Source: Candidatus Nanosyncoccus alces (GTDB taxonomy: Bacteria > Patescibacteriota > Saccharimonadia > Saccharimonadales > Saccharimonadaceae). Taken from it: a stretch of 64,000 nt of DNA. A program made the position numbers and the translations under genes. The stretch is taken from assembly GCF_004138395.1 (NCBI RefSeq), contig NZ_PRLM01000006.1, positions 1 to 64,000 on the forward strand, given 5' to 3'. Below the pieces are notes generated by a model. It saw only the letters and a program-made list of their open reading frames with translations, made no database searches and was not told the origin of the DNA. This document shows, piece by piece, positions 1 through 64,000 of this stretch; positions within the stretch are counted from its first letter, which is position 1, and every line of letters starts with the position of its first letter.

Positions 1-278
1 TTAAGCGCTAAGTATTCTCCGTATGACGAGTCTTTCAAAACCTCAGAAGCCATTATGCGTTTCTTGGCTTCCTCGCGTGGCATGGCGAAGATTTTGCGCA
101 GATGATAACGCGGAGATTGCTTTGGATTAAAGTTGCCGTCGGCGGTGATATCGTAGATATTTTCCGGGTGCTTATCGAAGCCATTTTGCGGTTTGCCTCC
201 GGCAGCAAATCTTCCCCTGTTATCGCGCTTAATCACCGATTGTGTACAATCGGTGGATTTTTTAGTCTTTTTTGCCAT
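1..278 (-). CDS. Phage protein, possibly small terminase-like (C-terminus outside window)
   Basis: The 5' end is complete, with ATG at 276-278. 92 codons are visible before the reading frame leaves the window, so the stop is not seen. The start lies inside the last 17 bp of the upstream DNA methyltransferase, a tight phage-type overlap. The N-terminus is Lys-rich and followed by a Gly/Arg segment (RDNRGRFAAGGKPQNGF), a style common at the start of phage packaging small subunits and related DUF5681-like proteins. No catalytic motif is visible. The gene is certain; the packaging role is inferred only from this segment and from the neighbouring ParB-methyltransferase, which often precedes terminase genes. 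Confidence 0.55.
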   Translation of the reverse strand, partial: MAKKTKKSTDCTQSVIKRDNRGRFAAGGKPQNGFDKHPENIYDITADGNFNPKQSPRYHLRKIFAMPREEAKKRIMASEVLKDSSYGEYLAL

Positions 279-1560
279 TTTTAGCCTCCACTTTTGGCGT
301 AAATTCTTGCCAGCCCTCGTCACTTTCGTCCGGGCCAATTTTATTGATGTAGCGGAAGTAGCGCTTGCGAATTACGTCGCAGAATTTTGGATCTAGCTCC
401 ATGCCGTAGCAGATTCGACCTGTCTGCTCGGCGGCGATTATGGAACTTCCGCTTCCGGTAAAGAGGTCAAGCACGATCTGGTTTGGTCTTGAACTATTCA
501 TCATCGCGTTCGCGCCGAGCGTGACCGGCTTCTGAGTAGGATGAACATAGGTCGTTACCTTATCGCGGTCAAAATCCCAGACTGTTGACTCGTTGCGGAA
601 GTTTTCAAGCATCTTTACGAGATCTTCTTTCTTCATTTCGTTCAGATCTCGGCGCTTAAGACCGAGAACGGTCTTTTTGTCGCGTCCGCCATACCACTTC
701 GCGTGATGGTCTTTACGCCAGAGGTACATACAAGCTTCGTGCGCGTAGTGATAGTCGTAGCGACCGAGCGTCATACCCTTATTCCAGATGAGTTCCTCTT
801 TGTAGACGAATCCTACATCCTCGAGCGCCTTTCTGAACTCGATGTGATTGCTGCTCGCGAACCAGCAATAGACCGCCGCTTCTGGCGATACGAAGCCCTC
901 GGCGGCAGAGAATGCGTCATATAGAAAATCGTAGAGAACATTATCTTTGAGGTCGTCATTCTTGATGGAGCCACATTTTTTACTCGTATAGTTCACACCA
1001 TAAGGCGGATCGGTGTAGAGCAGACTAGCTATCTGGCCGTTCATGAGTTTGGTGACATCTTCAAGTTTTGTAGAATCGCCACACATCAGTCGGTGTTCGC
1101 CGAGTTGATAGACCTCGCCGTATTTACTAATCGGCTCATTTTCTTCATCTAACTCCGGTGCGATATCTTCCTCGATCTCTTTTTCCGACTCATCTAGCTC
1201 AATATCTAAACCCCAGTCGGAGAGGTCGACATCTCCCCATTCTTCGGCCAGCTTGTCCATATCCCACTCGCCATTATTGACGTTATCGCGAATGACGATT
1301 TCTCGCTCGCGTTCTTCGGTCAGGCCTTTCAAAAGATAAGTTGGCACTTCTTTTAGGCCTAGAACTTTTGCAGCATCATATCGTTGATTACCGGCAAGGA
1401 TTACAAGTTCGCCGGTACGATCGGAGAGAAGAAGTGGCCGCGCTTCGAAGTAGTCCGGATTATCTTTGATGGACTTTACAAGAATCTGAAAATCCTCGCT
1501 ACTGATTTTGCGCGGATTATTTTCTAATTTTCTTAAATCTTCGAGCTTTCGATATTCCAT
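262..1560 (-). CDS. ParB-domain DNA methyltransferase (N6-adenine or N4-cytosine type)
   Basis: This 432-aa protein joins a ParB/sulfiredoxin-like N-terminal domain (about residues 1-110, with the motif GNQRYDAAKVLG) to an SAM-dependent DNA methyltransferase. The catalytic motif DPPYG is near residue 184 and the SAM motif DLFTGSGSS near residue 385. A DPPY motif points to methylation of an exocyclic amino group, not C5. The ATG at 1560 is chosen because an AGGAT-type ribosome site precedes it; an in-frame start further up is possible. Such fusions are common in phages, beside terminase genes, and are thought to mark phage DNA. An acidic linker (about residues 115-150) separates the domains. 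It is translationally coupled to both neighbours. Confidence 0.85.
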   Translation of the reverse strand: MEYRKLEDLRKLENNPRKISSEDFQILVKSIKDNPDYFEARPLLLSDRTGELVILAGNQRYDAAKVLGLKEVPTYLLKGLTEEREREIVIRDNVNNGEWDMDKLAEEWGDVDLSDWGLDIELDESEKEIEEDIAPELDEENEPISKYGEVYQLGEHRLMCGDSTKLEDVTKLMNGQIASLLYTDPPYGVNYTSKKCGSIKNDDLKDNVLYDFLYDAFSAAEGFVSPEAAVYCWFASSNHIEFRKALEDVGFVYKEELIWNKGMTLGRYDYHYAHEACMYLWRKDHHAKWYGGRDKKTVLGLKRRDLNEMKKEDLVKMLENFRNESTVWDFDRDKVTTYVHPTQKPVTLGANAMMNSSRPNQIVLDLFTGSGSSIIAAEQTGRICYGMELDPKFCDVIRKRYFRYINKIGPDESDEGWQEFTPKVEAKNGKKD

Positions 1561-1723
1561 TGATATCCTTTCCGTCCTGAACTCGGACTTTATATTCTTT
1601 ACCGTAAACATTTATTTCGGCTTCGCCGTCTTTAACCTTTTTTGTCACGTCGATAGCCTGTTTGTGGATATGAACGACTACTTGGCCGTCGTTATCTGAT
1701 TTTGCGTTGATGATTTCTATCAT
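1517..1723 (-). CDS. Small phage protein of unknown function, 68 aa
   Basis: The ATG at 1723 follows a strong ribosome site (AAGGAGATCTT). The product is a small basic protein whose C-terminus is rich in Arg and Lys. Its 3' end overlaps the start of the ParB-methyltransferase by 44 bp, and its 5' part overlaps the upstream gene by 32 bp, so these genes form one minus-strand operon. I do not recognise a family. The size and position suggest an accessory phage gene. Confidence 0.55.
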   Translation of the reverse strand: MIEIINAKSDNDGQVVVHIHKQAIDVTKKVKDGEAEINVYGKEYKVRVQDGKDINGISKARRFKKIRK

Positions 1724-2120
1724 AAGATCTCCTTTCTTGATATTTCCGACTAGATTCTTCGAGAATCTCAATTAAGTCGGCGATGGTTTCCGGTGGGAAC
1801 TTCCCACGATATCCAACAAACTGCATCTCAAATCGTTTCCGGAAGCCATCTTCGGCTTCATCGGTGACGATTCCAACTTCGATTGCAATTCGGTTTAGTG
1901 GCAGATAGAAAAGGTACAACCTTTTACCGCGTACTCGCGCCCAGAAGTCTTTATTTAGCCCTCGGTCGACTAAAATATCGTCTAGCGCATACATGGTTTG
2001 CTCTAGAACTTCTAGATACCGATACTTGGTTATGTATCTACCTTTACGGGTAGCAAAGCGGTCACAAACGACACGCGTGGTCGTCAGCGTCTCTAGCTCC
2101 CGGAGTGAAATGTTTTTCAT
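1692..2120 (-). CDS. Phage protein of unknown function, 142 aa
   Basis: The start is placed at ATG 2120, preceded by AAGGAATACGG. It is the first gene of the minus-strand operon that runs to the window edge (this gene, the 68-aa gene, the ParB-methyltransferase, the packaging-like gene). The protein is rich in Arg and aromatic residues, soluble, and without Cys clusters or membrane segments. No family recognised. An alternative start further upstream, at 2171, would reach into the divergent promoter region and is less likely. Confidence 0.55.
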   Translation of the reverse strand: MKNISLRELETLTTTRVVCDRFATRKGRYITKYRYLEVLEQTMYALDDILVDRGLNKDFWARVRGKRLYLFYLPLNRIAIEVGIVTDEAEDGFRKRFEMQFVGYRGKFPPETIADLIEILEESSRKYQERRSYDRNHQRKIR

Positions 2121-2200
2121 TCCGTATTCCTTGTTTAGTTGATAAAAAAAGAGGCTCGTTATGAGCCGCAATTGATTACTTTATATTATACCATAAATGT

Positions 2201-2206
2201 TATAAT
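2201..2206 (+). promoter_or_regulatory. -10 element of the alpha/beta-hydrolase gene
   Basis: A perfect TATAAT ends 7 nt before the ATG at 2214, so transcription should begin at or next to the start codon (leaderless mRNA). No convincing -35 is seen. Confidence 0.6.
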
Positions 2207-2213
2207 TAGAGTA

Positions 2214-2834
2214 ATGATGCGTAATACGATAATTAGCTACGTTCAAAAAGGCGCTTACTTTGATGACGATGTTAATATTGAGATATCAATTCATGACGGC
2301 ACTAGTGACGAGCTATTATTAATTATTCCTGGCGTGGATGGTTCTTTGGATGGATACAAGAATAAATACCTACAAATTGCAGAAAATACCAATCTGAACT
2401 ATGGCGCTACTGTAATTCGAATGAGTAATCCATACAACCTAGGAGGATACCACCTCAGAAATTTATTTGAGGTGTTAGACTTTGTCGAGAAGAATTATGA
2501 TATGACTCAAAAACGCTTGCATGTCTTAGGCCATTCGCTTGGCGCTTATATGATAGGCTCTGTTGCTTCTATGTATGATTATATTGACAAGATCTTACTC
2601 ATAAATCCGGCTACTTTACTTGACCTCAATGATTATAAAAGCTTAAAGTTACGCCCAAAAGACTCAAACATTATTTTGATTGGGGAAAAAGATCCCTCCG
2701 TGGAACATATAGAATTATTTAAGGATTTGGGTACTGTAAATATTCAGCGAGGAGCAGATCACCATTTCTCCGGTTCATCGTTTGAAGATTTTCTTGAGGC
2801 CACGTCAAAATATATTTTCAAAAATGTGATATAA
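2214..2834 (+). CDS. Alpha/beta-hydrolase-fold protein carried in the prophage
   Basis: 206 aa. The nucleophile elbow GHSLGAY fits the G-x-S-x-G motif of serine hydrolases. An Asp in the strand ending GEKDPS and a His in GADHHFSG are good candidates for the rest of the triad, in the usual order. A hydrophobic strand and oxyanion region (LLLIIPGVDG) precede the elbow. There is no signal peptide, so it should act in the cytoplasm. The substrate cannot be told; esterase, lipase and peptidase are all possible. It is transcribed divergently from the packaging operon and alone, from its own leaderless promoter, as expected of a cargo gene expressed in the lysogen. Confidence 0.75.
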   Translation: MMRNTIISYVQKGAYFDDDVNIEISIHDGTSDELLLIIPGVDGSLDGYKNKYLQIAENTNLNYGATVIRMSNPYNLGGYHLRNLFEVLDFVEKNYDMTQKRLHVLGHSLGAYMIGSVASMYDYIDKILLINPATLLDLNDYKSLKLRPKDSNIILIGEKDPSVEHIELFKDLGTVNIQRGADHHFSGSSFEDFLEATSKYIFKNVI

Positions 2835-2902
2835 TAACCATAAGCAATAAGTTCATGTGTACCCTTATTGCTCCAGATTGCGGCTCTATATGCCGATTTT
2901 TT
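2830..2902 (+). promoter_or_regulatory. Promoter and structured leader of the lysis cassette
   Basis: TATAAT at 2830-2835 overlaps the end of the hydrolase gene. The expected transcript starts near 2842 and opens with a 9-bp hairpin (2843-2851 with 2864-2872). A second hairpin follows, CGGC/GCCG, then six T (2880-2902), which looks like a terminator. It may simply end the hydrolase transcript, or act as an attenuator ahead of the lysis genes. Confidence 0.45.
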
Positions 2903-2930
2903 ATTGGCCAACTAAATCTAGGAGCAAAAT

Positions 2931-3182
2931 GTGACATCGGAAAACGATCTTGAAGTCAAAGTCGCTAAACTCGAGACGAAGATGGATACGATTATCGATA
3001 CCGTCGCGCTTATCAATCGCAAGTTCGACGAAATTATGGACGATCGTGTTACTCGTAGGGAGCTAGACGAATTTAAGGCCGAAGTTAAGCGCAGTCTACT
3101 AACGCGAACGCTTCTCACTACGGCTCTAACTTGTATAATTACCGCGCTTATCAGTTATGTGATCGCGGATCTACTTAATTAA
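2931..3182 (+). CDS. Coiled-coil membrane protein, XhlA/holin-accessory-like
   Basis: 83 aa starting at GTG 2931, with AGGAG just upstream; the overlapping ATG two bases earlier runs straight into a stop. Residues 5-55 are a heptad-rich charged coiled coil, and residues 58-80 form one transmembrane helix. This layout is that of XhlA-type hemolysin/holin-accessory proteins of phage lysis cassettes. It lies 9 nt before the endolysin gene. Its role would be to help holin-dependent release of the endolysin. Function inferred from architecture and neighbours. Confidence 0.65.
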   Translation: MTSENDLEVKVAKLETKMDTIIDTVALINRKFDEIMDDRVTRRELDEFKAEVKRSLLTRTLLTTALTCIITALISYVIADLLN

Positions 3183-3191
3183 GGAGTATTT

Positions 3192-4148
3192 ATGCTAAAA
3201 GGAATTGACATTTCGCATTGGCAAGCGAATCTCGATATCGCCTCTACTGGCGCACAATTCGTTATTTGTAAGGCTACTCAGGGGACGACTTTTGTCGATC
3301 CATCCTGCGACCGGCATTACCAAATCGCAAAAAGGCTAGGACTGAAACTCGGTGTCTACCACTACGCTTCGGGTGGTGATCCTATTGCCGAGGCTGATTT
3401 CTTTGTCCGTAATATCAAAGGATATATCGGCGAGGCTATCCTCATTCTTGACTGGGAGAAGAATCAGAATGGCCGATATCACGAGCACGCTTCTTGGTGC
3501 TTGAAGTTCTTGAACCACGTTAAGGAATTAACTGGAGTGAAGCCTCTCGTTTATATGAGCGCCAGTGTTATCAAGGCTGCAGACTGGTCATCTGTCGTAA
3601 ATGGTGATTATGGCCTTTGGGTAGCCGGTTATCCAGACAATCGTGATAGTTGGGATATTCCTCAATTCATCTGGGATGTTTCGCCTTGGAAGTTCTACGC
3701 TATTTGGCAATACACTAGCTCTGGTGGTCGTTTGGATCGCGATGTCTTTATGGGTGACGCGGCGGCTTGGGATAAGTATGCCAACCCATCTGGCAACCCG
3801 GCTCCATCACCAGCGCCTACTCCGGCTCCAGCTAGAAAATCCAACGAAGATTTGGCTACTGAAGTCATTCGTGGCGACTGGGGGAATGGTCAGGAACGCA
3901 AGGATCGTCTAACCGCGGCCGGATATGATTACGGCGCTGTTCAAAATATCGTTAACCAGAGGCTTGCCGGTTCTTCAGGCGCCTCAACTGCCGAAAACTG
4001 TTCCGCGGTCTATTATACCGTCCAAAAAGGCGACACGCTTTGGGGAATCGCCCAGAAGTATGGAACGACCTATCAGGAGATTGCGAGGCTTTCCGGTATT
4101 CCTGATCCTAACAAAATCTATCCGGGCCAGAAAGTGAGGGTGAAATAA
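3192..4148 (+). CDS. Phage endolysin: GH25 muramidase with Cpl-7 and LysM domains
   Basis: 318 aa. Residues 1-195 are a glycoside hydrolase family 25 lysozyme: GIDISHWQ at the N-terminus carries the first catalytic Asp, and LILDWEKN carries the D-x-E pair. A Pro/Ala linker (about 200-215) follows, then a Cpl-7-like repeat (about 217-258, with [13 protein letters not shown]), then a C-terminal LysM domain (about 272-318, [17 protein letters not shown]). It should cleave the glycan strand of host peptidoglycan at lysis. There is no signal peptide, so export depends on the adjacent holin. Two different wall-binding modules on one endolysin suggest strong wall anchoring. Confidence 0.93.
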
Positions 4149-4369
4149 TGTTACCAGATAAGGTATATGAAGCCCTGCGTTGGCTTGTGGCCGTTTTCAT
4201 GCCGGCACTCGGTGTATTCTTTGCTACGCTCGCTGAGGCTTGGCATTGGAATTTGCCGACTGAAGCTATACTTACGACTCTGTCGGCCGTAGAGCTCTTT
4301 CTAGGCGCTATTTTCGGCATTTCCAAGGTAGTTTATGACCGAAAAGAAAACCCCGAAAAAGACTTGTAA
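4148..4369 (+). CDS. Phage holin, small two-helix type
   Basis: 73 aa with two hydrophobic helices (about residues 10-32 and 37-58), a short turn, and a charged C-terminal tail (DRKENPEKDL), as in r1t/phi-LC3-type holins. The ATG overlaps the stop codon of the endolysin by one base, so the two are translationally coupled. It would form membrane lesions that free the endolysin. The family call rests on size, topology and position. Confidence 0.8.
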   Translation: MLPDKVYEALRWLVAVFMPALGVFFATLAEAWHWNLPTEAILTTLSAVELFLGAIFGISKVVYDRKENPEKDL

Positions 4370-4397
4370 AAATCTCAAATTAAGGTTAAATACAAAC

Positions 4398-4477
4398 ACC
4401 TGCGAGGATCCGGCCGCGATTTGTGGAACCGGTCGAGCAGGCCGCTCCTCTCGATGCGGTATCGCGGCCTCGCAGGT
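4398..4477 (+). ncRNA. Strong GC-rich hairpin, candidate structured RNA or DNA site
   Basis: A nested hairpin lies between the holin and the next genes. Pairs are 4398-4405 with 4470-4477 (8 bp), 4412-4420 with 4461-4469 (9 bp), 4428-4431 with 4458-4460 plus the adjacent base, and 4433-4437 with 4450-4454. The stretch is much more GC-rich than its surroundings and has no coding signature. No T-tract follows, so it is not an ordinary terminator. The strand of any RNA is uncertain; plus is assumed from the neighbours. Confidence 0.5.
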
Positions 4478-4499
4478 TATAGATTAACTAAGGAGAATT

Positions 4500-4604
4500 A
4501 TGGAAATACAAGTTAAAAAAGTGCAGGATCTACCAGATCCGCTAAATATTACCAAGACCGATGAGTTCTTCGAGGCGCTCGAGAACGATGAGGTAGAGTT
4601 TTAG
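4500..4604 (+). CDS. Very small phage protein, 34 aa
   Basis: ATG 4500 follows a good ribosome site (AAGGAGAATT). The peptide is acidic, with an F-x-x-A-L-E-N-D-E tail. Its stop is 7 nt before the start of the next gene, and that gene's ribosome site (TAGGAGGAC) overlaps this stop. Coupling and the ribosome site support a real gene. No family known. Confidence 0.5.
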   Translation: MEIQVKKVQDLPDPLNITKTDEFFEALENDEVEF

Positions 4605-4611
4605 GAGGACT

Positions 4612-4965
4612 ATGGAAAATAATCAGAAAACTGCCATCCAAGAGATGGATGAAACAATTAAGCGCCGCAACGACGAAAAGCTCGACGAGGCGGTTAAGCT
4701 CGTCAATGATGCTATTGTGGCCGAGTATAAACACCTAGAGGAGATCGCCAAGACCGAAGAAAGCGATCCTATTATGATTGAGGGTGAAACTACCACCGGC
4801 TACGACTGTCACATAATGGTTGATCCGAAAGATGTCGCAAAGATTGCCTTGGAGTATAACTATCCAGTTTGGCATATTCTACAGCAGGATTACCCTGATG
4901 GTATGTGGGAAGACTTAGGTCGAAAGTTCGGGCTGGCGACTGTCTATTCGATTATTGATTTATAA
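4612..4965 (+). CDS. Phage protein of unknown function, 117 aa
   Basis: ATG 4612 with TAGGAGGAC upstream. The protein is acidic; residues 1-55 look alpha-helical and charged, and the C-terminal half is more globular (GYDCHIMVDPKDV, then YPVWHILQQDYPDGMW). No recognisable family. It sits in a plus-strand run with the 34-aa gene and the zinc-ribbon gene, spaced 7-9 nt apart, so it is probably co-transcribed. Confidence 0.6.
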   Translation: MENNQKTAIQEMDETIKRRNDEKLDEAVKLVNDAIVAEYKHLEEIAKTEESDPIMIEGETTTGYDCHIMVDPKDVAKIALEYNYPVWHILQQDYPDGMWEDLGRKFGLATVYSIIDL

Positions 4966-4974
4966 GGAGAAGTT

Positions 4975-5322
4975 ATGAGCTATATTGGAATCTGCGAATA
5001 TGTGATCGGGATTATTCATGACAAAGACATCTGGTATTATGTCGGCGAGAAAGATGCGAATGGAAAGCGTCTGCGCACGGACGAGCGATACTCGTCGTTC
5101 TTGGTTGACGCGAGGCGCTATGACGATTTGGATGTTTTACGATGGGAACTTGAGAGGCTTCCAAAAACTCTTACTTATAAAATTCTGGAAATTCAGCGAT
5201 GCCCAAAATGCAAGAAAGAGTTCACAGAATATCCGGCGCTCTCTCGTGAAGATAACGAGACCGAGATTTGCCCAGAATGTGGAGTTAAGGAGGCAATGGA
5301 TGTATATCTAAAAAATCAATGA
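4975..5322 (+). CDS. Phage protein with C-terminal zinc ribbon, 115 aa
   Basis: ATG 4975 after AAGGAGAAGTT. The N-terminal two thirds have no recognised fold. Near the C-terminus, CPKCKKEF and CPECGV give two C-x-x-C knuckles about 25 residues apart, a typical zinc ribbon. Nucleic-acid or protein binding is possible but not shown. It ends the small-gene run after the holin. Confidence 0.6.
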   Translation: MSYIGICEYVIGIIHDKDIWYYVGEKDANGKRLRTDERYSSFLVDARRYDDLDVLRWELERLPKTLTYKILEIQRCPKCKKEFTEYPALSREDNETEICPECGVKEAMDVYLKNQ

Positions 5323-5354
5323 TAGTTATTACTGTGAAATTAATCATTCTATGG

Positions 5355-5360
5355 TATAAT
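5355..5360 (+). promoter_or_regulatory. -10 element of the C5-methyltransferase gene
   Basis: Perfect TATAAT about 30 nt before the ATG at 5390. The start codon also has a GGAGGA ribosome site, so this mRNA has a short leader. Confidence 0.5.
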
Positions 5361-5389
5361 AATAATAAGTTAATATTTTGTGGAGGAAT

Positions 5390-6535
5390 ATGGAAGCTAA
5401 ACGCACAATTCGTGTAGCGAGTCTGTTTGCCGGTATTGGTGGTATTTGCCAAGGCTTTCTTGATTCGAAAAATAAAAAAGCAAAGTACGAGATAGCATGG
5501 GCTAATGAAATAGATCCTTACGCCTGTGAAACTTATAGAAAGAACTTCTCTCACCCATTAATTGAGGGGGATATCAACTTCGTTCTTCATCCAGAAAATA
5601 GTGATGACATCGAAAAATATACAGAGCTACACGAACAGGCTTTATCTGAACCTATAGATGTTATTAATGGCGGTTTTCCTTGCCAGGCATTTAGTATCGC
5701 TGGCGAAAGAAAAGGCTTCGATGACGAGCGTGGCAACTTATTTATGTCATTCATCGATTTAATTAACCAACTTGATGAAAAATTCCATAAAAAGCCAAGG
5801 GTACTATTTTTAGAGAATGTGAAGAATCTTAAAGCGCATGATCATGGAAGAACCTATAAGGTAATTAAATCTAAACTAGAAGATTGCGGATACACCGTCA
5901 AAGAAGCGGTGCTCAATACTATGTCCTATTCTGAGCTTCCGCAAAACAGAGAACGAATTTATATTATGTGTTTTCTTAATAAAGATGATGCAGACAAATT
6001 TACTCTATATGATAATTTAGATAAGTTCAAAAGGACTTTTGATGCAACTGAAAGGGCAACGCAGATCAAAAACATCATCGATTATTCTGTTGATGATCCA
6101 AAATATTTTTATACAAAAGAAAAATACCCTCACTATTTTATGACCGAAGAAGAATTCGCCAAGAATGGAAGTAAGGATGGAATTCGCATTAATCTCGAAG
6201 AAGATATTACTGAGATGTATCAATTCTACCAACTGCGTCGCGGTCAATATGTAAGAAAGAATCAAAGTAACGTCTGTCCAACATTAACTGCGAATATGGG
6301 GACCGGCGGACACAACGTTCCTCTTATTCTAACACCAAATGGTATACGCAAGCTTACTCCAGAAGAAACATTTAGGCTTCAAGGTCTACCGGCTGGTCGT
6401 GGGTATGTATTCCCGACATCCTTTAATGGAACTAAAACTTATGGAAACAGTCATCTTTACAAGCAAGCTGGAAATGCAGTCTCTGTTCCTGTTATTAAAA
6501 TGATCGCAGAACAAATTTTGGACATCATAAAATAG
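5390..6535 (+). CDS. dcm: DNA (cytosine-5)-methyltransferase
   Basis: 381 aa from ATG 5390 (ribosome site TGGAGGA). It shows the ordered C5-methyltransferase motifs: SLFAGIGGICQGF (motif I, SAM binding), GGFPCQAFSIAG (motif IV, catalytic Cys), FLENVKNL (motif VI), QNRERIYIM (motif VIII), and near the end QAGNAVSVPV (motif X). The target-recognition part lies before motif IX (LRKLTPEE). It methylates cytosine in a short site. The convergent gene next door resembles a Bsp6I endonuclease, so together they look like a type II restriction-modification pair, possibly for a GCNGC-type site. The site is inferred from family only. Confidence 0.92.
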   Translation: MEAKRTIRVASLFAGIGGICQGFLDSKNKKAKYEIAWANEIDPYACETYRKNFSHPLIEGDINFVLHPENSDDIEKYTELHEQALSEPIDVINGGFPCQAFSIAGERKGFDDERGNLFMSFIDLINQLDEKFHKKPRVLFLENVKNLKAHDHGRTYKVIKSKLEDCGYTVKEAVLNTMSYSELPQNRERIYIMCFLNKDDADKFTLYDNLDKFKRTFDATERATQIKNIIDYSVDDPKYFYTKEKYPHYFMTEEEFAKNGSKDGIRINLEEDITEMYQFYQLRRGQYVRKNQSNVCPTLTANMGTGGHNVPLILTPNGIRKLTPEETFRLQGLPAGRGYVFPTSFNGTKTYGNSHLYKQAGNAVSVPVIKMIAEQILDIIK

Positions 6536-6543
6536 TCACTAGT

Positions 6544-7095
6544 TTACAATAGCGAAACTTTTTTAACTGGCTGAAGCCCTTTTGCGTTAATTATTCTGCT
6601 TTTAATAGAGAAGCGCGGTCTGCGCCCTTGAGCTTGTTGGTCTGCAAATGTTTCGTTTTTCGCTTGATTCAGGACTAAGCCGTAGACATCTTCTGAGTCT
6701 ATCTTGTAAAACCATACATTTCCATCGACATAGCCATTCGGAGCAAAATCAGCATAATATAGTAGATCCCACGTTGAAGTTGGACCGAATGATGTGCAGT
6801 CATTTGGAATCGAGGCCGATTTGACTTGTACTCCCTCGCCAGTATCTTTAATGACGCAGTCATAGGAATGCGCTCCGGGTTCAGCATTAGTACGTACGGC
6901 ATTAAATGCCAAACAAAAAAGTGCTTCACTAAAAACATCTGGGACGTTCAAACTCCTGCCTTTCAATGCATTCAGGTCAGAATTCATATTTTGCCATTTT
7001 TTGAAAATATCTTTTAGTTTTAGAAAGTCATTATCGTCAAATTCGTCACCAGAGACGACGATGCCATTTTTTAATTTTACTTTTACTGTTCTCAT
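6544..7095 (-). CDS. Probable type II restriction endonuclease, Bsp6I-like
   Basis: 183 aa. Segments such as GRSLNVPDVFSEALFC, VKSASIPNDCTSFGP and GRRPRFSIKSRI resemble the Bsp6I endonuclease family (RE_Bsp6I), which partners C5 methyltransferases. A candidate PD-(D/E)xK core is D-x(8)-V-Q-V-K-S around residues 80-93. It is convergent with the methyltransferase, stops only 9 bp apart. It would cut unmethylated DNA at the site its partner protects. The family match is from memory of conserved segments, so I hold it as probable. Confidence 0.68.
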   Translation of the reverse strand: MRTVKVKLKNGIVVSGDEFDDNDFLKLKDIFKKWQNMNSDLNALKGRSLNVPDVFSEALFCLAFNAVRTNAEPGAHSYDCVIKDTGEGVQVKSASIPNDCTSFGPTSTWDLLYYADFAPNGYVDGNVWFYKIDSEDVYGLVLNQAKNETFADQQAQGRRPRFSIKSRIINAKGLQPVKKVSLL

Positions 7096-7098
7096 TTT

Positions 7099-8241
7099 TT
7101 AGCTCCTTTCGATTATTTTATTTAATTCATTCATTAGTTCACATTCTGCGTCTGGAATAAATTTAACAAGCTCTTTCTGTAAGAAATATTCACTACCGCC
7201 ACCTCTTTCGAGAATAGCGAAGTCTACTTTGTAGTATTTGCCTTTTTCTAACTTCGTATTATTCAGCATATTATCTTCTTCGGAAAAAAGATACATGGAA
7301 TTTCTAGATTTTTTAACGACTGAAATCTTATCCGGATTATCTGCGTAAAAATCGAGTGATTTGTAGTGGACTTTATTTCCGGTTTTTATGTAATACGGGA
7401 TGCCATTATCATCTATATTGTCGAACCAGTTTTTATTAAAACGATACAATCCCCAAGACATTTTACTGCAATATTTTGATAAGGGTGATATCTCGTCGTT
7501 TTTTATGCCTCTGACCGATTCTCTCTCTTCAATATTTTTAATATTTTGAATCCCAACTTTCTCATCACAAAAAGTTGAACATTTCATAAAATCTGAGGCT
7601 TTTGCTATTTTTATAAGCTGAATCGTACCAAGTTCATCCCCAGGATCGTGCACTTTTACCGGTTCGCCCAGTAAGCCATTTTCGTTAGAAATAACAAAGC
7701 TTTCATTATTCATTGTCATTTCTTTGTAAATTTCCTCAGAGTACATTTCTGGGATAAAATATGGCAAAAGGTAGTCTATTCTGAGGTCGTTTTCAACCAT
7801 AATGAGGTATTTATCGTCATAACCTTGATTTCTCAAAGAGACCATTTTCTGTTTTTGTTTTTTAAATGTTTTTATCTCAATCTGTGGCATTCCGGACACT
7901 GCAGTCCACTTTTCATCAAAAATGGAAAAAGGTATTACTTTTTTATCTACCTTAATTCCGATTAAATCTGGAGCAATACCTGCTTTTCGAGGATCATATG
8001 AATAAAAATCAGAAATTGGTTCGACTATTTTATCCGTTTTTAGTTCCGGAAACATAATCTTTTCAAACACAATCCTTTCCGGAAAAGTATTGATCCATCT
8101 ATCAAAAATTCCGCCCATCAAGTCACCTTTGGAGCTTAATGATCCGGCCATTGACGAGCCTTTTTGTTTCTGAATAATACCTAAAACAAAATAAATAGTT
8201 TTAAGTATATCTGTTTTTCTGACTGTTATGATCTTGTTCAT
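7099..8241 (-). CDS. Nuclease-like protein downstream of a restriction-modification pair
   Basis: 380 aa with start chosen at ATG 8241 (upstream AAGGG and a TATAAT at 8267-8272); longer in-frame starts would read through that promoter. An N-terminal region contains IAPDLIGI, followed about 35 residues later by PQIEIKTFKKQKQK, a spacing and pattern like the D...E-x-K core of PD-(D/E)xK nucleases. I do not recognise the family. It lies 3 bp upstream of the Bsp6I-like gene in the same direction, so the two are co-transcribed. It may be a second endonuclease, a specificity subunit, or another defence protein. Confidence 0.6.
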   Translation of the reverse strand: MNKIITVRKTDILKTIYFVLGIIQKQKGSSMAGSLSSKGDLMGGIFDRWINTFPERIVFEKIMFPELKTDKIVEPISDFYSYDPRKAGIAPDLIGIKVDKKVIPFSIFDEKWTAVSGMPQIEIKTFKKQKQKMVSLRNQGYDDKYLIMVENDLRIDYLLPYFIPEMYSEEIYKEMTMNNESFVISNENGLLGEPVKVHDPGDELGTIQLIKIAKASDFMKCSTFCDEKVGIQNIKNIEERESVRGIKNDEISPLSKYCSKMSWGLYRFNKNWFDNIDDNGIPYYIKTGNKVHYKSLDFYADNPDKISVVKKSRNSMYLFSEEDNMLNNTKLEKGKYYKVDFAILERGGGSEYFLQKELVKFIPDAECELMNELNKIIERS

Positions 8242-8383
8242 AATGTAGCCCTTGCTATCTATTAACATTATATCATAATCTCCTAAAAATTGAAATAGAT
8301 GCCAAAATATGTTATGATATATGTATGTCATTCTATGACATATTTGATAGCATCCTAGGCAATACGATCGTGGATCGAATTCG

Positions 8384-8412
8384 TTGACTTATAATTATAC
8401 TTAAGTTATAAT
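8384..8412 (+). promoter_or_regulatory. Sigma-70-type promoter of the integrase operon
   Basis: TTGACT at 8384-8389 and TATAAT at 8407-8412, spaced exactly 17 bp. An almost perfect palindrome centred on CTTAAG lies between and over the boxes (AATTATA...TATAATT), a plausible operator for a phage regulator. Confidence 0.7.
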
Positions 8413-8439
8413 TAGTATTAACGATATTGCGTATAATTC

Positions 8440-8490
8440 GGCTCCGCCTTAGGAGCCAAAGCTCCTATGACGAAAAATAGGAGCTTTTTT
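8440..8490 (+). promoter_or_regulatory. Attenuator-like leader with mutually exclusive hairpins and terminator
   Basis: Four segments can pair in alternative ways: segment 1 (8440-8445) with 2 (8452-8457); 2 (8450-8456) with 3 (8461-8467); 3 (8459-8467) with 4 (8478-8486), the last followed by T's at 8485-8490. Segments 2 and 4 carry the same heptamer TAGGAGC. The 3:4 hairpin is a Rho-independent terminator; the 2:3 hairpin would prevent it. The layout is that of a transcription attenuator ahead of the 99-aa gene and integrase. Confidence 0.6.
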
Positions 8491-8600
8491 AGGACTTCCA
8501 GCAATTCTTCTCCGGAAAGGAATTGCGCACTAATATTAACTAATCTCTCGTGGAGGTACGAGTGCGTGTATTTTTGCGAGATTCTTCAGGAGCGGTAATT

Positions 8601-8900
8601 ATGAACAGTCCAAGCCTCAATGACATTGTCAATGAATATTCCTCTAAGAGGAATAACAATGACAATGTACAAAGACCAAAAACGCGTGATCAAATAGAGC
8701 GTGCTGATAGAATTGCGGATACGGTGTGTCGCAAGATTGGTAGCACTGGTGCGCGAGCGTTCTATTGTAAGGCCGCCTATGAGCTATCAGAAGATCAAAT
8801 CTATAGTTGTGTCGAAATAGCCCTAAAAGGTCGTTGCCCGGTCAAATATCTGTCTTGGTTACTATCTCATCAATTAAGAACTAACGCTAGACGCAGTTAG
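8601..8900 (+). CDS. Small prophage protein upstream of integrase, unknown function
   Basis: 99 aa from ATG 8601, preceded by AGGAG 6-10 nt upstream; an in-frame GTG at 8550 is possible but has a poorer context. The N-terminus is polar and Asn-rich; the C-terminal half is basic and helical (ARAFYCKAAYELSEDQI, then GRCPVKYLSWLLSHQL). It is co-transcribed with the integrase, 37 bp away. Position suggests a DNA-binding helper such as an excisionase, but nothing in the sequence proves that. Confidence 0.55.
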   Translation: MNSPSLNDIVNEYSSKRNNNDNVQRPKTRDQIERADRIADTVCRKIGSTGARAFYCKAAYELSEDQIYSCVEIALKGRCPVKYLSWLLSHQLRTNARRS

Positions 8901-8937
8901 TTTGAGAAACTGGCTTCGCCTAGCAGAAAGGTGAATA

Positions 8938-9843
8938 ATGAAGTCAGATATTTCATTAACTGAGGCTTTCGAGCTATTTCGGGTGGAGCAAATCGTCTAC
9001 AAAAACCAGTCAGATCGCACCGAGGAAATGCATGGTCTGGCACTTAAGCAACTTCTCGAGTTCTTCGGAGAAGATATCATGATGTCGGAATTAACATTCG
9101 ACAAAATTCGTAAATGGAAAGATTGGCTTTCTAAGAATAAAAAGCCAAATACCGTTCGCGGATATATTATTAAATTAAGAGTTGTCGTTAAGTATTGCCA
9201 ACTAAAGGGTTACCCGGTCATCAATCATGAGTTAATCGGGATTCCTAAGCGAGACGCAACGGTTGTCGATTTCCTTGAAGTTGATGAGGTAAAAAAGTTG
9301 ATCGAGGCGTCGTTCAAAAAATCGGCAGGGTATTCGCGTTTTAAAAGATATAGAAATAGAGCAATACTTTCGCTCTTATTCAGTTCCGGGATCCGTAACG
9401 GAGAATTATGCGCAATCAATGCTTGTCAGATTAAGCCCGGGGATAATACCTTTACGATTATCGGGAAAGGTAATAAGGCCAGGCTTTGTTTTATGGATGA
9501 TGAAACCCATAAATACATTGACGAGTATATGGCGCTAAGAAACGATAATTCGCCGGCTCTCTTTATCTCTGAACAGAATAAGGGCGCTAGGATCTCAAAC
9601 GAGGTGGTACAAATGGTAGTGAAAAACTGCGCTGAAAAGGCAGGATTACGTAAATCTGTTCATCCACATACCTTGCGTCATTCTTTTGCTACCGATCTAC
9701 TCCGTAATAACACTAATGTGGTTTACGTTAAGGAATTTCTTGGTCATGAGAGCATCCAAACCACGATGGCTTATACCCATGTCGTAGATGAGGATTTACG
9801 CGCGATTCATATGTCAAAGCATACGACCGTCGCAGTGGCATAG
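8938..9843 (+). CDS. int: Tyrosine recombinase / phage integrase, XerC/D-like
   Basis: 301 aa from ATG 8938 (ribosome site AGAAAGGTG). Residues 1-90 form a SAM-like core-binding domain. The catalytic domain shows the family's residues in order: Arg in SSGIRNGELC, Lys in GKGNKARL, HPHTLRHSFA (His-x-x-Arg), LGHESIQTT (His), and Tyr in AYTHV. It lies about 250 bp from a displaced tRNA-Thr 3' end, so it very likely catalyses integration into and excision from that tRNA gene. A terminator follows its stop. Confidence 0.92.
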   Translation: MKSDISLTEAFELFRVEQIVYKNQSDRTEEMHGLALKQLLEFFGEDIMMSELTFDKIRKWKDWLSKNKKPNTVRGYIIKLRVVVKYCQLKGYPVINHELIGIPKRDATVVDFLEVDEVKKLIEASFKKSAGYSRFKRYRNRAILSLLFSSGIRNGELCAINACQIKPGDNTFTIIGKGNKARLCFMDDETHKYIDEYMALRNDNSPALFISEQNKGARISNEVVQMVVKNCAEKAGLRKSVHPHTLRHSFATDLLRNNTNVVYVKEFLGHESIQTTMAYTHVVDEDLRAIHMSKHTTVAVA

Positions 9844-9852
9844 TTGATCATA

Positions 9853-9881
9853 AAAATCAGCCAAAAAGTGGGCTGATTTTT
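9853..9881 (+). terminator. Rho-independent terminator after integrase
   Basis: Ten-bp stem (AAAATCAGCC with GGCTGATTTT), 8-nt loop, then a T-rich tract. Confidence 0.8.
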
Positions 9882-9889
9882 CATTGTTT

Positions 9890-10096
9890 TTGAATAATTT
9901 TCCGACTTTTATGTTATAATAGATATCGGAAGTTTAACAAAAGGGTTCGTAGTTTACAGGTGCGAGCCTTAAGCTTTCGGTAAAAGATAACAAATCATTT
10001 TTCAGCTACAAACTGGAATCTCTAGTGGAGGCTAAACCATGAGTCGTTTATCTCGCACCTTACCTTGTAGAACTAGCAACCAGCTAGGCACTATCA
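9890..10096 (+). ncRNA. Candidate phage small RNA between integrase and attR
   Basis: An extended -10 (TGTTATAAT, 9912-9920) with a possible TTGAAT at 9890-9895 predicts transcription from about 9926. There is no plausible long reading frame. The segment contains a perfect 9-bp long-range helix (9958-9966 with 10052-10060), smaller hairpins, and an alternative pairing of CCTTACC (near 10059) with GGTAAGG (near 10099). A transcript would run into the tRNA-Thr 3' half and a run of six T's at 10141-10146. It resembles a tmRNA superficially but lacks the 5' acceptor strand. Confidence 0.4.
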
Positions 10097-10140
10097 TGGT
10101 AAGGATGAGGTCACCGGTTCAAACCCGGTTCGCGGCTCCA
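10097..10140 (+). other. attR: 3' part of a tRNA-Thr(GGU) gene at the prophage end
   Basis: These 44 nt match the 3' half of a bacterial tRNA-Thr: anticodon loop TGGTAA (anticodon GGT), anticodon 3' stem GGATG, variable AGGTC, T-arm ACCGG-TTCAAAC-CCGGT, acceptor TCGCGGC, discriminator T and encoded CCA. The expected 5' half (acceptor GCCGCGA, D-arm, 5' anticodon stem) is absent; the bases upstream do not pair. The other tRNA-Thr in this window has the same ending GGCTCCA. The intact gene should be at attL, left of the window. Confidence 0.8.
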
Positions 10141-10171
10141 TTTTTTCTGTCGAAATTTGCTATTCTGGCAA

Positions 10172-10200
10172 AAATTCCCGGCTGTGGTGGCCGGGAATTT
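10172..10200 (-). terminator. Terminator of the DUF5684-like gene
   Basis: AAATTCCCGGC pairs with GCCGGGAATTT around a 7-nt loop, followed on the minus strand by a T run. It can also stop leftover transcription from attR. Confidence 0.75.
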
Positions 10201-10212
10201 CATATAAAGAAT

Positions 10213-10746
10213 TTATTTTTTGAGGGCCTTCTTGTCGTACTTGGATTTGCCGAAGCCAAGAATTAGCCAGAATAGATTTGGTAGAAAAATTAGACCAATA
10301 GTATAGCCGATGCCATGGCCGAAGACCTTCGATGTGCGATAGGCGTAAACGATGCCGGTCCAGATAGCAATTACTGCCTCGATGAGCATAGTGGCAATCA
10401 CGATGGCCGGGACTTCGGAGATGCTGGTGGTTTGTACTTCGACTCCGCTCATATAATAAAAATTAGCAGAATTATTAATGCTGGCAACGATAGATCCGAC
10501 AACGCTGAGACCTAAGATCCACCAGAACCAGTTCTTCATATTGACGATCTTAAACATGATGTAGGTGTTGTATATAGGGATGAGTGCTTTCCAGCCTGGC
10601 TCGCCAGCCTTTTTGAAAATTCGCCAGCTAGCGATGACGAACAAAATAAATAGTATTAGGCCAAGTGCAACAATCATGCCGAGTGTTGCACCAGCTACTC
10701 CGCCAATGACGGCAGCGTCGGTGACAGTGAGGTTGTTAGTTCCCAT
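10213..10746 (-). CDS. DUF5684-like integral membrane protein
   Basis: 177 aa with four to five hydrophobic helices (first at about residues 18-42). A cytosolic segment reads AGEPGWKALIPIYNTYIMFKI, close to the typical K-A-G-x-x-G-W-x-A-x-I-P-x-Y-N signature of DUF5684 and related small membrane proteins often found near signal peptidases. The ATG at 10746 has AAGGAG upstream. Function unknown; no enzymatic motif. It is the first chromosomal gene after attR. Confidence 0.7.
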   Translation of the reverse strand: MGTNNLTVTDAAVIGGVAGATLGMIVALGLILFILFVIASWRIFKKAGEPGWKALIPIYNTYIMFKIVNMKNWFWWILGLSVVGSIVASINNSANFYYMSGVEVQTTSISEVPAIVIATMLIEAVIAIWTGIVYAYRTSKVFGHGIGYTIGLIFLPNLFWLILGFGKSKYDKKALKK

Positions 10747-10824
10747 AAGACTCCTTATTATGTATTGAATATATTATAACATGAAGTTTATGTTTAATGT
10801 GATAAAATTAGAGCAAGGAGAATT

Positions 10825-11250
10825 ATGAAAAAGACTACGAAAAAATCTACAAAGAAAAAAGGTGCATGCGAGTTTAACTTAGATAGGTTCAAAAACATGG
10901 TAATTGTGGCATTGGTGGCGGTAATCATAGGTATAACTTCGGCATTCGTGTGGAATATGACAGAAATGAAAAGTAAGATGATGACAGCAGAGCAACAAAC
11001 TTATTTGACGGTGTTTGATGAACTGGCGAAGAATTTTGTGCAGAATTTGGATATTAGTTCGCATGGCAAGACGGTAGCAAGAATGACGGATTATGGGGTA
11101 TCAGATGAGGACGGGGCGTTTTATATCGCGTTTGATTTTGTAGTGGTGGATGATGGTGGTGAAATAGTGGATGAGGCTAGAAGTGGTAAGGTGTATTTCT
11201 GGTATGATGCGGAAAGGAATAATTATTCGTACGCATTTTCTTACGATTAA
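10825..11250 (+). CDS. Single-pass membrane protein of unknown function
   Basis: 141 aa, start ATG 10825 with AAGGAGAATT. A Lys/Thr-rich cytosolic N-terminus (residues 1-28) is followed by one transmembrane helix (about 29-47). The outside domain of about 90 residues is acidic, with F-D-F-V-V-V-D-D-G and a Tyr-rich end. No family recognised. It is convergent with the following CDF gene. Confidence 0.65.
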   Translation: MKKTTKKSTKKKGACEFNLDRFKNMVIVALVAVIIGITSAFVWNMTEMKSKMMTAEQQTYLTVFDELAKNFVQNLDISSHGKTVARMTDYGVSDEDGAFYIAFDFVVVDDGGEIVDEARSGKVYFWYDAERNNYSYAFSYD

Positions 11251-11273
11251 TATATAATGTATTACACTATATG

Positions 11274-11897
11274 TTAGTGGTGATGATGGTTGAGTTTTGG
11301 GAAAATTAGCCCTAGACCAAATTGAATGATAATAATAGAGATAATAATGCTAACGTAGGCTTCGATATCTACGTGCCAGATGAGATAAATGATAGCGGAG
11401 ATTAACACGGCGGCGCTGATGATGCTGTCGTTTAGAGTTTCTACACTGCTGGCGACGAGAGTATTAGATTTTACTTTTTTGCCGGTATGCTTTAAATATC
11501 GGCTAAGTAGAAGTTTGGCGATAATACTGCCAATGAGTACAATGATAACAGGAACAGAATATTCAACTTCCTCGGGATCGATAATTTTTTCGATACTCTC
11601 AATGAGGATATGAATGCCCACGATAATGATAATGATGGCAATAAGTAATGCGCCGATATGCTCGATCTCTTCATGGGATTTATGAAATTTTTTGCTGGTG
11701 CCAAGTTTTTCGCTAATTATAACAATAATACCAGAGGCGGTATCGATTAGCCCGTGGATGGCATCGGACATGATAGCAAGGGAGTTGGAAATAAGCCCTA
11801 CAATGACTTTGAAAACCGCAAGCGATAAATTCACAAAAATGGCAATTGAGCCGGCCTTAATGACGGTGTGGTTGTGGGTGGTTTCTGGTTTTGTCAT
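11274..11897 (-). CDS. Short cation diffusion facilitator (CDF) transporter lacking the C-terminal domain
   Basis: 207 aa with six predicted membrane helices. SDAIHGLID in helix 2 matches the metal-binding H/D-x-x-x-D site, and SSVETLNDSII in helix 5 supplies the second part (here E..ND). CDF proteins usually have a cytosolic metal-sensing domain of about 80 residues after helix 6; here the protein ends just after helix 6 with HHHH. It may be a Zn, Mn or Fe exporter. Short CDF forms are known in bacteria. A full-length CDF is encoded at 46894-47796. Confidence 0.8.
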   Translation of the reverse strand: MTKPETTHNHTVIKAGSIAIFVNLSLAVFKVIVGLISNSLAIMSDAIHGLIDTASGIIVIISEKLGTSKKFHKSHEEIEHIGALLIAIIIIIVGIHILIESIEKIIDPEEVEYSVPVIIVLIGSIIAKLLLSRYLKHTGKKVKSNTLVASSVETLNDSIISAAVLISAIIYLIWHVDIEAYVSIIISIIIIQFGLGLIFPKLNHHHH

Positions 11898-11924
11898 ATG
11901 CTATGATTTTAGCATGAATTTGGT

Positions 11925-11930
11925 ATAATA
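11925..11930 (+). promoter_or_regulatory. -10 element of the SDR gene
   Basis: TATAAT about 22 nt before ATG 11953; an AAAAGGAGG ribosome site lies between them, so this transcript has a short leader. Confidence 0.5.
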
Positions 11931-11952
11931 GAGAGATAAGAAAAGGAGGAAA

Positions 11953-12714
11953 ATGTTTAGTTTGAAAGGAAGGGTAGCAGTAGTATCGGGAGCGTCTTCT
12001 GGTTTGGGCCAGCAAATGGCTTTGGCGTTTGCGCGACAAGGAGCATCGCTTGTGATATTGGCGCGACGGATAGAGAGATTAGAGGAGTTCAAACCGAAAT
12101 TGATTAAAGCTGGGGCAGAGAAAGTGCTAGCGCTAAAATGTGATGTAACATCTACAGAAGATATTGACGCAGCAGCTGAGGCGGCGGAAAAAGAGTTTGG
12201 AAAAGTAGATATTCTATTAAACTGTGCTGGATCTTCTAAGGACAAAGGTGTGGTAGAGATGACCGACGAAGAGTGGGACTTTACTATTGCTACAGACGAA
12301 ACTTCGGTGTTTAAGATGACGCGAGCTTTTGCGAAGATTATGCAGAAGAATAAATACGGGCGGATTATCAACATTGCGTCGATGTATGGTTTGGTGGGGA
12401 ATACTGAGATCCATACGGTGGCTTATCATACTTCTAAGGGTGCAGTGGTAAACTTTACGCGTGCAGTGGCGGCGGAGCTGGCGACAGATGGTATTACCTG
12501 TAATGCAATTTGCCCGGGGTATTTTTATACGGAGCTTACTACTGCAGTGTTAGATACCGATAGGTTTCAGGAATTTGCTAAGACAATGGTGCCGATGCAA
12601 CGCTACGGTAAGCCAGGAGAGCTAGACGCGGCGGTGGTGTTCTTGGCGTCGGAAGAAGCCTCTTATGTAACTGGTGTCGTATTGCCAGTCGACGGTGGAT
12701 ATACCTGTATTTAA
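11953..12714 (+). CDS. Short-chain dehydrogenase/reductase
   Basis: 253 aa, classical SDR. The cofactor loop is SGASSGLGQQ near the N-terminus, LNCAGSS is the N-N-A-G-like motif, and the catalytic set is Ser in NIASMYG with Tyr and Lys in YHTSKGA. The C-terminus PVDGGYTCI is typical of 3-oxoacyl-ACP reductase-like and gluconate 5-dehydrogenase-like members. It reduces or oxidises a ketone or alcohol with NAD(P)H. Arg residues after the second strand (ARRIERL) suit NADP(H). The substrate cannot be assigned; no fatty-acid genes are adjacent. It is followed after 20 bp by rubrerythrin, so the two may be co-transcribed. Confidence 0.85.
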   Translation: MFSLKGRVAVVSGASSGLGQQMALAFARQGASLVILARRIERLEEFKPKLIKAGAEKVLALKCDVTSTEDIDAAAEAAEKEFGKVDILLNCAGSSKDKGVVEMTDEEWDFTIATDETSVFKMTRAFAKIMQKNKYGRIINIASMYGLVGNTEIHTVAYHTSKGAVVNFTRAVAAELATDGITCNAICPGYFYTELTTAVLDTDRFQEFAKTMVPMQRYGKPGELDAAVVFLASEEASYVTGVVLPVDGGYTCI

Positions 12715-12733
12715 TTTATAGAAAGGAGAAAAC

Positions 12734-13279
12734 ATGAAAACCAAATATGATGGAACTAAAACTAAAGAGAACTTAGAGAAAGCTTTTGCCGGCGAGAGCC
12801 AAGCGCGTAATAAGTATGATTATTTTGCGTCAAAGGCGAAGAAAGATGGTTTTGAACAAATTGCGGCCATATTCGCTGAGACTGCACTAAATGAAAAAGA
12901 GCACGCTAAGATGTGGTATAAAGAGCTTCACGGTGGCGCGGTAGAAGATACTGAGATTAATTTGGAGGCAGCGGCGGATGGTGAAAACTACGAGTGGACG
13001 GATATGTATGCTGGATTTGCTGAGACGGCGCGCGAAGAGGGATTTCCGGAATTAGCAGAGAAATTTGAAGGTGTAGCGAAGATTGAGAAGTCGCACGAAG
13101 AACGTTATCGTAAACTGCTGGCTAATGTAAAAGATAAAAAGGTTTTCTCGAAAGACGGTGATGTGATTTGGGTATGCCGCAACTGTGGGCATATTGTGAT
13201 TGGTAAAGATGCGCCGGAAGTTTGCCCGGTTTGCAATCACCCACAATCGTATTTTGAGATAAAACCAGAAAATTATTAA
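12734..13279 (+). CDS. rbr: Rubrerythrin
   Basis: 181 aa. The N-terminal ferritin-like four-helix domain (about 1-140) has the di-iron ligands as E-x-x-H type motifs ([38 protein letters not shown]). The C-terminal rubredoxin-like domain carries CRNCG and CPVCN, which bind one Fe(SCys)4. It reduces hydrogen peroxide and protects anaerobic enzymes in the cytoplasm, which fits the class III ribonucleotide reductase encoded nearby. The ribosome site is AAAGGAG. A strong terminator follows. Confidence 0.95.
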
Positions 13280-13281
13280 AA

Positions 13282-13307
13282 AATGGCCCTACGGGGCTAT
13301 TTTTTTG
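13282..13307 (+). terminator. Terminator after rubrerythrin
   Basis: AATGGCCC/GGGCTATT hairpin with a 4-nt loop region followed by seven T's. A near-identical hairpin follows rplA. Confidence 0.85.
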
Positions 13308-13383
13308 TGGAGCCGACTGTCGGGTTTGAACCGACGACCTGCCGCTTACAAGGCGGCTGCTCTACCAACTGAGCTAAGTCGGC
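13308..13383 (-). tRNA. tRNA-Thr(UGU)
   Basis: 76 nt including encoded CCA. Acceptor GCCGACT/AGTCGGC with discriminator T; D-arm TAGCTCAGTTGGTAGAGC; anticodon loop CTTGTAA (anticodon TGT); T-arm GTCGG-TTCAAAC-CCGAC. Confidence 0.97.
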
Positions 13384-13423
13384 ATGACGATATTATAACA
13401 CACTTTTATGATATAATGAAGCC

Positions 13424-14581
13424 ATGGATATAGTGTTAATGGTTTTGGGGGTAATAATTATTGGTTTGTTGCTGGTGTTGATTTTTAGGAAGGCAGCACA
13501 GCCAGAAAAATCGGCGGATTTTAAGGCGATGGAAGAGCGACTAATTCGTGTAGAGGGCGAAGTGGGAAAAATAAATCCGGCAATAGATCGTAATTTTCGT
13601 GAAAATCGTAAGGAGATTAACGAAAATTTGGAGCGGATGCAAAATAGTAATGCTAAGAGCATAGAACAGCTTCGTACTGGTAATGAGAAAAAGCTGGAAG
13701 AGATGCGCGAGACGGTAGATGAGAAATTAAAGGCGAGTGTGGAAAAGAGGTTCAATGAAAGTTTTAAATCTATTTCTACACAGCTCACGCAAGTGTACCA
13801 AGGTTTGGGCGAGATGAGAAATTTAGCTACCGGTGTAGGAGATTTGAAAAAAGTGATGGAAGGCGTGAAAACGCGAGGGATTTATGGTGAAGTGCAACTA
13901 GGTGCGATTATTGAGGACATTTTGAATAAAGCGCAATATGAGGAAAATATTGCCACTAAAAAAGGTAGCGCAGATAGGGTGGAATTTGCGATAAAGATGC
14001 CAGGTAAAGATGGCGAAAGTACGATTTATTTGCCGATAGATAGTAAGTTCCCGGTGGAAAATTATTCTAGGCTTTTAGCAGCTTATGACAATGGCGACAA
14101 GACAGAAATTGAAAAATATTCTAAAGCTTTAGCCGCAGACGTGAAAGAGCAGGCGAAGAAGATTTCTGCTAAGTACCTGGACCCGCCAATGACGACGGAC
14201 TTTGGGATGATGTTCGTACCAACAGAGAGCTTGTACGCGGAGATTCTGAGAATACCGGGGTTGAGTGATGAAGTACGACAAAAATACCATGTGTCTATAA
14301 CTAGCCCGTCTACTTTGCCGGTGGCGTTAAATGGACTTTTGATGGGTTTCAAGACAGTGGCGATAGAGAAGCGTTCGGCTGAAGTGTGGCAAACACTTGG
14401 CGCGGTGAAAACCCAGTTTGGAAAATTTTCAGACTTACTAGAAGGTGTACAAAAGAAGCTTCAAGAATCGGCTAATAAAATTGAAAGCGCTAAAACTACT
14501 TCGCGACAAATAGAGCGAAAACTCAAAAACGTGGAAGAATTGCCAGAGAGTGAATCTGTGAAGCTAATTGGTGAGATTTAA
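13424..14581 (+). CDS. rmuC: DNA recombination protein RmuC
   Basis: 385 aa. An N-terminal transmembrane helix (residues 2-22) anchors it, a coiled coil covers about 32-120, and the RmuC nuclease-like domain about 135-340 carries the family's signatures GIYGEVQLGAIIEDIL and LPIDSKFPVENY. RmuC proteins limit DNA inversions and are thought to act as nucleases at unusual DNA structures. The start ATG lies 6 nt after a TATAAT (13412-13417), so the mRNA should be leaderless. A short Ser/Glu-rich C-terminal tail ends just before lepB on the other strand. Confidence 0.9.
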   Translation: MDIVLMVLGVIIIGLLLVLIFRKAAQPEKSADFKAMEERLIRVEGEVGKINPAIDRNFRENRKEINENLERMQNSNAKSIEQLRTGNEKKLEEMRETVDEKLKASVEKRFNESFKSISTQLTQVYQGLGEMRNLATGVGDLKKVMEGVKTRGIYGEVQLGAIIEDILNKAQYEENIATKKGSADRVEFAIKMPGKDGESTIYLPIDSKFPVENYSRLLAAYDNGDKTEIEKYSKALAADVKEQAKKISAKYLDPPMTTDFGMMFVPTESLYAEILRIPGLSDEVRQKYHVSITSPSTLPVALNGLLMGFKTVAIEKRSAEVWQTLGAVKTQFGKFSDLLEGVQKKLQESANKIESAKTTSRQIERKLKNVEELPESESVKLIGEI

Positions 14582-14584
14582 TCT

Positions 14585-15253
14585 TTAGAACGTGCGGATT
14601 TTGTCAAAAGGGAAGAGACGTAGAACGACTGGGCCGATGATGCGGCAGTATGGTATAGTTCCTAGACCGTTGCGGGAATCCCAAGAATTGGAGCCTTCGC
14701 GATTATCGCCGGAGACAAAAAGCTCGCCTTCTGGTACGATAATGTCCACTTCTCCCGATGTATGTTCTTTGGGGCCATCACTATCTGAAGTACGCCACTC
14801 GGTGTCATAGACAAAACCTTCCGGATGGTCCTCGTTATAGATAGTCATTGTTCCGTTTTTGACAGTGACGCGTTCTCCCGGGAAAGCAATGACACGTTTG
14901 ATGATATATTGGTCGTTGACATTGGATGGTATAGTGCAAGTCATAGGGTTAGAAATGCCTTGAGCCTTGTATTCGGCAACTTTAGCTTCATCTTCATTAA
15001 GGAATACAATAATCTGACCGCGTTCTGGTACATATTCATTCCCGGTGAAGTGCGCCCAAGACACTGCCGCGCGATTGACGATTACGCGATCGTCTTGATG
15101 GAGGGTATTTTCCATACTCCCGCCGACAACGTTGTACGAACGGTAGATATATGTGTTTAGGAACATGGTGCCAATTACGATAGCGCCAACAAACAGTGCT
15201 AAGCTAAGTATATCTTTGAGGAGTGGATGTTTCTGAAAAAAAGTTGGTTCCAT
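14585..15253 (-). CDS. lepB: Signal peptidase I
   Basis: 222 aa with one N-terminal transmembrane helix (about 13-33). Catalytic Ser lies in GGSMENTLHQDDRVIVNR and catalytic Lys in IIKRVIAFPGERV; the later box GDNREGSNSWDSR is also conserved. It removes signal peptides of exported proteins on the outer face of the membrane. Start ATG 15253 is 7 nt after a TATAAT on the minus strand (leaderless). It is somewhat longer than minimal homologues because of an insert with DEAKVAEYKAQG. Confidence 0.95.
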   Translation of the reverse strand: MEPTFFQKHPLLKDILSLALFVGAIVIGTMFLNTYIYRSYNVVGGSMENTLHQDDRVIVNRAAVSWAHFTGNEYVPERGQIIVFLNEDEAKVAEYKAQGISNPMTCTIPSNVNDQYIIKRVIAFPGERVTVKNGTMTIYNEDHPEGFVYDTEWRTSDSDGPKEHTSGEVDIIVPEGELFVSGDNREGSNSWDSRNGLGTIPYCRIIGPVVLRLFPFDKIRTF

Positions 15254-15310
15254 GGAGCCTATTATAACATTTTTAAGCCTATTTTAAAATAAGTGTTATA
15301 ATATGATGGT

Positions 15311-16093
15311 ATGGCAGATTATGTATTAGCTAGAAAGTCGCGCAATATTGCTAGCGGCATGGTGCATATTTTTCTGAATATCTTGCTTGGCGTGGGTGCG
15401 GTAATGGTGACTGTGTTGTCAGCTAGTCCAGTGTTGGGTTTGTTGCTAGTACTAGTATCTAAGTGGCGGGTGTTTGCTGTACGGGGGCGATACTTGTGGC
15501 TAAACATTAAGTCAAATTTAGTGGATTTAATAGTGGGCGTAAGTGTGGTTCTTTTGGTATATTATGCGGGATCTGCGTTGATGTCGGTGGATATATTGCT
15601 CGCTTTGTTTTATTGTGCGTGGCTTTTATTTATTAAGCCGATGTCTTCAGAGAAGGCAGCTTTGGTGCAATCTCTCGTGGCAGTTTTTTTGGGAATGAGC
15701 GCAGCGGCCATAATGGCAGCAAATTTGGATGCAACAGTGGTGGTACTGTTGGCGTTTTTGGTAGGGTATGCGGCTAGCCGGCATATATTGGTGCAAAGTA
15801 GCGACAAAGATTTCACTTTGACGACTTTGGTGTGCGGATTAGTATTTGCTGAAGTGGCGTGGCTATGCCAGTCTTGGTCGATAATCTATACTTTTGGGGC
15901 GAGTGGAGTGAGGATCCCGCAGGTTGCGATAGTTTTGACTATCTTTGCCTTTGTATATAATTATGCGCGACAGGCGATGATTAAATACCAAGACGACTTT
16001 AGGTTTAAGCATATTCTAGGCCCAGTAGTGTTCGGTGTGGTCTTGATTGGCGCAATCGTGATTTGGTTTAGCAATCCAATATTTAATATTTAA
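15311..16093 (+). CDS. Polytopic membrane protein of unknown function
   Basis: 260 aa with about eight hydrophobic helices, short polar loops and a basic N-terminus (residues 1-12). No channel or transporter motif is evident. ATG 15311 lies 8 nt after TATAAT (15297-15302), suggesting a leaderless mRNA. The next gene, the HtrA protease, starts 10 bp downstream with its own GGAGG site, so they form an operon; a role in envelope stress or assembly is possible but only by association. Confidence 0.7.
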   Translation: MADYVLARKSRNIASGMVHIFLNILLGVGAVMVTVLSASPVLGLLLVLVSKWRVFAVRGRYLWLNIKSNLVDLIVGVSVVLLVYYAGSALMSVDILLALFYCAWLLFIKPMSSEKAALVQSLVAVFLGMSAAAIMAANLDATVVVLLAFLVGYAASRHILVQSSDKDFTLTTLVCGLVFAEVAWLCQSWSIIYTFGASGVRIPQVAIVLTIFAFVYNYARQAMIKYQDDFRFKHILGPVVFGVVLIGAIVIWFSNPIFNI

Positions 16094-16102
16094 GGAGGTA
16101 AA

Positions 16103-17353
16103 ATGAAAAATGATCAAAAGGGCGAAATTTCTGAAGCAGAAAACAAAGTTTTGGAAAATAACGGAGGTGAAGAAGTGAAACAGGCGCCCAGTGAGGTTCC
16201 GAGGGAAATCGACATAGAGCCAAAAAAATGTAGCGGAAAATGTAGTGGTGGTGCGGCGATGGCGATATCTATAGTGGCTTTGGCATTAGGGGCCGGTGGT
16301 CTAGGATTAGGGATAATGGCTTATCAGAAATCTTCTACGCCTCTTACATTTTTGAATAGTGGAGTAGATGGAAATTCGGCGAATTTTGTGGAGGGTTCAA
16401 TTGCGGAGATTGCTGAAAGGGTATCAGCGAGCGTGGTATCTATTGTAACATCTACTAAAACTACGAATTTTTTCGGGCAAGATTATGAGTCGGCAGCGGC
16501 TGGTACAGGGATAATAGTGACGAGCGACGGATATATTCTTACCAACAAGCATGTAATCAATGGTGCTACGAGCATAAGTGTGGTGTTAGACGACGGTACA
16601 AGCTATGAAGATGTAGAATTGGTAGCGACGGATCCGTTGAACGATGTGGCTTTCTTGAAGATTAAGGATGTATCTGATTTGACAGCGGCGACTTTAGGGG
16701 ACTCAAAGACGTTAAGTGTGGGCCAACAAGTGATGGCAATCGGCAATGCTTTGGGGCAATATCAAAATACGGTAACTGTGGGAGTGGTTTCTGGTTTAGG
16801 GCGGTCAATTACAGCTTCTGATGGGACGGGATATAGCACGGAGACTTTGAGCGATATGATTCAGACAGATGCAGCAATTAATTCTGGTAACTCGGGTGGT
16901 CCATTGGTGAATGCGGCAGGCGAGGTGATCGGTATTAATACGGCGGTTTCATCTTCGGCAGAGAATATGGGCTTTGCAATCCCGATCTCTAGCGTGAAGG
17001 GTATGTTGGCGCAGCTGATCGAGACCGGTTCGGCGGAGCGCACTTATTTGGGCGTATATGCAGCGGAAATTACACCAGAGATAGCAAAGGCGTACAACCT
17101 ACCGGTGAATTCCGGGGCGTATTTATATAGTTCTTCTACCTATTCGGCGATTGTAAAAGATGGCCCGGCAGCGAAAGCGGGGCTAAAGGACAAAGATATT
17201 ATTACAGCGGTGAATGGTGTAAAGGTGGGGGAAGCGGGGACGCTGACTGACTTAATTGGCGAATATAAACCGGGCGACACAGTACAACTAACCGTGATTC
17301 GCGAGGGAAATGAGATTGCGGTGAATGTTACACTCGAGGGCTATAAAAAGTAA
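16103..17353 (+). CDS. HtrA/DegP-family serine protease with PDZ domain
   Basis: 416 aa. A polar N-terminus (1-52) contains a Cys pair (KKCSGKCSG), a transmembrane anchor follows (about 53-75), then a trypsin-like domain with the catalytic triad His (TNKHVINGA), Asp (DPLNDVAFLKI) and Ser (NSGNSGGPLVNA), then one C-terminal PDZ domain (about 320-412, KAGLKDKDIITAVNGVKV). It degrades or refolds damaged exported proteins on the outer face of the cell. Its 3' end overlaps prmC by 26 bp, tail to tail. Confidence 0.93.
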   Translation: MKNDQKGEISEAENKVLENNGGEEVKQAPSEVPREIDIEPKKCSGKCSGGAAMAISIVALALGAGGLGLGIMAYQKSSTPLTFLNSGVDGNSANFVEGSIAEIAERVSASVVSIVTSTKTTNFFGQDYESAAAGTGIIVTSDGYILTNKHVINGATSISVVLDDGTSYEDVELVATDPLNDVAFLKIKDVSDLTAATLGDSKTLSVGQQVMAIGNALGQYQNTVTVGVVSGLGRSITASDGTGYSTETLSDMIQTDAAINSGNSGGPLVNAAGEVIGINTAVSSSAENMGFAIPISSVKGMLAQLIETGSAERTYLGVYAAEITPEIAKAYNLPVNSGAYLYSSSTYSAIVKDGPAAKAGLKDKDIITAVNGVKVGEAGTLTDLIGEYKPGDTVQLTVIREGNEIAVNVTLEGYKK

Positions 17354-17993
17354 GAATAAAACCACGGGTCTCTAGGTGCTGGAGACCTTTTTTGATGGCA
17401 AAGTCTATGATCTGTTCGTGTTGGCAGGGGTCGGCTTCGAGAATGAGGTGGGGGATATTTCGGGCGGCGGATTGAGTAATTAATTCTTTAATAAGCTTCA
17501 GTCCGTTGTCTTCGGCGTAGAGGGCTGTTTTTGGTTCATGAGAGAGAGCTTCTTTATCTAGCCAGTCCCAAGTTTCGTCTACATAGGGGAGGTTGGCGAC
17601 AATTGCATTAGGGGTAAACTTGACATTATCGAGAAGGTGTGATATAATGAAATGTATAGAGACGCCATGGTTTTGGGCGTTTTTTTGTGCGACTTTAAGG
17701 GCTGATTCGGAAATATCGGTGGCGTAGACTTGCGCGTTGGGAAGTTCTTTTTTGAGAGTAATGGCAATGCAGCCGGAACCAGTGCCAACGTCTAGAATTA
17801 CTGGGTTTTCTGGTAGCTGATTTTTGCCGGGCTTTACGCCTGGAAGATATGGTTTGCCAGCTAAATTTAGAACGGTGTCGATAATTTGTTCGGTTTCGGG
17901 GCGAGGAATTAACACGTCTGGGGTAACGAGAAAATCACGACCGTAAAAGTTTTGATGGCCGAGTTTATAGGCTTTGGGTAAGTTCGCGTTCAT
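17328..17993 (-). CDS. prmC: Release-factor glutamine N5-methyltransferase, short N-terminus
   Basis: 221 aa. SAM motif [13 protein letters not shown] and the post-motif [10 protein letters not shown] are clear. The substrate loop reads [10 protein letters not shown] where most PrmC proteins have N-P-P-Y. The usual N-terminal helical domain of about 70 residues is nearly missing; the protein begins close to [30 protein letters not shown] (the family's FYG and PRPETE regions). It methylates the Gln of the GGQ motif in release factors. The start at 17993 overlaps prfA by 29 bp, so the two are translationally coupled, which fits the shared substrate. Confidence 0.88.
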
Positions 17994-19008
17994 TTTTGAT
18001 GAGTTCTTTTACGATATCATCGATATCGCCGTCCATGACGGCTGGGATATTGCTACGGGAGTAGTGAATGCGATGATCAGTGATGCGGTCCTGAGGGAAG
18101 TTGTAGGTGCGGATTTTTTCGCTACGGTCGCCGGTACCAATTAAGGATTTGCGGGCTTCAGAGGCGTTTTTGATTTCTTCTTCGCGCTTTTTCTCTAACA
18201 AACGGGAGCGCAGAATATTCATAGCCTTGATGCGGTTTTGTTGTTGGCTGCGCTCGTCTTGCATGGCGACGACGAGTCCAGTAGGCAAGTGAGTAATACG
18301 GACGGCAGAATCGGTTGTATTGACGCCTTGGCCACCGTGACCGCCGGAACGATAGATGTCGATACGGAGATCTTCGGACTTGATTTCGAGATCTTGTTCG
18401 CTGGCTTCCGGTAGCACGGCGACGGTAGCAGTGGAAGTATGGATGCGACCTTGGCTTTCGGTGACTGGGACACGTTGGACGCGATGAACGCCGCCTTCAA
18501 ACTTGAGTTGACCGTAGGCGTTATCTCCAGAAACTTTAAAAATTACTTCCTTCATGCCACCAGCTTCGTTTTCGTTTTTGGAGATTAATTCGGATTTTAG
18601 GTTGTGGTTTTCGGCATATTTTAAGTACATACGGTACAGTTCGCCAGCAAAGAGGCTAGCTTCATCACCGCCGGCGCCAGCGCGGATTTCAATGATGGCA
18701 GGCTTGTCATCGGCTGGGTCACGAGGAATCAGAAGTTCTTCTAGGTGTTCTTTGGCGGCGGCAATAGACTGTTTTAGGTTTTTGATGTCTTCGCGAGCGA
18801 TTTCGCCGAGTTCTGGATCATTTACTAATTCTTCGGCTTCCTTTAGATTCTCTTCATCTTGGGTGATTTTAGCATCTAGATCAACTATTTCATGCAAAAG
18901 GCTGGCGCGTTTAGATTTAGCGGCAAAGTCTGGATTGTTATAGGCATCTGGGTGAGCCAGGAAAGTTTCGATATCTTGTAGTTCAGTTTTAATTTTTGAT
19001 AAATCCAT
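17965..19008 (-). CDS. prfA: Peptide chain release factor 1
   Basis: 347 aa. The peptidyl-transferase motif GGQ is in [16 protein letters not shown], and the stop-codon recognition tripeptide PVT is in [10 protein letters not shown] (most RF1s have PxT). It ends translation at UAA and UAG. Genes in this window also end in TGA, so a separate RF2 should exist elsewhere. Start ATG 19008 lies 6 nt after TATAAT on the minus strand, so it is probably leaderless. It heads the prfA-prmC operon. Confidence 0.96.
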
Positions 19009-19048
19009 GGTATAATTATAGCATACTTCATTGGTTTTCTTAGGATGA

Positions 19049-19125
19049 GGATCTTTAGCTCAGTTGGCTAGAGCGTACGATTCACATTCGTAAGGTCACT
19101 GGTTCGAGCCCAGTAAGATCCACCA
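19049..19125 (+). tRNA. tRNA-Val(CAC)
   Basis: 77 nt with encoded CCA. Acceptor GGATCTT/AAGATCC with discriminator A; anticodon stem TACGA/TCGTA, loop TTCACAT, anticodon CAC; T-arm ACTGG-TTCGAGC-CCAGT. Confidence 0.96.
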
Positions 19126-19163
19126 TAAGAACTGATGAAGTATTTTTTTGGTTGAGATTGTAA

Positions 19164-19190
19164 AAATCCCGGTGTCGCGCGCACCGGGAT
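19164..19190 (-). terminator. Terminator of a minus-strand gene remnant
   Basis: ATCCCGGTG pairs with CACCGGGAT; on the minus strand it is followed by a short T tract. It lies directly after the open frame at 19196-19366. Confidence 0.6.
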
Positions 19191-19195
19191 GGTCG

Positions 19196-19366
19196 TTATA
19201 TTCTGCCCTGTGTTCTTTTTATTGTGAGGATCCCCTGTAACAATAAGGTGACGAAGACAAACAATACGCCAATGTATAGCGTAACAGAAGGGTCTACAAA
19301 GTTTATAAGCCAGGTGAGTATTATGCTAACTGCGTAACCATTAAATTTTTTGTATGCAAAAGAGGT
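19196..19366 (-). pseudogene. Remnant of a small membrane-protein gene
   Basis: An open frame of about 56 codons encodes two hydrophobic segments (around SIILTWLINFVD and YIGVLFVFVTLLLQGIL) and a basic tail, followed by a good terminator. There is no ATG, GTG or TTG near its beginning, and a stop closes the frame upstream at 19367-19369. It looks like the 3' part of a decayed gene. A start by an unusual codon cannot be excluded. Confidence 0.35.
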
Positions 19367-19601
19367 TTATTGCTTGTGAGGAAATTTTTTCGCATAACGA
19401 GATAACGATTTGTTCTTCTTATACAATGGTCACCATTTTTCTGTGCAAGAATAAGCATAAAAAGTCTTGAAAATCCATATCTAGTGGTGTATATTAGATA
19501 TTAAGCACTATATGTGGCGTATAGTATATAGGTGAAGAATATATTATAAGGCGCAACATATGGAGAAAGTCATACAATATTTGAACGCAAAAGGAGGTTA
19601 A
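19367..19601 (+). promoter_or_regulatory. AT-rich upstream region of nrdD with palindromes
   Basis: No gene seen. A 7-bp inverted repeat (ATATCTA...TAGATAT, about 19477-19501) and the box CACTATATGTGG (about 19506-19517), which resembles half of an NrdR box, lie upstream of a possible -10 near 19541-19550. The nrdD ribosome site AAAGGAGG is at 19590-19597. NrdR control is a guess from partial similarity. Confidence 0.35.
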
Positions 19602-21797
19602 ATGTTCAAACGAATAGTAAAGCGCGATGGGAAGATTGTAAAATTTGATCCTGAGAAAATTACCGACGCAATCGCGAAGGCTGGGCTTGTAACAGAAGAG
19701 TTTAAGGCGGATCGAGCAAAGGCTTTGACTGAGAAGGTTTTGAAGCGTGCCGAGGAAGAAATTACTGCACGTACGCCAAATGTTGAGCAAATTCAAGATC
19801 TGGTAGAAGAAGTTCTGATGGAATCGAAGTTTAAAAAAACAGCGCGAGAATACATTCGTTATCGCCAAGAGCGTTCGCGTCGTCGTGAAGCAAAATCTGA
19901 TCTCATGCAGATTTATCGTACAATTTCACACGCAGATGCTAGCGAAGACTCTGACGTGAAACGTTCCAACGCAAACGTTGACGGCAACTCTGCAATGGGC
20001 AAGATGTTGCAGTTTGGCGCGGAGGGGTCTAAGGTATTCGCAAAATCCTTGATGCTGCGCCCAGATATTGCCTTGGCACACGACAATGGCGATATTCATA
20101 TTCATGATTTAGATTTTTATGCGACTGGTACGTTGACGTGCTGCCAGAGTGATCCGTTTGTTCTGTTTGAAAACGGTGGGTTTAACACTGGCCATGGACA
20201 TTTGCGCACACCAAATTCGATTGGTTCGTATGGTGCGCTGGCTGCGATATTGCTTCAGGCTAACCAAAACGAGCAGCATGGCGGCCAATCTATTCCGAAT
20301 TTTGATTATGCGATGGCGCCGGGTGTAAACAAGTCTTTTCGTAAAGCGTTAAAGCGAAATCTTGGTAAGTATAATAAGTTTGTCGGGAAAAAGCTTGATT
20401 TGGAAATCAAGGATACCTACGAATACGGTGATGATAAAAAGTTGGAAAAAGCTAAATGGCCGAAGGAGGCGATTGAGGCTTCTAACGAAGATGTCGAACG
20501 AGAAACTTTCCAGGCGATGGAAGGTTTCATCCATAACCTCAATACTATGCACTCGCGGGCTGGGGCGCAGGTACCGTTCACTTCGATTAATTTTGGTACT
20601 GATACTACGCCGGCTGGTCGTTTAGTTTCTAAGTATCTTTTGGAGGCTACAGAGAATGGTTTGGGCAAAGGAGAGACGCCAATATTCCCAATTTCGATTT
20701 TTAAGGTAAAAGAGGGCGTGAACTATAATCCAGAAGATCCGAATTATGATTTGTTTAAGAAATCTATGGAAGTGTCGTCTAAACGGTTGTTCCCAAATTT
20801 CTGTTTTATAGATGCGCCTTATAACCTAAAGTACTACAAAAAAGGTGATTATCGTACAGAAATCGCAACGATGGGCTGTCGAACACGTGTATTCGCCTCG
20901 GTATTTCCAGAATCTGATGGGATTGTAACAGGTAGAGGTAACCTATCGTTTACTACTGTGAATCTAGTACGAATCGGAATTCACCACGGGATTTGTTTGG
21001 GGGAACGTAAAGAGGCTGATTGGCAAGGGTTTTATAAAGAGCTTGATGAAAAGATGGATCTAGTAAAGGATGAGTTACTTGAAAGGTTTGAATTCCAAGC
21101 TAATCAACATGTGAGGAATTTCCCGTTTTTGATGGGCCAAGGAAACTGGTTTGGCTCAGAGAAATTGGGGTGGGATGATACCTTGCGTGAAGTGATTAAG
21201 CATGGAACCTTATCGATTGGTTTTATTGGTCTAGCTGAAACTTTGGTGGCCATGACTGGCAAGCATCATGGCGAAGATGAAGACTCGCGAGATCTTGGAC
21301 TAGATATCGTTGCCCATATGCGTGAGAAGTGTGATCAATATTGTAAAAAATACAAGTTGAATTTTTCATTGCTCGCAACGCCGGCTGAAGGTATTGCTGG
21401 ACGTTTCACTAAAATCGATCGTAAAGAATTTGGCGTAATTCCAGGCGTGACAGATCGTGAATTTTACACTAATTCGTTCCATGTGCCAGTGTATTATCCA
21501 ATTTCGGCATTTGAGAAGATAGAGATAGAGGCACCCTATCATAACTTGTGCAATGCTGGGCATATTACCTATATTGAACTTGATGGTGATCCGTCTCAGA
21601 ATATTGCTGCGTTCGAGGCAGTGATTCGCAAGATGCATGACGAAGGAATTGGTTATGGTTCGGTAAACCATCCCGTAGACCGCGACCCAGTTTGTGGGTT
21701 CTCGGGAATTATCACGGGAGATAGATGTCCACACTGTGGACGGCTAGAGGGAGATCTTCCTTTTGAAAAGGTATGCAATTGTGCTAAGGGTGAATAA
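19602..21797 (+). CDS. nrdD: Anaerobic (class III) ribonucleoside-triphosphate reductase, no canonical glycyl-radical motif seen
   Basis: 731 aa. An ATP-cone (about 1-95; KRDGKIVKFDPEKI) is followed by the 10-stranded barrel. Active-site regions GTLTCCQSDPF and ATMGCRTRVF carry the expected Cys residues. Near the C-terminus, VCGFSGIITGDRCPHCG is the zinc region, with the first Cys of the family's four replaced by Asp. Known NrdD proteins continue with a segment such as R-R-(I/V)-x-G-Y-L that carries the radical Gly. Here the protein ends about 18 residues after CPHCG, as LEGDLPFEKVCNCAKGE. It makes dNTPs without oxygen. Stop and nrdG start overlap by one base. Either the end is deleted or this variant is unusual. 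Confidence 0.9.
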   Translation: MFKRIVKRDGKIVKFDPEKITDAIAKAGLVTEEFKADRAKALTEKVLKRAEEEITARTPNVEQIQDLVEEVLMESKFKKTAREYIRYRQERSRRREAKSDLMQIYRTISHADASEDSDVKRSNANVDGNSAMGKMLQFGAEGSKVFAKSLMLRPDIALAHDNGDIHIHDLDFYATGTLTCCQSDPFVLFENGGFNTGHGHLRTPNSIGSYGALAAILLQANQNEQHGGQSIPNFDYAMAPGVNKSFRKALKRNLGKYNKFVGKKLDLEIKDTYEYGDDKKLEKAKWPKEAIEASNEDVERETFQAMEGFIHNLNTMHSRAGAQVPFTSINFGTDTTPAGRLVSKYLLEATENGLGKGETPIFPISIFKVKEGVNYNPEDPNYDLFKKSMEVSSKRLFPNFCFIDAPYNLKYYKKGDYRTEIATMGCRTRVFASVFPESDGIVTGRGNLSFTTVNLVRIGIHHGICLGERKEADWQGFYKELDEKMDLVKDELLERFEFQANQHVRNFPFLMGQGNWFGSEKLGWDDTLREVIKHGTLSIGFIGLAETLVAMTGKHHGEDEDSRDLGLDIVAHMREKCDQYCKKYKLNFSLLATPAEGIAGRFTKIDRKEFGVIPGVTDREFYTNSFHVPVYYPISAFEKIEIEAPYHNLCNAGHITYIELDGDPSQNIAAFEAVIRKMHDEGIGYGSVNHPVDRDPVCGFSGIITGDRCPHCGRLEGDLPFEKVCNCAKGE

Positions 21798-22348
21798 TGG
21801 TAGATTGGCATAAAATCTCGCTAGAAAAACTCTCTAAACAGCTAGAAACGCCGGATGGGTGCATCCGGCTCGCTGGCCCGCTTGAGCATGATAACATAGT
21901 GAACGGGGATGGACTGCGTGCAGTGGTATGGACGCAAGGGTGTCCAAATCACTGCAAGGGGTGCCAGAACCCGGAAACTTGGAGTTATGAAGATGGTTTT
22001 TTGGTACCGATAGACGAGATAACGGAGAGTTTATCACATTTTAAAGGACAGGCTGGATTGACATTCTGTGGCGGAGAACCTTTTGTACAGGCGAAAGCCT
22101 GTAAACAGATTGCGGATTATGTTAGGAAAGAGCTAGGATGGGACGTGTGGAGTTTTTCGGGCTTTACTTACGAAATTATTAAAGAATATGGTGGTGCGCC
22201 ATGGGAATTTTTGAAATCTTTGGACGCTTTGATTGACGGACCATTCATATTGGAGAGGAAAGATTTGAATTTAAGATTTCGGGGTTCGAATAATCAGAGG
22301 TTGCTAAAGTTTAAACAGGGCACCGGTGAAATTATAAGTATTGAATAA
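21797..22348 (+). CDS. nrdG: Anaerobic ribonucleotide reductase activating protein (radical SAM)
   Basis: 183 aa. The radical-SAM cluster motif is CPNHCKGC (C-x-x-x-C-x-x-C), preceded by WTQG; TFCGGEPF is the GGE-type SAM-binding motif. It uses a [4Fe-4S] cluster and SAM to generate the glycyl radical on NrdD. Its ATG shares a base with the nrdD stop. The activase is intact although the expected target Gly in NrdD is not seen. Confidence 0.95.
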   Translation: MVDWHKISLEKLSKQLETPDGCIRLAGPLEHDNIVNGDGLRAVVWTQGCPNHCKGCQNPETWSYEDGFLVPIDEITESLSHFKGQAGLTFCGGEPFVQAKACKQIADYVRKELGWDVWSFSGFTYEIIKEYGGAPWEFLKSLDALIDGPFILERKDLNLRFRGSNNQRLLKFKQGTGEIISIE

Positions 22349-22368
22349 GGCTTTGATATAATAAGTAT

Positions 22369-23148
22369 ATGAAGATTGCAATTTTAGGTGCGGGGGCTTT
22401 TGGTACGGCACTTGGAGGTATATTAGCTGATAAGGGCTATGATATTGACTATTACGATTCGCGTTTGGAGCGTGAAAGTTTGTCTGACGTAGTGGCGAGC
22501 GCCGAGTATGTAGTACTGTGTGTGCCTTCAAAGGCGGCGCCGCATGTTTTACCATACTTGCCAAAAGATAAGCCTCTTATAGTCGCAACAAAAGGAATAT
22601 TATCCGACAAAGCATTTATTAGTTTTGATGATTATATGGTATTAAGTGGACCAGGGTTTGCAGACGATATTAAAGCAGCCAAAAAGACCAAACTGACTGC
22701 TACCGATGAGAGAATCGAAGGGTTGTTCGGCACTGGGTATTTGACTTTTGACAGAACGGACGATCGATTGGGGGTGCTGATGTGCGGGGCTTTGAAGAAT
22801 GTTTATGCCATATTGGCGGGTTTGCTAAACTTAGTTCCTGGCACCAAGAAGCACGAGAATTTTCTGAAGGCGGTAGAGGAAGAGATGAGGGCGTTGCTTT
22901 TGGCGAATGGAGCTGAGCCGAAAACGGTAGAATTAGTTTGTGGTAAGGGCGACCTTAGGCTTACTTGCGCTTTGCCTTCACGTAATTATGAGTTTGGGCT
23001 GTTGCTCAGCAGGGATCCTGATGCACGACCGGAAAAAACGGTAGAAGGTATATCAGCTCTTAAGCGGGTTAAACGTGGAGAGATAAAAGTTCCGCAAACG
23101 GCAAAGAAGTTACGTGAATTGATGGAGATGAGTGGTAGATGGGCCTAA
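22369..23148 (+). CDS. gpsA: Glycerol-3-phosphate dehydrogenase [NAD(P)+]-like, short form
   Basis: 259 aa, about 70 residues below the usual length. The Rossmann motif GAGAFGTALGG opens the protein; LKNVYAILAGL holds the catalytic Lys, and GKGDLRLTCALPSRNYEFG is the family's C-terminal signature. It would interconvert dihydroxyacetone phosphate and glycerol 3-phosphate for phospholipids. The missing residues lie between the Rossmann core and the substrate domain. Leaderless: ATG 6 nt after TATAAT (22357-22362). The next gene starts 10 bp before its stop. Confidence 0.85.
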   Translation: MKIAILGAGAFGTALGGILADKGYDIDYYDSRLERESLSDVVASAEYVVLCVPSKAAPHVLPYLPKDKPLIVATKGILSDKAFISFDDYMVLSGPGFADDIKAAKKTKLTATDERIEGLFGTGYLTFDRTDDRLGVLMCGALKNVYAILAGLLNLVPGTKKHENFLKAVEEEMRALLLANGAEPKTVELVCGKGDLRLTCALPSRNYEFGLLLSRDPDARPEKTVEGISALKRVKRGEIKVPQTAKKLRELMEMSGRWA

Positions 23149-26100
23149 ATGCCAGACAAAGAGAGGCTGTAGAGTATCTGGCTGGCCCACTTTTAGTTTT
23201 GGCTGGTCCGGGCACTGGCAAGACTCAATTGTTGTCCGAAAAAGTAGCTTACATATTAAAAAATACCGATACCAATCCAGAAAATATTTTGTGTCTAACT
23301 TTTACTGAAACTGGCGCAGCCAATATGCGTGAACGATTAAAAAGCATTGTTGGTAAAGACGGGCTGAAGGTTAATATTGGCACTTATCATGCATTTGGTA
23401 CGGATATTTTGACGCAATATAAAAATTACGCAGAAGATTATGATAGGAAGTTAGACTCAGCAATAGACGAAGTAACGCAGTTTAAGATAGTACGGGAGAT
23501 TCAGAGTGGTTTGTCGGGGCGAGATATTCTGCGCGGAGATAATGTAAAAGACATTATCAGCGTGATTTCTGCGGCGAAATCTGCCGGGCTTTCTGCGGAT
23601 GACCTGCAGAGAATTGCAGAACAAAATTTAGAAGATTCTAAGGTGCTTAGCGAAGCGATATCTCCGTTGTTGGCGAACATTGTCCCGCGGGCATTCAGAG
23701 AATCTTATGATAAAGCTTACCAACCAATTTATGAAATATTGGCTAATTATATTGAAGTTCGGTCGATTTTGCCTACGGTAGAGCGTTCTATTGCTGGGTT
23801 AGCGCGAGATTTAAAAACTGCGATGATTGAGGCGGAAACGAGCGAAAAAATAAAGCCGTTATCTAGTTGGAAGGACAAATATTTCGAAAAAGACGAAAAA
23901 GGAAATTATCGGTTGAAAGATCGTGTTGCAAATAAGAAACTAGCTAGCTTGGCTAGGATAATGGGGGATTACGATGAATATTTGCGCAAAAATGGACTAT
24001 ATGATTTTGATGACATGATTGAAGAAGCGGTGCGGATTTTAAAAACCGATCGGGGTTTTCGATTAACTTTGCAGGAACGTTACCAGTTTATTATGTTGGA
24101 TGAATTTCAGGATACCAATCCGTCGCAGTTTATGATTATCAAACAATTGACGGACTATGAGAAGCCGATGATAATGGCGGTGGGGGATGATGATCAGGCA
24201 ATTTACGAGTTTCAGGGGGCACTTTCGACTAATTTGACTGATTTTCAGGCACATTATTCGGCTAACGTCATACCACTAGTAGAAAATTACCGTAGCACAC
24301 AAGAAATTTTGGATTTTTCGCGAAAAATCATTGGCCAAGCGGCAGACCGGTTTGCAGATAAGGAATTAATTGCGCATAAACCGGCGCCAGCCGATACACA
24401 GATTTATCGACATGAGTTTTTGTCTTCTGATATGGAGTATGATTTTGTTGCACGCGAGATTGCGAGGTTGATTAAAAAGGGCGTAAAACAAGATGAAATT
24501 GCAGTAATTTCATATAAGACAAAATATTTTATGCCATTATTGCCTTTCTTGAAATCACATCCAGAGATAAAGATAGCTTACGAAAAACGAGATAACTTAT
24601 TCGAGGATGAAATAGTACATGAAATTTTCACCTTAGCGCGATTTGTACACGAAATTGCGAGTGAACGGAATGAAAATACGTCGATTTTGGAGATTTTGTC
24701 GTATCCGTTTTTCGAACTACCGATGTTGGAGGTGATACGTTTGGTTGGCCAGGCAAGGAAGGACCATGAGTCTGTATTTGAAGTACTAGGTGAAACGGAA
24801 AATGTGAAAATCAAGCAGGTGGCGGAGTGGCTTGCGAACTTGGTTGCAAAGTCCTTTACTGAACCGTTAGAAATAATGCTGAATTATATAATTGGGGCGG
24901 CGGAATTGGGCGAATATTGTTCTCCGCTGCTAAAGTACTATTCGGATAAAGGCGAATATAGTGTTTTTACCTTGTATGAAAATTTGGCGGCTCTGAATGG
25001 TAAATTAAGAAAACATTTTGGTGAAAAAAGTTTGAGACTAGGTGATCTAATAACAATGATGGACGATTACGAGGCTGCCGAGATGACTTTAAATAAGACT
25101 AGCCCCTACAAAGATGCAGATGAAGCAGTACAGATACTGACCGCGCATAAGGCTAAAGGGTTGGAATTTAAATACGTGTTTATTGTTTCGGCGGATCATG
25201 TAGCTTGGGGAAAAGGCAAAGGGAACAATAACTTATTGGTTTTGCCGAAGAATTTGGCACAGATAAGACATACCGGTATTACGGATGGTGAAAAATTAAG
25301 AATTTTATACGTAGCATTGACGCGGGCGAAGGAGACACTATACATTACGAATTCGCTGCACGATTTTAATGATAAGTCTCCAGATAGATTAGAATATTTA
25401 GGGGAGTACTTAGATGATGACAAAGTAGTTTCGCCGTTAATCCCAGCGGGAAACGTATTTTGTCATTACGAAGCGAGCGCGTCTGCTAGCTCCGAAAATG
25501 CAGAGACACTAAAACATTGGCTAACTCCTTATACTAAACCGTCGCCTGATATGCGAGCACTTTATAAGGAGCGGGTGAAAAATTGGCGAATGTCGGCGTC
25601 GAGTTTAACCTCTTTTATAGATATAGTGTATGCTGGGCCGATGGAGTTTTTTAAACGACAAATTTTACGTGCGCCAGTGGACCCGGAGACAGAGGCCTTG
25701 GCGTTTGGCGATTTAGTTCATAAAACTTTTGAGGCGGTGACTAATCGTAAGATTTCGAATGAAGAAGCAATCAAATATTTTTTGACGGAGTTGGATAAAA
25801 AAGACTTATCAAGTGAAACAATGCAGAAAATTCGTGAAAAAGGGCCGGCGGATTTGACGGTTTCTCTCGAAAAATTCGGTAAAATTTTACGACAAGGTAA
25901 GGCGGAAGTGAATTTGGCACCAGAGAAACTATCTATCGATGGTGTGCCGGTAACAGGTAAAATTGACCATATAGTAGTAGATGACACTGCTAAAACGATT
26001 GAAATTTATGATTTTAAAACCGGTGGCTATCATAAAGAAAAATGGCGTTCGCACGCAACATTATATAAATATATGCTGCAATTAGGTTTTTACAAGCTAT

Positions 26101-26369
26101 TACTAAATAATTCACCAACTTACAAAAAATATAAAGTGGAGCGGGCTCATATATTATTTGTAACTCCGGATAAAGACGAAGAAGTGTATGATAAGGTTTA
26201 TGAATTTAACGATACAGATGAGAAAGAGCTAATTGAATTAATGCGCGCTATATATAATGCAGTAGAGAGCCTGGAGTTCATGGATGATGCTGAAATATTT
26301 AGGCCAGGAGATAATACGCTGGGACTAAAAGATATAAAAAATTTTGTTGACAAACTTCTTGAACGATAG
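23139..26369 (+). CDS. UvrD/Rep-type helicase fused to a RecB-like nuclease domain
   Basis: 1076 aa. Superfamily 1A motifs are in order: NARQREAV (Q motif), AGPGTGKTQLL (Walker A), TFTETGA (Ia), GTYHAFG, LDEFQDTNPSQ (Walker B, II), GDDDQAIYEFQGA (III), NYRSTQ (IV), LTAHKAKGLEF (V), YVALTRAKE (VI). The C-terminal region from about residue 800 is a PD-(D/E)xK nuclease: HKTFEAV, GKIDHIVVD, and EIYDFKTG. It unwinds and cuts DNA, most likely in double-strand-break repair in the manner of AddA or RecB, but in one chain. Its start overlaps gpsA by 10 bp. Confidence 0.92.
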   Translation: MGLNARQREAVEYLAGPLLVLAGPGTGKTQLLSEKVAYILKNTDTNPENILCLTFTETGAANMRERLKSIVGKDGLKVNIGTYHAFGTDILTQYKNYAEDYDRKLDSAIDEVTQFKIVREIQSGLSGRDILRGDNVKDIISVISAAKSAGLSADDLQRIAEQNLEDSKVLSEAISPLLANIVPRAFRESYDKAYQPIYEILANYIEVRSILPTVERSIAGLARDLKTAMIEAETSEKIKPLSSWKDKYFEKDEKGNYRLKDRVANKKLASLARIMGDYDEYLRKNGLYDFDDMIEEAVRILKTDRGFRLTLQERYQFIMLDEFQDTNPSQFMIIKQLTDYEKPMIMAVGDDDQAIYEFQGALSTNLTDFQAHYSANVIPLVENYRSTQEILDFSRKIIGQAADRFADKELIAHKPAPADTQIYRHEFLSSDMEYDFVAREIARLIKKGVKQDEIAVISYKTKYFMPLLPFLKSHPEIKIAYEKRDNLFEDEIVHEIFTLARFVHEIASERNENTSILEILSYPFFELPMLEVIRLVGQARKDHESVFEVLGETENVKIKQVAEWLANLVAKSFTEPLEIMLNYIIGAAELGEYCSPLLKYYSDKGEYSVFTLYENLAALNGKLRKHFGEKSLRLGDLITMMDDYEAAEMTLNKTSPYKDADEAVQILTAHKAKGLEFKYVFIVSADHVAWGKGKGNNNLLVLPKNLAQIRHTGITDGEKLRILYVALTRAKETLYITNSLHDFNDKSPDRLEYLGEYLDDDKVVSPLIPAGNVFCHYEASASASSENAETLKHWLTPYTKPSPDMRALYKERVKNWRMSASSLTSFIDIVYAGPMEFFKRQILRAPVDPETEALAFGDLVHKTFEAVTNRKISNEEAIKYFLTELDKKDLSSETMQKIREKGPADLTVSLEKFGKILRQGKAEVNLAPEKLSIDGVPVTGKIDHIVVDDTAKTIEIYDFKTGGYHKEKWRSHATLYKYMLQLGFYKLLLNNSPTYKKYKVERAHILFVTPDKDEEVYDKVYEFNDTDEKELIELMRAIYNAVESLEFMDDAEIFRPGDNTLGLKDIKNFVDKLLER

Positions 26370-26385
26370 GGGTAAATTGACAAAA

Positions 26386-26408
26386 TAGTGAATTTTGTTA
26401 TAGTATGA
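26386..26408 (+). promoter_or_regulatory. Promoter of the small membrane-protein gene
   Basis: TTGACA followed after about 17 bp by TATAGT, 40-60 nt before the TTG start at 26448. Confidence 0.5.
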
Positions 26409-26447
26409 AAAGTATTTTGTACTTTAATTATTTTGGAGGTGAGATCA

Positions 26448-26639
26448 TTGGGTATTTGGATTGCTTATATCCTTGACGTTTTGTTGGCTCTTGGTGGAGC
26501 TACATCGGTTATCGTATCCTTGGCGCGCGGCAATGAAGATTATACTACTTTTTGTTTCCGTATAGGCGGTATAGCTATACTGCTATTTGCGGTGGTAGTT
26601 TTTATCCTTATTCGTGGACATCAAAAGAAGAAAAAATAG
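26448..26639 (+). CDS. Small two-helix membrane protein
   Basis: 63 aa with a TTG start at 26448, chosen because GGAGGTG at 26435-26441 sits at the right distance; another TTG at 26433 overlaps that ribosome site. Two transmembrane helices (about 2-24 and 38-57) and a Lys-rich cytosolic end (HQKKKKK). No known family. Confidence 0.55.
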   Translation: MGIWIAYILDVLLALGGATSVIVSLARGNEDYTTFCFRIGGIAILLFAVVVFILIRGHQKKKK

Positions 26640-26676
26640 CCTATTGACCATTATTTTCTGAAAGGAGGCGAGATGG

Positions 26677-26880
26677 TTGCACGAAACTTGCCCAAAATGC
26701 GGAGCGGTAATTGTAGGCGAAAGCCATGAGTTAGATCGTTTGATGCGAGAGCATGATGAGAAATCTCATAGGCAAAGCTATAGGCGTTCTGATAGCTGGA
26801 ATAAGTGTCGGAATTGCAATGGGACTGGCAAAATCAATGGAAACAGATGCTCATGCTGCAATGGCAGCGGCGTCAAGTAA
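26677..26880 (+). CDS. Small zinc-finger protein, DnaJ-type repeat
   Basis: 67 aa, TTG start at 26677 with AAAGGAGG about 8 nt upstream; the nearby ATG at 26673 is in another frame and stops after 18 codons. CPKCG near the N-terminus and CRNCNGTG plus CSCCNGSG near the C-terminus give the C-x-x-C-x-G-x-G pattern of DnaJ-type zinc repeats. It probably binds zinc and may bind protein or RNA; the function is unknown. Confidence 0.6.
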
Positions 26881-26912
26881 GATCTACATATTACCGACGT
26901 CTTCATAAAATT

Positions 26913-26942
26913 TATGGCAAGGCGAGAGTCTTGCCATTTTTC
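26913..26942 (+). terminator. Terminator before rpmG
   Basis: TGGCAAG/CTTGCCA hairpin followed by five T's. Confidence 0.75.
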
Positions 26943-26969
26943 ATGAAGTGTGGTAGAATAAAGGGAATT

Positions 26970-27179
26970 ATGGCAAAGAAGAATAATACTAAACGCAAAT
27001 TGGTTGGTCTCGTTTCAGAAGAGTCTGGCGTGCGGGCTTACTATACGAAGAAAAATACGATGAATACTCCTGATAAGCTAAGCTTAAAGAAGTATGATCC
27101 GGTGCTTCGAAAGCATGTTCTATTCGTAGAGACTAAGAAAAACTTAGGTCGTAACGAGGTCAAGGAAAAGAAACGCTAA
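26970..27179 (+). CDS. rpmG: 50S ribosomal protein L33
   Basis: 69 aa. The segment [20 protein letters not shown] followed by [11 protein letters not shown] is the L33 signature. This is the Cys-free form, without the two C-x-x-C knuckles of zinc-binding L33. An extra basic tail ([14 protein letters not shown]) extends past the usual end. Promoter-like TAGAAT lies about 10 nt upstream. A larger overlapping frame in another phase begins near 26805 but is not protein-like before this start. Confidence 0.9.
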
Positions 27180-27183
27180 TAGT

Positions 27184-27207
27184 CCCCCCCCCGAAAGGGG
27201 GATTTTT
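27184..27207 (+). terminator. Terminator after rpmG
   Basis: A run of nine C's, GAAA tetraloop, five G's and a T tract. The C homopolymer makes this spot prone to length errors. Confidence 0.8.
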
Positions 27208-27227
27208 GATGTATAATAGTTGCTATT

Positions 27228-27953
27228 ATGAAGATTGAGTTTTTGCCAGTGAAAACCCGAATCGTCCGTGCCCCAAAGGATAATATCTACGATATTATTG
27301 ATGCATTGGATATACGAGACGGCGATATCGTTTTTATTACTTCAAAAATTATGGCTATCCATCAGGGTAGGACTTGCAAGGTCGGCAGTGTGTCGAAAGA
27401 CAACCTAGTTCGCCAGGAATCTGATAGGTATTTGCCATATTTTAATTCAATGGGCAATTTTAGTGTGAATCTTGCTGTAACACAAAATGTGCTGATTCCG
27501 GCCGCAGGAATAGACGAGAGCAATGCGGACGGGTATTATGTACTGTGGCCAAAAGACATAGACAATTTTTGTCAAAAAATTCGCCGACGTTTGATAAAAA
27601 GCCATAATATCAAAAGGCTGGGGGTAGTGGCGACCGATTCTCATACCACGCCGTTACGGTGGGGCGTAACCGGGATTACTATAGGGTTGGCAGGGATAGA
27701 ACCCTTGAATGATATTCGTGGCAAAAAAGATTTGTTTGGGCGGGAAATGCAAGTGACGAAGGTTGATTTAATTGATCCATTGACTGCGATGGCGGTACTA
27801 CTGATGGGTGAAGGAGACGAATGTACGCCGATTGTGATTCTACGTGATTATGACGGGATACCATTTTCGGAAAACTCATCAATGAAAGATTTTAAGATCG
27901 AGCCAGAGATTGACCTATATAAACCGCTTATAGAGGTTTTGCCGAAAGTTTAG
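27228..27953 (+). CDS. CofE-like gamma-glutamyl ligase (coenzyme F420-0:L-glutamate ligase family)
   Basis: 241 aa. DGDIVFITSKIMAIHQGR near the N-terminus and ATDSHTTPLRWGVTGITIG in the middle are the family's conserved blocks, and LMGEGDECTPIVILR closes the fold. CofE adds Glu to F420-0 by a GTP-dependent amide bond. No other F420 gene is seen in the window, so a related glutamylation (for example of a folate-like compound) is possible. ATG 27228 follows TATAAT (27212-27217) by 10 nt. Its end overlaps the GH57 gene tail by 4 bp. Confidence 0.8.
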   Translation: MKIEFLPVKTRIVRAPKDNIYDIIDALDIRDGDIVFITSKIMAIHQGRTCKVGSVSKDNLVRQESDRYLPYFNSMGNFSVNLAVTQNVLIPAAGIDESNADGYYVLWPKDIDNFCQKIRRRLIKSHNIKRLGVVATDSHTTPLRWGVTGITIGLAGIEPLNDIRGKKDLFGREMQVTKVDLIDPLTAMAVLLMGEGDECTPIVILRDYDGIPFSENSSMKDFKIEPEIDLYKPLIEVLPKV

Positions 27954-29149
27954 CTGTATTTGGATAGACGATAATCTAGATCGCGGAGGACGTTTTCAAA
28001 ATACATGAAGCTTTCGTATGGCGAGGCGTAGGCCGAGAAGTAAGCGTGCACGTCGCCATCGTTCCAGTATTTGGTACACATGGAATAAGGGTGATCACTG
28101 GTAGTCATGTAGCGCCAGTCGTTGATTAAGCCGGCATCTTTAGTGGCGAGAATTTGCTCACGCATGGCGTATAAATCATCCATAGCAGAAGTTTGCATGG
28201 AGTTAGAGAGCCAGGCTGATAAATCACGTTCGGTATCGGCCCAAGTGATGGTTTCTGGCATAGAAATTTCATCGGCAGCTGGCATAAGTTCGCAGGCTTC
28301 AGAGACAGTAACGAATTTATTTTCGTATTCGGCAAGCCAGTCCGGGATTAAGGTATTCATGAAATCGAAGATGCCAGTATCTTGCCATTGATGCTCGCCA
28401 AAAGTTTCAAAATCCATGAATAGGTTGATTAGATTACCGCGCAAACAATCCATTTCAAGCCAATTTTTGTATTTTGGCACGGTGAGTGGCCATTCGCTCC
28501 AGTTGCGATTAGAAAATCGAAAAGCAATATCATCTGAAAGGCGATAGTTCTTGAGGAGTAGTTTGAGATTTTGACAGCCGGTTGGACGATAAACATAATT
28601 AGGGCTGCGCCAGCCGAGAATCTTGTCCCAACCCTCAGCGAGTATTCCTTTGTAGCCCTTTTCCTCGGCCCAGTGGGCAAGGCTATCGTTATAGGCGAAT
28701 TCAGTATTGCGAAAAACTTGGGGAGTAACGCCGAATGTTGCTTTGATTTTGTGAGCATGTTGTTCGACTTGGTCGTTAAACTCGTCTAGATTATAAAAAA
28801 ACGCCAATGAGTGGTAGTAGGTTTCGCCAACAATTTCGGCCTGGCCGCGATTAACCATGCGACGAATTTGAGCGATGAGTTCGGGCGCCCATTTTTCGGC
28901 TTGGTCGAGCCAAGTGCCGGTGATAGAGAAGGAAACCTTGAAGCCAGGGTACTTTTGCATATTATTTTCGAGTAAATCTAACATTGGGCGGTAAGATTTG
29001 TTGGCAACTTTCCTAAAGATACGTTCGTTAGATTGACGGCCATCGTAACTATCATTAAAATAGTTAGAATCGTTGGAAACATCAAAAATTGAATATTCGC
29101 GGTAGCGAACTGGCTGGTGGATGTGTAGATACAAGCAAATCGCCCGCAT
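27950..29149 (-). CDS. Glycoside hydrolase family 57 (alpha-amylase / glucan-processing)
   Basis: 399 aa. The N-terminus CLYLHIHQPVR carries the GH57 H-Q-P motif; VGETYYHSLAFFY contains the conserved Glu region with the likely nucleophile nearby; FRNTEFAYND and MDFETFGEHQW are other GH57 boxes, the last with the acid Asp/Glu. It acts on alpha-1,4 or alpha-1,6 glucan. No signal peptide is present, so it works in the cytoplasm on stored glucan. It lies 1 bp downstream of a glycogen-synthase-like GT4 in the same direction, an operon for making and trimming glucan. Confidence 0.9.
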   Translation of the reverse strand: MRAICLYLHIHQPVRYREYSIFDVSNDSNYFNDSYDGRQSNERIFRKVANKSYRPMLDLLENNMQKYPGFKVSFSITGTWLDQAEKWAPELIAQIRRMVNRGQAEIVGETYYHSLAFFYNLDEFNDQVEQHAHKIKATFGVTPQVFRNTEFAYNDSLAHWAEEKGYKGILAEGWDKILGWRSPNYVYRPTGCQNLKLLLKNYRLSDDIAFRFSNRNWSEWPLTVPKYKNWLEMDCLRGNLINLFMDFETFGEHQWQDTGIFDFMNTLIPDWLAEYENKFVTVSEACELMPAADEISMPETITWADTERDLSAWLSNSMQTSAMDDLYAMREQILATKDAGLINDWRYMTTSDHPYSMCTKYWNDGDVHAYFSAYASPYESFMYFENVLRDLDYRLSKYS

Positions 29150-29150
29150 C

Positions 29151-30386
29151 TTAATTAAACCCCTTATGCTTCATAGTTTTATTATAAATCTTCAAACATT
29201 TTTTCGCAACTTGATCCCAGGAAATTTTATGGTATTCACGTTTAACATTATGTTGTAAGGTTTCACGGAGTGCTGAGTTTTGAGACACGGCGATGATTTG
29301 GTCTGCGAGTTTTTTCTCATCCCAAAAATCATATTTTAATGCAGACCAGATAATTTCGGAAACACCAGATTGTTTAGTAAGAATTAACACGTCGCCATGA
29401 TGTGCGGCTTCGAGTGCGGTAAGACCAAAAGGTTCAGAGATGGAGCTCATGACGAAAATGTCAGAAATAGAATAAATGTCACGCAGCTTTTTGCCACGAA
29501 TAAAACCAGTAAAAATAACGTTTTTAGAAATACCAAGATCGGCGGCAAGGCCAACTAGTTCATTACGCTCTTCGCCGTCGCCTGCAAAGACAAAAATTAG
29601 TTTAGGGTTTTTGGAAATCGCTAAGGCTGCAGCGCGCATCAAATTATGGAGTCCTTTTTGGATAGTAAAGCGTCCTACGGTTGAGACAACTGTATAACCG
29701 GTGGTTTTGAGTTTGCGTAAATAGCCGTATGCGTCTTGGTCGAAATTGTAATCGGATTTTTCATAATTTTCGTCTAATGAATTATAAACTACATGAATTT
29801 TGGATAACGGAATGTGATATTTATCGTGGATAATGCGCTTGGTAGTTTCTGACACGGCGATGATTTGGTCAGCAAGCATTAAACCTTCGCGCTCTACTTC
29901 ATGTATCAGGGGGTTGCCCATACGCATCCCGGCGCGATCGAATTCGGTGGCATGGACGTGAGCAACTAAAGGAATACCAAAATTTTTCTTAGCAAGAACG
30001 CCTGCTTCGTAAGTTAGCCAGTCGTGTGCATGAACGATATCGGGTTTAAACTCTGTGAGGTATTTTTCAACAAAGTCACAATAGGATTTTTGGACGTCGC
30101 GAATAGATAGCAGCTCCTCTTTATTGATACTAGGGATGATTTTTTCTAATAACTTTAGCGATTCATATGCGCCACCACCGTAACGGTAAATTGGGTCCAA
30201 ATGTGTGGCAGATAGAACCTTCATGAATTTGATCTCTGGATGTTCTGCTTCATACGGGACAACAAAATCGATGTCGGCACCTTGCCCAGCAAGGGCACGA
30301 GCCATATTAAGACAAGCTACACCAAGTCCGCCGCTGTTGTGTGGCGGAAGCTCCCAACCTAGCATAAGTATTTTCATCTCTACCAT
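29151..30386 (-). CDS. Glycosyltransferase family 4, glycogen/glucan synthase-like
   Basis: 411 aa, GT-B fold. WELPPHNSGGLGVACLN near the start is the nucleotide-binding Gly loop seen in glycogen synthases and related GT4 enzymes; HAHDWLTYEAG follows; the C-terminal domain holds GRFTIQKGLHNLM and SEPFGLTALEAAHHG, the E-x(7)-E motif. It would elongate an alpha-glucan from a nucleotide-sugar donor. Two in-frame ATGs (30386 and 30377) are both possible; a TATGAT just upstream suggests a near-leaderless start. GH57 follows it. Confidence 0.85.
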   Translation of the reverse strand: MVEMKILMLGWELPPHNSGGLGVACLNMARALAGQGADIDFVVPYEAEHPEIKFMKVLSATHLDPIYRYGGGAYESLKLLEKIIPSINKEELLSIRDVQKSYCDFVEKYLTEFKPDIVHAHDWLTYEAGVLAKKNFGIPLVAHVHATEFDRAGMRMGNPLIHEVEREGLMLADQIIAVSETTKRIIHDKYHIPLSKIHVVYNSLDENYEKSDYNFDQDAYGYLRKLKTTGYTVVSTVGRFTIQKGLHNLMRAAALAISKNPKLIFVFAGDGEERNELVGLAADLGISKNVIFTGFIRGKKLRDIYSISDIFVMSSISEPFGLTALEAAHHGDVLILTKQSGVSEIIWSALKYDFWDEKKLADQIIAVSQNSALRETLQHNVKREYHKISWDQVAKKCLKIYNKTMKHKGFN

Positions 30387-30429
30387 TTTATCATATTTTG
30401 TGGTAGAATGGTAGAGAACTTTGAGATTT

Positions 30430-30505
30430 AGGGGTGTAGCTCAGTTGGTAGAGCAGCGGTCTCCAAAACCGCGTGTCGTGAGTTCGAGTCTTGCCACCCC
30501 TGCCA
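30430..30505 (+). tRNA. tRNA-Trp(CCA)
   Basis: 76 nt with encoded CCA. Acceptor AGGGGTG/CACCCCT with discriminator G; anticodon stem GCGGT/ACCGC, loop CTCCAAA, anticodon CCA. Confidence 0.97.
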
Positions 30506-30580
30506 GGGTTCTTTTTTGTTGAAAAATGAATATGCTGAAATTTGCCGCGAGCGATATATCTGTGGTACAATAGTGATGTT

Positions 30581-31072
30581 ATGGAAGGTAATAAATCTAA
30601 ACTTAGGGCGGTTTTGGTGTTTGGAGCGCCGGGTAGTGGTAAAACCACTTTTGCGGAGAAGTTTGCAAAAAAATTCAATCTTGCTTATTACAATTTGGAA
30701 GAGATTCGGGAAGAGTATGGTTTTTCGCACGAGGCAGTCTTATCGATTTTGGAGATTATCACTAAGGCGAAACAGTCTATTGTCGTGGAAGGTGAATTAA
30801 AAACCGAGAAAGAACGCACGGAAGTACGTAATATTTTGAGAAATCACGGTTATAGGCCGGCGCTTGTTTGGGTGCAGACTGATTTTACTACTATTAGAAT
30901 GCGTCTAAAATCAAAATACCGCACCGTCAAGAAGGCTAAAGAAATCTACGACGCAGCTGTAGCGGAGTTGGAAACTCCGGCAGATTTTGAGCGTCCAATT
31001 ATCCTGTCTGGTAAGCACACTTTCGAAACCCAGACTAAGCACGTGGTGGCCGGTTTGGCAAAGACTCGTTGA
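30581..31072 (+). CDS. P-loop NTPase/kinase-like protein
   Basis: 163 aa from ATG 30581, 9 nt after TACAAT. VFGAPGSGKTTFAEKF is Walker A. IVVEGEL sits where kinases hold the second acidic motif, and RMRLKSKYRT provides Arg residues typical of a lid. Size and layout are those of small AAA-type or adenylate-kinase-like phosphotransferases acting on nucleotides or other small molecules. Substrate unknown. It overlaps the next gene by one base (TGATG), so the two are co-translated. Confidence 0.75.
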   Translation: MEGNKSKLRAVLVFGAPGSGKTTFAEKFAKKFNLAYYNLEEIREEYGFSHEAVLSILEIITKAKQSIVVEGELKTEKERTEVRNILRNHGYRPALVWVQTDFTTIRMRLKSKYRTVKKAKEIYDAAVAELETPADFERPIILSGKHTFETQTKHVVAGLAKTR

Positions 31073-31617
31073 TGATTATTGAAGATAAGGAATTTGGCGA
31101 AGTAATAGTACGAAAAAGTCCTCTTGCTAGGAATATTAAATTTTCTATTTCTACGTCTGGACGGTTGGCGATGAGTGTGCCGAACTATACTTCTGATTTT
31201 CTGGCCAAAAGATTTTTGAACACCAATCGTAAAATGATTCGTGAAAAATTGCCAATAAAAGACCCCCACGAGCAAAGGGCGCGAGATTATCAAAAAAAGC
31301 AGTTGATGAAAAAAGCGAAGGAATACTTGCCTTATCGGCTGGAATATTATGCCAAACTATACGGCTACAAGTATGATAAATGTAGACTGACACATGCGAA
31401 TACTAGGTGGGGGAGTTGTTCGTCTAACCGTACAATCTCATTAAATATCGGTCTTATGAAAGTACCGGAAGCATTACGCGATTATGTGATATTACACGAG
31501 TTAGCGCATCTTAATCATATGAACCATTCAAGAGATTTTTGGGCGGAAGTTAGCAAACATGACCATAACTACAAAGTACACGAGAGAAAATTAAAACTGT
31601 TTAGTCCGGGAGTGTAG
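31072..31617 (+). CDS. YgjP-like (DUF45/M48-related) metallopeptidase
   Basis: 181 aa from the ATG overlapping the previous stop. HELAHLNHMNHSRDFW is the zinc motif H-E-x-x-H with a third His, and TRWGSCSSNRTISLN is the conserved block before it, as in YgjP/WLM-type DUF45 proteins. It is a predicted cytoplasmic zinc protease without a signal peptide. Substrate unknown; several members occur with nucleic-acid enzymes. Confidence 0.88.
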   Translation: MIIEDKEFGEVIVRKSPLARNIKFSISTSGRLAMSVPNYTSDFLAKRFLNTNRKMIREKLPIKDPHEQRARDYQKKQLMKKAKEYLPYRLEYYAKLYGYKYDKCRLTHANTRWGSCSSNRTISLNIGLMKVPEALRDYVILHELAHLNHMNHSRDFWAEVSKHDHNYKVHERKLKLFSPGV

Positions 31618-31624
31618 CGTAGCT

Positions 31625-33580
31625 TTACCGTAGTTTTTGTAGGCTGATAGCGAATCCGCCACCGGGGGCTATGTATAAATCAAGTGATTCATTACGGCCA
31701 ACGTGTTTTTGTTGGATGTTAGTGCTGAAGGGGTTTTCGCGGTAGTGGGCGTCGTCGCGATCGGAATAGATTTCAGCACGATAGACGCCATCGCTTAAAA
31801 AATCTAAGCTAATATGAATGCGGCGACTCTTTTCGTTGGTGACACCGCCGACATACCAGTCCTCGCTATTACGATCTTTGCGCGCAACAACATAGTATTC
31901 CCCAATCTCACCTAGCAGTGGGACAGTTTTTTCGAAATTAGTAGGAACATCACGAATAAATTTAAATGCGTCCGGAAAGCGTTCTTCGTAGATGAATGGA
32001 CGATCTGCGGCCATCTGCATACCAGAATAAATGGTCACAAAGTAAGCAAGCTGGCGAGCAAGCGTGGTGGCCATACGCTTAACACTATTGGCAAGATCTA
32101 AGATGCCACTTGTGTAGTCCATCCCTCCAGCAAGTAAGCGCGTGTACGGTAAATAACAAGCATGCGACGGGCTGAGTGCACCACCTTCGTATTCTTGACC
32201 GCGAGCCCCTTCGCGGCTGAGAAGGTTTGGCCAAGTGCGCTCAATTCCAGTGCCCTTGATTGGCTCATGAATGTCTAGGCAGATATGTTTTTTGGCGGCC
32301 AGTTCGACGGTTTTTTGGTAGTGTTGCACCCCCAATTGGGAATGATGATATTCGCGGCGACCGTTAATCATCATCATGCTACCGGCATAGCCGGTTTTGA
32401 TATAGTGAATATTATTAATGGCATAGTAATTATAGGCGGCTTCGAGTTGTTTCTCGTAATTATCGACAAAACCAACTGTTTCGTGATGACCGACTAGTTC
32501 GATATTATGTCGTCCGGCATAACGTGCAACATCTTCTAGATTAAAATCGGAAGTAGGGACGGTAAATTTATTATTAATGCCGTTTTCGAGCCAGTCGCCT
32601 TCCCAACCTTCGTTCCATCCTTCTATAAGAAGCCCAGCTATGCCAAGACGGACAGCAGCATCAATGTATTCTTTGGCATGTTCAGTAGTAGCACCATGAC
32701 GCTCACCCGGGGCCCAGGTCCATTCCCCTACATACATAGCCCACCAAATTCCAATGAATTTTAGAGTTTTGACCCAACCGAAGTCTTGGCTTGGGGCATC
32801 ATTGAGAGCATACATGCTACGATTGGTAGTGAGTTCGATGGCAGAGTCGGCGATCATAATTAAACGCCATGGCGTTTGGAACGGGAGGGCGACGTGTGCT
32901 TTGGTGCCGTCAGAAAGTGGCGTGATGTCTGTTTTAAGGCTACGATTTTCATCTAATTTGATAGTCATAGACCCGTAGTCATAAAGAGCGGCTTCATGAA
33001 TAGCGAGGTAACAGCCATTAGGAGTCTTAAGGGTAAGTGGGGTGTGCACAGATTCTTTGAGATCGTAAACTATGGTTTTTTCGTAATTATACTCGTAACG
33101 ATCTGGTTGATAGGCTGGAATTTTCCAGGCTATGGCGTTAAGATCTATATTAAACTCGGTAATTTCGTCTTTAATAGTAATACGGCGGAATTTGGGTTGA
33201 GGTGGGATTTCGTAACGAAAGGCTACACTATTGTTAAATACGCGAATTCTCAAAGTCATGATACGTTTAAATCCTTTGCTTTCGGTAAAGTAAAAGGCAG
33301 TCTCCGTATAGTTATTGTCAATAAAACGATCCTCCCCCCATTGAAGTTCAATAGTCTCACTGTGCCTCTTGGATTGAGCACGAACAAGCTTAAAATCTTC
33401 TGTTAGCGGTTTTTCGCCACAAATTTTGAAACCAAGGCGAGAAGGACGAATAATGATTTTATTATCTCTATATACAGAATAAGAAATACGGCCAGATTTT
33501 AAGAGGAGTTTACAGCGGGTGCGTTTGTCGGGCGACAAAACATCTTTTTCAACCTCATCTTTTACAAACCATCTAAACAT
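31625..33580 (-). CDS. Glycoside hydrolase family 97 (alpha-glucosidase/galactosidase-like)
   Basis: 651 aa. An N-terminal beta-sandwich (about 1-270) precedes a TIM barrel (about 275-540; EWTWAPGERHGATTEHAKEY, GLLIEGWNEGWEGDW) and a C-terminal beta domain. HICLDIHEPIKGTG and LLSREGARGQEYEG match the GH97 catalytic-base and C-terminal barrel blocks (SusB-like). Both inverting and retaining members exist; the mechanism here is not assigned. No signal peptide, so it probably hydrolyses short alpha-glucosides inside the cell. Start lies 6 nt after TATAAT on the minus strand, so it is probably leaderless. Confidence 0.88.
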   Translation of the reverse strand: MFRWFVKDEVEKDVLSPDKRTRCKLLLKSGRISYSVYRDNKIIIRPSRLGFKICGEKPLTEDFKLVRAQSKRHSETIELQWGEDRFIDNNYTETAFYFTESKGFKRIMTLRIRVFNNSVAFRYEIPPQPKFRRITIKDEITEFNIDLNAIAWKIPAYQPDRYEYNYEKTIVYDLKESVHTPLTLKTPNGCYLAIHEAALYDYGSMTIKLDENRSLKTDITPLSDGTKAHVALPFQTPWRLIMIADSAIELTTNRSMYALNDAPSQDFGWVKTLKFIGIWWAMYVGEWTWAPGERHGATTEHAKEYIDAAVRLGIAGLLIEGWNEGWEGDWLENGINNKFTVPTSDFNLEDVARYAGRHNIELVGHHETVGFVDNYEKQLEAAYNYYAINNIHYIKTGYAGSMMMINGRREYHHSQLGVQHYQKTVELAAKKHICLDIHEPIKGTGIERTWPNLLSREGARGQEYEGGALSPSHACYLPYTRLLAGGMDYTSGILDLANSVKRMATTLARQLAYFVTIYSGMQMAADRPFIYEERFPDAFKFIRDVPTNFEKTVPLLGEIGEYYVVARKDRNSEDWYVGGVTNEKSRRIHISLDFLSDGVYRAEIYSDRDDAHYRENPFSTNIQQKHVGRNESLDLYIAPGGGFAISLQKLR

Positions 33581-33666
33581 AAGTTTATTATAACACTGAT
33601 AAGCTTTTCTGATTTAGCAAAAAACTATTGCTATATGTGGTGATTTTATTGTGATATAATTGGCTT

Positions 33667-35121
33667 ATGAATTTAAGACGACGAAGTCGAGGTAAAAGAT
33701 TCTTGGTGGGGCTGGGAGTATTTGTGATTGTGGCGGTCGGAGCGTTCTTCGGCATACAGTTTTTCACAAAAACAGGTATTTTCCGCATCCCAGGAGTGGT
33801 TTACTATGATGAAAGTTTAAGTTCGGAGCAGTTAGAAATTCTGCAAAGCATTTTTACAGAAGAGATAGATCTGGATAAGGATGTATACATTTCGGCGGGA
33901 AGCAGCCTAACGCGCCCGGAACTTGGTGAAGGAGAGTATCTGTACAGGATTGATGTACCTGTGACAGACTTTTATGACGCTCGAAGTGATCGCAATGAGT
34001 TTGATGATGTTGAAGTGATATCGGTTGATGACTTGGATTTCACCAAGAAGCTGTTGAGCATTGATGGCGATTACTATTTGGATACTTTTGATAAAGGAGC
34101 TTATTACCAAACTATTAAATTTAGTTCTGAAAAGTTTACGGAAGAAATCGAACCTTTAGTGGGAGAGGCTTTTGCTAAGACTTGGCCGGAAAAATCTTCT
34201 GTGTTGACTATGGCTCAAACTGGCGTGACGGCTTTAAGCCGTGGGATGAATAAAAAATTACAGTCGGTAGGGGGAGACGCAACTTATTTTGCAGAAAAAA
34301 TTAAAGATTATTTGGCTGGTTTTGACATCACCCACACTTCAAACGAGTCGTCTTTTACTGATTTTGCCACATCAGAAAATATATGTTCCGACGCGCGTTT
34401 TATAGACACTTTGACTGCGATTGGCTTGGACGTGGTGGAATTGACCGGCAACCACAACCAAGATTGTGGGAATCAGGCGGCACTTGATACCATAGATGTC
34501 TACGAGCAAAACAATATCCAAATAGTGGGCGGGGGAAAAAATGCAGATGCAGCGGCTGTGCCACTTGAGATTAAAGACAAAAACAACAGTATTACTTTTC
34601 TCGCATATAATTTGTCGACTGGTGGGGCCACGTATGGCAATACGCCGGGGGCTAATCAATACTATGAAGATAATACGGTTAGCGAGATTAATGCCGCCAA
34701 AGAGCGTGGTGACATAGTGATTGTAGACATTCAATATTATGAATGCAGCGCTTATGCATCTGAGTATGAGGACCCTACTTGTGACTATGCAGATTCTGCG
34801 GCTGGTGACCAGGTGGGATTTTTCCGACACCTAATAGATTTGGGTGCCGATATTGTAGTTGGTACCAGTGCGCATCAACCACAGACATTTGAGTTGTATG
34901 GCGATGGAGAAATTTATTATGGTTTGGGAAATTTATTTTTCGATCAAGTTTGGTGGCCAGGGACCACTAGGAGCTTGGTGCTAGAACATTATTTCTATAA
35001 TGGTAAGATTTTACAGACTCGAATAACACCAACGGTTTATGATGCGAACATGCAAACAGAATTATTGGATAAGGGGACTGCAGAGTGGTTTATAGAAAGA
35101 TTGGCAAAAGTGAGGCCATGA
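33667..35121 (+). CDS. CapA-family (PGA_cap) metallophosphatase-like surface protein
   Basis: 484 aa. A membrane anchor (about 12-33) follows a basic start. The C-terminal half is the CapA-like calcineurin fold: VELTGNHNQDCGNQ holds the N-H-x motif, IVGGGKNADAA follows, and GADIVVGTSAHQPQ with YYGLGNLFFDQ close the site. CapA proteins take part in poly-gamma-glutamate or other surface-polymer biology. The first 200 residues after the anchor are a separate unrecognised domain. Leaderless start (TATAAT at 33655-33660). The stop overlaps the next start (ATGA). Confidence 0.85.
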   Translation: MNLRRRSRGKRFLVGLGVFVIVAVGAFFGIQFFTKTGIFRIPGVVYYDESLSSEQLEILQSIFTEEIDLDKDVYISAGSSLTRPELGEGEYLYRIDVPVTDFYDARSDRNEFDDVEVISVDDLDFTKKLLSIDGDYYLDTFDKGAYYQTIKFSSEKFTEEIEPLVGEAFAKTWPEKSSVLTMAQTGVTALSRGMNKKLQSVGGDATYFAEKIKDYLAGFDITHTSNESSFTDFATSENICSDARFIDTLTAIGLDVVELTGNHNQDCGNQAALDTIDVYEQNNIQIVGGGKNADAAAVPLEIKDKNNSITFLAYNLSTGGATYGNTPGANQYYEDNTVSEINAAKERGDIVIVDIQYYECSAYASEYEDPTCDYADSAAGDQVGFFRHLIDLGADIVVGTSAHQPQTFELYGDGEIYYGLGNLFFDQVWWPGTTRSLVLEHYFYNGKILQTRITPTVYDANMQTELLDKGTAEWFIERLAKVRP

Positions 35122-36050
35122 GCCTAAAAAGGAAGAATAATATTTGGCTGTTTTTGGTGCTTCTGGGGATGTTTGTCGCAACCGCTGTTGTTGTTTGTTG
35201 TATTTTGTGTGTTGATAATTTTAGCGAAGGAGATGATCAGTCAGAGGTCGAAGACAGTGAAGCTGAAGTGCTTGTGACACAAGATTTAGAATTGTTAAAT
35301 CCGGATGTAAAGTCGGAGACCCAAAAAATTGATTTTCAACCAGTTGTAGAAGAATGGGCAGAATCCATAGGTGGAGATAAGGGAGTGTTTATTTACGATT
35401 TGGATAGAGATGAGACAGCGGCAAATTACAATTCTACTGAAAAATACAGTACAGCATCCTTATATAAACTGTTTGTGGTATATGAGGGCTATCGTCGATT
35501 AGAAGGTGGCGAATGGCAAGCCGATGCACCAGCTGGAAGCACTGGGTACACGATTAAAGAGTGTTTAGACTTGGCAATTAGACAATCTCATTCTCCTTGT
35601 GCAGAAACCATATGGCGAGAGATTGGACATGAAGAACTGCAAAAAATAGTAGAGGAAGAATTTGGCGTTTCTGATACTAGTGTCGGTAATTTGGTATCAA
35701 CTCCAGAAGACATAGCGGCAATGCTGAAGATTTATTATTATCACTCAGATATTGAAAATGCTGATCTGGTAGCCCAAATGAAAGATTCGTTTTTGACTCA
35801 ACCGATTACAGAATATAATTGGAGACAAGGTTTACCAAGTGGCTTTAGCAGAGCAAACGTTTATAACAAAGTTGGCTGGGACTATAACCCAAATGGAGGA
35901 TATTGGAATATTTATGATGATGCTGCGATTGTGGAATTTTCAGAAGATAAGAGAAACTTTATTGTGGTCGTAATGACGAATCATGTTTCTTATCAGCAAG
36001 TACGAACACTTGGTACGATGATTGAAAATCAATATGTGCTAAAAAATTGA
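35118..36050 (+). CDS. Class A beta-lactamase-like serine hydrolase, membrane anchored
   Basis: 310 aa from ATG 35118, which overlaps the capA stop. A transmembrane anchor (about 10-33) and an acidic linker come first. The catalytic S-x-x-K is in TASLYKLFV, and YNKVGWDY gives the K-(T/V)-G motif. The S-D-N position reads SHSPCAE, so one catalytic element is atypical. It may be a D,D-peptidase or wall-remodelling hydrolase rather than a beta-lactamase. It is probably outside the membrane together with the CapA-like protein. Confidence 0.78.
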   Translation: MSLKRKNNIWLFLVLLGMFVATAVVVCCILCVDNFSEGDDQSEVEDSEAEVLVTQDLELLNPDVKSETQKIDFQPVVEEWAESIGGDKGVFIYDLDRDETAANYNSTEKYSTASLYKLFVVYEGYRRLEGGEWQADAPAGSTGYTIKECLDLAIRQSHSPCAETIWREIGHEELQKIVEEEFGVSDTSVGNLVSTPEDIAAMLKIYYYHSDIENADLVAQMKDSFLTQPITEYNWRQGLPSGFSRANVYNKVGWDYNPNGGYWNIYDDAAIVEFSEDKRNFIVVVMTNHVSYQQVRTLGTMIENQYVLKN

Positions 36051-36985
36051 GACCAATAGGTTCTATAGGTAGAACTCGGATCAAAAACGAAACCAACGGA
36101 AAGCTTGGTGTATTCTGGATTGAGGATATTGGCACGGTGGGACTCTGAGCCCATCCAAAGCGCCACAACGGTAGCTGGGGAAACTGCTGCGTTACCAATG
36201 GCTAAATTCTCGCCGCTGATGCCTCCAGATTCTGGAGCTGGACAAACCGTAGACCAACTACTACCATCCGGACGGGTATGTGCATAAAGAACCATAGTTT
36301 CATTAGCTCGAATATCAGCAGCATAACTACAAGTGTCCCCCCAAGCTAACTGTCTAAGGTTGTTTTTGATACGGATTTTATTAACTAAGGTTAGTACTTC
36401 ATGTTCCCATTGTTCTACTGGTGGATCAATCACGGTAACAGTGATGGAGTCCTTTCTTAGACCGTCATAGGTACCAGCAGTGATAGTGGTAGTACCAGTG
36501 CCATTAATTACTGGGTAGCGGCAAGTATCATTGCTGTACCCTAGCCAGGTGCGAGCTGAATCATAAAACCCGCCAATGACGCTAGTGTCAGAAGTTTGCC
36601 AATACATTTCTCCGAGATTAGAAAGACCACCGCCCACACAAATGTCGGTATCTGGTGTAGCGTAAATGGTAATGGTTTTTTCGTTCCAGAGCTTACCGTC
36701 GGGCACAGCAGAGTTATCGAATTCATGACTAGTGGTGGAGACATAATCATCATTACCGATAATAGTGGTAATGACTTCGGCATCAGAATCAGAAACAGAC
36801 TCTAAAAGTTCCATTTCACTAGTAGCGTCGGCAACTATATCAGAGCGCTCGTCGACGGCACGAAAAGTCATACCACCATTAAACCAAATTGCACTAGCAA
36901 TTAAGACGCCCGCTATCAAAATTGCAGCAGCGTTAATGGAAAGTAGAATTGTAGTACGCGAGCGTAACGGTTTTTTATTTTCCAT
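36029..36985 (-). CDS. CAP (SCP/PR-1) domain exported protein
   Basis: 318 aa. A membrane segment (about 10-32) precedes a beta-rich middle region (about 80-185) with paired Cys. The C-terminal CAP domain (about 190-318) carries the signatures YAHTRPDGSSW and SGENLAIG, with GSESHRANILNPEYT. CAP proteins are extracellular with varied roles. Its end overlaps the beta-lactamase-like gene by 22 bp, tail to tail. Confidence 0.88.
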   Translation of the reverse strand: MENKKPLRSRTTILLSINAAAILIAGVLIASAIWFNGGMTFRAVDERSDIVADATSEMELLESVSDSDAEVITTIIGNDDYVSTTSHEFDNSAVPDGKLWNEKTITIYATPDTDICVGGGLSNLGEMYWQTSDTSVIGGFYDSARTWLGYSNDTCRYPVINGTGTTTITAGTYDGLRKDSITVTVIDPPVEQWEHEVLTLVNKIRIKNNLRQLAWGDTCSYAADIRANETMVLYAHTRPDGSSWSTVCPAPESGGISGENLAIGNAAVSPATVVALWMGSESHRANILNPEYTKLSVGFVFDPSSTYRTYWSQFFSTY

Positions 36986-37925
36986 TGCCTAGTTCTTTCT
37001 TTTTGTCAGACTTTCGCCCCATAATGAGCACTTGAATAAAATTAATTAATTGATTCATGGCCGGCATTAGCAACAAGAATATTAGAATCATAATGAAATT
37101 TAAGATGATAACCTCAATGGAAGGCGTAGAGCCGCGGAATAACGCTGCAAAAATAACTGAAAAAATGATCATATAAACAATTGCAATAGAAGCAATAATA
37201 ACAATATAGGAAAAGATTTTTAGCCAAATAGAAGATAGATTCAACATACGATAGCGTAGAATGGTATAGTAAACGGCAATAATTGTAATAGATAGTGCCA
37301 GTGGACCAAGCCAGATCAAACTCCAATTATTAAATAATGGCAAGATTAGGTTGAAAACTAGAATTATTAGGCTCGAGATGCCAAAACTAGCCATAGAAAC
37401 AATGTCGCCACCGCGTTTGCGTTCGGAACTGGAACGTGAGAATTGTTTTAAGAACATGGCTACAATGGCCGGAACAATGGTACTAAAGAAGGCAATATAT
37501 GAGATGTAGAGCGGGCCAATATTCATGGTTACTTGGTTACCCGTATTAGCTAAAATAACTTCGGAATAGAGTGCACCGGGGTTAAGTAGGATTGTGCAAC
37601 CTACAATAACGCCAAAAACCAAAAAAATCATGGTGGCGATGCGACCGTATTTTTCGGACCAAGCGGCGTAGCCTAAGAAAGCGACGTCGATAAGAATAGC
37701 GCTGACAAAAGTCCAATTTACATGCCAGCTGATAACATCATACCAGCTCGCGTCGGCGGTCAAAAACAAAGAAATTGAAGCCATCCAGACAGTGGCAAAA
37801 ATGGCAGCCAAAAAGAACCAGGCGGAGCGCACACGATCTTTTTTGGAGGAACCAAAAAATGTAATGGCTCCAGACAAGAATGTCAGAATAGACACTGTCG
37901 TAAGTAAAATAACAATTAATTGCAC
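36975..37925 (-). CDS. Polytopic membrane protein with 7TM histidine-kinase-type N-terminal region
   Basis: 316 aa with eight to nine helices and short loops. The first seven resemble the membrane-sensing domain found at the N-terminus of some histidine kinases, but there is no kinase part; the protein ends with a basic tail (MGRKSDKKKELGNGK). AAAGGAGGTC precedes ATG 37925. It overlaps the CAP gene start by 11 bp, so the two are co-translated. It may be a stand-alone sensor or anchor. Confidence 0.65.
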   Translation of the reverse strand: MQLIVILLTTVSILTFLSGAITFFGSSKKDRVRSAWFFLAAIFATVWMASISLFLTADASWYDVISWHVNWTFVSAILIDVAFLGYAAWSEKYGRIATMIFLVFGVIVGCTILLNPGALYSEVILANTGNQVTMNIGPLYISYIAFFSTIVPAIVAMFLKQFSRSSSERKRGGDIVSMASFGISSLIILVFNLILPLFNNWSLIWLGPLALSITIIAVYYTILRYRMLNLSSIWLKIFSYIVIIASIAIVYMIIFSVIFAALFRGSTPSIEVIILNFIMILIFLLLMPAMNQLINFIQVLIMGRKSDKKKELGNGK

Positions 37926-37964
37926 ATGACCTCCTTTTCGTTAATTATAGCACAAGTTCTATAA

Positions 37965-39470
37965 TTATCTACGATTTTGGGTGCCGCTGCCAGGCATCAT
38001 GTTGTTAGAGTTGGAACTACCCACTGTAGTGACGATATCGCTAATGGTAAAATCTTGATATTTGGTGCCGTTGAGATAGATTGTATAAGTTTCTCCCAGT
38101 TTGAAATAACCACTACCAATAGATAAATGATTGAAAACTTTAGCGGAGGTATGTTCAACAATAGTTTCGGCGTTACTGTTTTTGATCTCAATTTTTGTAT
38201 TGGCGCTCTGTGAAGATGAGAGATAGACACTGATGTTATAGATGCTCGATGTAGTGCCCAAAGTTTCGGCCATTCCGCTGGAACCCACCGCGATTACTTC
38301 GCCACCATTCATTACGATGCCGATGCCAGAGTCAAGCGCACCGTTACCGTTATTGGTTGGGCCATCAACTACGACTTTGCCGCCGTTGAAATAAATATAA
38401 CCATTGCTATCTATGCCGTCACCACTGGCATTAACATAAACATTACCGCCATTGATAGTGAGTTCGCAGCTAGCATCGCCGGCCATAGGGTTGCTGGTAG
38501 AATTATCTGAGCTACCGCCGGCATTGATTCCATCGTCGGAGGAAGTGACGGAGATTTCGCCACTATTAATGATAATTTTTTGCGCTTCTAGGCCCTCATA
38601 GCTTTTAGTAATATTGATTTTGCCATCTTGAATCAGTAAACTGCGGATGGCGTGGATGCCATCATCGCCTGAAGCGATAGAAATATCGCCATTTTCGATT
38701 AAAATAAAACCTTTTCCGGCATCAGTATCGTTAGTAGATTTAATGGAATCACCTTTAGACACTATATTGAATGTCCCGTCTACAATATAGACAGAGTCTT
38801 TGCCGCGGATACCGTCATCAATAGCATCAATATCATAAGTACCTCCATTAAATTTAAGGTCGTCTTTTCCCACAATGCCGTCTTGATAGTTTGCGACTAT
38901 TTTGGCCGCACCTTCTCCTTCAATGGTAAGGTCAGCTTTGGAGTAAATTACGCCGTTGACATCTTCATCTAAATCAGCCGAGTAGGCGGAACCGTCTTCC
39001 AAATAATTTTCGCCGACTAGTTCGATTACTAAATCGTTACCCGAAATGCAGCTAACAGCTGGGCCAGAAGAATTTTTAATTGAAACGTTATCTAATATTA
39101 ATTTTACTACGCCTTCGTTCCCGGCATCAATCGAAATACCGCCATCTTCCAATGAACCAGTGATGTGATAAATGCCAGAACTTGTGATGGTTAGACTTTC
39201 AGAAAGTTCAATATTAGTGGTAGAATAACGTTCCCAATTGATTTTGAGGTCGCCATTGTCGATATCTAATGAACTAGTGCTGGTAGACGTATTATTGTCG
39301 TGGTTTAGATTTACTATGACTGCTGTTGTTAGGACGGCAACTACCAATAAGCCAGCTAAGAGCCATTTTTTATCAAATTTAAATCCGGAAGTTTTTTTAG
39401 GTTCGGTACGAGGCGAGCCATTGTTGGGAACTTCTCCCCAGAAAGAGCTGTTGTTCTTTTCTTCGGCCAT
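37965..39470 (-). CDS. Cthe_2159-like beta-helix carbohydrate-binding protein
   Basis: 501 aa. A cytosolic N-terminus and one transmembrane helix (about 32-50) are followed by a right-handed beta-helix built from repeats with DDGI/GDGI turns (DDGIRGKDS, GDDGIHAIRS, DDGINAGGS, GDGIDSNGY). This is the pattern of the Cthe_2159 polysaccharide-binding family. A C-terminal Ig-like part (about 425-485) closes the protein. It is likely displayed on the cell surface. Immediately follows the DUF4956 gene, whose neighbour is a VTC-domain protein; this three-gene set recurs in Firmicutes. Confidence 0.8.
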   Translation of the reverse strand: MAEEKNNSSFWGEVPNNGSPRTEPKKTSGFKFDKKWLLAGLLVVAVLTTAVIVNLNHDNNTSTSTSSLDIDNGDLKINWERYSTTNIELSESLTITSSGIYHITGSLEDGGISIDAGNEGVVKLILDNVSIKNSSGPAVSCISGNDLVIELVGENYLEDGSAYSADLDEDVNGVIYSKADLTIEGEGAAKIVANYQDGIVGKDDLKFNGGTYDIDAIDDGIRGKDSVYIVDGTFNIVSKGDSIKSTNDTDAGKGFILIENGDISIASGDDGIHAIRSLLIQDGKINITKSYEGLEAQKIIINSGEISVTSSDDGINAGGSSDNSTSNPMAGDASCELTINGGNVYVNASGDGIDSNGYIYFNGGKVVVDGPTNNGNGALDSGIGIVMNGGEVIAVGSSGMAETLGTTSSIYNISVYLSSSQSANTKIEIKNSNAETIVEHTSAKVFNHLSIGSGYFKLGETYTIYLNGTKYQDFTISDIVTTVGSSNSNNMMPGSGTQNRR

Positions 39471-40142
39471 TTATATCTCCTCTTCCATGCAAGGGTGAGA
39501 GAGCAGAACTTTGAGATTACAATTTTTGATACGAATTTCATCGAGGAACTCTTTTTCTTTGACGCCGCCTTTCATGGTGATATCATAAGTGAGTTTATAC
39601 AGGCTGCCCATATTCATAGTTTTCATGCGAGTGAGTTCAGCGCGAGAAGTATACTTTTGAAAAATTTCATCAAAAACTTCTTCATAGTCTAAATCTTCAG
39701 GCACGACGATCTTCAGCACACGTTGTTTTTTGTTGGGCTCCAGGAAATGAGTGTAAGAAAAGATAAGGATGGCGATTACCGCAATTACGGTAATGACTAC
39801 GGCAAATAGAATATGACCCATGCCGCAGGCTAGCCCCACCATCATTGCGAAAAATACACTAAGCAGATCTTTGGCTTGCCCTTGAATGGAGCGAAAGCGA
39901 ATTAATGAAAACGCACCTAGGATAGCAATAGACGTGCCAAGATTCCCATTAATCATAATCATTACGGCCATTACGAGTAACGGTAAAGTGGCAAGGGTAG
40001 TAAGAAAACCTTTAGTAGTTTGAGAAGTCTTCATGTGGGTAATGGCAATTACTATGCCTAGCACTAGCGCCACAGCAGCGCAGATTAGGCCTGTGGTAAT
40101 ACTAAGCCCAGTAGTAGTTGAATCGAATACACTATTAAACAT
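39471..40142 (-). CDS. DUF4956 membrane protein
   Basis: 223 aa. Four transmembrane helices in the first 130 residues, with FSLIRFRSIQGQAKDL between, the signature of DUF4956 (PF16316). The C-terminal 90 residues are a cytosolic alpha/beta domain. It overlaps the upstream VTC gene by 8 bp. Function unknown; its constant pairing with VTC proteins suggests a role in polyphosphate or polymer handling. Confidence 0.82.
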   Translation of the reverse strand: MFNSVFDSTTTGLSITTGLICAAVALVLGIVIAITHMKTSQTTKGFLTTLATLPLLVMAVMIMINGNLGTSIAILGAFSLIRFRSIQGQAKDLLSVFFAMMVGLACGMGHILFAVVITVIAVIAILIFSYTHFLEPNKKQRVLKIVVPEDLDYEEVFDEIFQKYTSRAELTRMKTMNMGSLYKLTYDITMKGGVKEKEFLDEIRIKNCNLKVLLSHPCMEEEI

Positions 40143-40860
40143 TTTTTTCCTTTCTTAATTTTTCGTATACTTTACCAATTTTTGAGAATTGTTGCGGATA
40201 GATCTTAGCTTCCGACATGAGTTGTACTAACCAAAGTGGAATAACCCCGTGAGCTTTCACCTCCATAATAATGTTACGTTTATCCTTAAAATAAATTTTA
40301 TCACGCTTTCCTTTAATAAAACTTAAATTTTGGTTGCGATATTTAAGATTTTCATCAAAAGTAATACGGAGCTCGTCGTCACCCTTGTAACTTTCACGAC
40401 TATAGGTAATTAAAATCTTTGGTTTGAGACTAAAATGTCCTATTAGATAATCTACTTCTCGAGCGATTTGAAAATCATTGCTATTTTCAATCGAACGCAT
40501 GGAAAGTTCAGCGAGAGTAGTTTTGCCGCTGGTGAGTTCGGAAAAGTCCTTATGGGTAGCCATGACGCGACGTTTGTACCCGACATTAGCGTCTTGGCCC
40601 TTGATTTTGGTTTTGATTTCCAGAAAAACACGGTCATACCCGCCATAACTACGAGCACGCAGTTTTTCTTTAAACTCCGGGTGGTCAATAGACTGAATAA
40701 TCAAATCGTAGTTATCGTTGTCAAAGTAGAGATTCAAAACTTCAGACTTATGATAGCTGTCAGGTTTCATATATTTACGGATGACCTTCAAAAACTTTTT
40801 CTTTTCGGTAGCAGTAATGAGATACTTTTTTTCGATCCGGTCAAATACTTTGGTTTCCAT
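40135..40860 (-). CDS. VTC-domain protein (polyphosphate polymerase-like)
   Basis: 241 aa. The VTC tunnel fold is suggested by ordered basic and acidic motifs on beta-strands: KEKLRARSYG, FLEIKTK, GYKRRV, ITYSRESY, RITFDENL and IMEVKAHG. In yeast Vtc4 this domain makes polyphosphate from ATP on the inner membrane face. Start ATG 40860 lies 7 nt after TATAAT (minus strand, leaderless). It heads a minus-strand operon with DUF4956 and the beta-helix protein and stands divergent from a two-component system. Confidence 0.88.
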   Translation of the reverse strand: METKVFDRIEKKYLITATEKKKFLKVIRKYMKPDSYHKSEVLNLYFDNDNYDLIIQSIDHPEFKEKLRARSYGGYDRVFLEIKTKIKGQDANVGYKRRVMATHKDFSELTSGKTTLAELSMRSIENSNDFQIAREVDYLIGHFSLKPKILITYSRESYKGDDELRITFDENLKYRNQNLSFIKGKRDKIYFKDKRNIIMEVKAHGVIPLWLVQLMSEAKIYPQQFSKIGKVYEKLRKEKNV

Positions 40861-40963
40861 GTGTATTATTATATTATGTGAAGCTTAAAAAGTTATTAAA
40901 ATTTATTCAGGTATCTGCGTTTATTTTAAGTTTCGTTTAATTTAAGTATATTATAATGGCAGT

Positions 40964-41623
40964 ATGAGAATATTGTACGTAGAAGATGAAAAATTTTTGG
41001 CTGAGGCCGTGATACATCTTTTGAAAAAAGAAAAAATCGCAGTAGACTGGGCGGCGGATGGCGAAGAAGGGTTAGACTTGGCGTTAAAGCCAAATTACGA
41101 CGCCATAGTGTTGGATATCATGCTGCCAAAGATATCGGGTTTAGAGATATTGAAAACTATCCGTGAACGGGGAGTTAAGACACCAGTGATTATGCTTTCG
41201 GCTTTGAATGAGGTGGAAGATAAGATTAAGGGGCTAGATCTTGGCGCGGATGATTATTTAGCGAAGCCGTTCAAAACTTCAGAATTAATTGCTAGATTGA
41301 ATGCCTTGACGCGACGGCCGCCACTAGTAGATGCTAAGGTGATTAGTTACGAAGACTTAAAGTTTGACCTTACTAACCGCACTCTAAATAGTATAGAGTT
41401 GACCGACAAAGAGGCCGGAATTTTTGAAATGTTGATTAAGGTACCGGGGTCGGCCGTAACGAAAGAGCAAATTCTGGCACACGTGTGGGGAAGCGAAGCA
41501 GAGTTTGATGAAAACTATGTAGAGGTATATATGAGTTATCTGCGGAAGAAGTTGAAGGCTCTTAAATCGCGCGCACAAATCAAGACTATTAGAAATTTGG
41601 GGTATAAGTTAACCAATGTTTAG
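40964..41623 (+). CDS. OmpR-family response regulator
   Basis: 219 aa. Receiver domain (1-115) with phosphoacceptor Asp in YDAIVLDIMLPKISG, conserved Thr/Ser in VIMLSA and Lys in LAKPFKTSEL. C-terminal winged helix (about 125-219) with the DNA-recognition helix VEVYMSYLRKKL. Leaderless start (TATAAT at 40952-40957). It overlaps the kinase gene by 8 bp. It probably controls the ABC transporter that follows and perhaps the divergent VTC operon. Confidence 0.93.
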   Translation: MRILYVEDEKFLAEAVIHLLKKEKIAVDWAADGEEGLDLALKPNYDAIVLDIMLPKISGLEILKTIRERGVKTPVIMLSALNEVEDKIKGLDLGADDYLAKPFKTSELIARLNALTRRPPLVDAKVISYEDLKFDLTNRTLNSIELTDKEAGIFEMLIKVPGSAVTKEQILAHVWGSEAEFDENYVEVYMSYLRKKLKALKSRAQIKTIRNLGYKLTNV

Positions 41624-42539
41624 AAAGCTACGTAATCGATTAATTTTCATTAATTTAAGTATCACTTCGTTGGTGATTCTGGTGGTGTTTGCGTCCATCT
41701 ATGTAATATCTACTCATTCGGCAAACCATCGGCCACCGATGCCAGAAAATTCAACAAATTATTCCGGCGAGGTGGAGGAGCTGATCGAGGATCGCATCCA
41801 AAATGAAAAAAACATCGCAGCACGAGAGCTTTTAGTAATGCTAATTGTTTCAGGCATAGCAATAGATTTAATTGTGGCGTTCGTGTCATATTATTTAGCT
41901 GAAGAGGCGATTAAACCAGTGCGCGAAGCATATGAGGCACAAAAAGTATTTATCGCTAATGCATCGCACGAAATTAAGACGCCGCTAGCGGCAATTGCAG
42001 CGAATTTGGAAGCAGCAGATATTAAGGACAATAAATGGATCTCGAACGTAGAAAAGGAAACCGCAAAGCTGACGGAATTGAATGGGGAATTATTAAGCTT
42101 AGCGCGGACGGATTTGATAACGGACGTGTCAATGAAAGAAGTAGATTTGACGGAGTTAACAGAAAAATCTTTAGAGAGCATGAAGCCGCGAATGATAGGG
42201 ATAAAGTTTGAAAAGGGCATTGTAGCTACTGGTAAAATAAAAATTAATGCAGCAGACTTTATTCAAATATTAGAAATTTTGGTGGACAATGCGATAAAAT
42301 ATTCTGACAAGCGAATTGATTTAACTTTAAATAGCCACGAATTAATTGTGGCAAATGATGGGGCCACAATTTCCGAAAAAGATTTACCACACATTTTTGA
42401 GAGGTTTTATCAAGCGGATAAAAGCGCCGAAGGTGTGGGGCTAGGATTATCCATTGCTAAAAGTTTAGCCGATAGGAATGGGTGGGGCTTAACCGTCGAG
42501 AATAGAGACAATAAGACAAAGTTCACGTTAAAATTTTAG
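41616..42539 (+). CDS. Sensor histidine kinase
   Basis: 307 aa. Two transmembrane helices (about 11-31 and 69-93) flank a short outside loop of about 38 residues. Then come the H-box NASHEIKTPLAAIA, N-box ILVDNAIKYSD, and the G-box GVGLGLSIAKSLA. It phosphorylates the regulator encoded just upstream. The short outer loop suggests it senses through the membrane or a partner, such as the neighbouring ABC transporter, as in BceS-type kinases. Confidence 0.92.
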   Translation: MFRKLRNRLIFINLSITSLVILVVFASIYVISTHSANHRPPMPENSTNYSGEVEELIEDRIQNEKNIAARELLVMLIVSGIAIDLIVAFVSYYLAEEAIKPVREAYEAQKVFIANASHEIKTPLAAIAANLEAADIKDNKWISNVEKETAKLTELNGELLSLARTDLITDVSMKEVDLTELTEKSLESMKPRMIGIKFEKGIVATGKIKINAADFIQILEILVDNAIKYSDKRIDLTLNSHELIVANDGATISEKDLPHIFERFYQADKSAEGVGLGLSIAKSLADRNGWGLTVENRDNKTKFTLKF

Positions 42540-42588
42540 CATAAGCAACAAAAATGCTGCGCCAAAAACGTGCTATAATTGAGCTAAC

Positions 42589-45500
42589 ATGCTAGAGGTT
42601 CGGGGAGTTACGAAGGTCTACAACACTGGTGGACTAAAGCACAAGGTACTAAATAATGTGAAGATTAACTTTCGCACCAGTGAATTTGCGGCAATTTTGG
42701 GCCCTTCTGGGTCTGGCAAGACCACCCTTTTAAATATTATTGGTGGTTTAGACCAATATACTAGTGGCGACCTAATCATCAACGAGAAAAGCACTAAAAA
42801 ATTTAAGAACAAGGATTGGGATAGCTATCGTAATCATCGAATTGGTTTTGTATTCCAAAGCTACAATCTAATCCCGCACCAAACAGTACTAGCAAACGTA
42901 CGATTGGCTTTAACTTTGTCTGGCATATCCAAGAAAGAATCTTTGCGACGCGCCAAGAAAGTGCTAAAAGAAGTAGGGCTACAAGAGCATATTCATAAGC
43001 TACCGGCACAACTGTCTGGTGGGCAAATGCAACGGGTGGCAATAGCGCGAGCCTTAGTGAACGACCCAGATATATTACTAGCCGACGAACCAACCGGTGC
43101 ACTAGATTCAGAGACTAGCGTACAGATTATGGATCTTTTAAAAGAAATTGCCAAGGAGAAGCTAGTAATAATGGTGACGCACAATCCAGAACTAGCCGAC
43201 GAATATGCTACGAGAATTATCAACTTGAAAGACGGAAAAATTACGGCGGATTCAGATCCGTATGATGGCAAAATTAAAACGGATTTGGATTTGATTGAAT
43301 CAGAGAAAAAATCCAAGAAGACCAAAATGTCATTTTTCACGGCATTTGGGCTATCGATGCGGAATTTACTCACCAAAAAGGCACGCACTATATTGGTAGC
43401 GATTGCGGGGTCGATTGGGATTATTGGAATTGCACTGATTTCTGCGGTGTCTACTGGTTTCCAAAACTATATCGACAAGATAGAAGAAGACACACTGACC
43501 TCCTATCCGCTAGCCTTACAAAAAGAATCGGCGGACCTCACCGGGATATTGCTAAGCTTAACTAGTAGTAACTCTGGTGGCCAAAATGGCGACAAGCTGA
43601 AAGAAAACCAGATTTTAACGTCTACGCTAGGGACAGTGTCGAATAACGATTTGCCGAGCTTTGCAGAATATTTGGAGACGCACAAAGCGGAGATACAAGA
43701 TGACATCCGCCTACTAGAATATGAATATAATGTGGACCCATTAATCTATACCGAAGATGCGACCGGCGCAGTGGCAAAGGTAAATCCTAGTACTTTGTTT
43801 ACGTCACTAGTGGGAGAAACGTCGCTACTGAGGAACTATTCGTCGATGACTTCGGTGTTCCAACAAATAGAGTTGGAGAACTTGCAAAATGATACAGAAC
43901 TGTTGGCAGGGCGATATCCGGAAAAATATAACGAGCTGATGGTAGTATTGAGTAGTAAGGGCGAGATTTCGGAACTTTTGACTTATTCATTAGGATTCCA
44001 TGATACCAACGAGTTAAATAAAATCGTGTCAAAAATTATGAGCGGAGAAAATGCGGATATACATAACGAGCCGCTAGAATTAACCTATGATGATTTGATG
44101 GGCGTAGACCTCCGCTTGGTACCGGCGACGGAAACCTATAAATTTAACAGCAAATACGACGTGTACGAAGATATGGCTAGCAACAAAGACTATATGCGAC
44201 AAATCTATAATGATTCAGAAAAGCTAAAAATTACCGGCGTGGCTGTAGTGAATTCGGAAATGTTGTCTTCCGGCAGTGGTGTGGCATATTTACCGAGTCT
44301 AGTAACGCATATTATTGAGAAAGCTAGCGAAACGGAGATTGTGAAAAAACAGCTGGCGAATCCGGAACTGGATATATTTTCCAATACGAAGTTTGGCGAA
44401 GAGGGGAATGATTTTGATTTTGGGTTCTCGGATTTGGTATCTATAGATGAGGCGGCCTTGTCGCAAGCGTTTGGGGTGAAGATAGACCAAAACGCGGTGA
44501 GCGCCAAAACACGCGAGTATATGAATGAAGTTTCGGGCGAAATCACCGACGGGATCAATAAAATGCCAGAAATTCGTAACACCCTAGAGAATAAGTTTAC
44601 GACACTGACCGACGAGATGATTGATGAGTTGCTTGCAAAAATCAGTAGCGGCGAGATTGATATTGCAGATTTGATGAATCCAGAAACCGCTCCGGGGATT
44701 TTAATGGATTTTGTGGATGATTTTATGACTGAAAAAAGTTTGGCGGACCTGGAGGCAGCATACTCTCTGCCAGAGGAGAATCTTAAAAGCACCTATACTG
44801 GGCTCTTGAAAGGATATCTCGCAAGTTATCTGGAGGCCATGCTGGCGCACGAAACTATATCGGTGGCAGACTATTTAAATAAGGCGGAAGTTGCGACGGT
44901 GTTTGATAATTTGGCGGGGGCGGCCACTAATTTATCCTTGCAACAAGAAGTACTAACAAAAATTGGTGGCTTAACTGCATATCTGTCTAGTAGTTTTGCA
45001 GACGCCTTTTCTGTGGACCAAAATGCGATTATTGGCGCATTTAAGCTGAATTTTTCAGAAGACGAGTTGTCGCGCGTGGTTACGGCGATGTTCACAAAGA
45101 CAAAGTCGACCTTGGCCACGAATTTATCCACTCTTGGCTACCAGGATTTGGACGACCCTACCGAAATGGCGTTTTATTTCTGGAGCTTTGATGGAAAAAC
45201 GCATTTCATGGAATTTTTAGACGATTACAACGAGAAAATGCGTGCGCTAGGCATGGACGACAAGGTGATAGATTGTTCTGATACGACTGGGGTGTTAATG
45301 TCGTCGGTAAAAACGATTGTAGATGCGGTGAGCTATGTATTGATTGCGTTTGTTTCCATTTCTCTAGTGGTGTCGTCAATTATGATTGGGGTAATTACTT
45401 ACATTTCGGTATATGAGCGCAAAAAGGAGATTGGCATTTTGCGCGCAATTGGAGCCAGCAAGCACAATATTTCGTCCATCTTTAATGCAGAGACGTTTAT

Positions 45501-45732
45501 TATTGGGCTACTATCTGGATTATTTGGTGTGACAATTTCTTATCTTCTGATTCCGATTATCAATCTAGTGCTGCATCACTTCACGGGGGATATACCTTTA
45601 AGCGCAGCGCTAGACCCGAAAACAGCGTTATTCTTGGTGGCACTCAGCGTTGTTTTGACTTTGATTGGTGGGTTGATTCCGGCACGTTCGGCCAGTAAAA
45701 AAGATCCTGTAGAGGCACTCCGAAGCGAATAA
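42589..45732 (+). CDS. MacB-like ABC transporter, ATPase fused to FtsX-type permease
   Basis: 1047 aa. An N-terminal ATPase (1-230) shows Walker A GPSGSGKTTLLN, signature LSGGQMQRVAIARAL, Walker B ILLADEPTGALD and MVTHNPE. A first transmembrane helix (about 265-287) is followed by a very large extracellular domain (about 290-900) and three C-terminal helices of FtsX type with YERKKEIGILRAIGASK. Such proteins are mechanotransmitters or export peptides and lipids; with an adjacent two-component system it may act in antimicrobial-peptide resistance. Start ATG is 9 nt after TATAAT. The outer domain is larger than usual. Confidence 0.9.
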   Translation: MLEVRGVTKVYNTGGLKHKVLNNVKINFRTSEFAAILGPSGSGKTTLLNIIGGLDQYTSGDLIINEKSTKKFKNKDWDSYRNHRIGFVFQSYNLIPHQTVLANVRLALTLSGISKKESLRRAKKVLKEVGLQEHIHKLPAQLSGGQMQRVAIARALVNDPDILLADEPTGALDSETSVQIMDLLKEIAKEKLVIMVTHNPELADEYATRIINLKDGKITADSDPYDGKIKTDLDLIESEKKSKKTKMSFFTAFGLSMRNLLTKKARTILVAIAGSIGIIGIALISAVSTGFQNYIDKIEEDTLTSYPLALQKESADLTGILLSLTSSNSGGQNGDKLKENQILTSTLGTVSNNDLPSFAEYLETHKAEIQDDIRLLEYEYNVDPLIYTEDATGAVAKVNPSTLFTSLVGETSLLRNYSSMTSVFQQIELENLQNDTELLAGRYPEKYNELMVVLSSKGEISELLTYSLGFHDTNELNKIVSKIMSGENADIHNEPLELTYDDLMGVDLRLVPATETYKFNSKYDVYEDMASNKDYMRQIYNDSEKLKITGVAVVNSEMLSSGSGVAYLPSLVTHIIEKASETEIVKKQLANPELDIFSNTKFGEEGNDFDFGFSDLVSIDEAALSQAFGVKIDQNAVSAKTREYMNEVSGEITDGINKMPEIRNTLENKFTTLTDEMIDELLAKISSGEIDIADLMNPETAPGILMDFVDDFMTEKSLADLEAAYSLPEENLKSTYTGLLKGYLASYLEAMLAHETISVADYLNKAEVATVFDNLAGAATNLSLQQEVLTKIGGLTAYLSSSFADAFSVDQNAIIGAFKLNFSEDELSRVVTAMFTKTKSTLATNLSTLGYQDLDDPTEMAFYFWSFDGKTHFMEFLDDYNEKMRALGMDDKVIDCSDTTGVLMSSVKTIVDAVSYVLIAFVSISLVVSSIMIGVITYISVYERKKEIGILRAIGASKHNISSIFNAETFIIGLLSGLFGVTISYLLIPIINLVLHHFTGDIPLSAALDPKTALFLVALSVVLTLIGGLIPARSASKKDPVEALRSE

Positions 45733-45746
45733 ATTTGAGGCGGAGA

Positions 45747-45776
45747 AAAGCGCAGCGGTAAAGCTGCGCTTTGGGT
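45747..45776. terminator. Bidirectional terminator
   Basis: AAAGCGCAGC pairs with GCTGCGCTTT; T's on the plus side and A's before it. Serves the ABC gene and possibly the convergent gene at 45797. Confidence 0.7.
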
Positions 45777-45796
45777 TTTGCTTTTAGGTAGTCTGG

Positions 45797-46462
45797 TTAG
45801 CTGAGTTCTCTAGTGAAAAACACGATTCCCACGTTGAAACTCATGTTTTCGTCATAATCGCCCACTTCCGCCAGAGCGTATGAATCTACCCAAGCCGAAA
45901 CAAAGATTTCGACGTCTTCGCCCTTAAGAACATCACTTCTCTCGGACTTCAGAGGAAGCGGCGTAGTCTCGGTTTGGCGATACGCCACTGAGTCTATGTG
46001 GCTGAGATAGGAATAATGTCCGTTATCGTCGAGGTACTTGATTGTTATACCAAATTTCAGAGCTTCGGCAATTTTATCATTGCCTTGTACTGAGATCTTG
46101 TAGTAAACATTCTTGACATCGCCGTTCTCAGCAGACAAGACGAAACTCGGGGCGCTGAGCGGCTCCCTACCGTCTTCGTCGAGATAGACGCTGGGTCCAT
46201 ACCCGTAGTTACTAATAACGTTGGTAAGGATAGGGAAAACAGCTTCGTTGTAGGCGGCGACGCTACCGTCCTGGCCGAGGTTTTGGCCGGAGACCTTCAG
46301 GACAAGTTTTGGGTCATCGGGTTTAGACGCGGGTTGTTCGATACGTCCGCTGAAGAGGCTCATGCGAGCCTGCGATGAAATATAGACCGCCGCAGCAGCG
46401 ACGATAATACTCATCGAGACTACCAGAGTGATGATCGGGATGATAGCGGATTTCTTTTTCAT
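45797..46462 (-). CDS. Membrane-anchored exported protein of unknown function
   Basis: 221 aa. An N-terminal basic start and transmembrane helix (about 7-30) are followed by a beta-rich outer domain of about 185 residues with no Cys. No family recognised. ATG 46462 has AAGAGGTG upstream. A long structured leader precedes it. It is convergent with the ABC transporter. Confidence 0.65.
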   Translation of the reverse strand: MKKKSAIIPIITLVVSMSIIVAAAAVYISSQARMSLFSGRIEQPASKPDDPKLVLKVSGQNLGQDGSVAAYNEAVFPILTNVISNYGYGPSVYLDEDGREPLSAPSFVLSAENGDVKNVYYKISVQGNDKIAEALKFGITIKYLDDNGHYSYLSHIDSVAYRQTETTPLPLKSERSDVLKGEDVEIFVSAWVDSYALAEVGDYDENMSFNVGIVFFTRELS

Positions 46463-46629
46463 AAAGATGCACCTCTTGTAAGAATATTTTTTGAGTTTTG
46501 AAACTCACTCTATCTATTTTTGATTGATAAACAGGGTGAGTCGCAAAACTCTCATTTCTAATCATTACTAAAAGCAAAAGTTTAAGATACGTGCTCATTC
46601 TCACGAGCATGCTCTCATTATACCACACT
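46463..46629 (-). promoter_or_regulatory. Promoter and structured leader of the 221-aa protein
   Basis: TATAAT lies near 46617-46622 (minus strand). The 5' leader is about 145 nt. It contains a 16-nt inverted repeat, 46493-46508 with 46536-46551 (14 of 16 pairs), and a smaller hairpin TGCTC/GAGCA near the start. This is the only gene in its neighbourhood with a long leader, which suggests leader-based control. Confidence 0.45.
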
Positions 46630-46893
46630 TTTTAATATCTGTCAATAATAATTATGGTTTTCTACAAAAAATCTTGACAAAACGTCAAGAATATTTTATT
46701 GGCTGGGGCAAATTAAGCAGGCTTTAACAATCGACTAAATAAGTTTAGGTCCGAAAAGCATAAAACAAGTACTCTAGCTAATTTATGATATAATACTAAC
46801 AAGTACGTATCATTATTATTTCCTTATCGCGATACGGAAATTAATCTTTATTCTCTAAATCTTGATAATCTATTAATAGTCAAAAAGGATTTT
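46630..46893 (+). other. Intergenic region with direct-repeat copy and CDF promoter
   Basis: Contains a small hairpin CTTGAC/GTCAAG (about 46674-46690), the first copy of the 34-bp repeat (46699-46732), and TATAAT near 46790 followed by a leader of about 95 nt to the CDF start. No gene seen. Confidence 0.5.
46699..46732 (+). repeat. 34-bp direct repeat, copy 1
   Basis: Matches 47826-47859 at 32 of 34 positions. In one frame it reads WLGQIKQALTI then stops two codons later, so it looks like a fragment of coding sequence. Confidence 0.7.
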
Positions 46894-47796
46894 ATGGATA
46901 AATCTCTTCATGGCTCGGGGCATGCACACCATCCACATCACAATGCATATAAAACCGAGAAAAATATATTTATAGCATTTCTTCTAAATGCAAGTTTTTC
47001 AATCTTTGAGTTCGTAGGCGGCATCATCACCGGAAGTATTGCTATTACTTCCGACGCAGTCCACGACCTTGGCGATGCCCTAAGTATTGGAATCGCATAT
47101 GGTCTAGAACAAAAAAGCAGAAAAAGTCCGGACGAAAAACACACTTACGGCTATGCGAGATATTCATTAGTTGGCAGTATTATTACAACCATAATCCTAC
47201 TTGTCGGCTCTGCATTTGTAATTTATGAAGCAACCAAGCGAATAATTAATCCTGTCGAGATAGACTATAATGGCATGGTTATTTTTGCGATTATTGGTCT
47301 AGTCGTAAATGGCATCGCAAGCTATGTTACGCGTGAGGGTGATTCATTAAACCAAAAATCAGTAAATCTCCATATGCTAGAAGACGTTCTAGGCTGGGCA
47401 GTGGTACTAATCGGCTCCATTGCGATGAAATTTACCGGAATAGCGATCATAGATCCGATCCTCACGCTAGGTGTCGCATCCTTTATCTTGGTTGAAGCCG
47501 CCAAAAACTTACGCGAAATAGTAGTGATATTTCTAGAAATTACACCAAAAAATCTAAACCTAGAGGAGGTCAAAACGGATATTAAACAAATTAAAGGCAT
47601 TGTAGACATCCACCACATCCATGTTAGGAGCGCAGACGGCAACGAAAACCACGCCTCACTCCATGTTGTAGTTCAAAAATACGATAAAAAGATCAAGAAC
47701 AGTGTGAAGAATGTTTTAAAAAAACATGGTATTTCGCACTCAGTGATAGAGATTGAGCAGACAGACGAGAAATGCGAAGAAAAGATCTGTAAATAA
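46894..47796 (+). CDS. Cation diffusion facilitator (CzcD/ZnT-like) with full C-terminal domain
   Basis: 300 aa. A His-rich N-terminus (HGSGHAHHPHHNAY) likely binds metal. Six transmembrane helices carry the metal site as SDAVHDLGD in helix 2 and HMLEDVLGW in helix 5. The C-terminal cytosolic domain (about 215-295) has HHIHVRSADGNENHASLHV, the metal-sensing ferredoxin-like fold. It exports Zn or Cd in exchange for protons. AAAAGGATT precedes the ATG. It is framed by the two copies of a 34-bp direct repeat, suggesting acquisition by recombination. Confidence 0.93.
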   Translation: MDKSLHGSGHAHHPHHNAYKTEKNIFIAFLLNASFSIFEFVGGIITGSIAITSDAVHDLGDALSIGIAYGLEQKSRKSPDEKHTYGYARYSLVGSIITTIILLVGSAFVIYEATKRIINPVEIDYNGMVIFAIIGLVVNGIASYVTREGDSLNQKSVNLHMLEDVLGWAVVLIGSIAMKFTGIAIIDPILTLGVASFILVEAAKNLREIVVIFLEITPKNLNLEEVKTDIKQIKGIVDIHHIHVRSADGNENHASLHVVVQKYDKKIKNSVKNVLKKHGISHSVIEIEQTDEKCEEKICK

Positions 47797-47925
47797 AAAG
47801 CCCCGAGGATTTATCAAACTCATGCTTGGCTGGGGCAAATTAAGCAAGCTTTAACCATCTACAAGGAAGACATCCGCAATCGACTAGAGGACTATAATCC
47901 AGAGAGCCAGACAATTACGTCATAA
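47797..47925 (+). pseudogene. Coding-sequence remnant directly after the CDF stop
   Basis: In the CDF reading frame, 42 codons stay open after the CDF stop and encode WLGQIKQALTIYKEDI and an acidic end before TAA at 47923-47925. The first part is the repeat also present at 46699. There is no start codon or ribosome site of its own. It looks like the 3' end of a lost gene; readthrough is possible but unsupported. Confidence 0.3.
47826..47859 (+). repeat. 34-bp direct repeat, copy 2
   Basis: Second copy, differing from 46699-46732 at two positions, 30 nt after the CDF stop. Confidence 0.7.
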
Positions 47926-48003
47926 ATGCCGTTTTGTCCGTTTTGCCGTTTTAACACTTACCCGATATATTAATGGGGATAAGTGGAGAAAAATTAAATT
48001 ACT

Positions 48004-48087
48004 ATGACGAATATTGAATGTGAGTTATGCGAAGTCGACGGTAAGCTAGAACTGAACGAAGATATAATGCCAGAATTGGACGACTAA
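48004..48087 (+). CDS. Possible small acidic peptide, 27 aa
   Basis: An ATG preceded by GTGGAGA about 14 nt upstream opens a short frame with C-E-L-C and a strongly acidic tail. It overlaps the end of the convergent 131-aa gene by 4 bp. Too short for a firm call. Confidence 0.25.
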   Translation: MTNIECELCEVDGKLELNEDIMPELDD

Positions 48088-48479
48088 CCCCTCAGTTGCA
48101 ACAAGTGCCTAAGCAGTTGGGCAGTTATGCCGCTACGATACCAATATTCAGCACCTTTATTGTCATCTCTCGCCAAAGCTGACGTCAAAAGGACGAGGGT
48201 GTTATTAAGGTCAAGCTTCTCGATTCCGTCTTTCGTTTTCTGCTCTAACCACTCTAAACCGTCAATCCAATAATCACTACCTGTAAAAAGACCGTTATCA
48301 TACATAAATGGCAATATTTTTTTATCAATGTAAGAAGTTTGTCTGCGAAAAATTGAGGCGTGTTCTGCAATCTTATTCAGCTTAGCAAAACCTTTATCAT
48401 CGAATTTATCAAACGATGATTTTGCCTCCTGTAAATAAACAGATTGTTGCGAATACTTAGGGATGTCATTTCTGCTCAT
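48084..48479 (-). CDS. Unknown protein, DUF6508-like C-terminus
   Basis: 131 aa, soluble. The C-terminal part (LVLLTSALARDDNKGAEYWYRSG then AQLLRHLLQL) resembles the end of DUF6508 proteins, which are of unknown function. The start ATG at 48479 has GGAG-type sequence about 10 nt upstream. No membrane segment. First gene of the island's left part. Confidence 0.5.
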   Translation of the reverse strand: MSRNDIPKYSQQSVYLQEAKSSFDKFDDKGFAKLNKIAEHASIFRRQTSYIDKKILPFMYDNGLFTGSDYWIDGLEWLEQKTKDGIEKLDLNNTLVLLTSALARDDNKGAEYWYRSGITAQLLRHLLQLRG

Positions 48480-48564
48480 TTCGTTCTCCTCGTTTTATTT
48501 CAATTATCCCGCTCTGCTTTGAAAAATAAATCCCCAAAACTGCTAGGCGAGCAAAAATTAAAAT

Positions 48565-48831
48565 ATGAAGAAACTAGTTTTGATGAAATACCTAAATGCG
48601 AAATATATACCAGAGTATCGCTCTATGCCTAAGATAGATGTACCCGACAACGAAGTCGATAATCGTACATCACTCATGGAAGTAGAGGCGGAAGAAATGC
48701 TCTATACAGGCGAAATGAAAGAGCTGCTCTGGATTAAAAGTCTAAATGAAGAAGAATACAAACAACTGATGAAAGACGAATCTGACGCGAGAACCAGGAA
48801 GTTAGATGAACTAGATAAAATGCTTAGCTAA
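48565..48831 (+). CDS. Unknown small acidic protein
   Basis: 88 aa, charged and helical, rich in Glu and Lys, with no membrane segment or Cys. The start could also be ATG 48583. There is no good ribosome site, so it may be leaderless. No family recognised. Confidence 0.4.
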   Translation: MKKLVLMKYLNAKYIPEYRSMPKIDVPDNEVDNRTSLMEVEAEEMLYTGEMKELLWIKSLNEEEYKQLMKDESDARTRKLDELDKMLS

Positions 48832-48855
48832 GTATAATGTAAGCCTGAAGTCGAA

Positions 48856-49326
48856 TTATGAAGGCTTTTTCTTATTTTTCTTCTTGGGGGCTTGCTCTTC
48901 CTTAACCTTACCAGTAATATTTCGAAGCCACTTAATAAATTCATATATTAGCCATCCGCCGAGCAATATGAATAACGGTGGAAACACACAACTTATACCA
49001 AATAAGATACACCCGATACAGATCTTCGCTTTACTTGTAGTCGAAGTGTTTTCCCATGCCTCTTTTTCCTGTTGCTTCTTGGCGACAGCGTCTGTCTGTT
49101 TTTGTTCGTAGACGGCGGGGTCGAGTTGCATACTACAACGATAAACCCAATCCCTATCGCGATGGATGCCATCTACAAGTCGGTACCCTTTCGCCATGTG
49201 TTCTTTTACTCTTTTTTGGAGTCTTCGTTCGGAGCTATCCGACAGACTGACAAATGGTTCGGAATAACCACCCATTTTTTCTAATCCATGAGATAGTGTA
49301 TTGAGCGATCCTGTTATTATTCCCAT
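48856..49326 (-). CDS. Membrane protein of unknown function
   Basis: 156 aa from ATG 49326, which has AGGAG 8 nt upstream. The N-terminal 75 residues are polar (HMAKGYRLVDGIHRDRDW), then a charged stretch, then one or two hydrophobic helices (about 102-133) and a Lys-rich tail (KKKNKKKPS). It lies 11 bp after the next upstream gene, so probably the same transcript. Confidence 0.6.
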   Translation of the reverse strand: MGIITGSLNTLSHGLEKMGGYSEPFVSLSDSSERRLQKRVKEHMAKGYRLVDGIHRDRDWVYRCSMQLDPAVYEQKQTDAVAKKQQEKEAWENTSTTSKAKICIGCILFGISCVFPPLFILLGGWLIYEFIKWLRNITGKVKEEQAPKKKNKKKPS

Positions 49327-49337
49327 AATCACTGCTC

Positions 49338-50261
49338 CTATCTATTATCCTTTGTCTTTTCAATGAAAACATCGCCGTCTGATGGATTATACCAACATTT
49401 CCAAACGCTTTTATCTTTATTCCACATAAGAATCTGATAGTAATTGCCTTCCTGCACAATGTTTGTAGAGGCATAATCGGTTAGATGAACTCCCGTCTTT
49501 TGACCGTATGCCCAACATGCGTCCGCTATGGTATCTATGGACGGTTTATCACTTGATTGATTTGAAGTTGAAGCAGACGTAGGTTCATTTTCCTCAGTCG
49601 CTTCAGTATTGGTCTTCTCATCATCTTGCCCGCTAACAGAGCCTTTATATTCGTTGCCAACATAACAGCTATCCAAAGTCTTTGCGTAGGCATTTGCGCC
49701 GTATTTTTTACAAGCACCATGTGCCTCTCGCCATGCTTTTTCTTCTTCCGTTTCCTCCTTTTGGGGTTCTTTCTTTTCGCATGCCACTCCACCATCTTTA
49801 AATTGGTATATATAATCATCTCCGAGCTGCTTGCAAGCATCTATATTCTTTTGCTGATTTGAAGTTATATGTGTCGTTTCAAAAGAAATTTTGTCGCCCT
49901 TATGCAAGCCATAGCCATTAGAAGTGTATCTATTATAATCATAGTCAATTTCTCCATTGGCTTTGTAAACGGTACTAACAAAAGTGACAGTCTGTTCATC
50001 CTGTGCATTTTTATCGTAATATCCATTCTGGTAAATATCATACAAAATACCTTTTTCTTCTGCTAAGCTGATAGCTTGATTAATAGTTAAACCAGTAAAA
50101 TCGTCACGAGTTGCTACTGGTTTATTAGCGAAATATGCTATTGCAACAAACAGAATAATAAGAAATCCGACTATGCCGCCGACGGCAAACCTTTTATTTA
50201 GAGCTAATTGTTTGATGCTCTTGTGGGCACTTGGACCAGATTTTTTTGGTATGCTTTTCAT
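49338..50261 (-). CDS. Membrane-anchored protein with PASTA-like segment
   Basis: 307 aa. A basic N-terminus and a transmembrane helix (about 29-48) precede an outer region. The part about 55-80 (FTGLTINQAISLAEEKGI) has the shape of a PASTA repeat. Several Cys residues (ACKQLGD, VACEKK, GACKKYG, DSCYVG) are spaced as in a disulfide-rich domain; an acidic Ser/Thr linker follows, and the C-terminal domain (about 240-300) is Trp-rich. ATG 50261 has GAAAGG upstream. Its long, highly structured leader is described separately. Function unknown; possible wall binding. Confidence 0.6.
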   Translation of the reverse strand: MKSIPKKSGPSAHKSIKQLALNKRFAVGGIVGFLIILFVAIAYFANKPVATRDDFTGLTINQAISLAEEKGILYDIYQNGYYDKNAQDEQTVTFVSTVYKANGEIDYDYNRYTSNGYGLHKGDKISFETTHITSNQQKNIDACKQLGDDYIYQFKDGGVACEKKEPQKEETEEEKAWREAHGACKKYGANAYAKTLDSCYVGNEYKGSVSGQDDEKTNTEATEENEPTSASTSNQSSDKPSIDTIADACWAYGQKTGVHLTDYASTNIVQEGNYYQILMWNKDKSVWKCWYNPSDGDVFIEKTKDNR

Positions 50262-50288
50262 ATTTTACCTTTCTCCCCTACAACAAAA

Positions 50289-50402
50289 TTAGCGACTATG
50301 TGCAGTCGCTAAACTTATCAGCTCAGGCTTTTGACTCTGGCTGGCACATAGCCGCCTTCTTTTGTTCAAAAGTCTGAAACTTTAAAACTGATAAGTTTAG
50401 CA
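50289..50402 (-). ncRNA. Structured 5' leader with potential kissing loop
   Basis: A minus-strand TATAAT at 50409-50414 predicts a start near 50402. Helices: P1 50309-50321/50388-50400 (13 bp), P2 50324-50334/50366-50376 (11 bp with one mismatch), P3 50339-50342/50350-50353, and P4 50291-50296/50305-50310. The loop of P4 and the loop of P3 share 8 complementary bases (50296-50303 with 50344-50351). The translation start follows about 30 nt later. This looks like a cis-acting RNA; no known riboswitch class was recognised. Confidence 0.6.
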
Positions 50403-50478
50403 TCTACTATTATACCTTATTTGGTATAAAAAATAAATGGCTTATGTCATTATAACGGTTACATTGAAAATATTTTTA

Positions 50479-50775
50479 TCAATCCGTTATTTGTAGATAG
50501 TACTGCAAATCCTCTCCTTTCCAATTATCAAGCACGTAATCGTGATACTCAGTCCAAAGGTCGGAGTATGGCTTGCTCAGAGTATTGTTCCGCTCGTGGT
50601 AATACCAGCACCTATGATTAAGCACCATCGAGAGCTCGGTACCGTATACACGATCGTCACCCCACTCCTGCCTAGCCCTCTCATAAGTATCTTTAACCGC
50701 CCCAAATCCGAACTTATCGGCAATAGTGAAGTCCTGCCAGAAAGTAGTCTGACACTCGTAGTCTAAGAGTCGCAC
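50479..50775 (-). CDS. Unknown small protein, end of three-gene operon
   Basis: 98 aa with a GTG start at 50775, ribosome site GGAGG about 8 nt before it. Soluble, rich in Tyr, Trp and Asp (RCWYYHERN, DLWTEYHDYVLD). It overlaps the preceding gene by 13 bp. No family recognised. Confidence 0.5.
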   Translation of the reverse strand: MRLLDYECQTTFWQDFTIADKFGFGAVKDTYERARQEWGDDRVYGTELSMVLNHRCWYYHERNNTLSKPYSDLWTEYHDYVLDNWKGEDLQYYLQITD

Positions 50776-50993
50776 CTAAAAACCTCCATAAAATTATTTA
50801 TCGAGTCGAAGTTATCTTCTATTGCCGACTTGTATTCGGAATAATGACGGATCGTGTCCGCGTAATCTTTCGCACTCAGTCCAGCCTCAATCATCGCAAG
50901 CCTTGCTTCCATAATCATGTTATACTTACCGCTTCTACGCACTAGTTCGTAGCGATAGAAGTTTTGGCAAATATCGGGCTGAAGTAGTTTCAT
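50763..50993 (-). CDS. Unknown small protein, middle of three-gene operon
   Basis: 76 aa from ATG 50993, with GAGGTGAT directly upstream. Mostly helical and charged. It overlaps its neighbours by 4 and 13 bp, so the three genes are translationally coupled. Unrecognised. Confidence 0.5.
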   Translation of the reverse strand: MKLLQPDICQNFYRYELVRRSGKYNMIMEARLAMIEAGLSAKDYADTIRHYSEYKSAIEDNFDSINNFMEVFRCDS

Positions 50994-51193
50994 ATCACCT
51001 CGCAACTACTAGAAGTCCTAGTCCATAAATGCTCAACTATTTCACCATCAGCCCAAAGCCTACGCTCTAGTCTGGCGAGGTAATTCATCCTGTCTTCGAG
51101 ATTTGGAAACTGTAGGTCATCGACAATCTCGAAGTGATATTCGCCATCTGTACCGAGATATTTCATGGTGGTGATGGATTTTGGCATTCTCAT
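50990..51193 (-). CDS. Unknown small protein, first of three-gene operon
   Basis: 67 aa. The start could be ATG 51193 or ATG 51187; no clear ribosome site. YLGTDGEYHFEIVDDLQF followed by a helical, Arg-rich part. The three-gene set (67, 76 and 98 aa) resembles small accessory genes of phages or plasmids. Unrecognised. Confidence 0.45.
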   Translation of the reverse strand: MRMPKSITTMKYLGTDGEYHFEIVDDLQFPNLEDRMNYLARLERRLWADGEIVEHLWTRTSSSCEVI

Positions 51194-51395
51194 AATTAAA
51201 CAAAAATTTTGCTCCTAAATACGAGAAAAATAAAGCCCTTTTTGATGATTTTAACGAAAAATGCCTGTGGCATATTTTGAACGAGTTTTTGGCAGTTTTA
51301 TCGTCAGAACACACAACTTGTCGGCTTGGGAGTTAGAACGTCCGCAATCGTCATCACAGAGCCTCTGGCGAGATGTTTTTTCTCTGGGATTATGG

Positions 51396-51401
51396 TATAA
51401 T
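51396..51401 (+). promoter_or_regulatory. -10 element of the 250-aa gene
   Basis: TATAAT ending 7 nt before ATG 51409, suggesting a leaderless mRNA. The 215 bp upstream hold no clear gene. Confidence 0.5.
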
Positions 51402-51408
51402 ATAAGAA

Positions 51409-52161
51409 ATGGAACCGGATGAATTCAAATATGAAATGACATGCCTATTGTTCGCCCTTAGGGAGTTTCTGCCGCCGAAGGACTATGGACATCATTTTGA
51501 TTTTTCTTCCATGTTTATGACCAAGGGTCCATATCCGAGTTCGTCTTCGGCACAAAAGAAGCCTCTTTACGAGTATGTAGAGCCGAGCCAAATAACAAAA
51601 TTATTAGAAATATTGCAATACAAATATAGATGTTTTGGCTTCTGCGAAAAAACCTATTTTGAAACACCTGAAAAGGTTCTCAAAGCAGCCTTCAAACAAA
51701 AGAAGCTAAGCGAATATGAAAGTGAAGCCGAATTAACATCTATTGTTAGGAAACTATCAGAACAGAAAAGGTATCCGCTTGTATTTTCGGAACAATCTAA
51801 GGAATGCCTCGATGATGTTTTTAAAGAGTATACTTCGTCTAAAACAAGCGACAATTCGTTTTTTGTATTACATATAAAAGAAAGAAAAGGCAACCCAATC
51901 TTATGCATCAACAATACCCCAATACGCAAGTTCCAAGCCAATTCTTATTCGTATAAGATGATGAAATTAGCCTTGGGATTACCAAATGGTTCGCTCGTGC
52001 CCGTAAAAGACGCATTGAATATCAATAGAGGTGACAGGGGTTGTTCTCAAGACTTATCGGATGTTTTCAAAGAACCAGTCTTAAAATCTGTATTTGCAAG
52101 AGAAATCACCTGCTCGGATTTCAGGATATATCATAAGGTAATCCTCCGGAGCTTTGGATAA
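51409..52161 (+). CDS. Unknown soluble protein, possible winged-helix C-terminus
   Basis: 250 aa without signal peptide or membrane segment. The C-terminal third has an ICINNTPIRKF strand followed by NSYSYKMMKLALGLPNGSLVPVKDAL, an arrangement seen in CPR proteins with a terminal winged helix. N-terminal part unrecognised. It overlaps the convergent helix-turn-helix gene by 81 bp, an unusually long overlap, so one of the two ends may be less certain. Confidence 0.55.
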   Translation: MEPDEFKYEMTCLLFALREFLPPKDYGHHFDFSSMFMTKGPYPSSSSAQKKPLYEYVEPSQITKLLEILQYKYRCFGFCEKTYFETPEKVLKAAFKQKKLSEYESEAELTSIVRKLSEQKRYPLVFSEQSKECLDDVFKEYTSSKTSDNSFFVLHIKERKGNPILCINNTPIRKFQANSYSYKMMKLALGLPNGSLVPVKDALNINRGDRGCSQDLSDVFKEPVLKSVFAREITCSDFRIYHKVILRSFG

Positions 52162-52344
52162 AGTCGGATAGTGTGTATTTATTGTTCTTTTTGATAGCTT
52201 CGTTTCTTTGATAACCTGCCTTGTTGTTATTCTTCCCCGATGAGCGTTAATTAGTTTAAATATGGCTCTTTGTATTATGCGCTCATTTCTTCGGCATGTT
52301 TGATTACGCCGAGAATATTTCTTTGGTTTTCTCGGAGTGCTCAT
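52081..52344 (-). CDS. Small helix-turn-helix protein
   Basis: 87 aa. A very basic N-terminus (PRKPKKYSRRNQTCRRNER) precedes a helix-turn-helix, GRITTRQVIKETKLSKRTINTHY, with TetR-like character (quoted here in part as TTRQVIKETKLSKRTINTHY). It likely binds DNA and may regulate island genes. The overlap with the convergent gene is long. TATCATAAA-type AT-rich sequence upstream. Confidence 0.55.
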   Translation of the reverse strand: MSTPRKPKKYSRRNQTCRRNERIIQRAIFKLINAHRGRITTRQVIKETKLSKRTINTHYPTLSKAPEDYLMIYPEIRAGDFSCKYRF

Positions 52345-52784
52345 TGATATTAGTTTATCATAAAAATTACGCTTAACAACAAAAAGGTTGCGGTGTCAGA
52401 AGATTGAAGATTCTAGTTATACAAAACTCGACACCGCAAGGGACGTAATAACAGATAAATTAATGCAATTATTTCCTACATTAATTGATTATTACACTAC
52501 CATTATATCATTTACTGAATTTTAAAGCACAAAATTTTCTGAAAATGTTACTTACCTCTTGCAGCTGTTTATACTTTGACTGTTTTACCAAAATATGATA
52601 ATATATAAATAAGGTCAGCGGCGACCCTGTTATTTAATAATTTCATAGCTAAAATGCTAATTAGGGCGGGATATGGATTGATTATTCAGTTTGTTTCTCG
52701 CCCCATATTGGTTACCCCGCGATTTTACCATTCCTAACACATTTCAAAATGCGTTAGGATAATACAATCAGGGGGTGCACCTTA
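52345..52784 (+). other. Intergenic region with hairpin A, promoter and structured leader
   Basis: No gene seen. It holds hairpin A (52388-52439), a sigma-70-type promoter (TTGACT 52576-52581, TAATAT 52599-52604, 17 bp), and a leader of about 170 nt with a hairpin CCTAAC/GTTAGG just before the ribosome site of the beta-helix gene. Confidence 0.5.
52388..52439 (+). repeat. Inverted repeat hairpin A
   Basis: A perfect 10-bp stem (TTGCGGTGTC/GACACCGCAA) with a 32-nt loop containing ATTGAAGATTCT. A related loop motif occurs in hairpin B at 53481-53541. Confidence 0.55.
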
Positions 52785-53402
52785 ATGCAAAAGAAGTATC
52801 GTCTTACGAAAGAAACCATTAATGCAGATGGACATACTCTCCATCGGATTGAGGCTTTGATAGATATTCCTGAATGGGGTGTTAAAGTCGGCGATCTTGG
52901 CGGATGGATAGAGAAAAAGAGAAATCTCTCACATTACGGAACAGCTTGGGTTGCTTATGAAGCATGGGTTTACGGTAATGCTGAGGTTTACGGAGATGCC
53001 CAAGTTTCCGGAGAGGCTCGTGTTTGCGGTTATGCTCGTATTTACGGCAACGCAGTAGTCTACGGAAACAGCTATGTCTACGACTACGCTTGGGTATATG
53101 GTAACGCTAGAGTATACGGAACTGCACATATTGCCGGTAAAGCTCAAATCTATGGTAATGCCAAAGTCTTTGATAAAGCATTGGTTTATGATAAAGCGAT
53201 TGTCTACGGAGCTTCTAGGGTTTATGGAACCACTTGGGTTCACGAAGATGCTATCGTTTATGGTAAAGCTCGTGTTTACGGTAAGGCATGGGTATATGGC
53301 AGTGCTGAGATTTTTGGCACGGCGCGAGCATTTGGCGATGTCCGTATATCCAATAACGCAAAAATATCCTGCGGTGAACATTCACACGGTAGGCGACAAT
53401 GA
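52785..53402 (+). CDS. Hexapeptide-repeat left-handed beta-helix protein
   Basis: 205 aa. A short N-terminal domain (1-45; LIDIPEWGVKVGDLGGWIE) precedes about 23 hexapeptide units of the form (V/I)-Y-G-x-A-x, such as VYGNAEVYGDAQ, ending in a His-rich tail. Such repeats form a left-handed beta-helix seen in phage, plasmid and polymer-forming proteins (YdcK-like). No acetyltransferase catalytic His is clear. ATG 52785 follows GGGGGTGCACC. The repeats give periodic DNA, so the opposite strand also stays open; that is not a gene. Confidence 0.8.
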   Translation: MQKKYRLTKETINADGHTLHRIEALIDIPEWGVKVGDLGGWIEKKRNLSHYGTAWVAYEAWVYGNAEVYGDAQVSGEARVCGYARIYGNAVVYGNSYVYDYAWVYGNARVYGTAHIAGKAQIYGNAKVFDKALVYDKAIVYGASRVYGTTWVHEDAIVYGKARVYGKAWVYGSAEIFGTARAFGDVRISNNAKISCGEHSHGRRQ

Positions 53403-53480
53403 TACTTTTCAAAACCACCCGGGGCTATTATGCTCCGGGTTAAATCGTTTAATCGGTTATACTATGATATTATTAATATA

Positions 53481-53541
53481 GGCAGTGCATCAACAAAAAT
53501 TGAAAATACTCTTGGTCAAACACATATTTCGGTGCACTGCC
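53481..53541 (+). repeat. Inverted repeat hairpin B
   Basis: A perfect 9-bp stem (GGCAGTGCA/TGCACTGCC) with a 43-nt loop containing ATTGAAAATACT, which resembles the loop of hairpin A. Confidence 0.55.
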
Positions 53542-53698
53542 AAATGACTTAACTTAAAATTCAAATTTGAAAATAATTGCACCAAAAAACACAAATAATG
53601 GTGCAAGCAATCACATTTAAATATGTATTTAATTGCCCGTTCAAAATAATGGTGCAAGTAAATATGATATTTTACTACAAAACAATTATATAAAAAAG

Positions 53699-53724
53699 AA
53701 AACCCCCGATAAATCAGGGGTTTT
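53699..53724. terminator. Bidirectional terminator beside tRNA-Gln
   Basis: AAAACCCC pairs with GGGGTTTT around a 10-nt loop. Confidence 0.75.
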
Positions 53725-53762
53725 CCTTACGCCATCTCGTACTCCTAGGTGACGTTTCAATA

Positions 53763-53837
53763 TGGCTGGGGTGGTAGGACTCGAACCCACGGATGGCGGG
53801 ACCAGAACCCGCTGCCTTACCACTTGGCGACACCCCA
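53763..53837 (-). tRNA. tRNA-Gln(CUG)
   Basis: 75 nt with encoded CCA. Acceptor TGGGGTG/CACCCCA with discriminator G; anticodon stem GCGGG/CCCGC, loop TTCTGGT, anticodon CTG; T-arm GTGGG-TTCGAGT-CCTAC. Its 3' end faces the accessory island. Confidence 0.95.
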
Positions 53838-53889
53838 AGCTTTTTATATTTTACCATAAAATTTTAAATAATGCTATAATGAACCTATT

Positions 53890-54852
53890 ATGGCAAAAAA
53901 GAAAAATGTTTTTACCAAAAAAGAACTCGATACACTTTCGGCAGAAGAAATAATTGATAAGATTCAGCACGAAAATTACTCCCTATTGACCACTCTAGGC
54001 GCGGAGAACTTGCGTAAAGAAATGGTAAAAGTTGGGAAAATTTGTAACGCTGCGGCGAATTATTTTATTAATTCTACGGGGCCGAAGAACAATCACGATA
54101 AACATATGAAGGCGGCTCACAAGAAAATCGTACATCTGCTTAAGAAATTTGCTCCTGGTGATTATAGTGGTGCCCCGCGGAATATAAAAAATGGTTTAGT
54201 GATAGGTTTTAACCACCCTTCGCTAGGCGAAATTATGCGATTAGCAATGATGAAGTTCGACATTATGGGCGACAAACCAATGTATTTTCCGGTCAATCTA
54301 CCCTGGTACGAGGCTTTAGCCCCCAATTATGAGCGCTTAAAAGATCTTGGTATCATCATTACGCCAACCATTACTCCTGCCACTTGGCAAAAAATTGGCC
54401 TCAAAGAAGGAACTAAGTTGTACGACAATGCTACTCGCATTAAAAAGGAATTCCGTGAAATGTACACGAACTTGTCCCGCGAAGCAATGAAAAATGGTGG
54501 TGTGATTTTTGTGGCACCTTCAGCCACGCGGCAGGCAACAGTTTTCAAAAATAAAGACATCTATGACAAAAAAGAAGATATTATTCCGACAATGTCTGTA
54601 CTGGCCTTAAAATTGTATTCTGATCCTGAAGTAAAATGTGATTTCTTGCCGTTGGCAATATTGCCGCCTATAGGTTACAAACGAGGGCTAAATTTTCATA
54701 AAAAGTACCGCTTAATCCCAGGTGAGATTATGACGGCGGATGAAATTCGCAAAAAATACTTCAAGACCAAAAATCCGGAGCGCCTAGATGGATTTGACTG
54801 GGATTTCCATATGCGGATTGCGGAGAAATTACCAAAAGAGTTTTGGTATTAG
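53890..54852 (+). CDS. PlsC-like glycerolipid acyltransferase
   Basis: 320 aa. NHPSLGEIMRLA fits the acyltransferase N-H-x(4)-(D/E) motif, and FVAPSATRQ resembles the later P-E-G-T-R-S block in position. The first 90 residues are a charged helical extension; there is no strong transmembrane helix. It probably acylates glycerol phosphate or a lysolipid at the membrane. Start ATG 53890 is 9 nt after TATAAT (53875-53880). Confidence 0.72.
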   Translation: MAKKKNVFTKKELDTLSAEEIIDKIQHENYSLLTTLGAENLRKEMVKVGKICNAAANYFINSTGPKNNHDKHMKAAHKKIVHLLKKFAPGDYSGAPRNIKNGLVIGFNHPSLGEIMRLAMMKFDIMGDKPMYFPVNLPWYEALAPNYERLKDLGIIITPTITPATWQKIGLKEGTKLYDNATRIKKEFREMYTNLSREAMKNGGVIFVAPSATRQATVFKNKDIYDKKEDIIPTMSVLALKLYSDPEVKCDFLPLAILPPIGYKRGLNFHKKYRLIPGEIMTADEIRKKYFKTKNPERLDGFDWDFHMRIAEKLPKEFWY

Positions 54853-54873
54853 TGTGATATAATCATGAGTAGT

Positions 54874-56616
54874 ATGGACGATGGGCAGTATTTTTATCAT
54901 CCGTTAGAAAATATTGAAGATGTAGAGCTTTTTTATGAAGCGGTAGAGCGGAATCACCTAACCAAGGCTATCTCGCCGGAGCGACCTTACACTTATTGGA
55001 CAATAGAATTATACGATCAAAAAAATGGTATTCGGGGCGGTGGTGGATTGGGGGTGCTAGCAGCCGACACTCGCCGTGTAGCCGAAAAGATGAACATACC
55101 TTTTGCACTGATTACACCGTTTTATCCATATGAAACCCACCAGACGATAGACGGTGACGCGGTGCGAGATAACCATGTACCAGTGGACTATAAGGATTTT
55201 GGTTTTAAGTTTATCGATACAGTAAATGTAAAGTGTTGTGACAACTTATGCAGACTAGATGTTATAGAGAAAAGATTCAAAAACACACGCATCATCGCGA
55301 TAACGGAGCCGAATTTCGGCGAGCTTTATTCTGGTATGAGCGGATCAGATCATCGGTTGTACCAAGAAGTTGCGTTGGGATTTGGTGGTTATGCAGCACT
55401 AAAACTTTTGGGTTTGAAGCCCGCTATCATGCAGTTAAATGAAGTGGCTACTTTTTTTGCCGCTCTGGCAAGATTAGACGAATTGGCGCGCAATGGAATG
55501 GATTTTTACGAAGCAGTGGTCTATACGCGAAAACATACCCTGTATACAAATCATACTCTGGTGCAGGCGGCTGAAGCGGAGTTTAGCCAAGAACAGTTTG
55601 AGCGGTTTGTGTTTCCGAATTTAAAATCGTTGGCCGTTAAAAAGTGGCTAGCCGATAAGTTTACAGATGGACGCATTAAGTTATCTTCTGTGACTATTGA
55701 AATTGCCGAGCTTAGAAGTGGAGTTTCCAAGCTCCATGCTAGGGTGGCTAATTATAGAGATATTGCCGGAAATAAAGTAAAGTTTAAGGCAGTGACTAAT
55801 GGCATAGACATGGATACTTGGGCATTGCCGGAGATTATGGAATTTTATCGTAGTTTTGGGATTTTGGACGAATATAACATGCCATCTGGAGATTATGCTG
55901 AAAAAATAGAGAATTTGAGCAGCGGTGAAATCCGAGACCTAAAAAAGGCTGGGCGCAAAGTACTAAATGATATTTTGAAAGAGCGGCCAGACCACAATGG
56001 CAGGGTTTTGGAGTTTGGTAATGATGATTTTATTTTCGACTTCAAGCGAAGATTCGTGGATTACAAGCGGCCAGAATTGCCATTCCGCGACCCGGTAAGG
56101 TTGCGCAATATCTTGGAAAGACACAATGCGCATTACGTCATTGCTGGGCGTGTGCACGCTGGCGACAAGACGATGAGAGAGAAGCTAAGGAAGTTGCTAG
56201 ACGTAGTGTCGACGGATGATTATTTACGTGGCCATGTGCATTATATTCCAGATTATGACGAAAAATTAGCTTATGGATTATCAGTCGGTTCTAATGCTGC
56301 AATCAATGTGCCAATTGTGGGCTTAGAGGCTTGCGGCACATCTTGGATGAAAGACGTGGCAAACTTGAATTTCTTAATTTCTACTCACGATGGTGGTGTA
56401 GCAGATGCTTCAGCCAATTCATATCTTAACGTGTCCGGAGTCGACGAAGAAGAGGAATTGGATATGCTGTACCAGCGGATGGAAGAGGCTCTGATTGCTA
56501 GTGAAAACGATTTTGACTTGGAATATATTTTGCAACAGCAACTGAAGGCGTATTTGCCAGTGATTTCTGGTAGTAGAATGCTAAAAGATTACCTTGACTA
56601 TTTGTTCCCAGCGTAG
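54874..56616 (+). CDS. glgP: Alpha-glucan phosphorylase-like protein (GT35), compact form
   Basis: 580 aa from ATG 54874; an in-frame ATG at 54865 lies only one base after TATAAT (54858-54863), so the downstream start suits a leaderless mRNA better. GGGGLGVLAADT near the N-terminus, GVSKLHARV, TNGIDMDTW, RRFVDYKRPE and GLEACGTSWMKD are phosphorylase blocks; the last holds the region near the pyridoxal-phosphate site. It would release glucose 1-phosphate from glycogen. Together with GT4 and GH57 it indicates a glycogen cycle. Confidence 0.85.
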   Translation: MDDGQYFYHPLENIEDVELFYEAVERNHLTKAISPERPYTYWTIELYDQKNGIRGGGGLGVLAADTRRVAEKMNIPFALITPFYPYETHQTIDGDAVRDNHVPVDYKDFGFKFIDTVNVKCCDNLCRLDVIEKRFKNTRIIAITEPNFGELYSGMSGSDHRLYQEVALGFGGYAALKLLGLKPAIMQLNEVATFFAALARLDELARNGMDFYEAVVYTRKHTLYTNHTLVQAAEAEFSQEQFERFVFPNLKSLAVKKWLADKFTDGRIKLSSVTIEIAELRSGVSKLHARVANYRDIAGNKVKFKAVTNGIDMDTWALPEIMEFYRSFGILDEYNMPSGDYAEKIENLSSGEIRDLKKAGRKVLNDILKERPDHNGRVLEFGNDDFIFDFKRRFVDYKRPELPFRDPVRLRNILERHNAHYVIAGRVHAGDKTMREKLRKLLDVVSTDDYLRGHVHYIPDYDEKLAYGLSVGSNAAINVPIVGLEACGTSWMKDVANLNFLISTHDGGVADASANSYLNVSGVDEEEELDMLYQRMEEALIASENDFDLEYILQQQLKAYLPVISGSRMLKDYLDYLFPA

Positions 56617-56628
56617 TATACTATTGAC

Positions 56629-56651
56629 AAGTCTGGTGTCAGACTTTTTTT
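56629..56651 (+). terminator. Terminator after glgP
   Basis: AAGTCTG/CAGACTT hairpin with GTGT loop and seven T's, 15 bp before secE. Confidence 0.8.
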
Positions 56652-56666
56652 AATAAAAGGAGTAGG

Positions 56667-57050
56667 ATGGCTAAAATTACAAGAATTAAGGCAAGTGACG
56701 GTCCTTCTAAAAAGGAAGAGGCGGACGAGCCGGCAATTACTCGCAAAAAAGTCATTGTGAAAGACAAAAAATCTGAAAAAGCTAAAAGAAAAGACAAAAA
56801 AGCTGCCGAGAAGAGAGTAACGACAGAGAAGAGAACCAATAAGAACCCGTTCATATTGTTCCGGCCGTTTGTATATCTAGGGAGATATATCCGCGATTCA
56901 TGGAGAGAACTTCGCCAAGTACGTTGGCCAAATCGCAAAGCAACTTGGAAAATGGTATTGGCGGTATTGGTTTATACAGCGATCTTTGTGATTTTCATTT
57001 CGCTTCTTGATTTGTTCTTTACTTGGTTATTTAATTTAATTTTAGGATAA
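56667..57050 (+). CDS. secE: Preprotein translocase subunit SecE, long N-terminus
   Basis: 127 aa. The C-terminal part (about 68-127) is SecE: SWRELRQVRWPNRKATWKMV and one transmembrane helix. The first 60 residues are a Lys/Glu-rich extension not found in short SecE proteins. It is part of the SecYEG channel. AAAGGAG precedes the ATG. nusG follows after 9 bp, the usual secE-nusG order. Confidence 0.95.
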   Translation: MAKITRIKASDGPSKKEEADEPAITRKKVIVKDKKSEKAKRKDKKAAEKRVTTEKRTNKNPFILFRPFVYLGRYIRDSWRELRQVRWPNRKATWKMVLAVLVYTAIFVIFISLLDLFFTWLFNLILG

Positions 57051-57059
57051 GGAGATAAA

Positions 57060-57608
57060 ATGGCAGTAAACAGATACGATGATACCCGTGCATGGTACGC
57101 AATTTCTACCTACTCTGGCTACGAGGATAAGGTAGCAGATTCTATAAACCAGCGCACTAACACAGTAGAAATGGCAAACAAGATTTTTGAAGCAATAGTA
57201 CCAAAAGAAAAGCAAATTGAGATTAAAAACGGCAAGCGCAAAATCGTAGATCGTAAAATTTTGCAGGGCTATGTGTTAGTAGACATGAAATTATCGGATG
57301 AAACGTGGTATATCATCCGTAATACCCCTGGCGTAACTGGGTTCATCGGCACTGGCACGCAACCAACTCCGGTATCTGAAAAAGAAATCGCTAAGATTAA
57401 GAAGCGAATGGGCGTAGAAGATCCGAAGTTCTCGGTGAAATATGAAGTGGGTGAAGTAGTATCGATTACCGATGGTCCTTTCAAGGGCTTTGATGGGTCA
57501 ATTTCTGAAATTGACGCCGCTAAGGGTAAGCTAAAGGTGATGGTTTCAATGTTTGGCCGTGAAACGCCAGTGGAGCTAGATGCATTGCAGGTAAAGCAAT
57601 TAAACTAA
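57060..57608 (+). CDS. nusG: Transcription termination/antitermination factor NusG
   Basis: 182 aa. N-terminal NGN domain (about 8-115; WYAISTYSGYEDKV, GYVLVDMKL, NTPGVTGFIG) and C-terminal KOW domain (about 128-180; GEVVSITDGPFKGFDGSI). It binds RNA polymerase and couples transcription to translation. AAGGAG upstream. A strong terminator follows, so rplK is transcribed separately. Confidence 0.97.
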   Translation: MAVNRYDDTRAWYAISTYSGYEDKVADSINQRTNTVEMANKIFEAIVPKEKQIEIKNGKRKIVDRKILQGYVLVDMKLSDETWYIIRNTPGVTGFIGTGTQPTPVSEKEIAKIKKRMGVEDPKFSVKYEVGEVVSITDGPFKGFDGSISEIDAAKGKLKVMVSMFGRETPVELDALQVKQLN

Positions 57609-57626
57609 GTTTATACAGGGCAAGCG

Positions 57627-57654
57627 AAAAGACCGCCGGGGGCGGTCTTTTTTA
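57627..57654 (+). terminator. Terminator after nusG
   Basis: AAAGACCGCC/GGCGGTCTTT with GGG loop and T tract. Confidence 0.88.
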
Positions 57655-57658
57655 GTAT

Positions 57659-58156
57659 TTATCTGTCTTTGGCGGACGAGGCTGCGTCAAGGTCAGCGAT
57701 GACCTGGCTAATCTCGCTGTCGGTGTCAATATGAATTTCACCAGCATCGAGTAGTAATTCATCGATTTCTTTGAGATATCTTCTCGCGTGGCCGATCCCA
57801 GTTTCAAGGATGGAATCAACATCTTTTTCTCCAGTCTGACGAATCTCAATCTTCTTGTTCGTCTCATCAATGCCGTTGCTGAGGAGAATTGCAATTACGA
57901 TAATAACGAAAATTATTATATGGTAATTTGTTATTATGCTTGCATGGATAGCGTAAATAAACGCACCTAGCAGTACAATACTCAACCAGAAGCCTGTTCC
58001 GAAAGAATTCCAGATCCAGCCCGAACGGGGTCGCATCTTTTTGCGGTCGCGTCGCTCTCTTTCTCCGATGGCAATATCGCGAATCAGATTCCGGCGTAGC
58101 TCGTGTAGCTTATCGACAGATATGTTAATGTACTTGTCCACTGTGCCATTTTTCAT
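57659..58156 (-). CDS. Two-helix membrane protein of unknown function
   Basis: 165 aa. A basic cytosolic N-terminal part (LRRNLIRDIAIGERERRDRKK), two transmembrane helices (about 53-72 and 78-94), and an acidic cytosolic C-terminal region (about 100-165). AAAGGAG precedes ATG 58156. It is inserted between nusG and rplK on the other strand. No family recognised. Confidence 0.65.
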   Translation of the reverse strand: MKNGTVDKYINISVDKLHELRRNLIRDIAIGERERRDRKKMRPRSGWIWNSFGTGFWLSIVLLGAFIYAIHASIITNYHIIIFVIIVIAILLSNGIDETNKKIEIRQTGEKDVDSILETGIGHARRYLKEIDELLLDAGEIHIDTDSEISQVIADLDAASSAKDR

Positions 58157-58233
58157 GACCTACCAGCTCCTTTCGTGGACTTTACCTTATCTTTATTGAA
58201 TCATCTTTTCTGGTTTTTGTCAAGACTAAACTA

Positions 58234-58262
58234 TTGACAAAGGCGCTAAATAGGGGTAGAAT
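58234..58262 (+). promoter_or_regulatory. Promoter of rplK
   Basis: TTGACA at 58234-58239 and TAGAAT at 58257-58262, spaced 17 bp. The leader is about 45 nt. Confidence 0.7.
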
Positions 58263-58313
58263 AGAGAAGTTACATATTGCTTCTAAACTATCAACTTTAA
58301 TAAGGATATTGCG

Positions 58314-58742
58314 ATGGCAGAGAAAAAGGTTATCGGTAATTTGAAACTACGCATCCCGGCAGGGCGCGCTACAGCAGGGCCTCCGGTAGGTTCTACCTTG
58401 GGCCAGTGGGGCCTTAATATGATGGATTTCATCAATCCATTCAATGAAAAAACTAAGGACTTGATGGGGAAGAATGTGATTGTACACATTCGAGTGTTTG
58501 AAGACCGCACGTTTGACTGGAAGAGTCTAGGCCAGCCAGTAGATGACCTAATTCGCGAAGCGATTAAGATTGAAAAAGGCAGTGGTAGGCCAAACGTAGA
58601 TAAGGTTGGTAAAATTACCAAAGCTCAGCTCCAAGAGATCGCCGAGAAGAAGATGGATCAATTGAACGCAGTAGATATCGAGGGCGCAATTAAGATTGTG
58701 GCCGGTACGGCACGCTCGATGGGCGTAGAAGTTGTAGACTAA
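58314..58742 (+). CDS. rplK: 50S ribosomal protein L11
   Basis: 142 aa. PAGRATAGPPVGSTLGQWG is the N-terminal L11 signature and GTARSMGVEV the C-terminal one. L11 shapes the GTPase-associated centre with L10 and L12. In most bacteria rplA follows directly; here a terminator and three other genes separate them. Confidence 0.98.
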   Translation: MAEKKVIGNLKLRIPAGRATAGPPVGSTLGQWGLNMMDFINPFNEKTKDLMGKNVIVHIRVFEDRTFDWKSLGQPVDDLIREAIKIEKGSGRPNVDKVGKITKAQLQEIAEKKMDQLNAVDIEGAIKIVAGTARSMGVEVVD

Positions 58743-58754
58743 TTTGTCTCTAAG

Positions 58755-58785
58755 AAATCCACTCCTGATACAGGGGTGGATTTTT
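58755..58785 (+). terminator. Terminator after rplK
   Basis: AAATCCAC/GTGGATTT outer stem with inner CCTG/CAGG and five T's. Confidence 0.85.
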
Positions 58786-58871
58786 GTAGGTTGATTTTTA
58801 GTGGTTTTATGTTAGAATGTTACTGCGCGCGTCAGCACGTACATTAAATTTTGTCATTGGGGGGAATGACT

Positions 58872-59549
58872 ATGAAAGAAAAAATCGGAATTGTTGTAGC
58901 GGTAGAGCCTGAAGTGATGCAGTTCTTCGAGGTCTTCGGAGCGCCTACATACCATTTCGGTGAAGGCCACGGATATGAAGTGTGGGCGTGGAACAAATAT
59001 CCGGCCGAAGTCTATCTCATAGAGAGTGGATACGGAGAAATCGCCGCGGCTGCTGCCACCCAATGTCTTATTGATAGATGCAATGTCTATAAGATTATCA
59101 ATTACGGCGTGGTCGGCGGGTTGCATGAAGGACTTTCGGCACAAGTGGTTGGGACGGTAAGAAAGATCGTACATTACGGTTTTGATCTATCCGTCGGTAA
59201 AAAATATCCGGTAGGAAGATACCCAAACCAGAAAGATTTATTCCTTTCGCCCAAGGCAGATGCCCTGCCGCAGGCGTGTTTTGACGAACTTCCGGAATTT
59301 GTTTGCGCTTCCGCAGATAAATTCGTGGGGCCCGGAAAGCCAAAGCGGAAGCTTAGAGAAGAGTTTGGGGCCGACGTCTGCGAGATGGAAGCCGCTGCAA
59401 TCGTGATCACTTGCAACAAGAACAATGTTCCATGCAGTTTTATTAAGGCCGTATCGGACGGTGTAAATGAAGGCGAGGAAGCTTTTGAACAAAATGTCAC
59501 GAGTGCTGCTAAGGCCTGCGTCGAAGTAATTGCACGTTGTATCCTTTAA
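58872..59549 (+). CDS. MTA/SAH-nucleosidase-like nucleoside phosphorylase family protein
   Basis: 225 aa from ATG 58872, with GGGGGG about 8 nt upstream. GIVVAVEPEVMQFF begins the fold; GVVGGLHEGLS is the phosphate/ribose loop region; CEMEAAAI holds the Met-Glu that contacts the ribose, and FIKAVSDG holds the catalytic Asp. It would cleave the N-glycosidic bond of a nucleoside such as methylthioadenosine or S-adenosylhomocysteine, or of a purine nucleoside. Base composition is more GC-rich than its neighbours, which may mean transfer. It lies in the insertion between rplK and rplA. Confidence 0.85.
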   Translation: MKEKIGIVVAVEPEVMQFFEVFGAPTYHFGEGHGYEVWAWNKYPAEVYLIESGYGEIAAAAATQCLIDRCNVYKIINYGVVGGLHEGLSAQVVGTVRKIVHYGFDLSVGKKYPVGRYPNQKDLFLSPKADALPQACFDELPEFVCASADKFVGPGKPKRKLREEFGADVCEMEAAAIVITCNKNNVPCSFIKAVSDGVNEGEEAFEQNVTSAAKACVEVIARCIL

Positions 59550-59570
59550 GGTCGCGAAAGCGGCCTTTTT
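59549..59570 (+). terminator. Terminator after the nucleosidase gene
   Basis: AAGGTCGC-GAAA-GCGGCCTT hairpin with five T's, overlapping the stop codon. Confidence 0.8.
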
Positions 59571-59581
59571 GCTTACACATA

Positions 59582-59641
59582 TTGACAGAAGTCTAAAGTG
59601 TGCTATAACGGCAGGATATGGGCTTTTGAGCCCGTTTTTTT
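59582..59641 (+). promoter_or_regulatory. Strong promoter followed at once by a terminator hairpin
   Basis: TTGACA (59582-59587) and TATAAC (59604-59609), 16 bp apart, then GGGCT/AGCCC with seven T's (59620-59641). A transcript would be only about 26 nt unless the hairpin is bypassed. It may be an attenuator for the two-gene unit downstream. Confidence 0.5.
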
Positions 59642-59752
59642 GCCAAAAGAGCATTTATGTGTTAAAATAAAGTTGTAGGTTAGAGTTTCTGGGGACTGTT
59701 ATTGTAAGTAAATTCTACTTAAGTATCTTAAAAAGGAGGTGATTAAGATTTT

Positions 59753-60778
59753 ATGACTGTTGAAGATTTAAATAGTTTTTTTGGACTGAAATTCTCTGGG
59801 GTAAAATGCCCCGGCTGCGGGAACTTCATTGAATTTAATAATGGAGAAAAACTTGGAGATTTGTTTAGCGATTCTGTCTATCTTGACATATATTGCAACG
59901 ACTGTGGCTGTGCTATGGAATTTAATGGCTACGGGTTATTAAACGAATTTTCTTGTCAAATCTACATACCAAGTAAAGATCGGTGGGGGGTTAATGCAAC
60001 AGAATCAGTTGGAAAGATATCTCTTACCGATTTAAATCTAAATTACGAAGCGGAAGAGCTACGGTTCTCGCCGAGGGCCGAGAGTCTTGTACACGATGAT
60101 CTACCTTCATATTTTGAAGACCATTCAGACATTGATTGGTATTCGGATATGGCTGATTTCGACGTAGTGTTTAAGATTCCTAATCTCGAGGCGTTCTGTG
60201 TCTTTAAACCCGCACAAAACGAATCGAAAACCGAAGATAGTACCCAAGAAACGCCTAAATCTATGAGCCAAACAAATAATGAAAGGACGTGTGTCAATTT
60301 GAAAAACAAGATTAATCTGTTCGGGACCACTATGGAGTTCGGGCCAAATAACGACTCGAACTTGGTTTGTACTATGCTCGGCGTAGCCGTAAAAACAGAT
60401 GACGGCAGTCTGCATGTCTATGACAAGAAGAAGATCATCAACACCGGCGACATGAAGCTCGGCGATTTCCCGATTTTCTTGATGCCTGACACCAAGGTAA
60501 AAGTCGGCGAAATGATCAAGCGAGACGACGGCAAATACTGCTTCGTCGAGGAGGTCTGCGCCGATGGGCGTATCAAGGCGATCGCACCGAAAGAGAGCGA
60601 AGTTCGTACTCTAGTGCCCGTCGAAAATCTGCTGGGCTGGAAGCTGTATACCAAGGTGGTCTGCCTACTGGACAGCTTTACCGGCGATAACGGAGTCAAA
60701 GGATTATTCGGCGACGGCGACGGAATCGGCAAAATGCTGATGGTGGCCGGCCATGATGTCTGGAGAATTTTCGAATAA
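59753..60778 (+). CDS. Unknown protein with N-terminal zinc ribbon
   Basis: 341 aa. Residues 15-60 hold CPGCGNFIEF and CNDCGCAMEF, a two-knuckle zinc ribbon. A linker (about 160-185) precedes a beta-rich C-terminal domain (about 190-341; KVGEMIKRDDGKYCFVEE). The C-terminal part recalls a phage-associated Firmicutes family in which the next gene is a Met/Leu-rich protein, as here. The ribosome site AAAGGAGGTGAT is a near-perfect anti-SD match. The first half is AT-rich and the second half clearly more GC-rich, so it may be a fusion of two origins. Confidence 0.6.
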   Translation: MTVEDLNSFFGLKFSGVKCPGCGNFIEFNNGEKLGDLFSDSVYLDIYCNDCGCAMEFNGYGLLNEFSCQIYIPSKDRWGVNATESVGKISLTDLNLNYEAEELRFSPRAESLVHDDLPSYFEDHSDIDWYSDMADFDVVFKIPNLEAFCVFKPAQNESKTEDSTQETPKSMSQTNNERTCVNLKNKINLFGTTMEFGPNNDSNLVCTMLGVAVKTDDGSLHVYDKKKIINTGDMKLGDFPIFLMPDTKVKVGEMIKRDDGKYCFVEEVCADGRIKAIAPKESEVRTLVPVENLLGWKLYTKVVCLLDSFTGDNGVKGLFGDGDGIGKMLMVAGHDVWRIFE

Positions 60779-61232
60779 TCCGACGCGAAACGACACGGTA
60801 CAAAACAATACATATTTTGAAGAGGGTGTAAAACCGCTGGAGGACGACCTCCCTTTTGATATGCAAAGCCTGATGCCGTTCCTGTTGCTCTCTGAGAGTG
60901 GGCTATTCGGCGAAGGGCTTAACTTTTCCGGAGAAAGTACCCCGTTCAAATCAGATTTCAGGCAGCTATTGCTGCTCTCGTCTATGATGAATCCTGCAGG
61001 CGAAGGTCTCAATTTTCTCGGCGGCGGTAGCAGCCCTCTGGGTCTGCTGCTTATGATGAAGATCATGTCAAAAGACAGAGAACAGACCGCAGACGCCGAT
61101 TCGACGACAGGTGGAGAGCACGGATGCGACTCCGGCAAGGGGATTCAGTTGTTGAATCCCAGTGGATCAGCAGCCGAAGAGCACAAAGAAGAGCCTGGGG
61201 AAAGCCCCGGGAACGACTCTGACGAGACATAA
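60753..61232 (+). CDS. Met/Leu-rich protein paired with the zinc-ribbon gene
   Basis: 159 aa, starting 26 bp inside the end of the previous gene. MPFLLLSESG, LLLLSSMMN and LLLMMKIMS are hydrophobic Met/Leu blocks separated by Gly/Ser-rich parts. The C-terminal 45 residues are acidic and disordered (TTGGEHG, HKEEPGE, NDSDET). I know similar gene pairs only from phage-like contexts in Firmicutes; the function is not known. GC-rich. Confidence 0.55.
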   Translation: MMSGEFSNNPTRNDTVQNNTYFEEGVKPLEDDLPFDMQSLMPFLLLSESGLFGEGLNFSGESTPFKSDFRQLLLLSSMMNPAGEGLNFLGGGSSPLGLLLMMKIMSKDREQTADADSTTGGEHGCDSGKGIQLLNPSGSAAEEHKEEPGESPGNDSDET

Positions 61233-61253
61233 AATCCATCACGCCTTTATTTA

Positions 61254-61276
61254 CCCCTCTTCAAGAGGGGCTTTTT
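61254..61276 (+). terminator. Terminator before rplA
   Basis: CCCCTCTT pairs with AAGAGGGG with a tiny loop, then a T tract. Confidence 0.85.
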
Positions 61277-61298
61277 CTTGCAAAAATGAAGATTTTTT

Positions 61299-61304
61299 GA
61301 TATA
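61299..61304 (+). promoter_or_regulatory. -10 element of rplA
   Basis: TATAAT about 60 nt upstream of rplA. The leader contains GGGAGGAGAG and, just before the ATG, GAAAGGGAAAT as the likely ribosome site. Confidence 0.5.
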
Positions 61305-61365
61305 ATATGGGAAGTTAATTTAACCGTGGGAGGAGAGAATCCGCTAGCACCACAGAAAGGGAAAT

Positions 61366-62283
61366 ATGGCCGAAGAAGAGGCTAAAAACTTAGATAATAC
61401 CGAAGCTACAGAGGTAGTGGAGGAAGTCGTAGAGACAACCGAGCCAGAGACTTTTGCGAAATCTGGTAAGAAATCCAAAAAACATATCGAAGAAGTAAAA
61501 GCCGAAGAAGAGCGCCAAGCTCGCAAGGCTGAACGCAAGGCTGCTGAAGTCGTAGAAAAACCAAAGGGTGCTATTCCGGTAACTCGTCCTAAAATCGAGC
61601 GCCGTGGCAAAAAATACCAAGAAGCTGCTAAGCTAATTGAAAAAGGTAAGAATTACACTTTGAAAGAGGCTGTCGATCTAGCTATTAAGTCTAGCCCTGT
61701 AAAGTTTGATGCTAGCGTAGAAGTTCATGCACGTCTCGGCGTAGACCCACGCCAGGCTGATCAAAATATTCGTACCACCATGGTACTACCAAATGGCAAC
61801 GGTAAAACTATACGCGTAGCCGTATTTGCGCCAGCTGATATCTGCAAGGGTGCGAAAGCTGCCGGTGCCGATATTGCCGAAGATGAAGAATTCTTGAAAC
61901 AACTAGAAAAGGGTACGATTGATTTTGACGTGTTAATTTCTACTCCACAATATATGCCAAAGCTTGGTAAATTTGCGCGCCTACTTGGCCCTAAGGGCTT
62001 GATGCCAAACCCGAAGGCCGGCACCGTAACTATGGATGTAGAGAAAGCTGTAAAAGAAGCTAAGGCTGGCAAGGTAGAATACCGTGTAGACAAGCAGGCG
62101 ATTGTGCACATTGGTGTAGGTAAAGTTTCGTTTGGTGCAGATAAACTAATCGAGAACGCAAATGCTTTCTTTGATTCTCTAAAGGCACAGAAACCAGCGT
62201 CGCTTAAGGGTACTTATGTAAAGTCAGTATTTATTACTACGACTATGGGCCCCTCTATCGCAATCGAAAACCTATACAACTAA
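61366..62283 (+). CDS. rplA: 50S ribosomal protein L1, long N-terminus
   Basis: 305 aa. The L1 body starts near residue 80; typical blocks are SSPVKFDASVEVHARLGVDP and LLGPKGLMPNPKAGTVT, ending with TYVKSVFITTTMGPSI. The first 75 residues are an extension rich in Glu, Lys and Ala. L1 forms the mobile stalk at the E site and in many bacteria represses its own mRNA. A terminator follows. Confidence 0.97.
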   Translation: MAEEEAKNLDNTEATEVVEEVVETTEPETFAKSGKKSKKHIEEVKAEEERQARKAERKAAEVVEKPKGAIPVTRPKIERRGKKYQEAAKLIEKGKNYTLKEAVDLAIKSSPVKFDASVEVHARLGVDPRQADQNIRTTMVLPNGNGKTIRVAVFAPADICKGAKAAGADIAEDEEFLKQLEKGTIDFDVLISTPQYMPKLGKFARLLGPKGLMPNPKAGTVTMDVEKAVKEAKAGKVEYRVDKQAIVHIGVGKVSFGADKLIENANAFFDSLKAQKPASLKGTYVKSVFITTTMGPSIAIENLYN

Positions 62284-62290
62284 GATTTAG

Positions 62291-62319
62291 GAAATAGCCC
62301 TGCGGGGCTATTTTTTTGT
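62291..62319 (+). terminator. Terminator after rplA
   Basis: AAATAGCCC/GGGCTATTT hairpin and seven T's; nearly the same as the terminator after rubrerythrin. Confidence 0.88.
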
Positions 62320-62333
62320 GGTATACTAAAAAT

Positions 62334-62900
62334 ATGAATTTAGACTTTAGCAATTTGGGCACACCAGAAATGATAATTATGGCGGCAGCAGGGCTAGCGC
62401 TACTGTTTTTTGGCTATCGCATTAAGAAAATTGCATTCTTTATTATTTGGTTTATTTTAGGCTACAATTTAATGACGTTTTTGATGCCGACGGTTAATAA
62501 TTTAGTGCCGCAGATTGCTGAGAGCAACTTGTATCAAATGCTACTGCCGATTGGTGGTGGGTTACTTTTGGCGCTACTTGGGTTTTCCATTGAAAAGCTT
62601 TGTGTAGGCGGCATATGTTTTGCACTAATAATGGTAATAACGGTGCGGTATTTTGGTGCGGAAATGCAAACTTTAGCGATAGGCGGGGTGATCGGCGTAA
62701 TAGCAGCTGGCGCAGCAGTAATGATGATGAAACCAGCCACCATTATCGCTACCGCTACGGCTGGGGCTTATGCATTGACTTTGGCGATCCTTACACTGTT
62801 TCCGGATATTAGCAAAGAAACTTATTACTTTATTATCCTAGGTGGGCTGGATGCGATCGGCTCGGTATTTCAGTTTCTTACGGCTAAACGCATCATGTAA
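62334..62900 (+). CDS. Polytopic membrane protein, DUF4203-like
   Basis: 188 aa from ATG 62334, 6 nt after TATACT (leaderless). Six to seven short hydrophobic helices with few charged residues fill the length; FFGYRIKKIAFFIIWFILGY and GGGLLLALLGFSIEKL resemble DUF4203-type proteins. No catalytic motif. Function unknown. Confidence 0.6.
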   Translation: MNLDFSNLGTPEMIIMAAAGLALLFFGYRIKKIAFFIIWFILGYNLMTFLMPTVNNLVPQIAESNLYQMLLPIGGGLLLALLGFSIEKLCVGGICFALIMVITVRYFGAEMQTLAIGGVIGVIAAGAAVMMMKPATIIATATAGAYALTLAILTLFPDISKETYYFIILGGLDAIGSVFQFLTAKRIM

Positions 62901-62910
62901 CCCCTTAAGC

Positions 62911-62939
62911 TTGACTTTTTTGCATAAGTGTGCTATAAT
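62911..62939 (+). promoter_or_regulatory. Promoter of the frameshifted membrane-protein gene
   Basis: TTGACT at 62911-62916 and TATAAT at 62934-62939, spaced 17 bp. The leader of about 60 nt contains GAGAC/GTCTC and ends in an AAGGAG ribosome site (62992-62997). Confidence 0.65.
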
Positions 62940-63007
62940 AAGGCTGGATCCTGCGAAAGGGTTACACTAGAGACTAAATGTCTCGCACCTTAAGGAGTTG
63001 AGCTACT

Positions 63008-63305
63008 TTGAAAAGTTATTTTAAAAAGCATTATAGGTTTTTTTGCCATATTAGCTGCCTTGATTGGTTGCAATCTGTGCACATCCGGTTTAACGATTTT
63101 CGTTATAACTGGCGAAATCGTTGGACATAGCGCTCCGCTGTACGTAATCATAGGATATGCCCTTGGTATTATCTTTTGGGCATCAAATGTTATTTTCATC
63201 TATTTGAGAGAAAAGGACATTAGAATTCCAGATTCTATAACAATCTTAGATTTTATGATATTCGTGGCTTATTTGGTAATAATGTCTATCTATTGTTTTT
63301 CTTAG
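63008..63305 (+). pseudogene. Small membrane protein with an apparent frameshift in a T7 run
   Basis: The ribosome site AAGGAG suits a TTG start at 63008, which reads LKSYFKKHYRFF and then leaves the membrane-protein frame. Dropping one T from the run at 63038-63044 joins it to the downstream frame (FAILAALIGCNLCTSG...), giving a 98-aa protein with three helices. Otherwise the long frame has only a TTG at 63060 without ribosome site. Either a recent mutation, a phase-variable tract, or a sequencing error. Confidence 0.5.
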
Positions 63306-63320
63306 CACAGCAGTTTAGCT

Positions 63321-63347
63321 TAGCCGCCTTTATATGGCGGCTTTTTC
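63321..63347 (+). terminator. Terminator after the small membrane protein
   Basis: AGCCGCC/GGCGGCT hairpin followed by T's. Confidence 0.8.
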
Positions 63348-63365
63348 CTGTAGTTATTTTCCACC

Positions 63366-63394
63366 AAAAATCACCCCATGGGGGGTGATTTTTT
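63366..63394 (-). terminator. Terminator of the rplJ-rplL operon
   Basis: AAAAATCACCCC/GGGGTGATTTTT, symmetrical; on the minus strand it follows rplL. Confidence 0.85.
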
Positions 63395-63419
63395 ATAACA
63401 AATTAGCTAACCTTGTAAA

Positions 63420-63794
63420 TTACGCGAGTTCTACGGTCGCGCCAGCTTCTTCAAGAGCTTTCTTCATCGCTTCAGCGTCCGCCTTAGCAACTTTTTCCTT
63501 GACGGTAGCAGGAGCACCATCAACGATAGCCTTAGCCTCACCGAGGCCAAGCCCAGTAGCTTCCTTTACAGCCTTGATGACTGCAATCTTTTGTGCGCCA
63601 GCATCTTTCAAGACAACGTCGTATTCAGACTTGCCTTCATCAGCGCCAGCGTCACCAGCACCACCAGCCGCCACAGCTACAGCTGCTACAGGCTCGATGC
63701 CGTATTCGTCTTTTAGCAAAGTTTTGAGTTCGTTAACCTCAAGCACGGTCATATTGACCAACTCTTCGGCCAACTTTTTGATATCAGTAGCCAT
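63420..63794 (-). CDS. rplL: 50S ribosomal protein L7/L12
   Basis: 124 aa. N-terminal dimerisation domain (about 1-35), an Ala/Gly hinge ([19 protein letters not shown]), and a C-terminal domain with [20 protein letters not shown], which recruits translation factors. Start ATG 63794 has GAAAGG upstream. It follows rplJ by 21 bp. Confidence 0.98.
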
Positions 63795-63815
63795 AAATTT
63801 CCTTTCTGATTAATA

Positions 63816-64000
63816 TTAAGCGGTTGCTTCTTCTTTAGCTTCTTCGACTGGTTTTTCTTCAGCTTTTGGTTCTTCTGCAGGCTTTTCCTCGGTTTCGGTT
63901 TTTTCTTCAGCCGGTTTAGTTTCGATAGTTTCTGGCTTGTTTTCAAGCGCAGAAACTACACCGTTGATGCCGGACAAAAGCGTATCCACCACCTGAGCGA
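63816..64000 (-). CDS. rplJ: 50S ribosomal protein L10, C-terminal part (5' end outside window)
   Basis: The last 60 codons are visible. VDTLLSGINGVVSALENK is the C-terminal helix of L10 that binds L12 dimers. It is followed by an acidic tail rich in Glu, Lys, Pro and Ala of about 40 residues, an extension not present in typical L10. It directly precedes rplL. Confidence 0.88.
   Translation of the reverse strand, partial: AQVVDTLLSGINGVVSALENKPETIETKPAEEKTETEEKPAEEPKAEEKPVEEAKEEATA

Follow-up and report, generated by a model that had tools for sequence, protein, structure and literature searches.

Analysis of a 64,000-nucleotide stretch of Candidatus Nanosyncoccus alces (contig NZ_PRLM01000006.1, positions 1 to 64,000; hereafter the window) revealed that its minus strand encodes a folded RNA element belonging to a family of such elements in Saccharibacteria. 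Judged by the sequences collected here, the family is a previously uncatalogued, strongly conserved RNA family confined to this clade. It probably represents a class of cis-acting transcription attenuators, in which the 3′ arm of a terminator hairpin (T) would choose between the terminator and a pseudoknot (PK). Conservation, covariation and the placement of the element relative to promoter and gene support the original prediction that this is a new cis-regulatory RNA in which two loops make contact.

Table 1. Features of the RNA element and its surroundings in the window
Feature	Position	Strand	Basis or remark
-10 box TATAAT	50409..50414	-	Sequence; same position in most copies (6-7 nt to P1 in 63/83)
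P1 5′ strand GCUAAACUUAUCAG	50388..50401	-	First base is the inferred transcription start
P2 5′ strand CAGACUUUUGA	50366..50376	-	Pairing and covariation in copies; two double changes versus G027
PK 5′ strand GCGGCUAUGUGC	50344..50355	-	Doubles as part of P3 hairpin and loop
P3 hairpin GGCGGC UAUGU GCC A GCC	50339..50356	-	Alternative to PK; single-sequence folding
P2 3′ strand	50324..50334	-	Pairing in aligned copies
P1 3′ strand CUGAUAAGUUUAGC	50308..50321	-	End overlaps T 5′ arm
T, putative intrinsic-terminator hairpin UUAGCGACU GCACAU AGUCGCUAA	50289..50312	-	Terminator scan
PK 3′ strand GCACAUAGUCGC (T loop and T 3′ arm)	50292..50303	-	Not in search models
U-run UUUUGUU	50282..50288	-	Sequence; U stretch nearly invariant across 83 copies
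Shine-Dalgarno region AGGGGAGAAAGG	50268..50279	-	Sequence
Downstream gene for a 307-aa protein with a single N-terminal transmembrane stretch and no Pfam family	49338..50261	-	
Upstream 98-aa ORF	50479..50775	-	Same strand as leader; syntenic in G027

Helix P1 is 14 bp long and encloses P2 (11 bp including one A-C mismatch) and P3 (GGCGGC paired with GCC-A-GCC); the prediction had described an outer helix around two further helices correctly, but had counted 13 bp and left the strand unstated. Hairpin T was recovered independently by the terminator scan, and the ATG start codon of the 307-aa gene (at 50261) lies 20 nt past the U-run. Single-sequence folding of 135 nt of the minus strand gave z = -4.2 (0/200 shuffles), while the plus-strand value of z = -7.1 is a reflection of the palindrome. 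Elsewhere in the window, the ORF at 52785-53402 (+) encodes a protein built of beta-solenoid repeats of the YdcK type (Pfam PF18836, E 3e-19). Towards the start of the window (262-9843), translations inspected by eye include DNA methylase-like ORFs, a lysozyme/LysM-like ORF and a tyrosine-recombinase-like ORF (8938-9843), which suggests a mobile or defence region there.

A plain DNA similarity search found a single relative, in G027, a second species of the same genus. The two leaders are 90% identical and have the same neighbours, and the downstream proteins are only 34% identical. Among the substitutions in P2, four form a couple of compensatory double changes, one from C-G to U-A and one from U-A to C-G; two P2 pairs are broken in either the window species or G027. 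Upstream of the leader, the DNA of two small ORFs (50479-50775 and 50990-51193, both minus strand) is 80-83% conserved in G027, more so than the downstream membrane protein, and a convergent 88-aa ORF (48565-48831) is also syntenic there. The ORFs around the leader appear to form a small conserved island.

To collect further copies, a first covariance model was made from the window and G027 sequences and searched against 174 genomes of the same genus, which gave a dozen; a model made from 12 copies then raised the number to about 75, distributed over 47 of the 174 genomes. The window's own genome carries four (C6:50282-50403, C2:77418-77535, C6:228258-228372 and C5:10792-10911). Matches were obtained in 31 of 393 genomes of an order-wide sample, all within the window's family and spread over 9 genera, and in 2 of 380 genomes of a phylum-wide sample, both again within that family; all three genome sets include the window's genome, and the covariance-model E-values are rough. 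A scan of 84,980 bacterial and archaeal species with a DNA signature taken from the switch region matched 25 contigs, all titled Candidatus Saccharibacteria (from which the clade name used here is taken), and all 25 scored as full members, with bit scores up to 112. No copy was found outside the window's family in the order and phylum samples.

The original prediction had proposed a covariance-model search of CPR and phage genomes. The models found many Saccharibacteria copies; no match to viral contigs was obtained with the patterns tried. Three family patterns gave zero matches in the IMG/VR viral contigs; they were stricter than an initial viral pattern, whose three matches were unrelated and due to chance. 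DNA similarity searches of phage and plasmid collections were likewise negative, the single plasmid match being a 30-nt chance piece. Two weak R1 matches (G164:C17 and G020:C18) were judged false, having no promoter and no PK. Identical 136-nt leaders occur in two species of the genus (L057 in G105 and L058 in G211) ahead of nearly identical genes, and this identity suggests a recent cassette transfer.

Conservation of the pairs was assessed in a main alignment of 83 copies, 82 of them distinct. Across the 2925 cells of P1, P2 and PK, 97.1% are paired, compared with 68.5% in shuffles and at most 42% in slid controls, and the covariation score is 0.728 versus 0.194 in shuffles (0/500) and at most 0.105 in slid controls. 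Covariation, named in the prediction as a check, is abundant in the homologues, with both sides changed in 30 of the 37 pairs. P1 is 98.6% paired over the 82 distinct copies (12/14 pairs changed on both sides) and P2 93.9% (11/11), counts that lean towards structure because these two helices were modelled during alignment. PK was left out of the models from which the alignment was built, and its counts are thus an independent test: its 12 pairs are 94-99% paired (99.2% and 94.1% for helices 3 and 4), with 7 changed on both sides. When 12 copies were aligned by hand, all P1 pairs proved to be kept despite many changes, and PK paired in 143 of 144 cells against a shuffle mean of 129 (0/5000). 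The 6-bp core of T is 97.1% paired in the copies, and 91-99% of P3 pairs are kept. With these bit scores and the independent test by PK, the existence of the family is very well established. Chance is excluded, since the G027 leader has been kept with compensatory changes despite 34% protein identity and 83 copies covary. Roles at the DNA level, as a recombination site or a MITE, were set aside: the compensatory changes seen inside individual copies indicate a role as RNA.

The 8-nt loop-loop complementarity noticed at the outset is real, but it is only the core of a longer pairing: the PK strands are complementary over 12 to 13 nt, and the 3′ strand takes in the 3′ arm of T. At least 10 uninterrupted nucleotides of this complementarity are present in 81 of 83 copies, and in many copies PK reaches through an A-run into the U-run, giving 16-20 bp. 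In addition, the loop of P3 is complementary to that of T, and the last bases of P1 are the first bases of T. PK, P3 and T share strands and cannot all coexist in full; therefore the RNA is predicted to be bistable. Before a penalty for the pseudoknot is applied, the median duplex energy of PK is -21.5 kcal/mol, against -14.8 kcal/mol for T plus P3; with the penalty taken as several kcal/mol, the two states are roughly balanced. Hairpin T is of low stability in some copies (-4.2 kcal/mol).

Changes in the 3′ arm of T track the PK 5′ strand more closely than the T 5′ arm. An A-to-G change in the 3′ arm is accompanied by U-to-C in the PK 5′ strand in 28 of the 37 copies having both letters, and five U-to-C changes keep a G-C pair with the PK strand while making A-C with the T 5′ arm. 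Read as comparative evidence, this pattern is characteristic of a strand that pairs functionally with two partners. As a predicted 12-bp pseudoknot overlapping the 3′ arm of the terminator, PK is then the putative switch element, and more than a tertiary clamp. Between the U-run and the Shine-Dalgarno sequence, 46 of 83 copies carry a third strand complementary to the T 3′ arm (mostly UGCGGC or GCGACC), where 9.4 were expected from shuffles; examples are L119, L107 and L084, where it stands just 5′ of the Shine-Dalgarno sequence. It is absent from the window copy and from G027. This strand may hold the T 3′ arm after read-through, or may provide a link to translation. Outside the helices, the conserved letters of the 83 copies are mostly those of the A-run, the U-run and the loops, and no conserved unpaired core hinting at a ligand pocket was seen in the alignment.

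In 63 of 83 copies, a -10 hexamer precedes the first base of P1 by 6-7 nt. This spacing puts the inferred transcription start at the first base of P1, at the edge of the element and not inside it, in keeping with the prediction that the transcript starts at the outer helix. At the other end, a Shine-Dalgarno sequence and the start of a same-strand ORF (at least 50 aa) follow within 60 nt in 67 of 81 copies, compared with 6.7% of random positions, and the median distance to the ORF start is 26 nt. Three features of an attenuating leader are in place: a putative promoter directly upstream, a putative terminator hairpin with a U-run before the gene, and a conserved exclusive alternative, PK.

The shape of the RNA suggests an on/off gate for transcription. 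From sequence comparison we infer the transcription start, termination at T, antitermination by PK and the existence of a trigger. Transcription would begin at P1, and P1 and P2 would fold first, displaying the P3 hairpin. The emerging 3′ arm of T would then have two mutually exclusive partners, the nearby T 5′ strand or the PK 5′ strand in the P2 loop. Pairing with the former would complete hairpin T which, with the U-run, would cause termination; pairing with the latter would form the 12-bp pseudoknot, withdraw the arm from the terminator and let the polymerase read into the gene. Because the P3 and T loops are complementary, a kiss between them is likely to be the first step of the exchange, and a cellular signal would tip the balance. 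The order of promoter, bistable fold, terminator and gene favours this attenuator reading, and since T has the form of a textbook terminator and is conserved separately, PK is preferred as the state that allows read-through.

An attenuator of the opposite sense, in which the pseudoknot (12-20 bp, with the A-run pairing the U-run) would itself be the terminating or locking structure, is unlikely but deserves consideration. In its on-state, P3 would hide the PK 5′ strand and P1 would keep T short. Duplexes upstream of a U-run can cause termination, and PK adjoins the U-run and in many copies extends into it; the weakness of T in some copies also fits. However, this arrangement has no need of hairpin T, which is conserved in its own right, and a 12-bp knot closed by P1 and P2 would have to wrap with the polymerase still attached. 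The promoter, compact fold and terminator all lie within about 120 nt and the 3′ U-run can be paired, as might be expected of an independent small RNA that has a promoter and terminator of its own, its ends sealed by P1 and PK, and the genes reached by leaky read-through. We consider this improbable: the Shine-Dalgarno sequence and same-strand ORF within 60 nt (67/81 copies versus 6.7%) argue against it, as do pairing partners that covary within each copy. A constitutive stabiliser or insulator of the mRNA 5′ end, in which P1 at +1 would block 5′ decay with no switching, accords with the start of P1 at the inferred first nucleotide, yet it leaves the conserved U-run, T and the competing PK unexplained and is even less probable. 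Translation-coupled attenuation through a leader peptide, for which NUG-C at the 5′ end of 57 of 83 copies might speak, can practically be dismissed, as ORF lengths are scattered from 2 to 61 codons, the PK strand falls equally in three frames (19, 19 and 17) and no short ORF is conserved in a fixed register with the switch.

On the preferred attenuator reading, the controlled genes are diverse. The 82 downstream proteins fall into about 41 otherwise unrelated groups. Sixty representatives include EcoRI-type adenine methyltransferases, type III Mod-like methylases, an MmeI-type enzyme, a GIY-YIG family resembling restriction endonucleases, T4SS pilins, a glycosyltransferase and oxidoreductases, and most of the 60 have no Pfam family. 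That restriction genes are enriched among the targets is an impression, judged without a genome-wide background. The prediction had placed the element before a membrane protein with a PASTA-like segment; the window gene does have one transmembrane stretch, but there is no specific association with such proteins, transmembrane proteins making up 33 of 82 downstream proteins versus 56 of 137 background ORFs, and the PASTA-like segment found no Pfam support even at E = 10. At four loci (L093, L096, L112 and L133), the leader precedes an EcoRI-type methyltransferase gene, behind which lies a small ORF of a shared type (NIRPKYQREFIY), which we take to resemble DUF262/GmrSD proteins; the two possibly form a restriction unit.

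It is conceivable, and we propose it tentatively, that a clade-specific switch with a pseudoknot stealing the 3′ arm governs a dispersed accessory-gene regulon in Saccharibacteria, answering one common physiological signal. Such a regulon would comprise restriction-modification enzymes, pilins, and surface and orphan proteins, and the signal might, for example, be host contact, DNA uptake or the speed of the polymerase; the targets point to no particular trigger. Gene regulation in the reduced, host-dependent Saccharibacteria is almost uncharted, and an RNA family with up to four copies per genome ahead of otherwise unrelated accessory genes offers a testable regulon. The leader could also be used as a marker for horizontally spread or variable genes. 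A review of tools for Patescibacteria regards riboswitches as promising for expression control in these organisms (PMC11665869). If the switch reading is true, the element is a native candidate part for that use.

The prediction had recognised no known class, and comparison with Rfam 15 agrees: at gathering and relaxed thresholds no family matched the window element, with only chance matches, and 12 loci holding other copies gave only tRNAs. No earlier description was found in the freely accessible literature searched; the main text of a study of RNA motifs in human microbiomes (PMC8040213) makes no mention of TM7, Saccharimonad-, pseudoknot or restriction. With T-box and ANTAR-type antitermination leaders the element would share the regulated read-through of an intrinsic terminator, but it has no Rfam T-box match, no tandem ANTAR-type hairpins and other gene targets. 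The put RNA of phage HK022 is a promoter-proximal structured RNA that binds the polymerase in cis and lets it pass later terminators. The element is likewise promoter-proximal and structured, but its terminator is part of the RNA, and no sequence or Rfam relation to put was seen. In the cobalamin riboswitch, the L5-L13 kissing loop joins an inner loop to a hairpin 3′ of the core, and that hairpin forms the expression platform; the element resembles it in the predicted kissing 3′ hairpin but has no B12-box-type core, Rfam match or B12-gene targets. Close in layout are also the terminator/antiterminator leaders, such as the pbuE adenine riboswitch and those of the trp type, which share the 5′ leader between promoter and gene, the hairpin with U-run, a mutually exclusive alternative pairing and a gene directly after. 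In those leaders the 5′ arm of the terminator is captured through a plain hairpin, whereas here the competing strand would take the 3′ arm and loop through a pseudoknot, an architecture new for attenuation studies. Unlike attenuating riboswitches, moreover, the element has no recognised aptamer, and the same RNA stands before dozens of unrelated genes.
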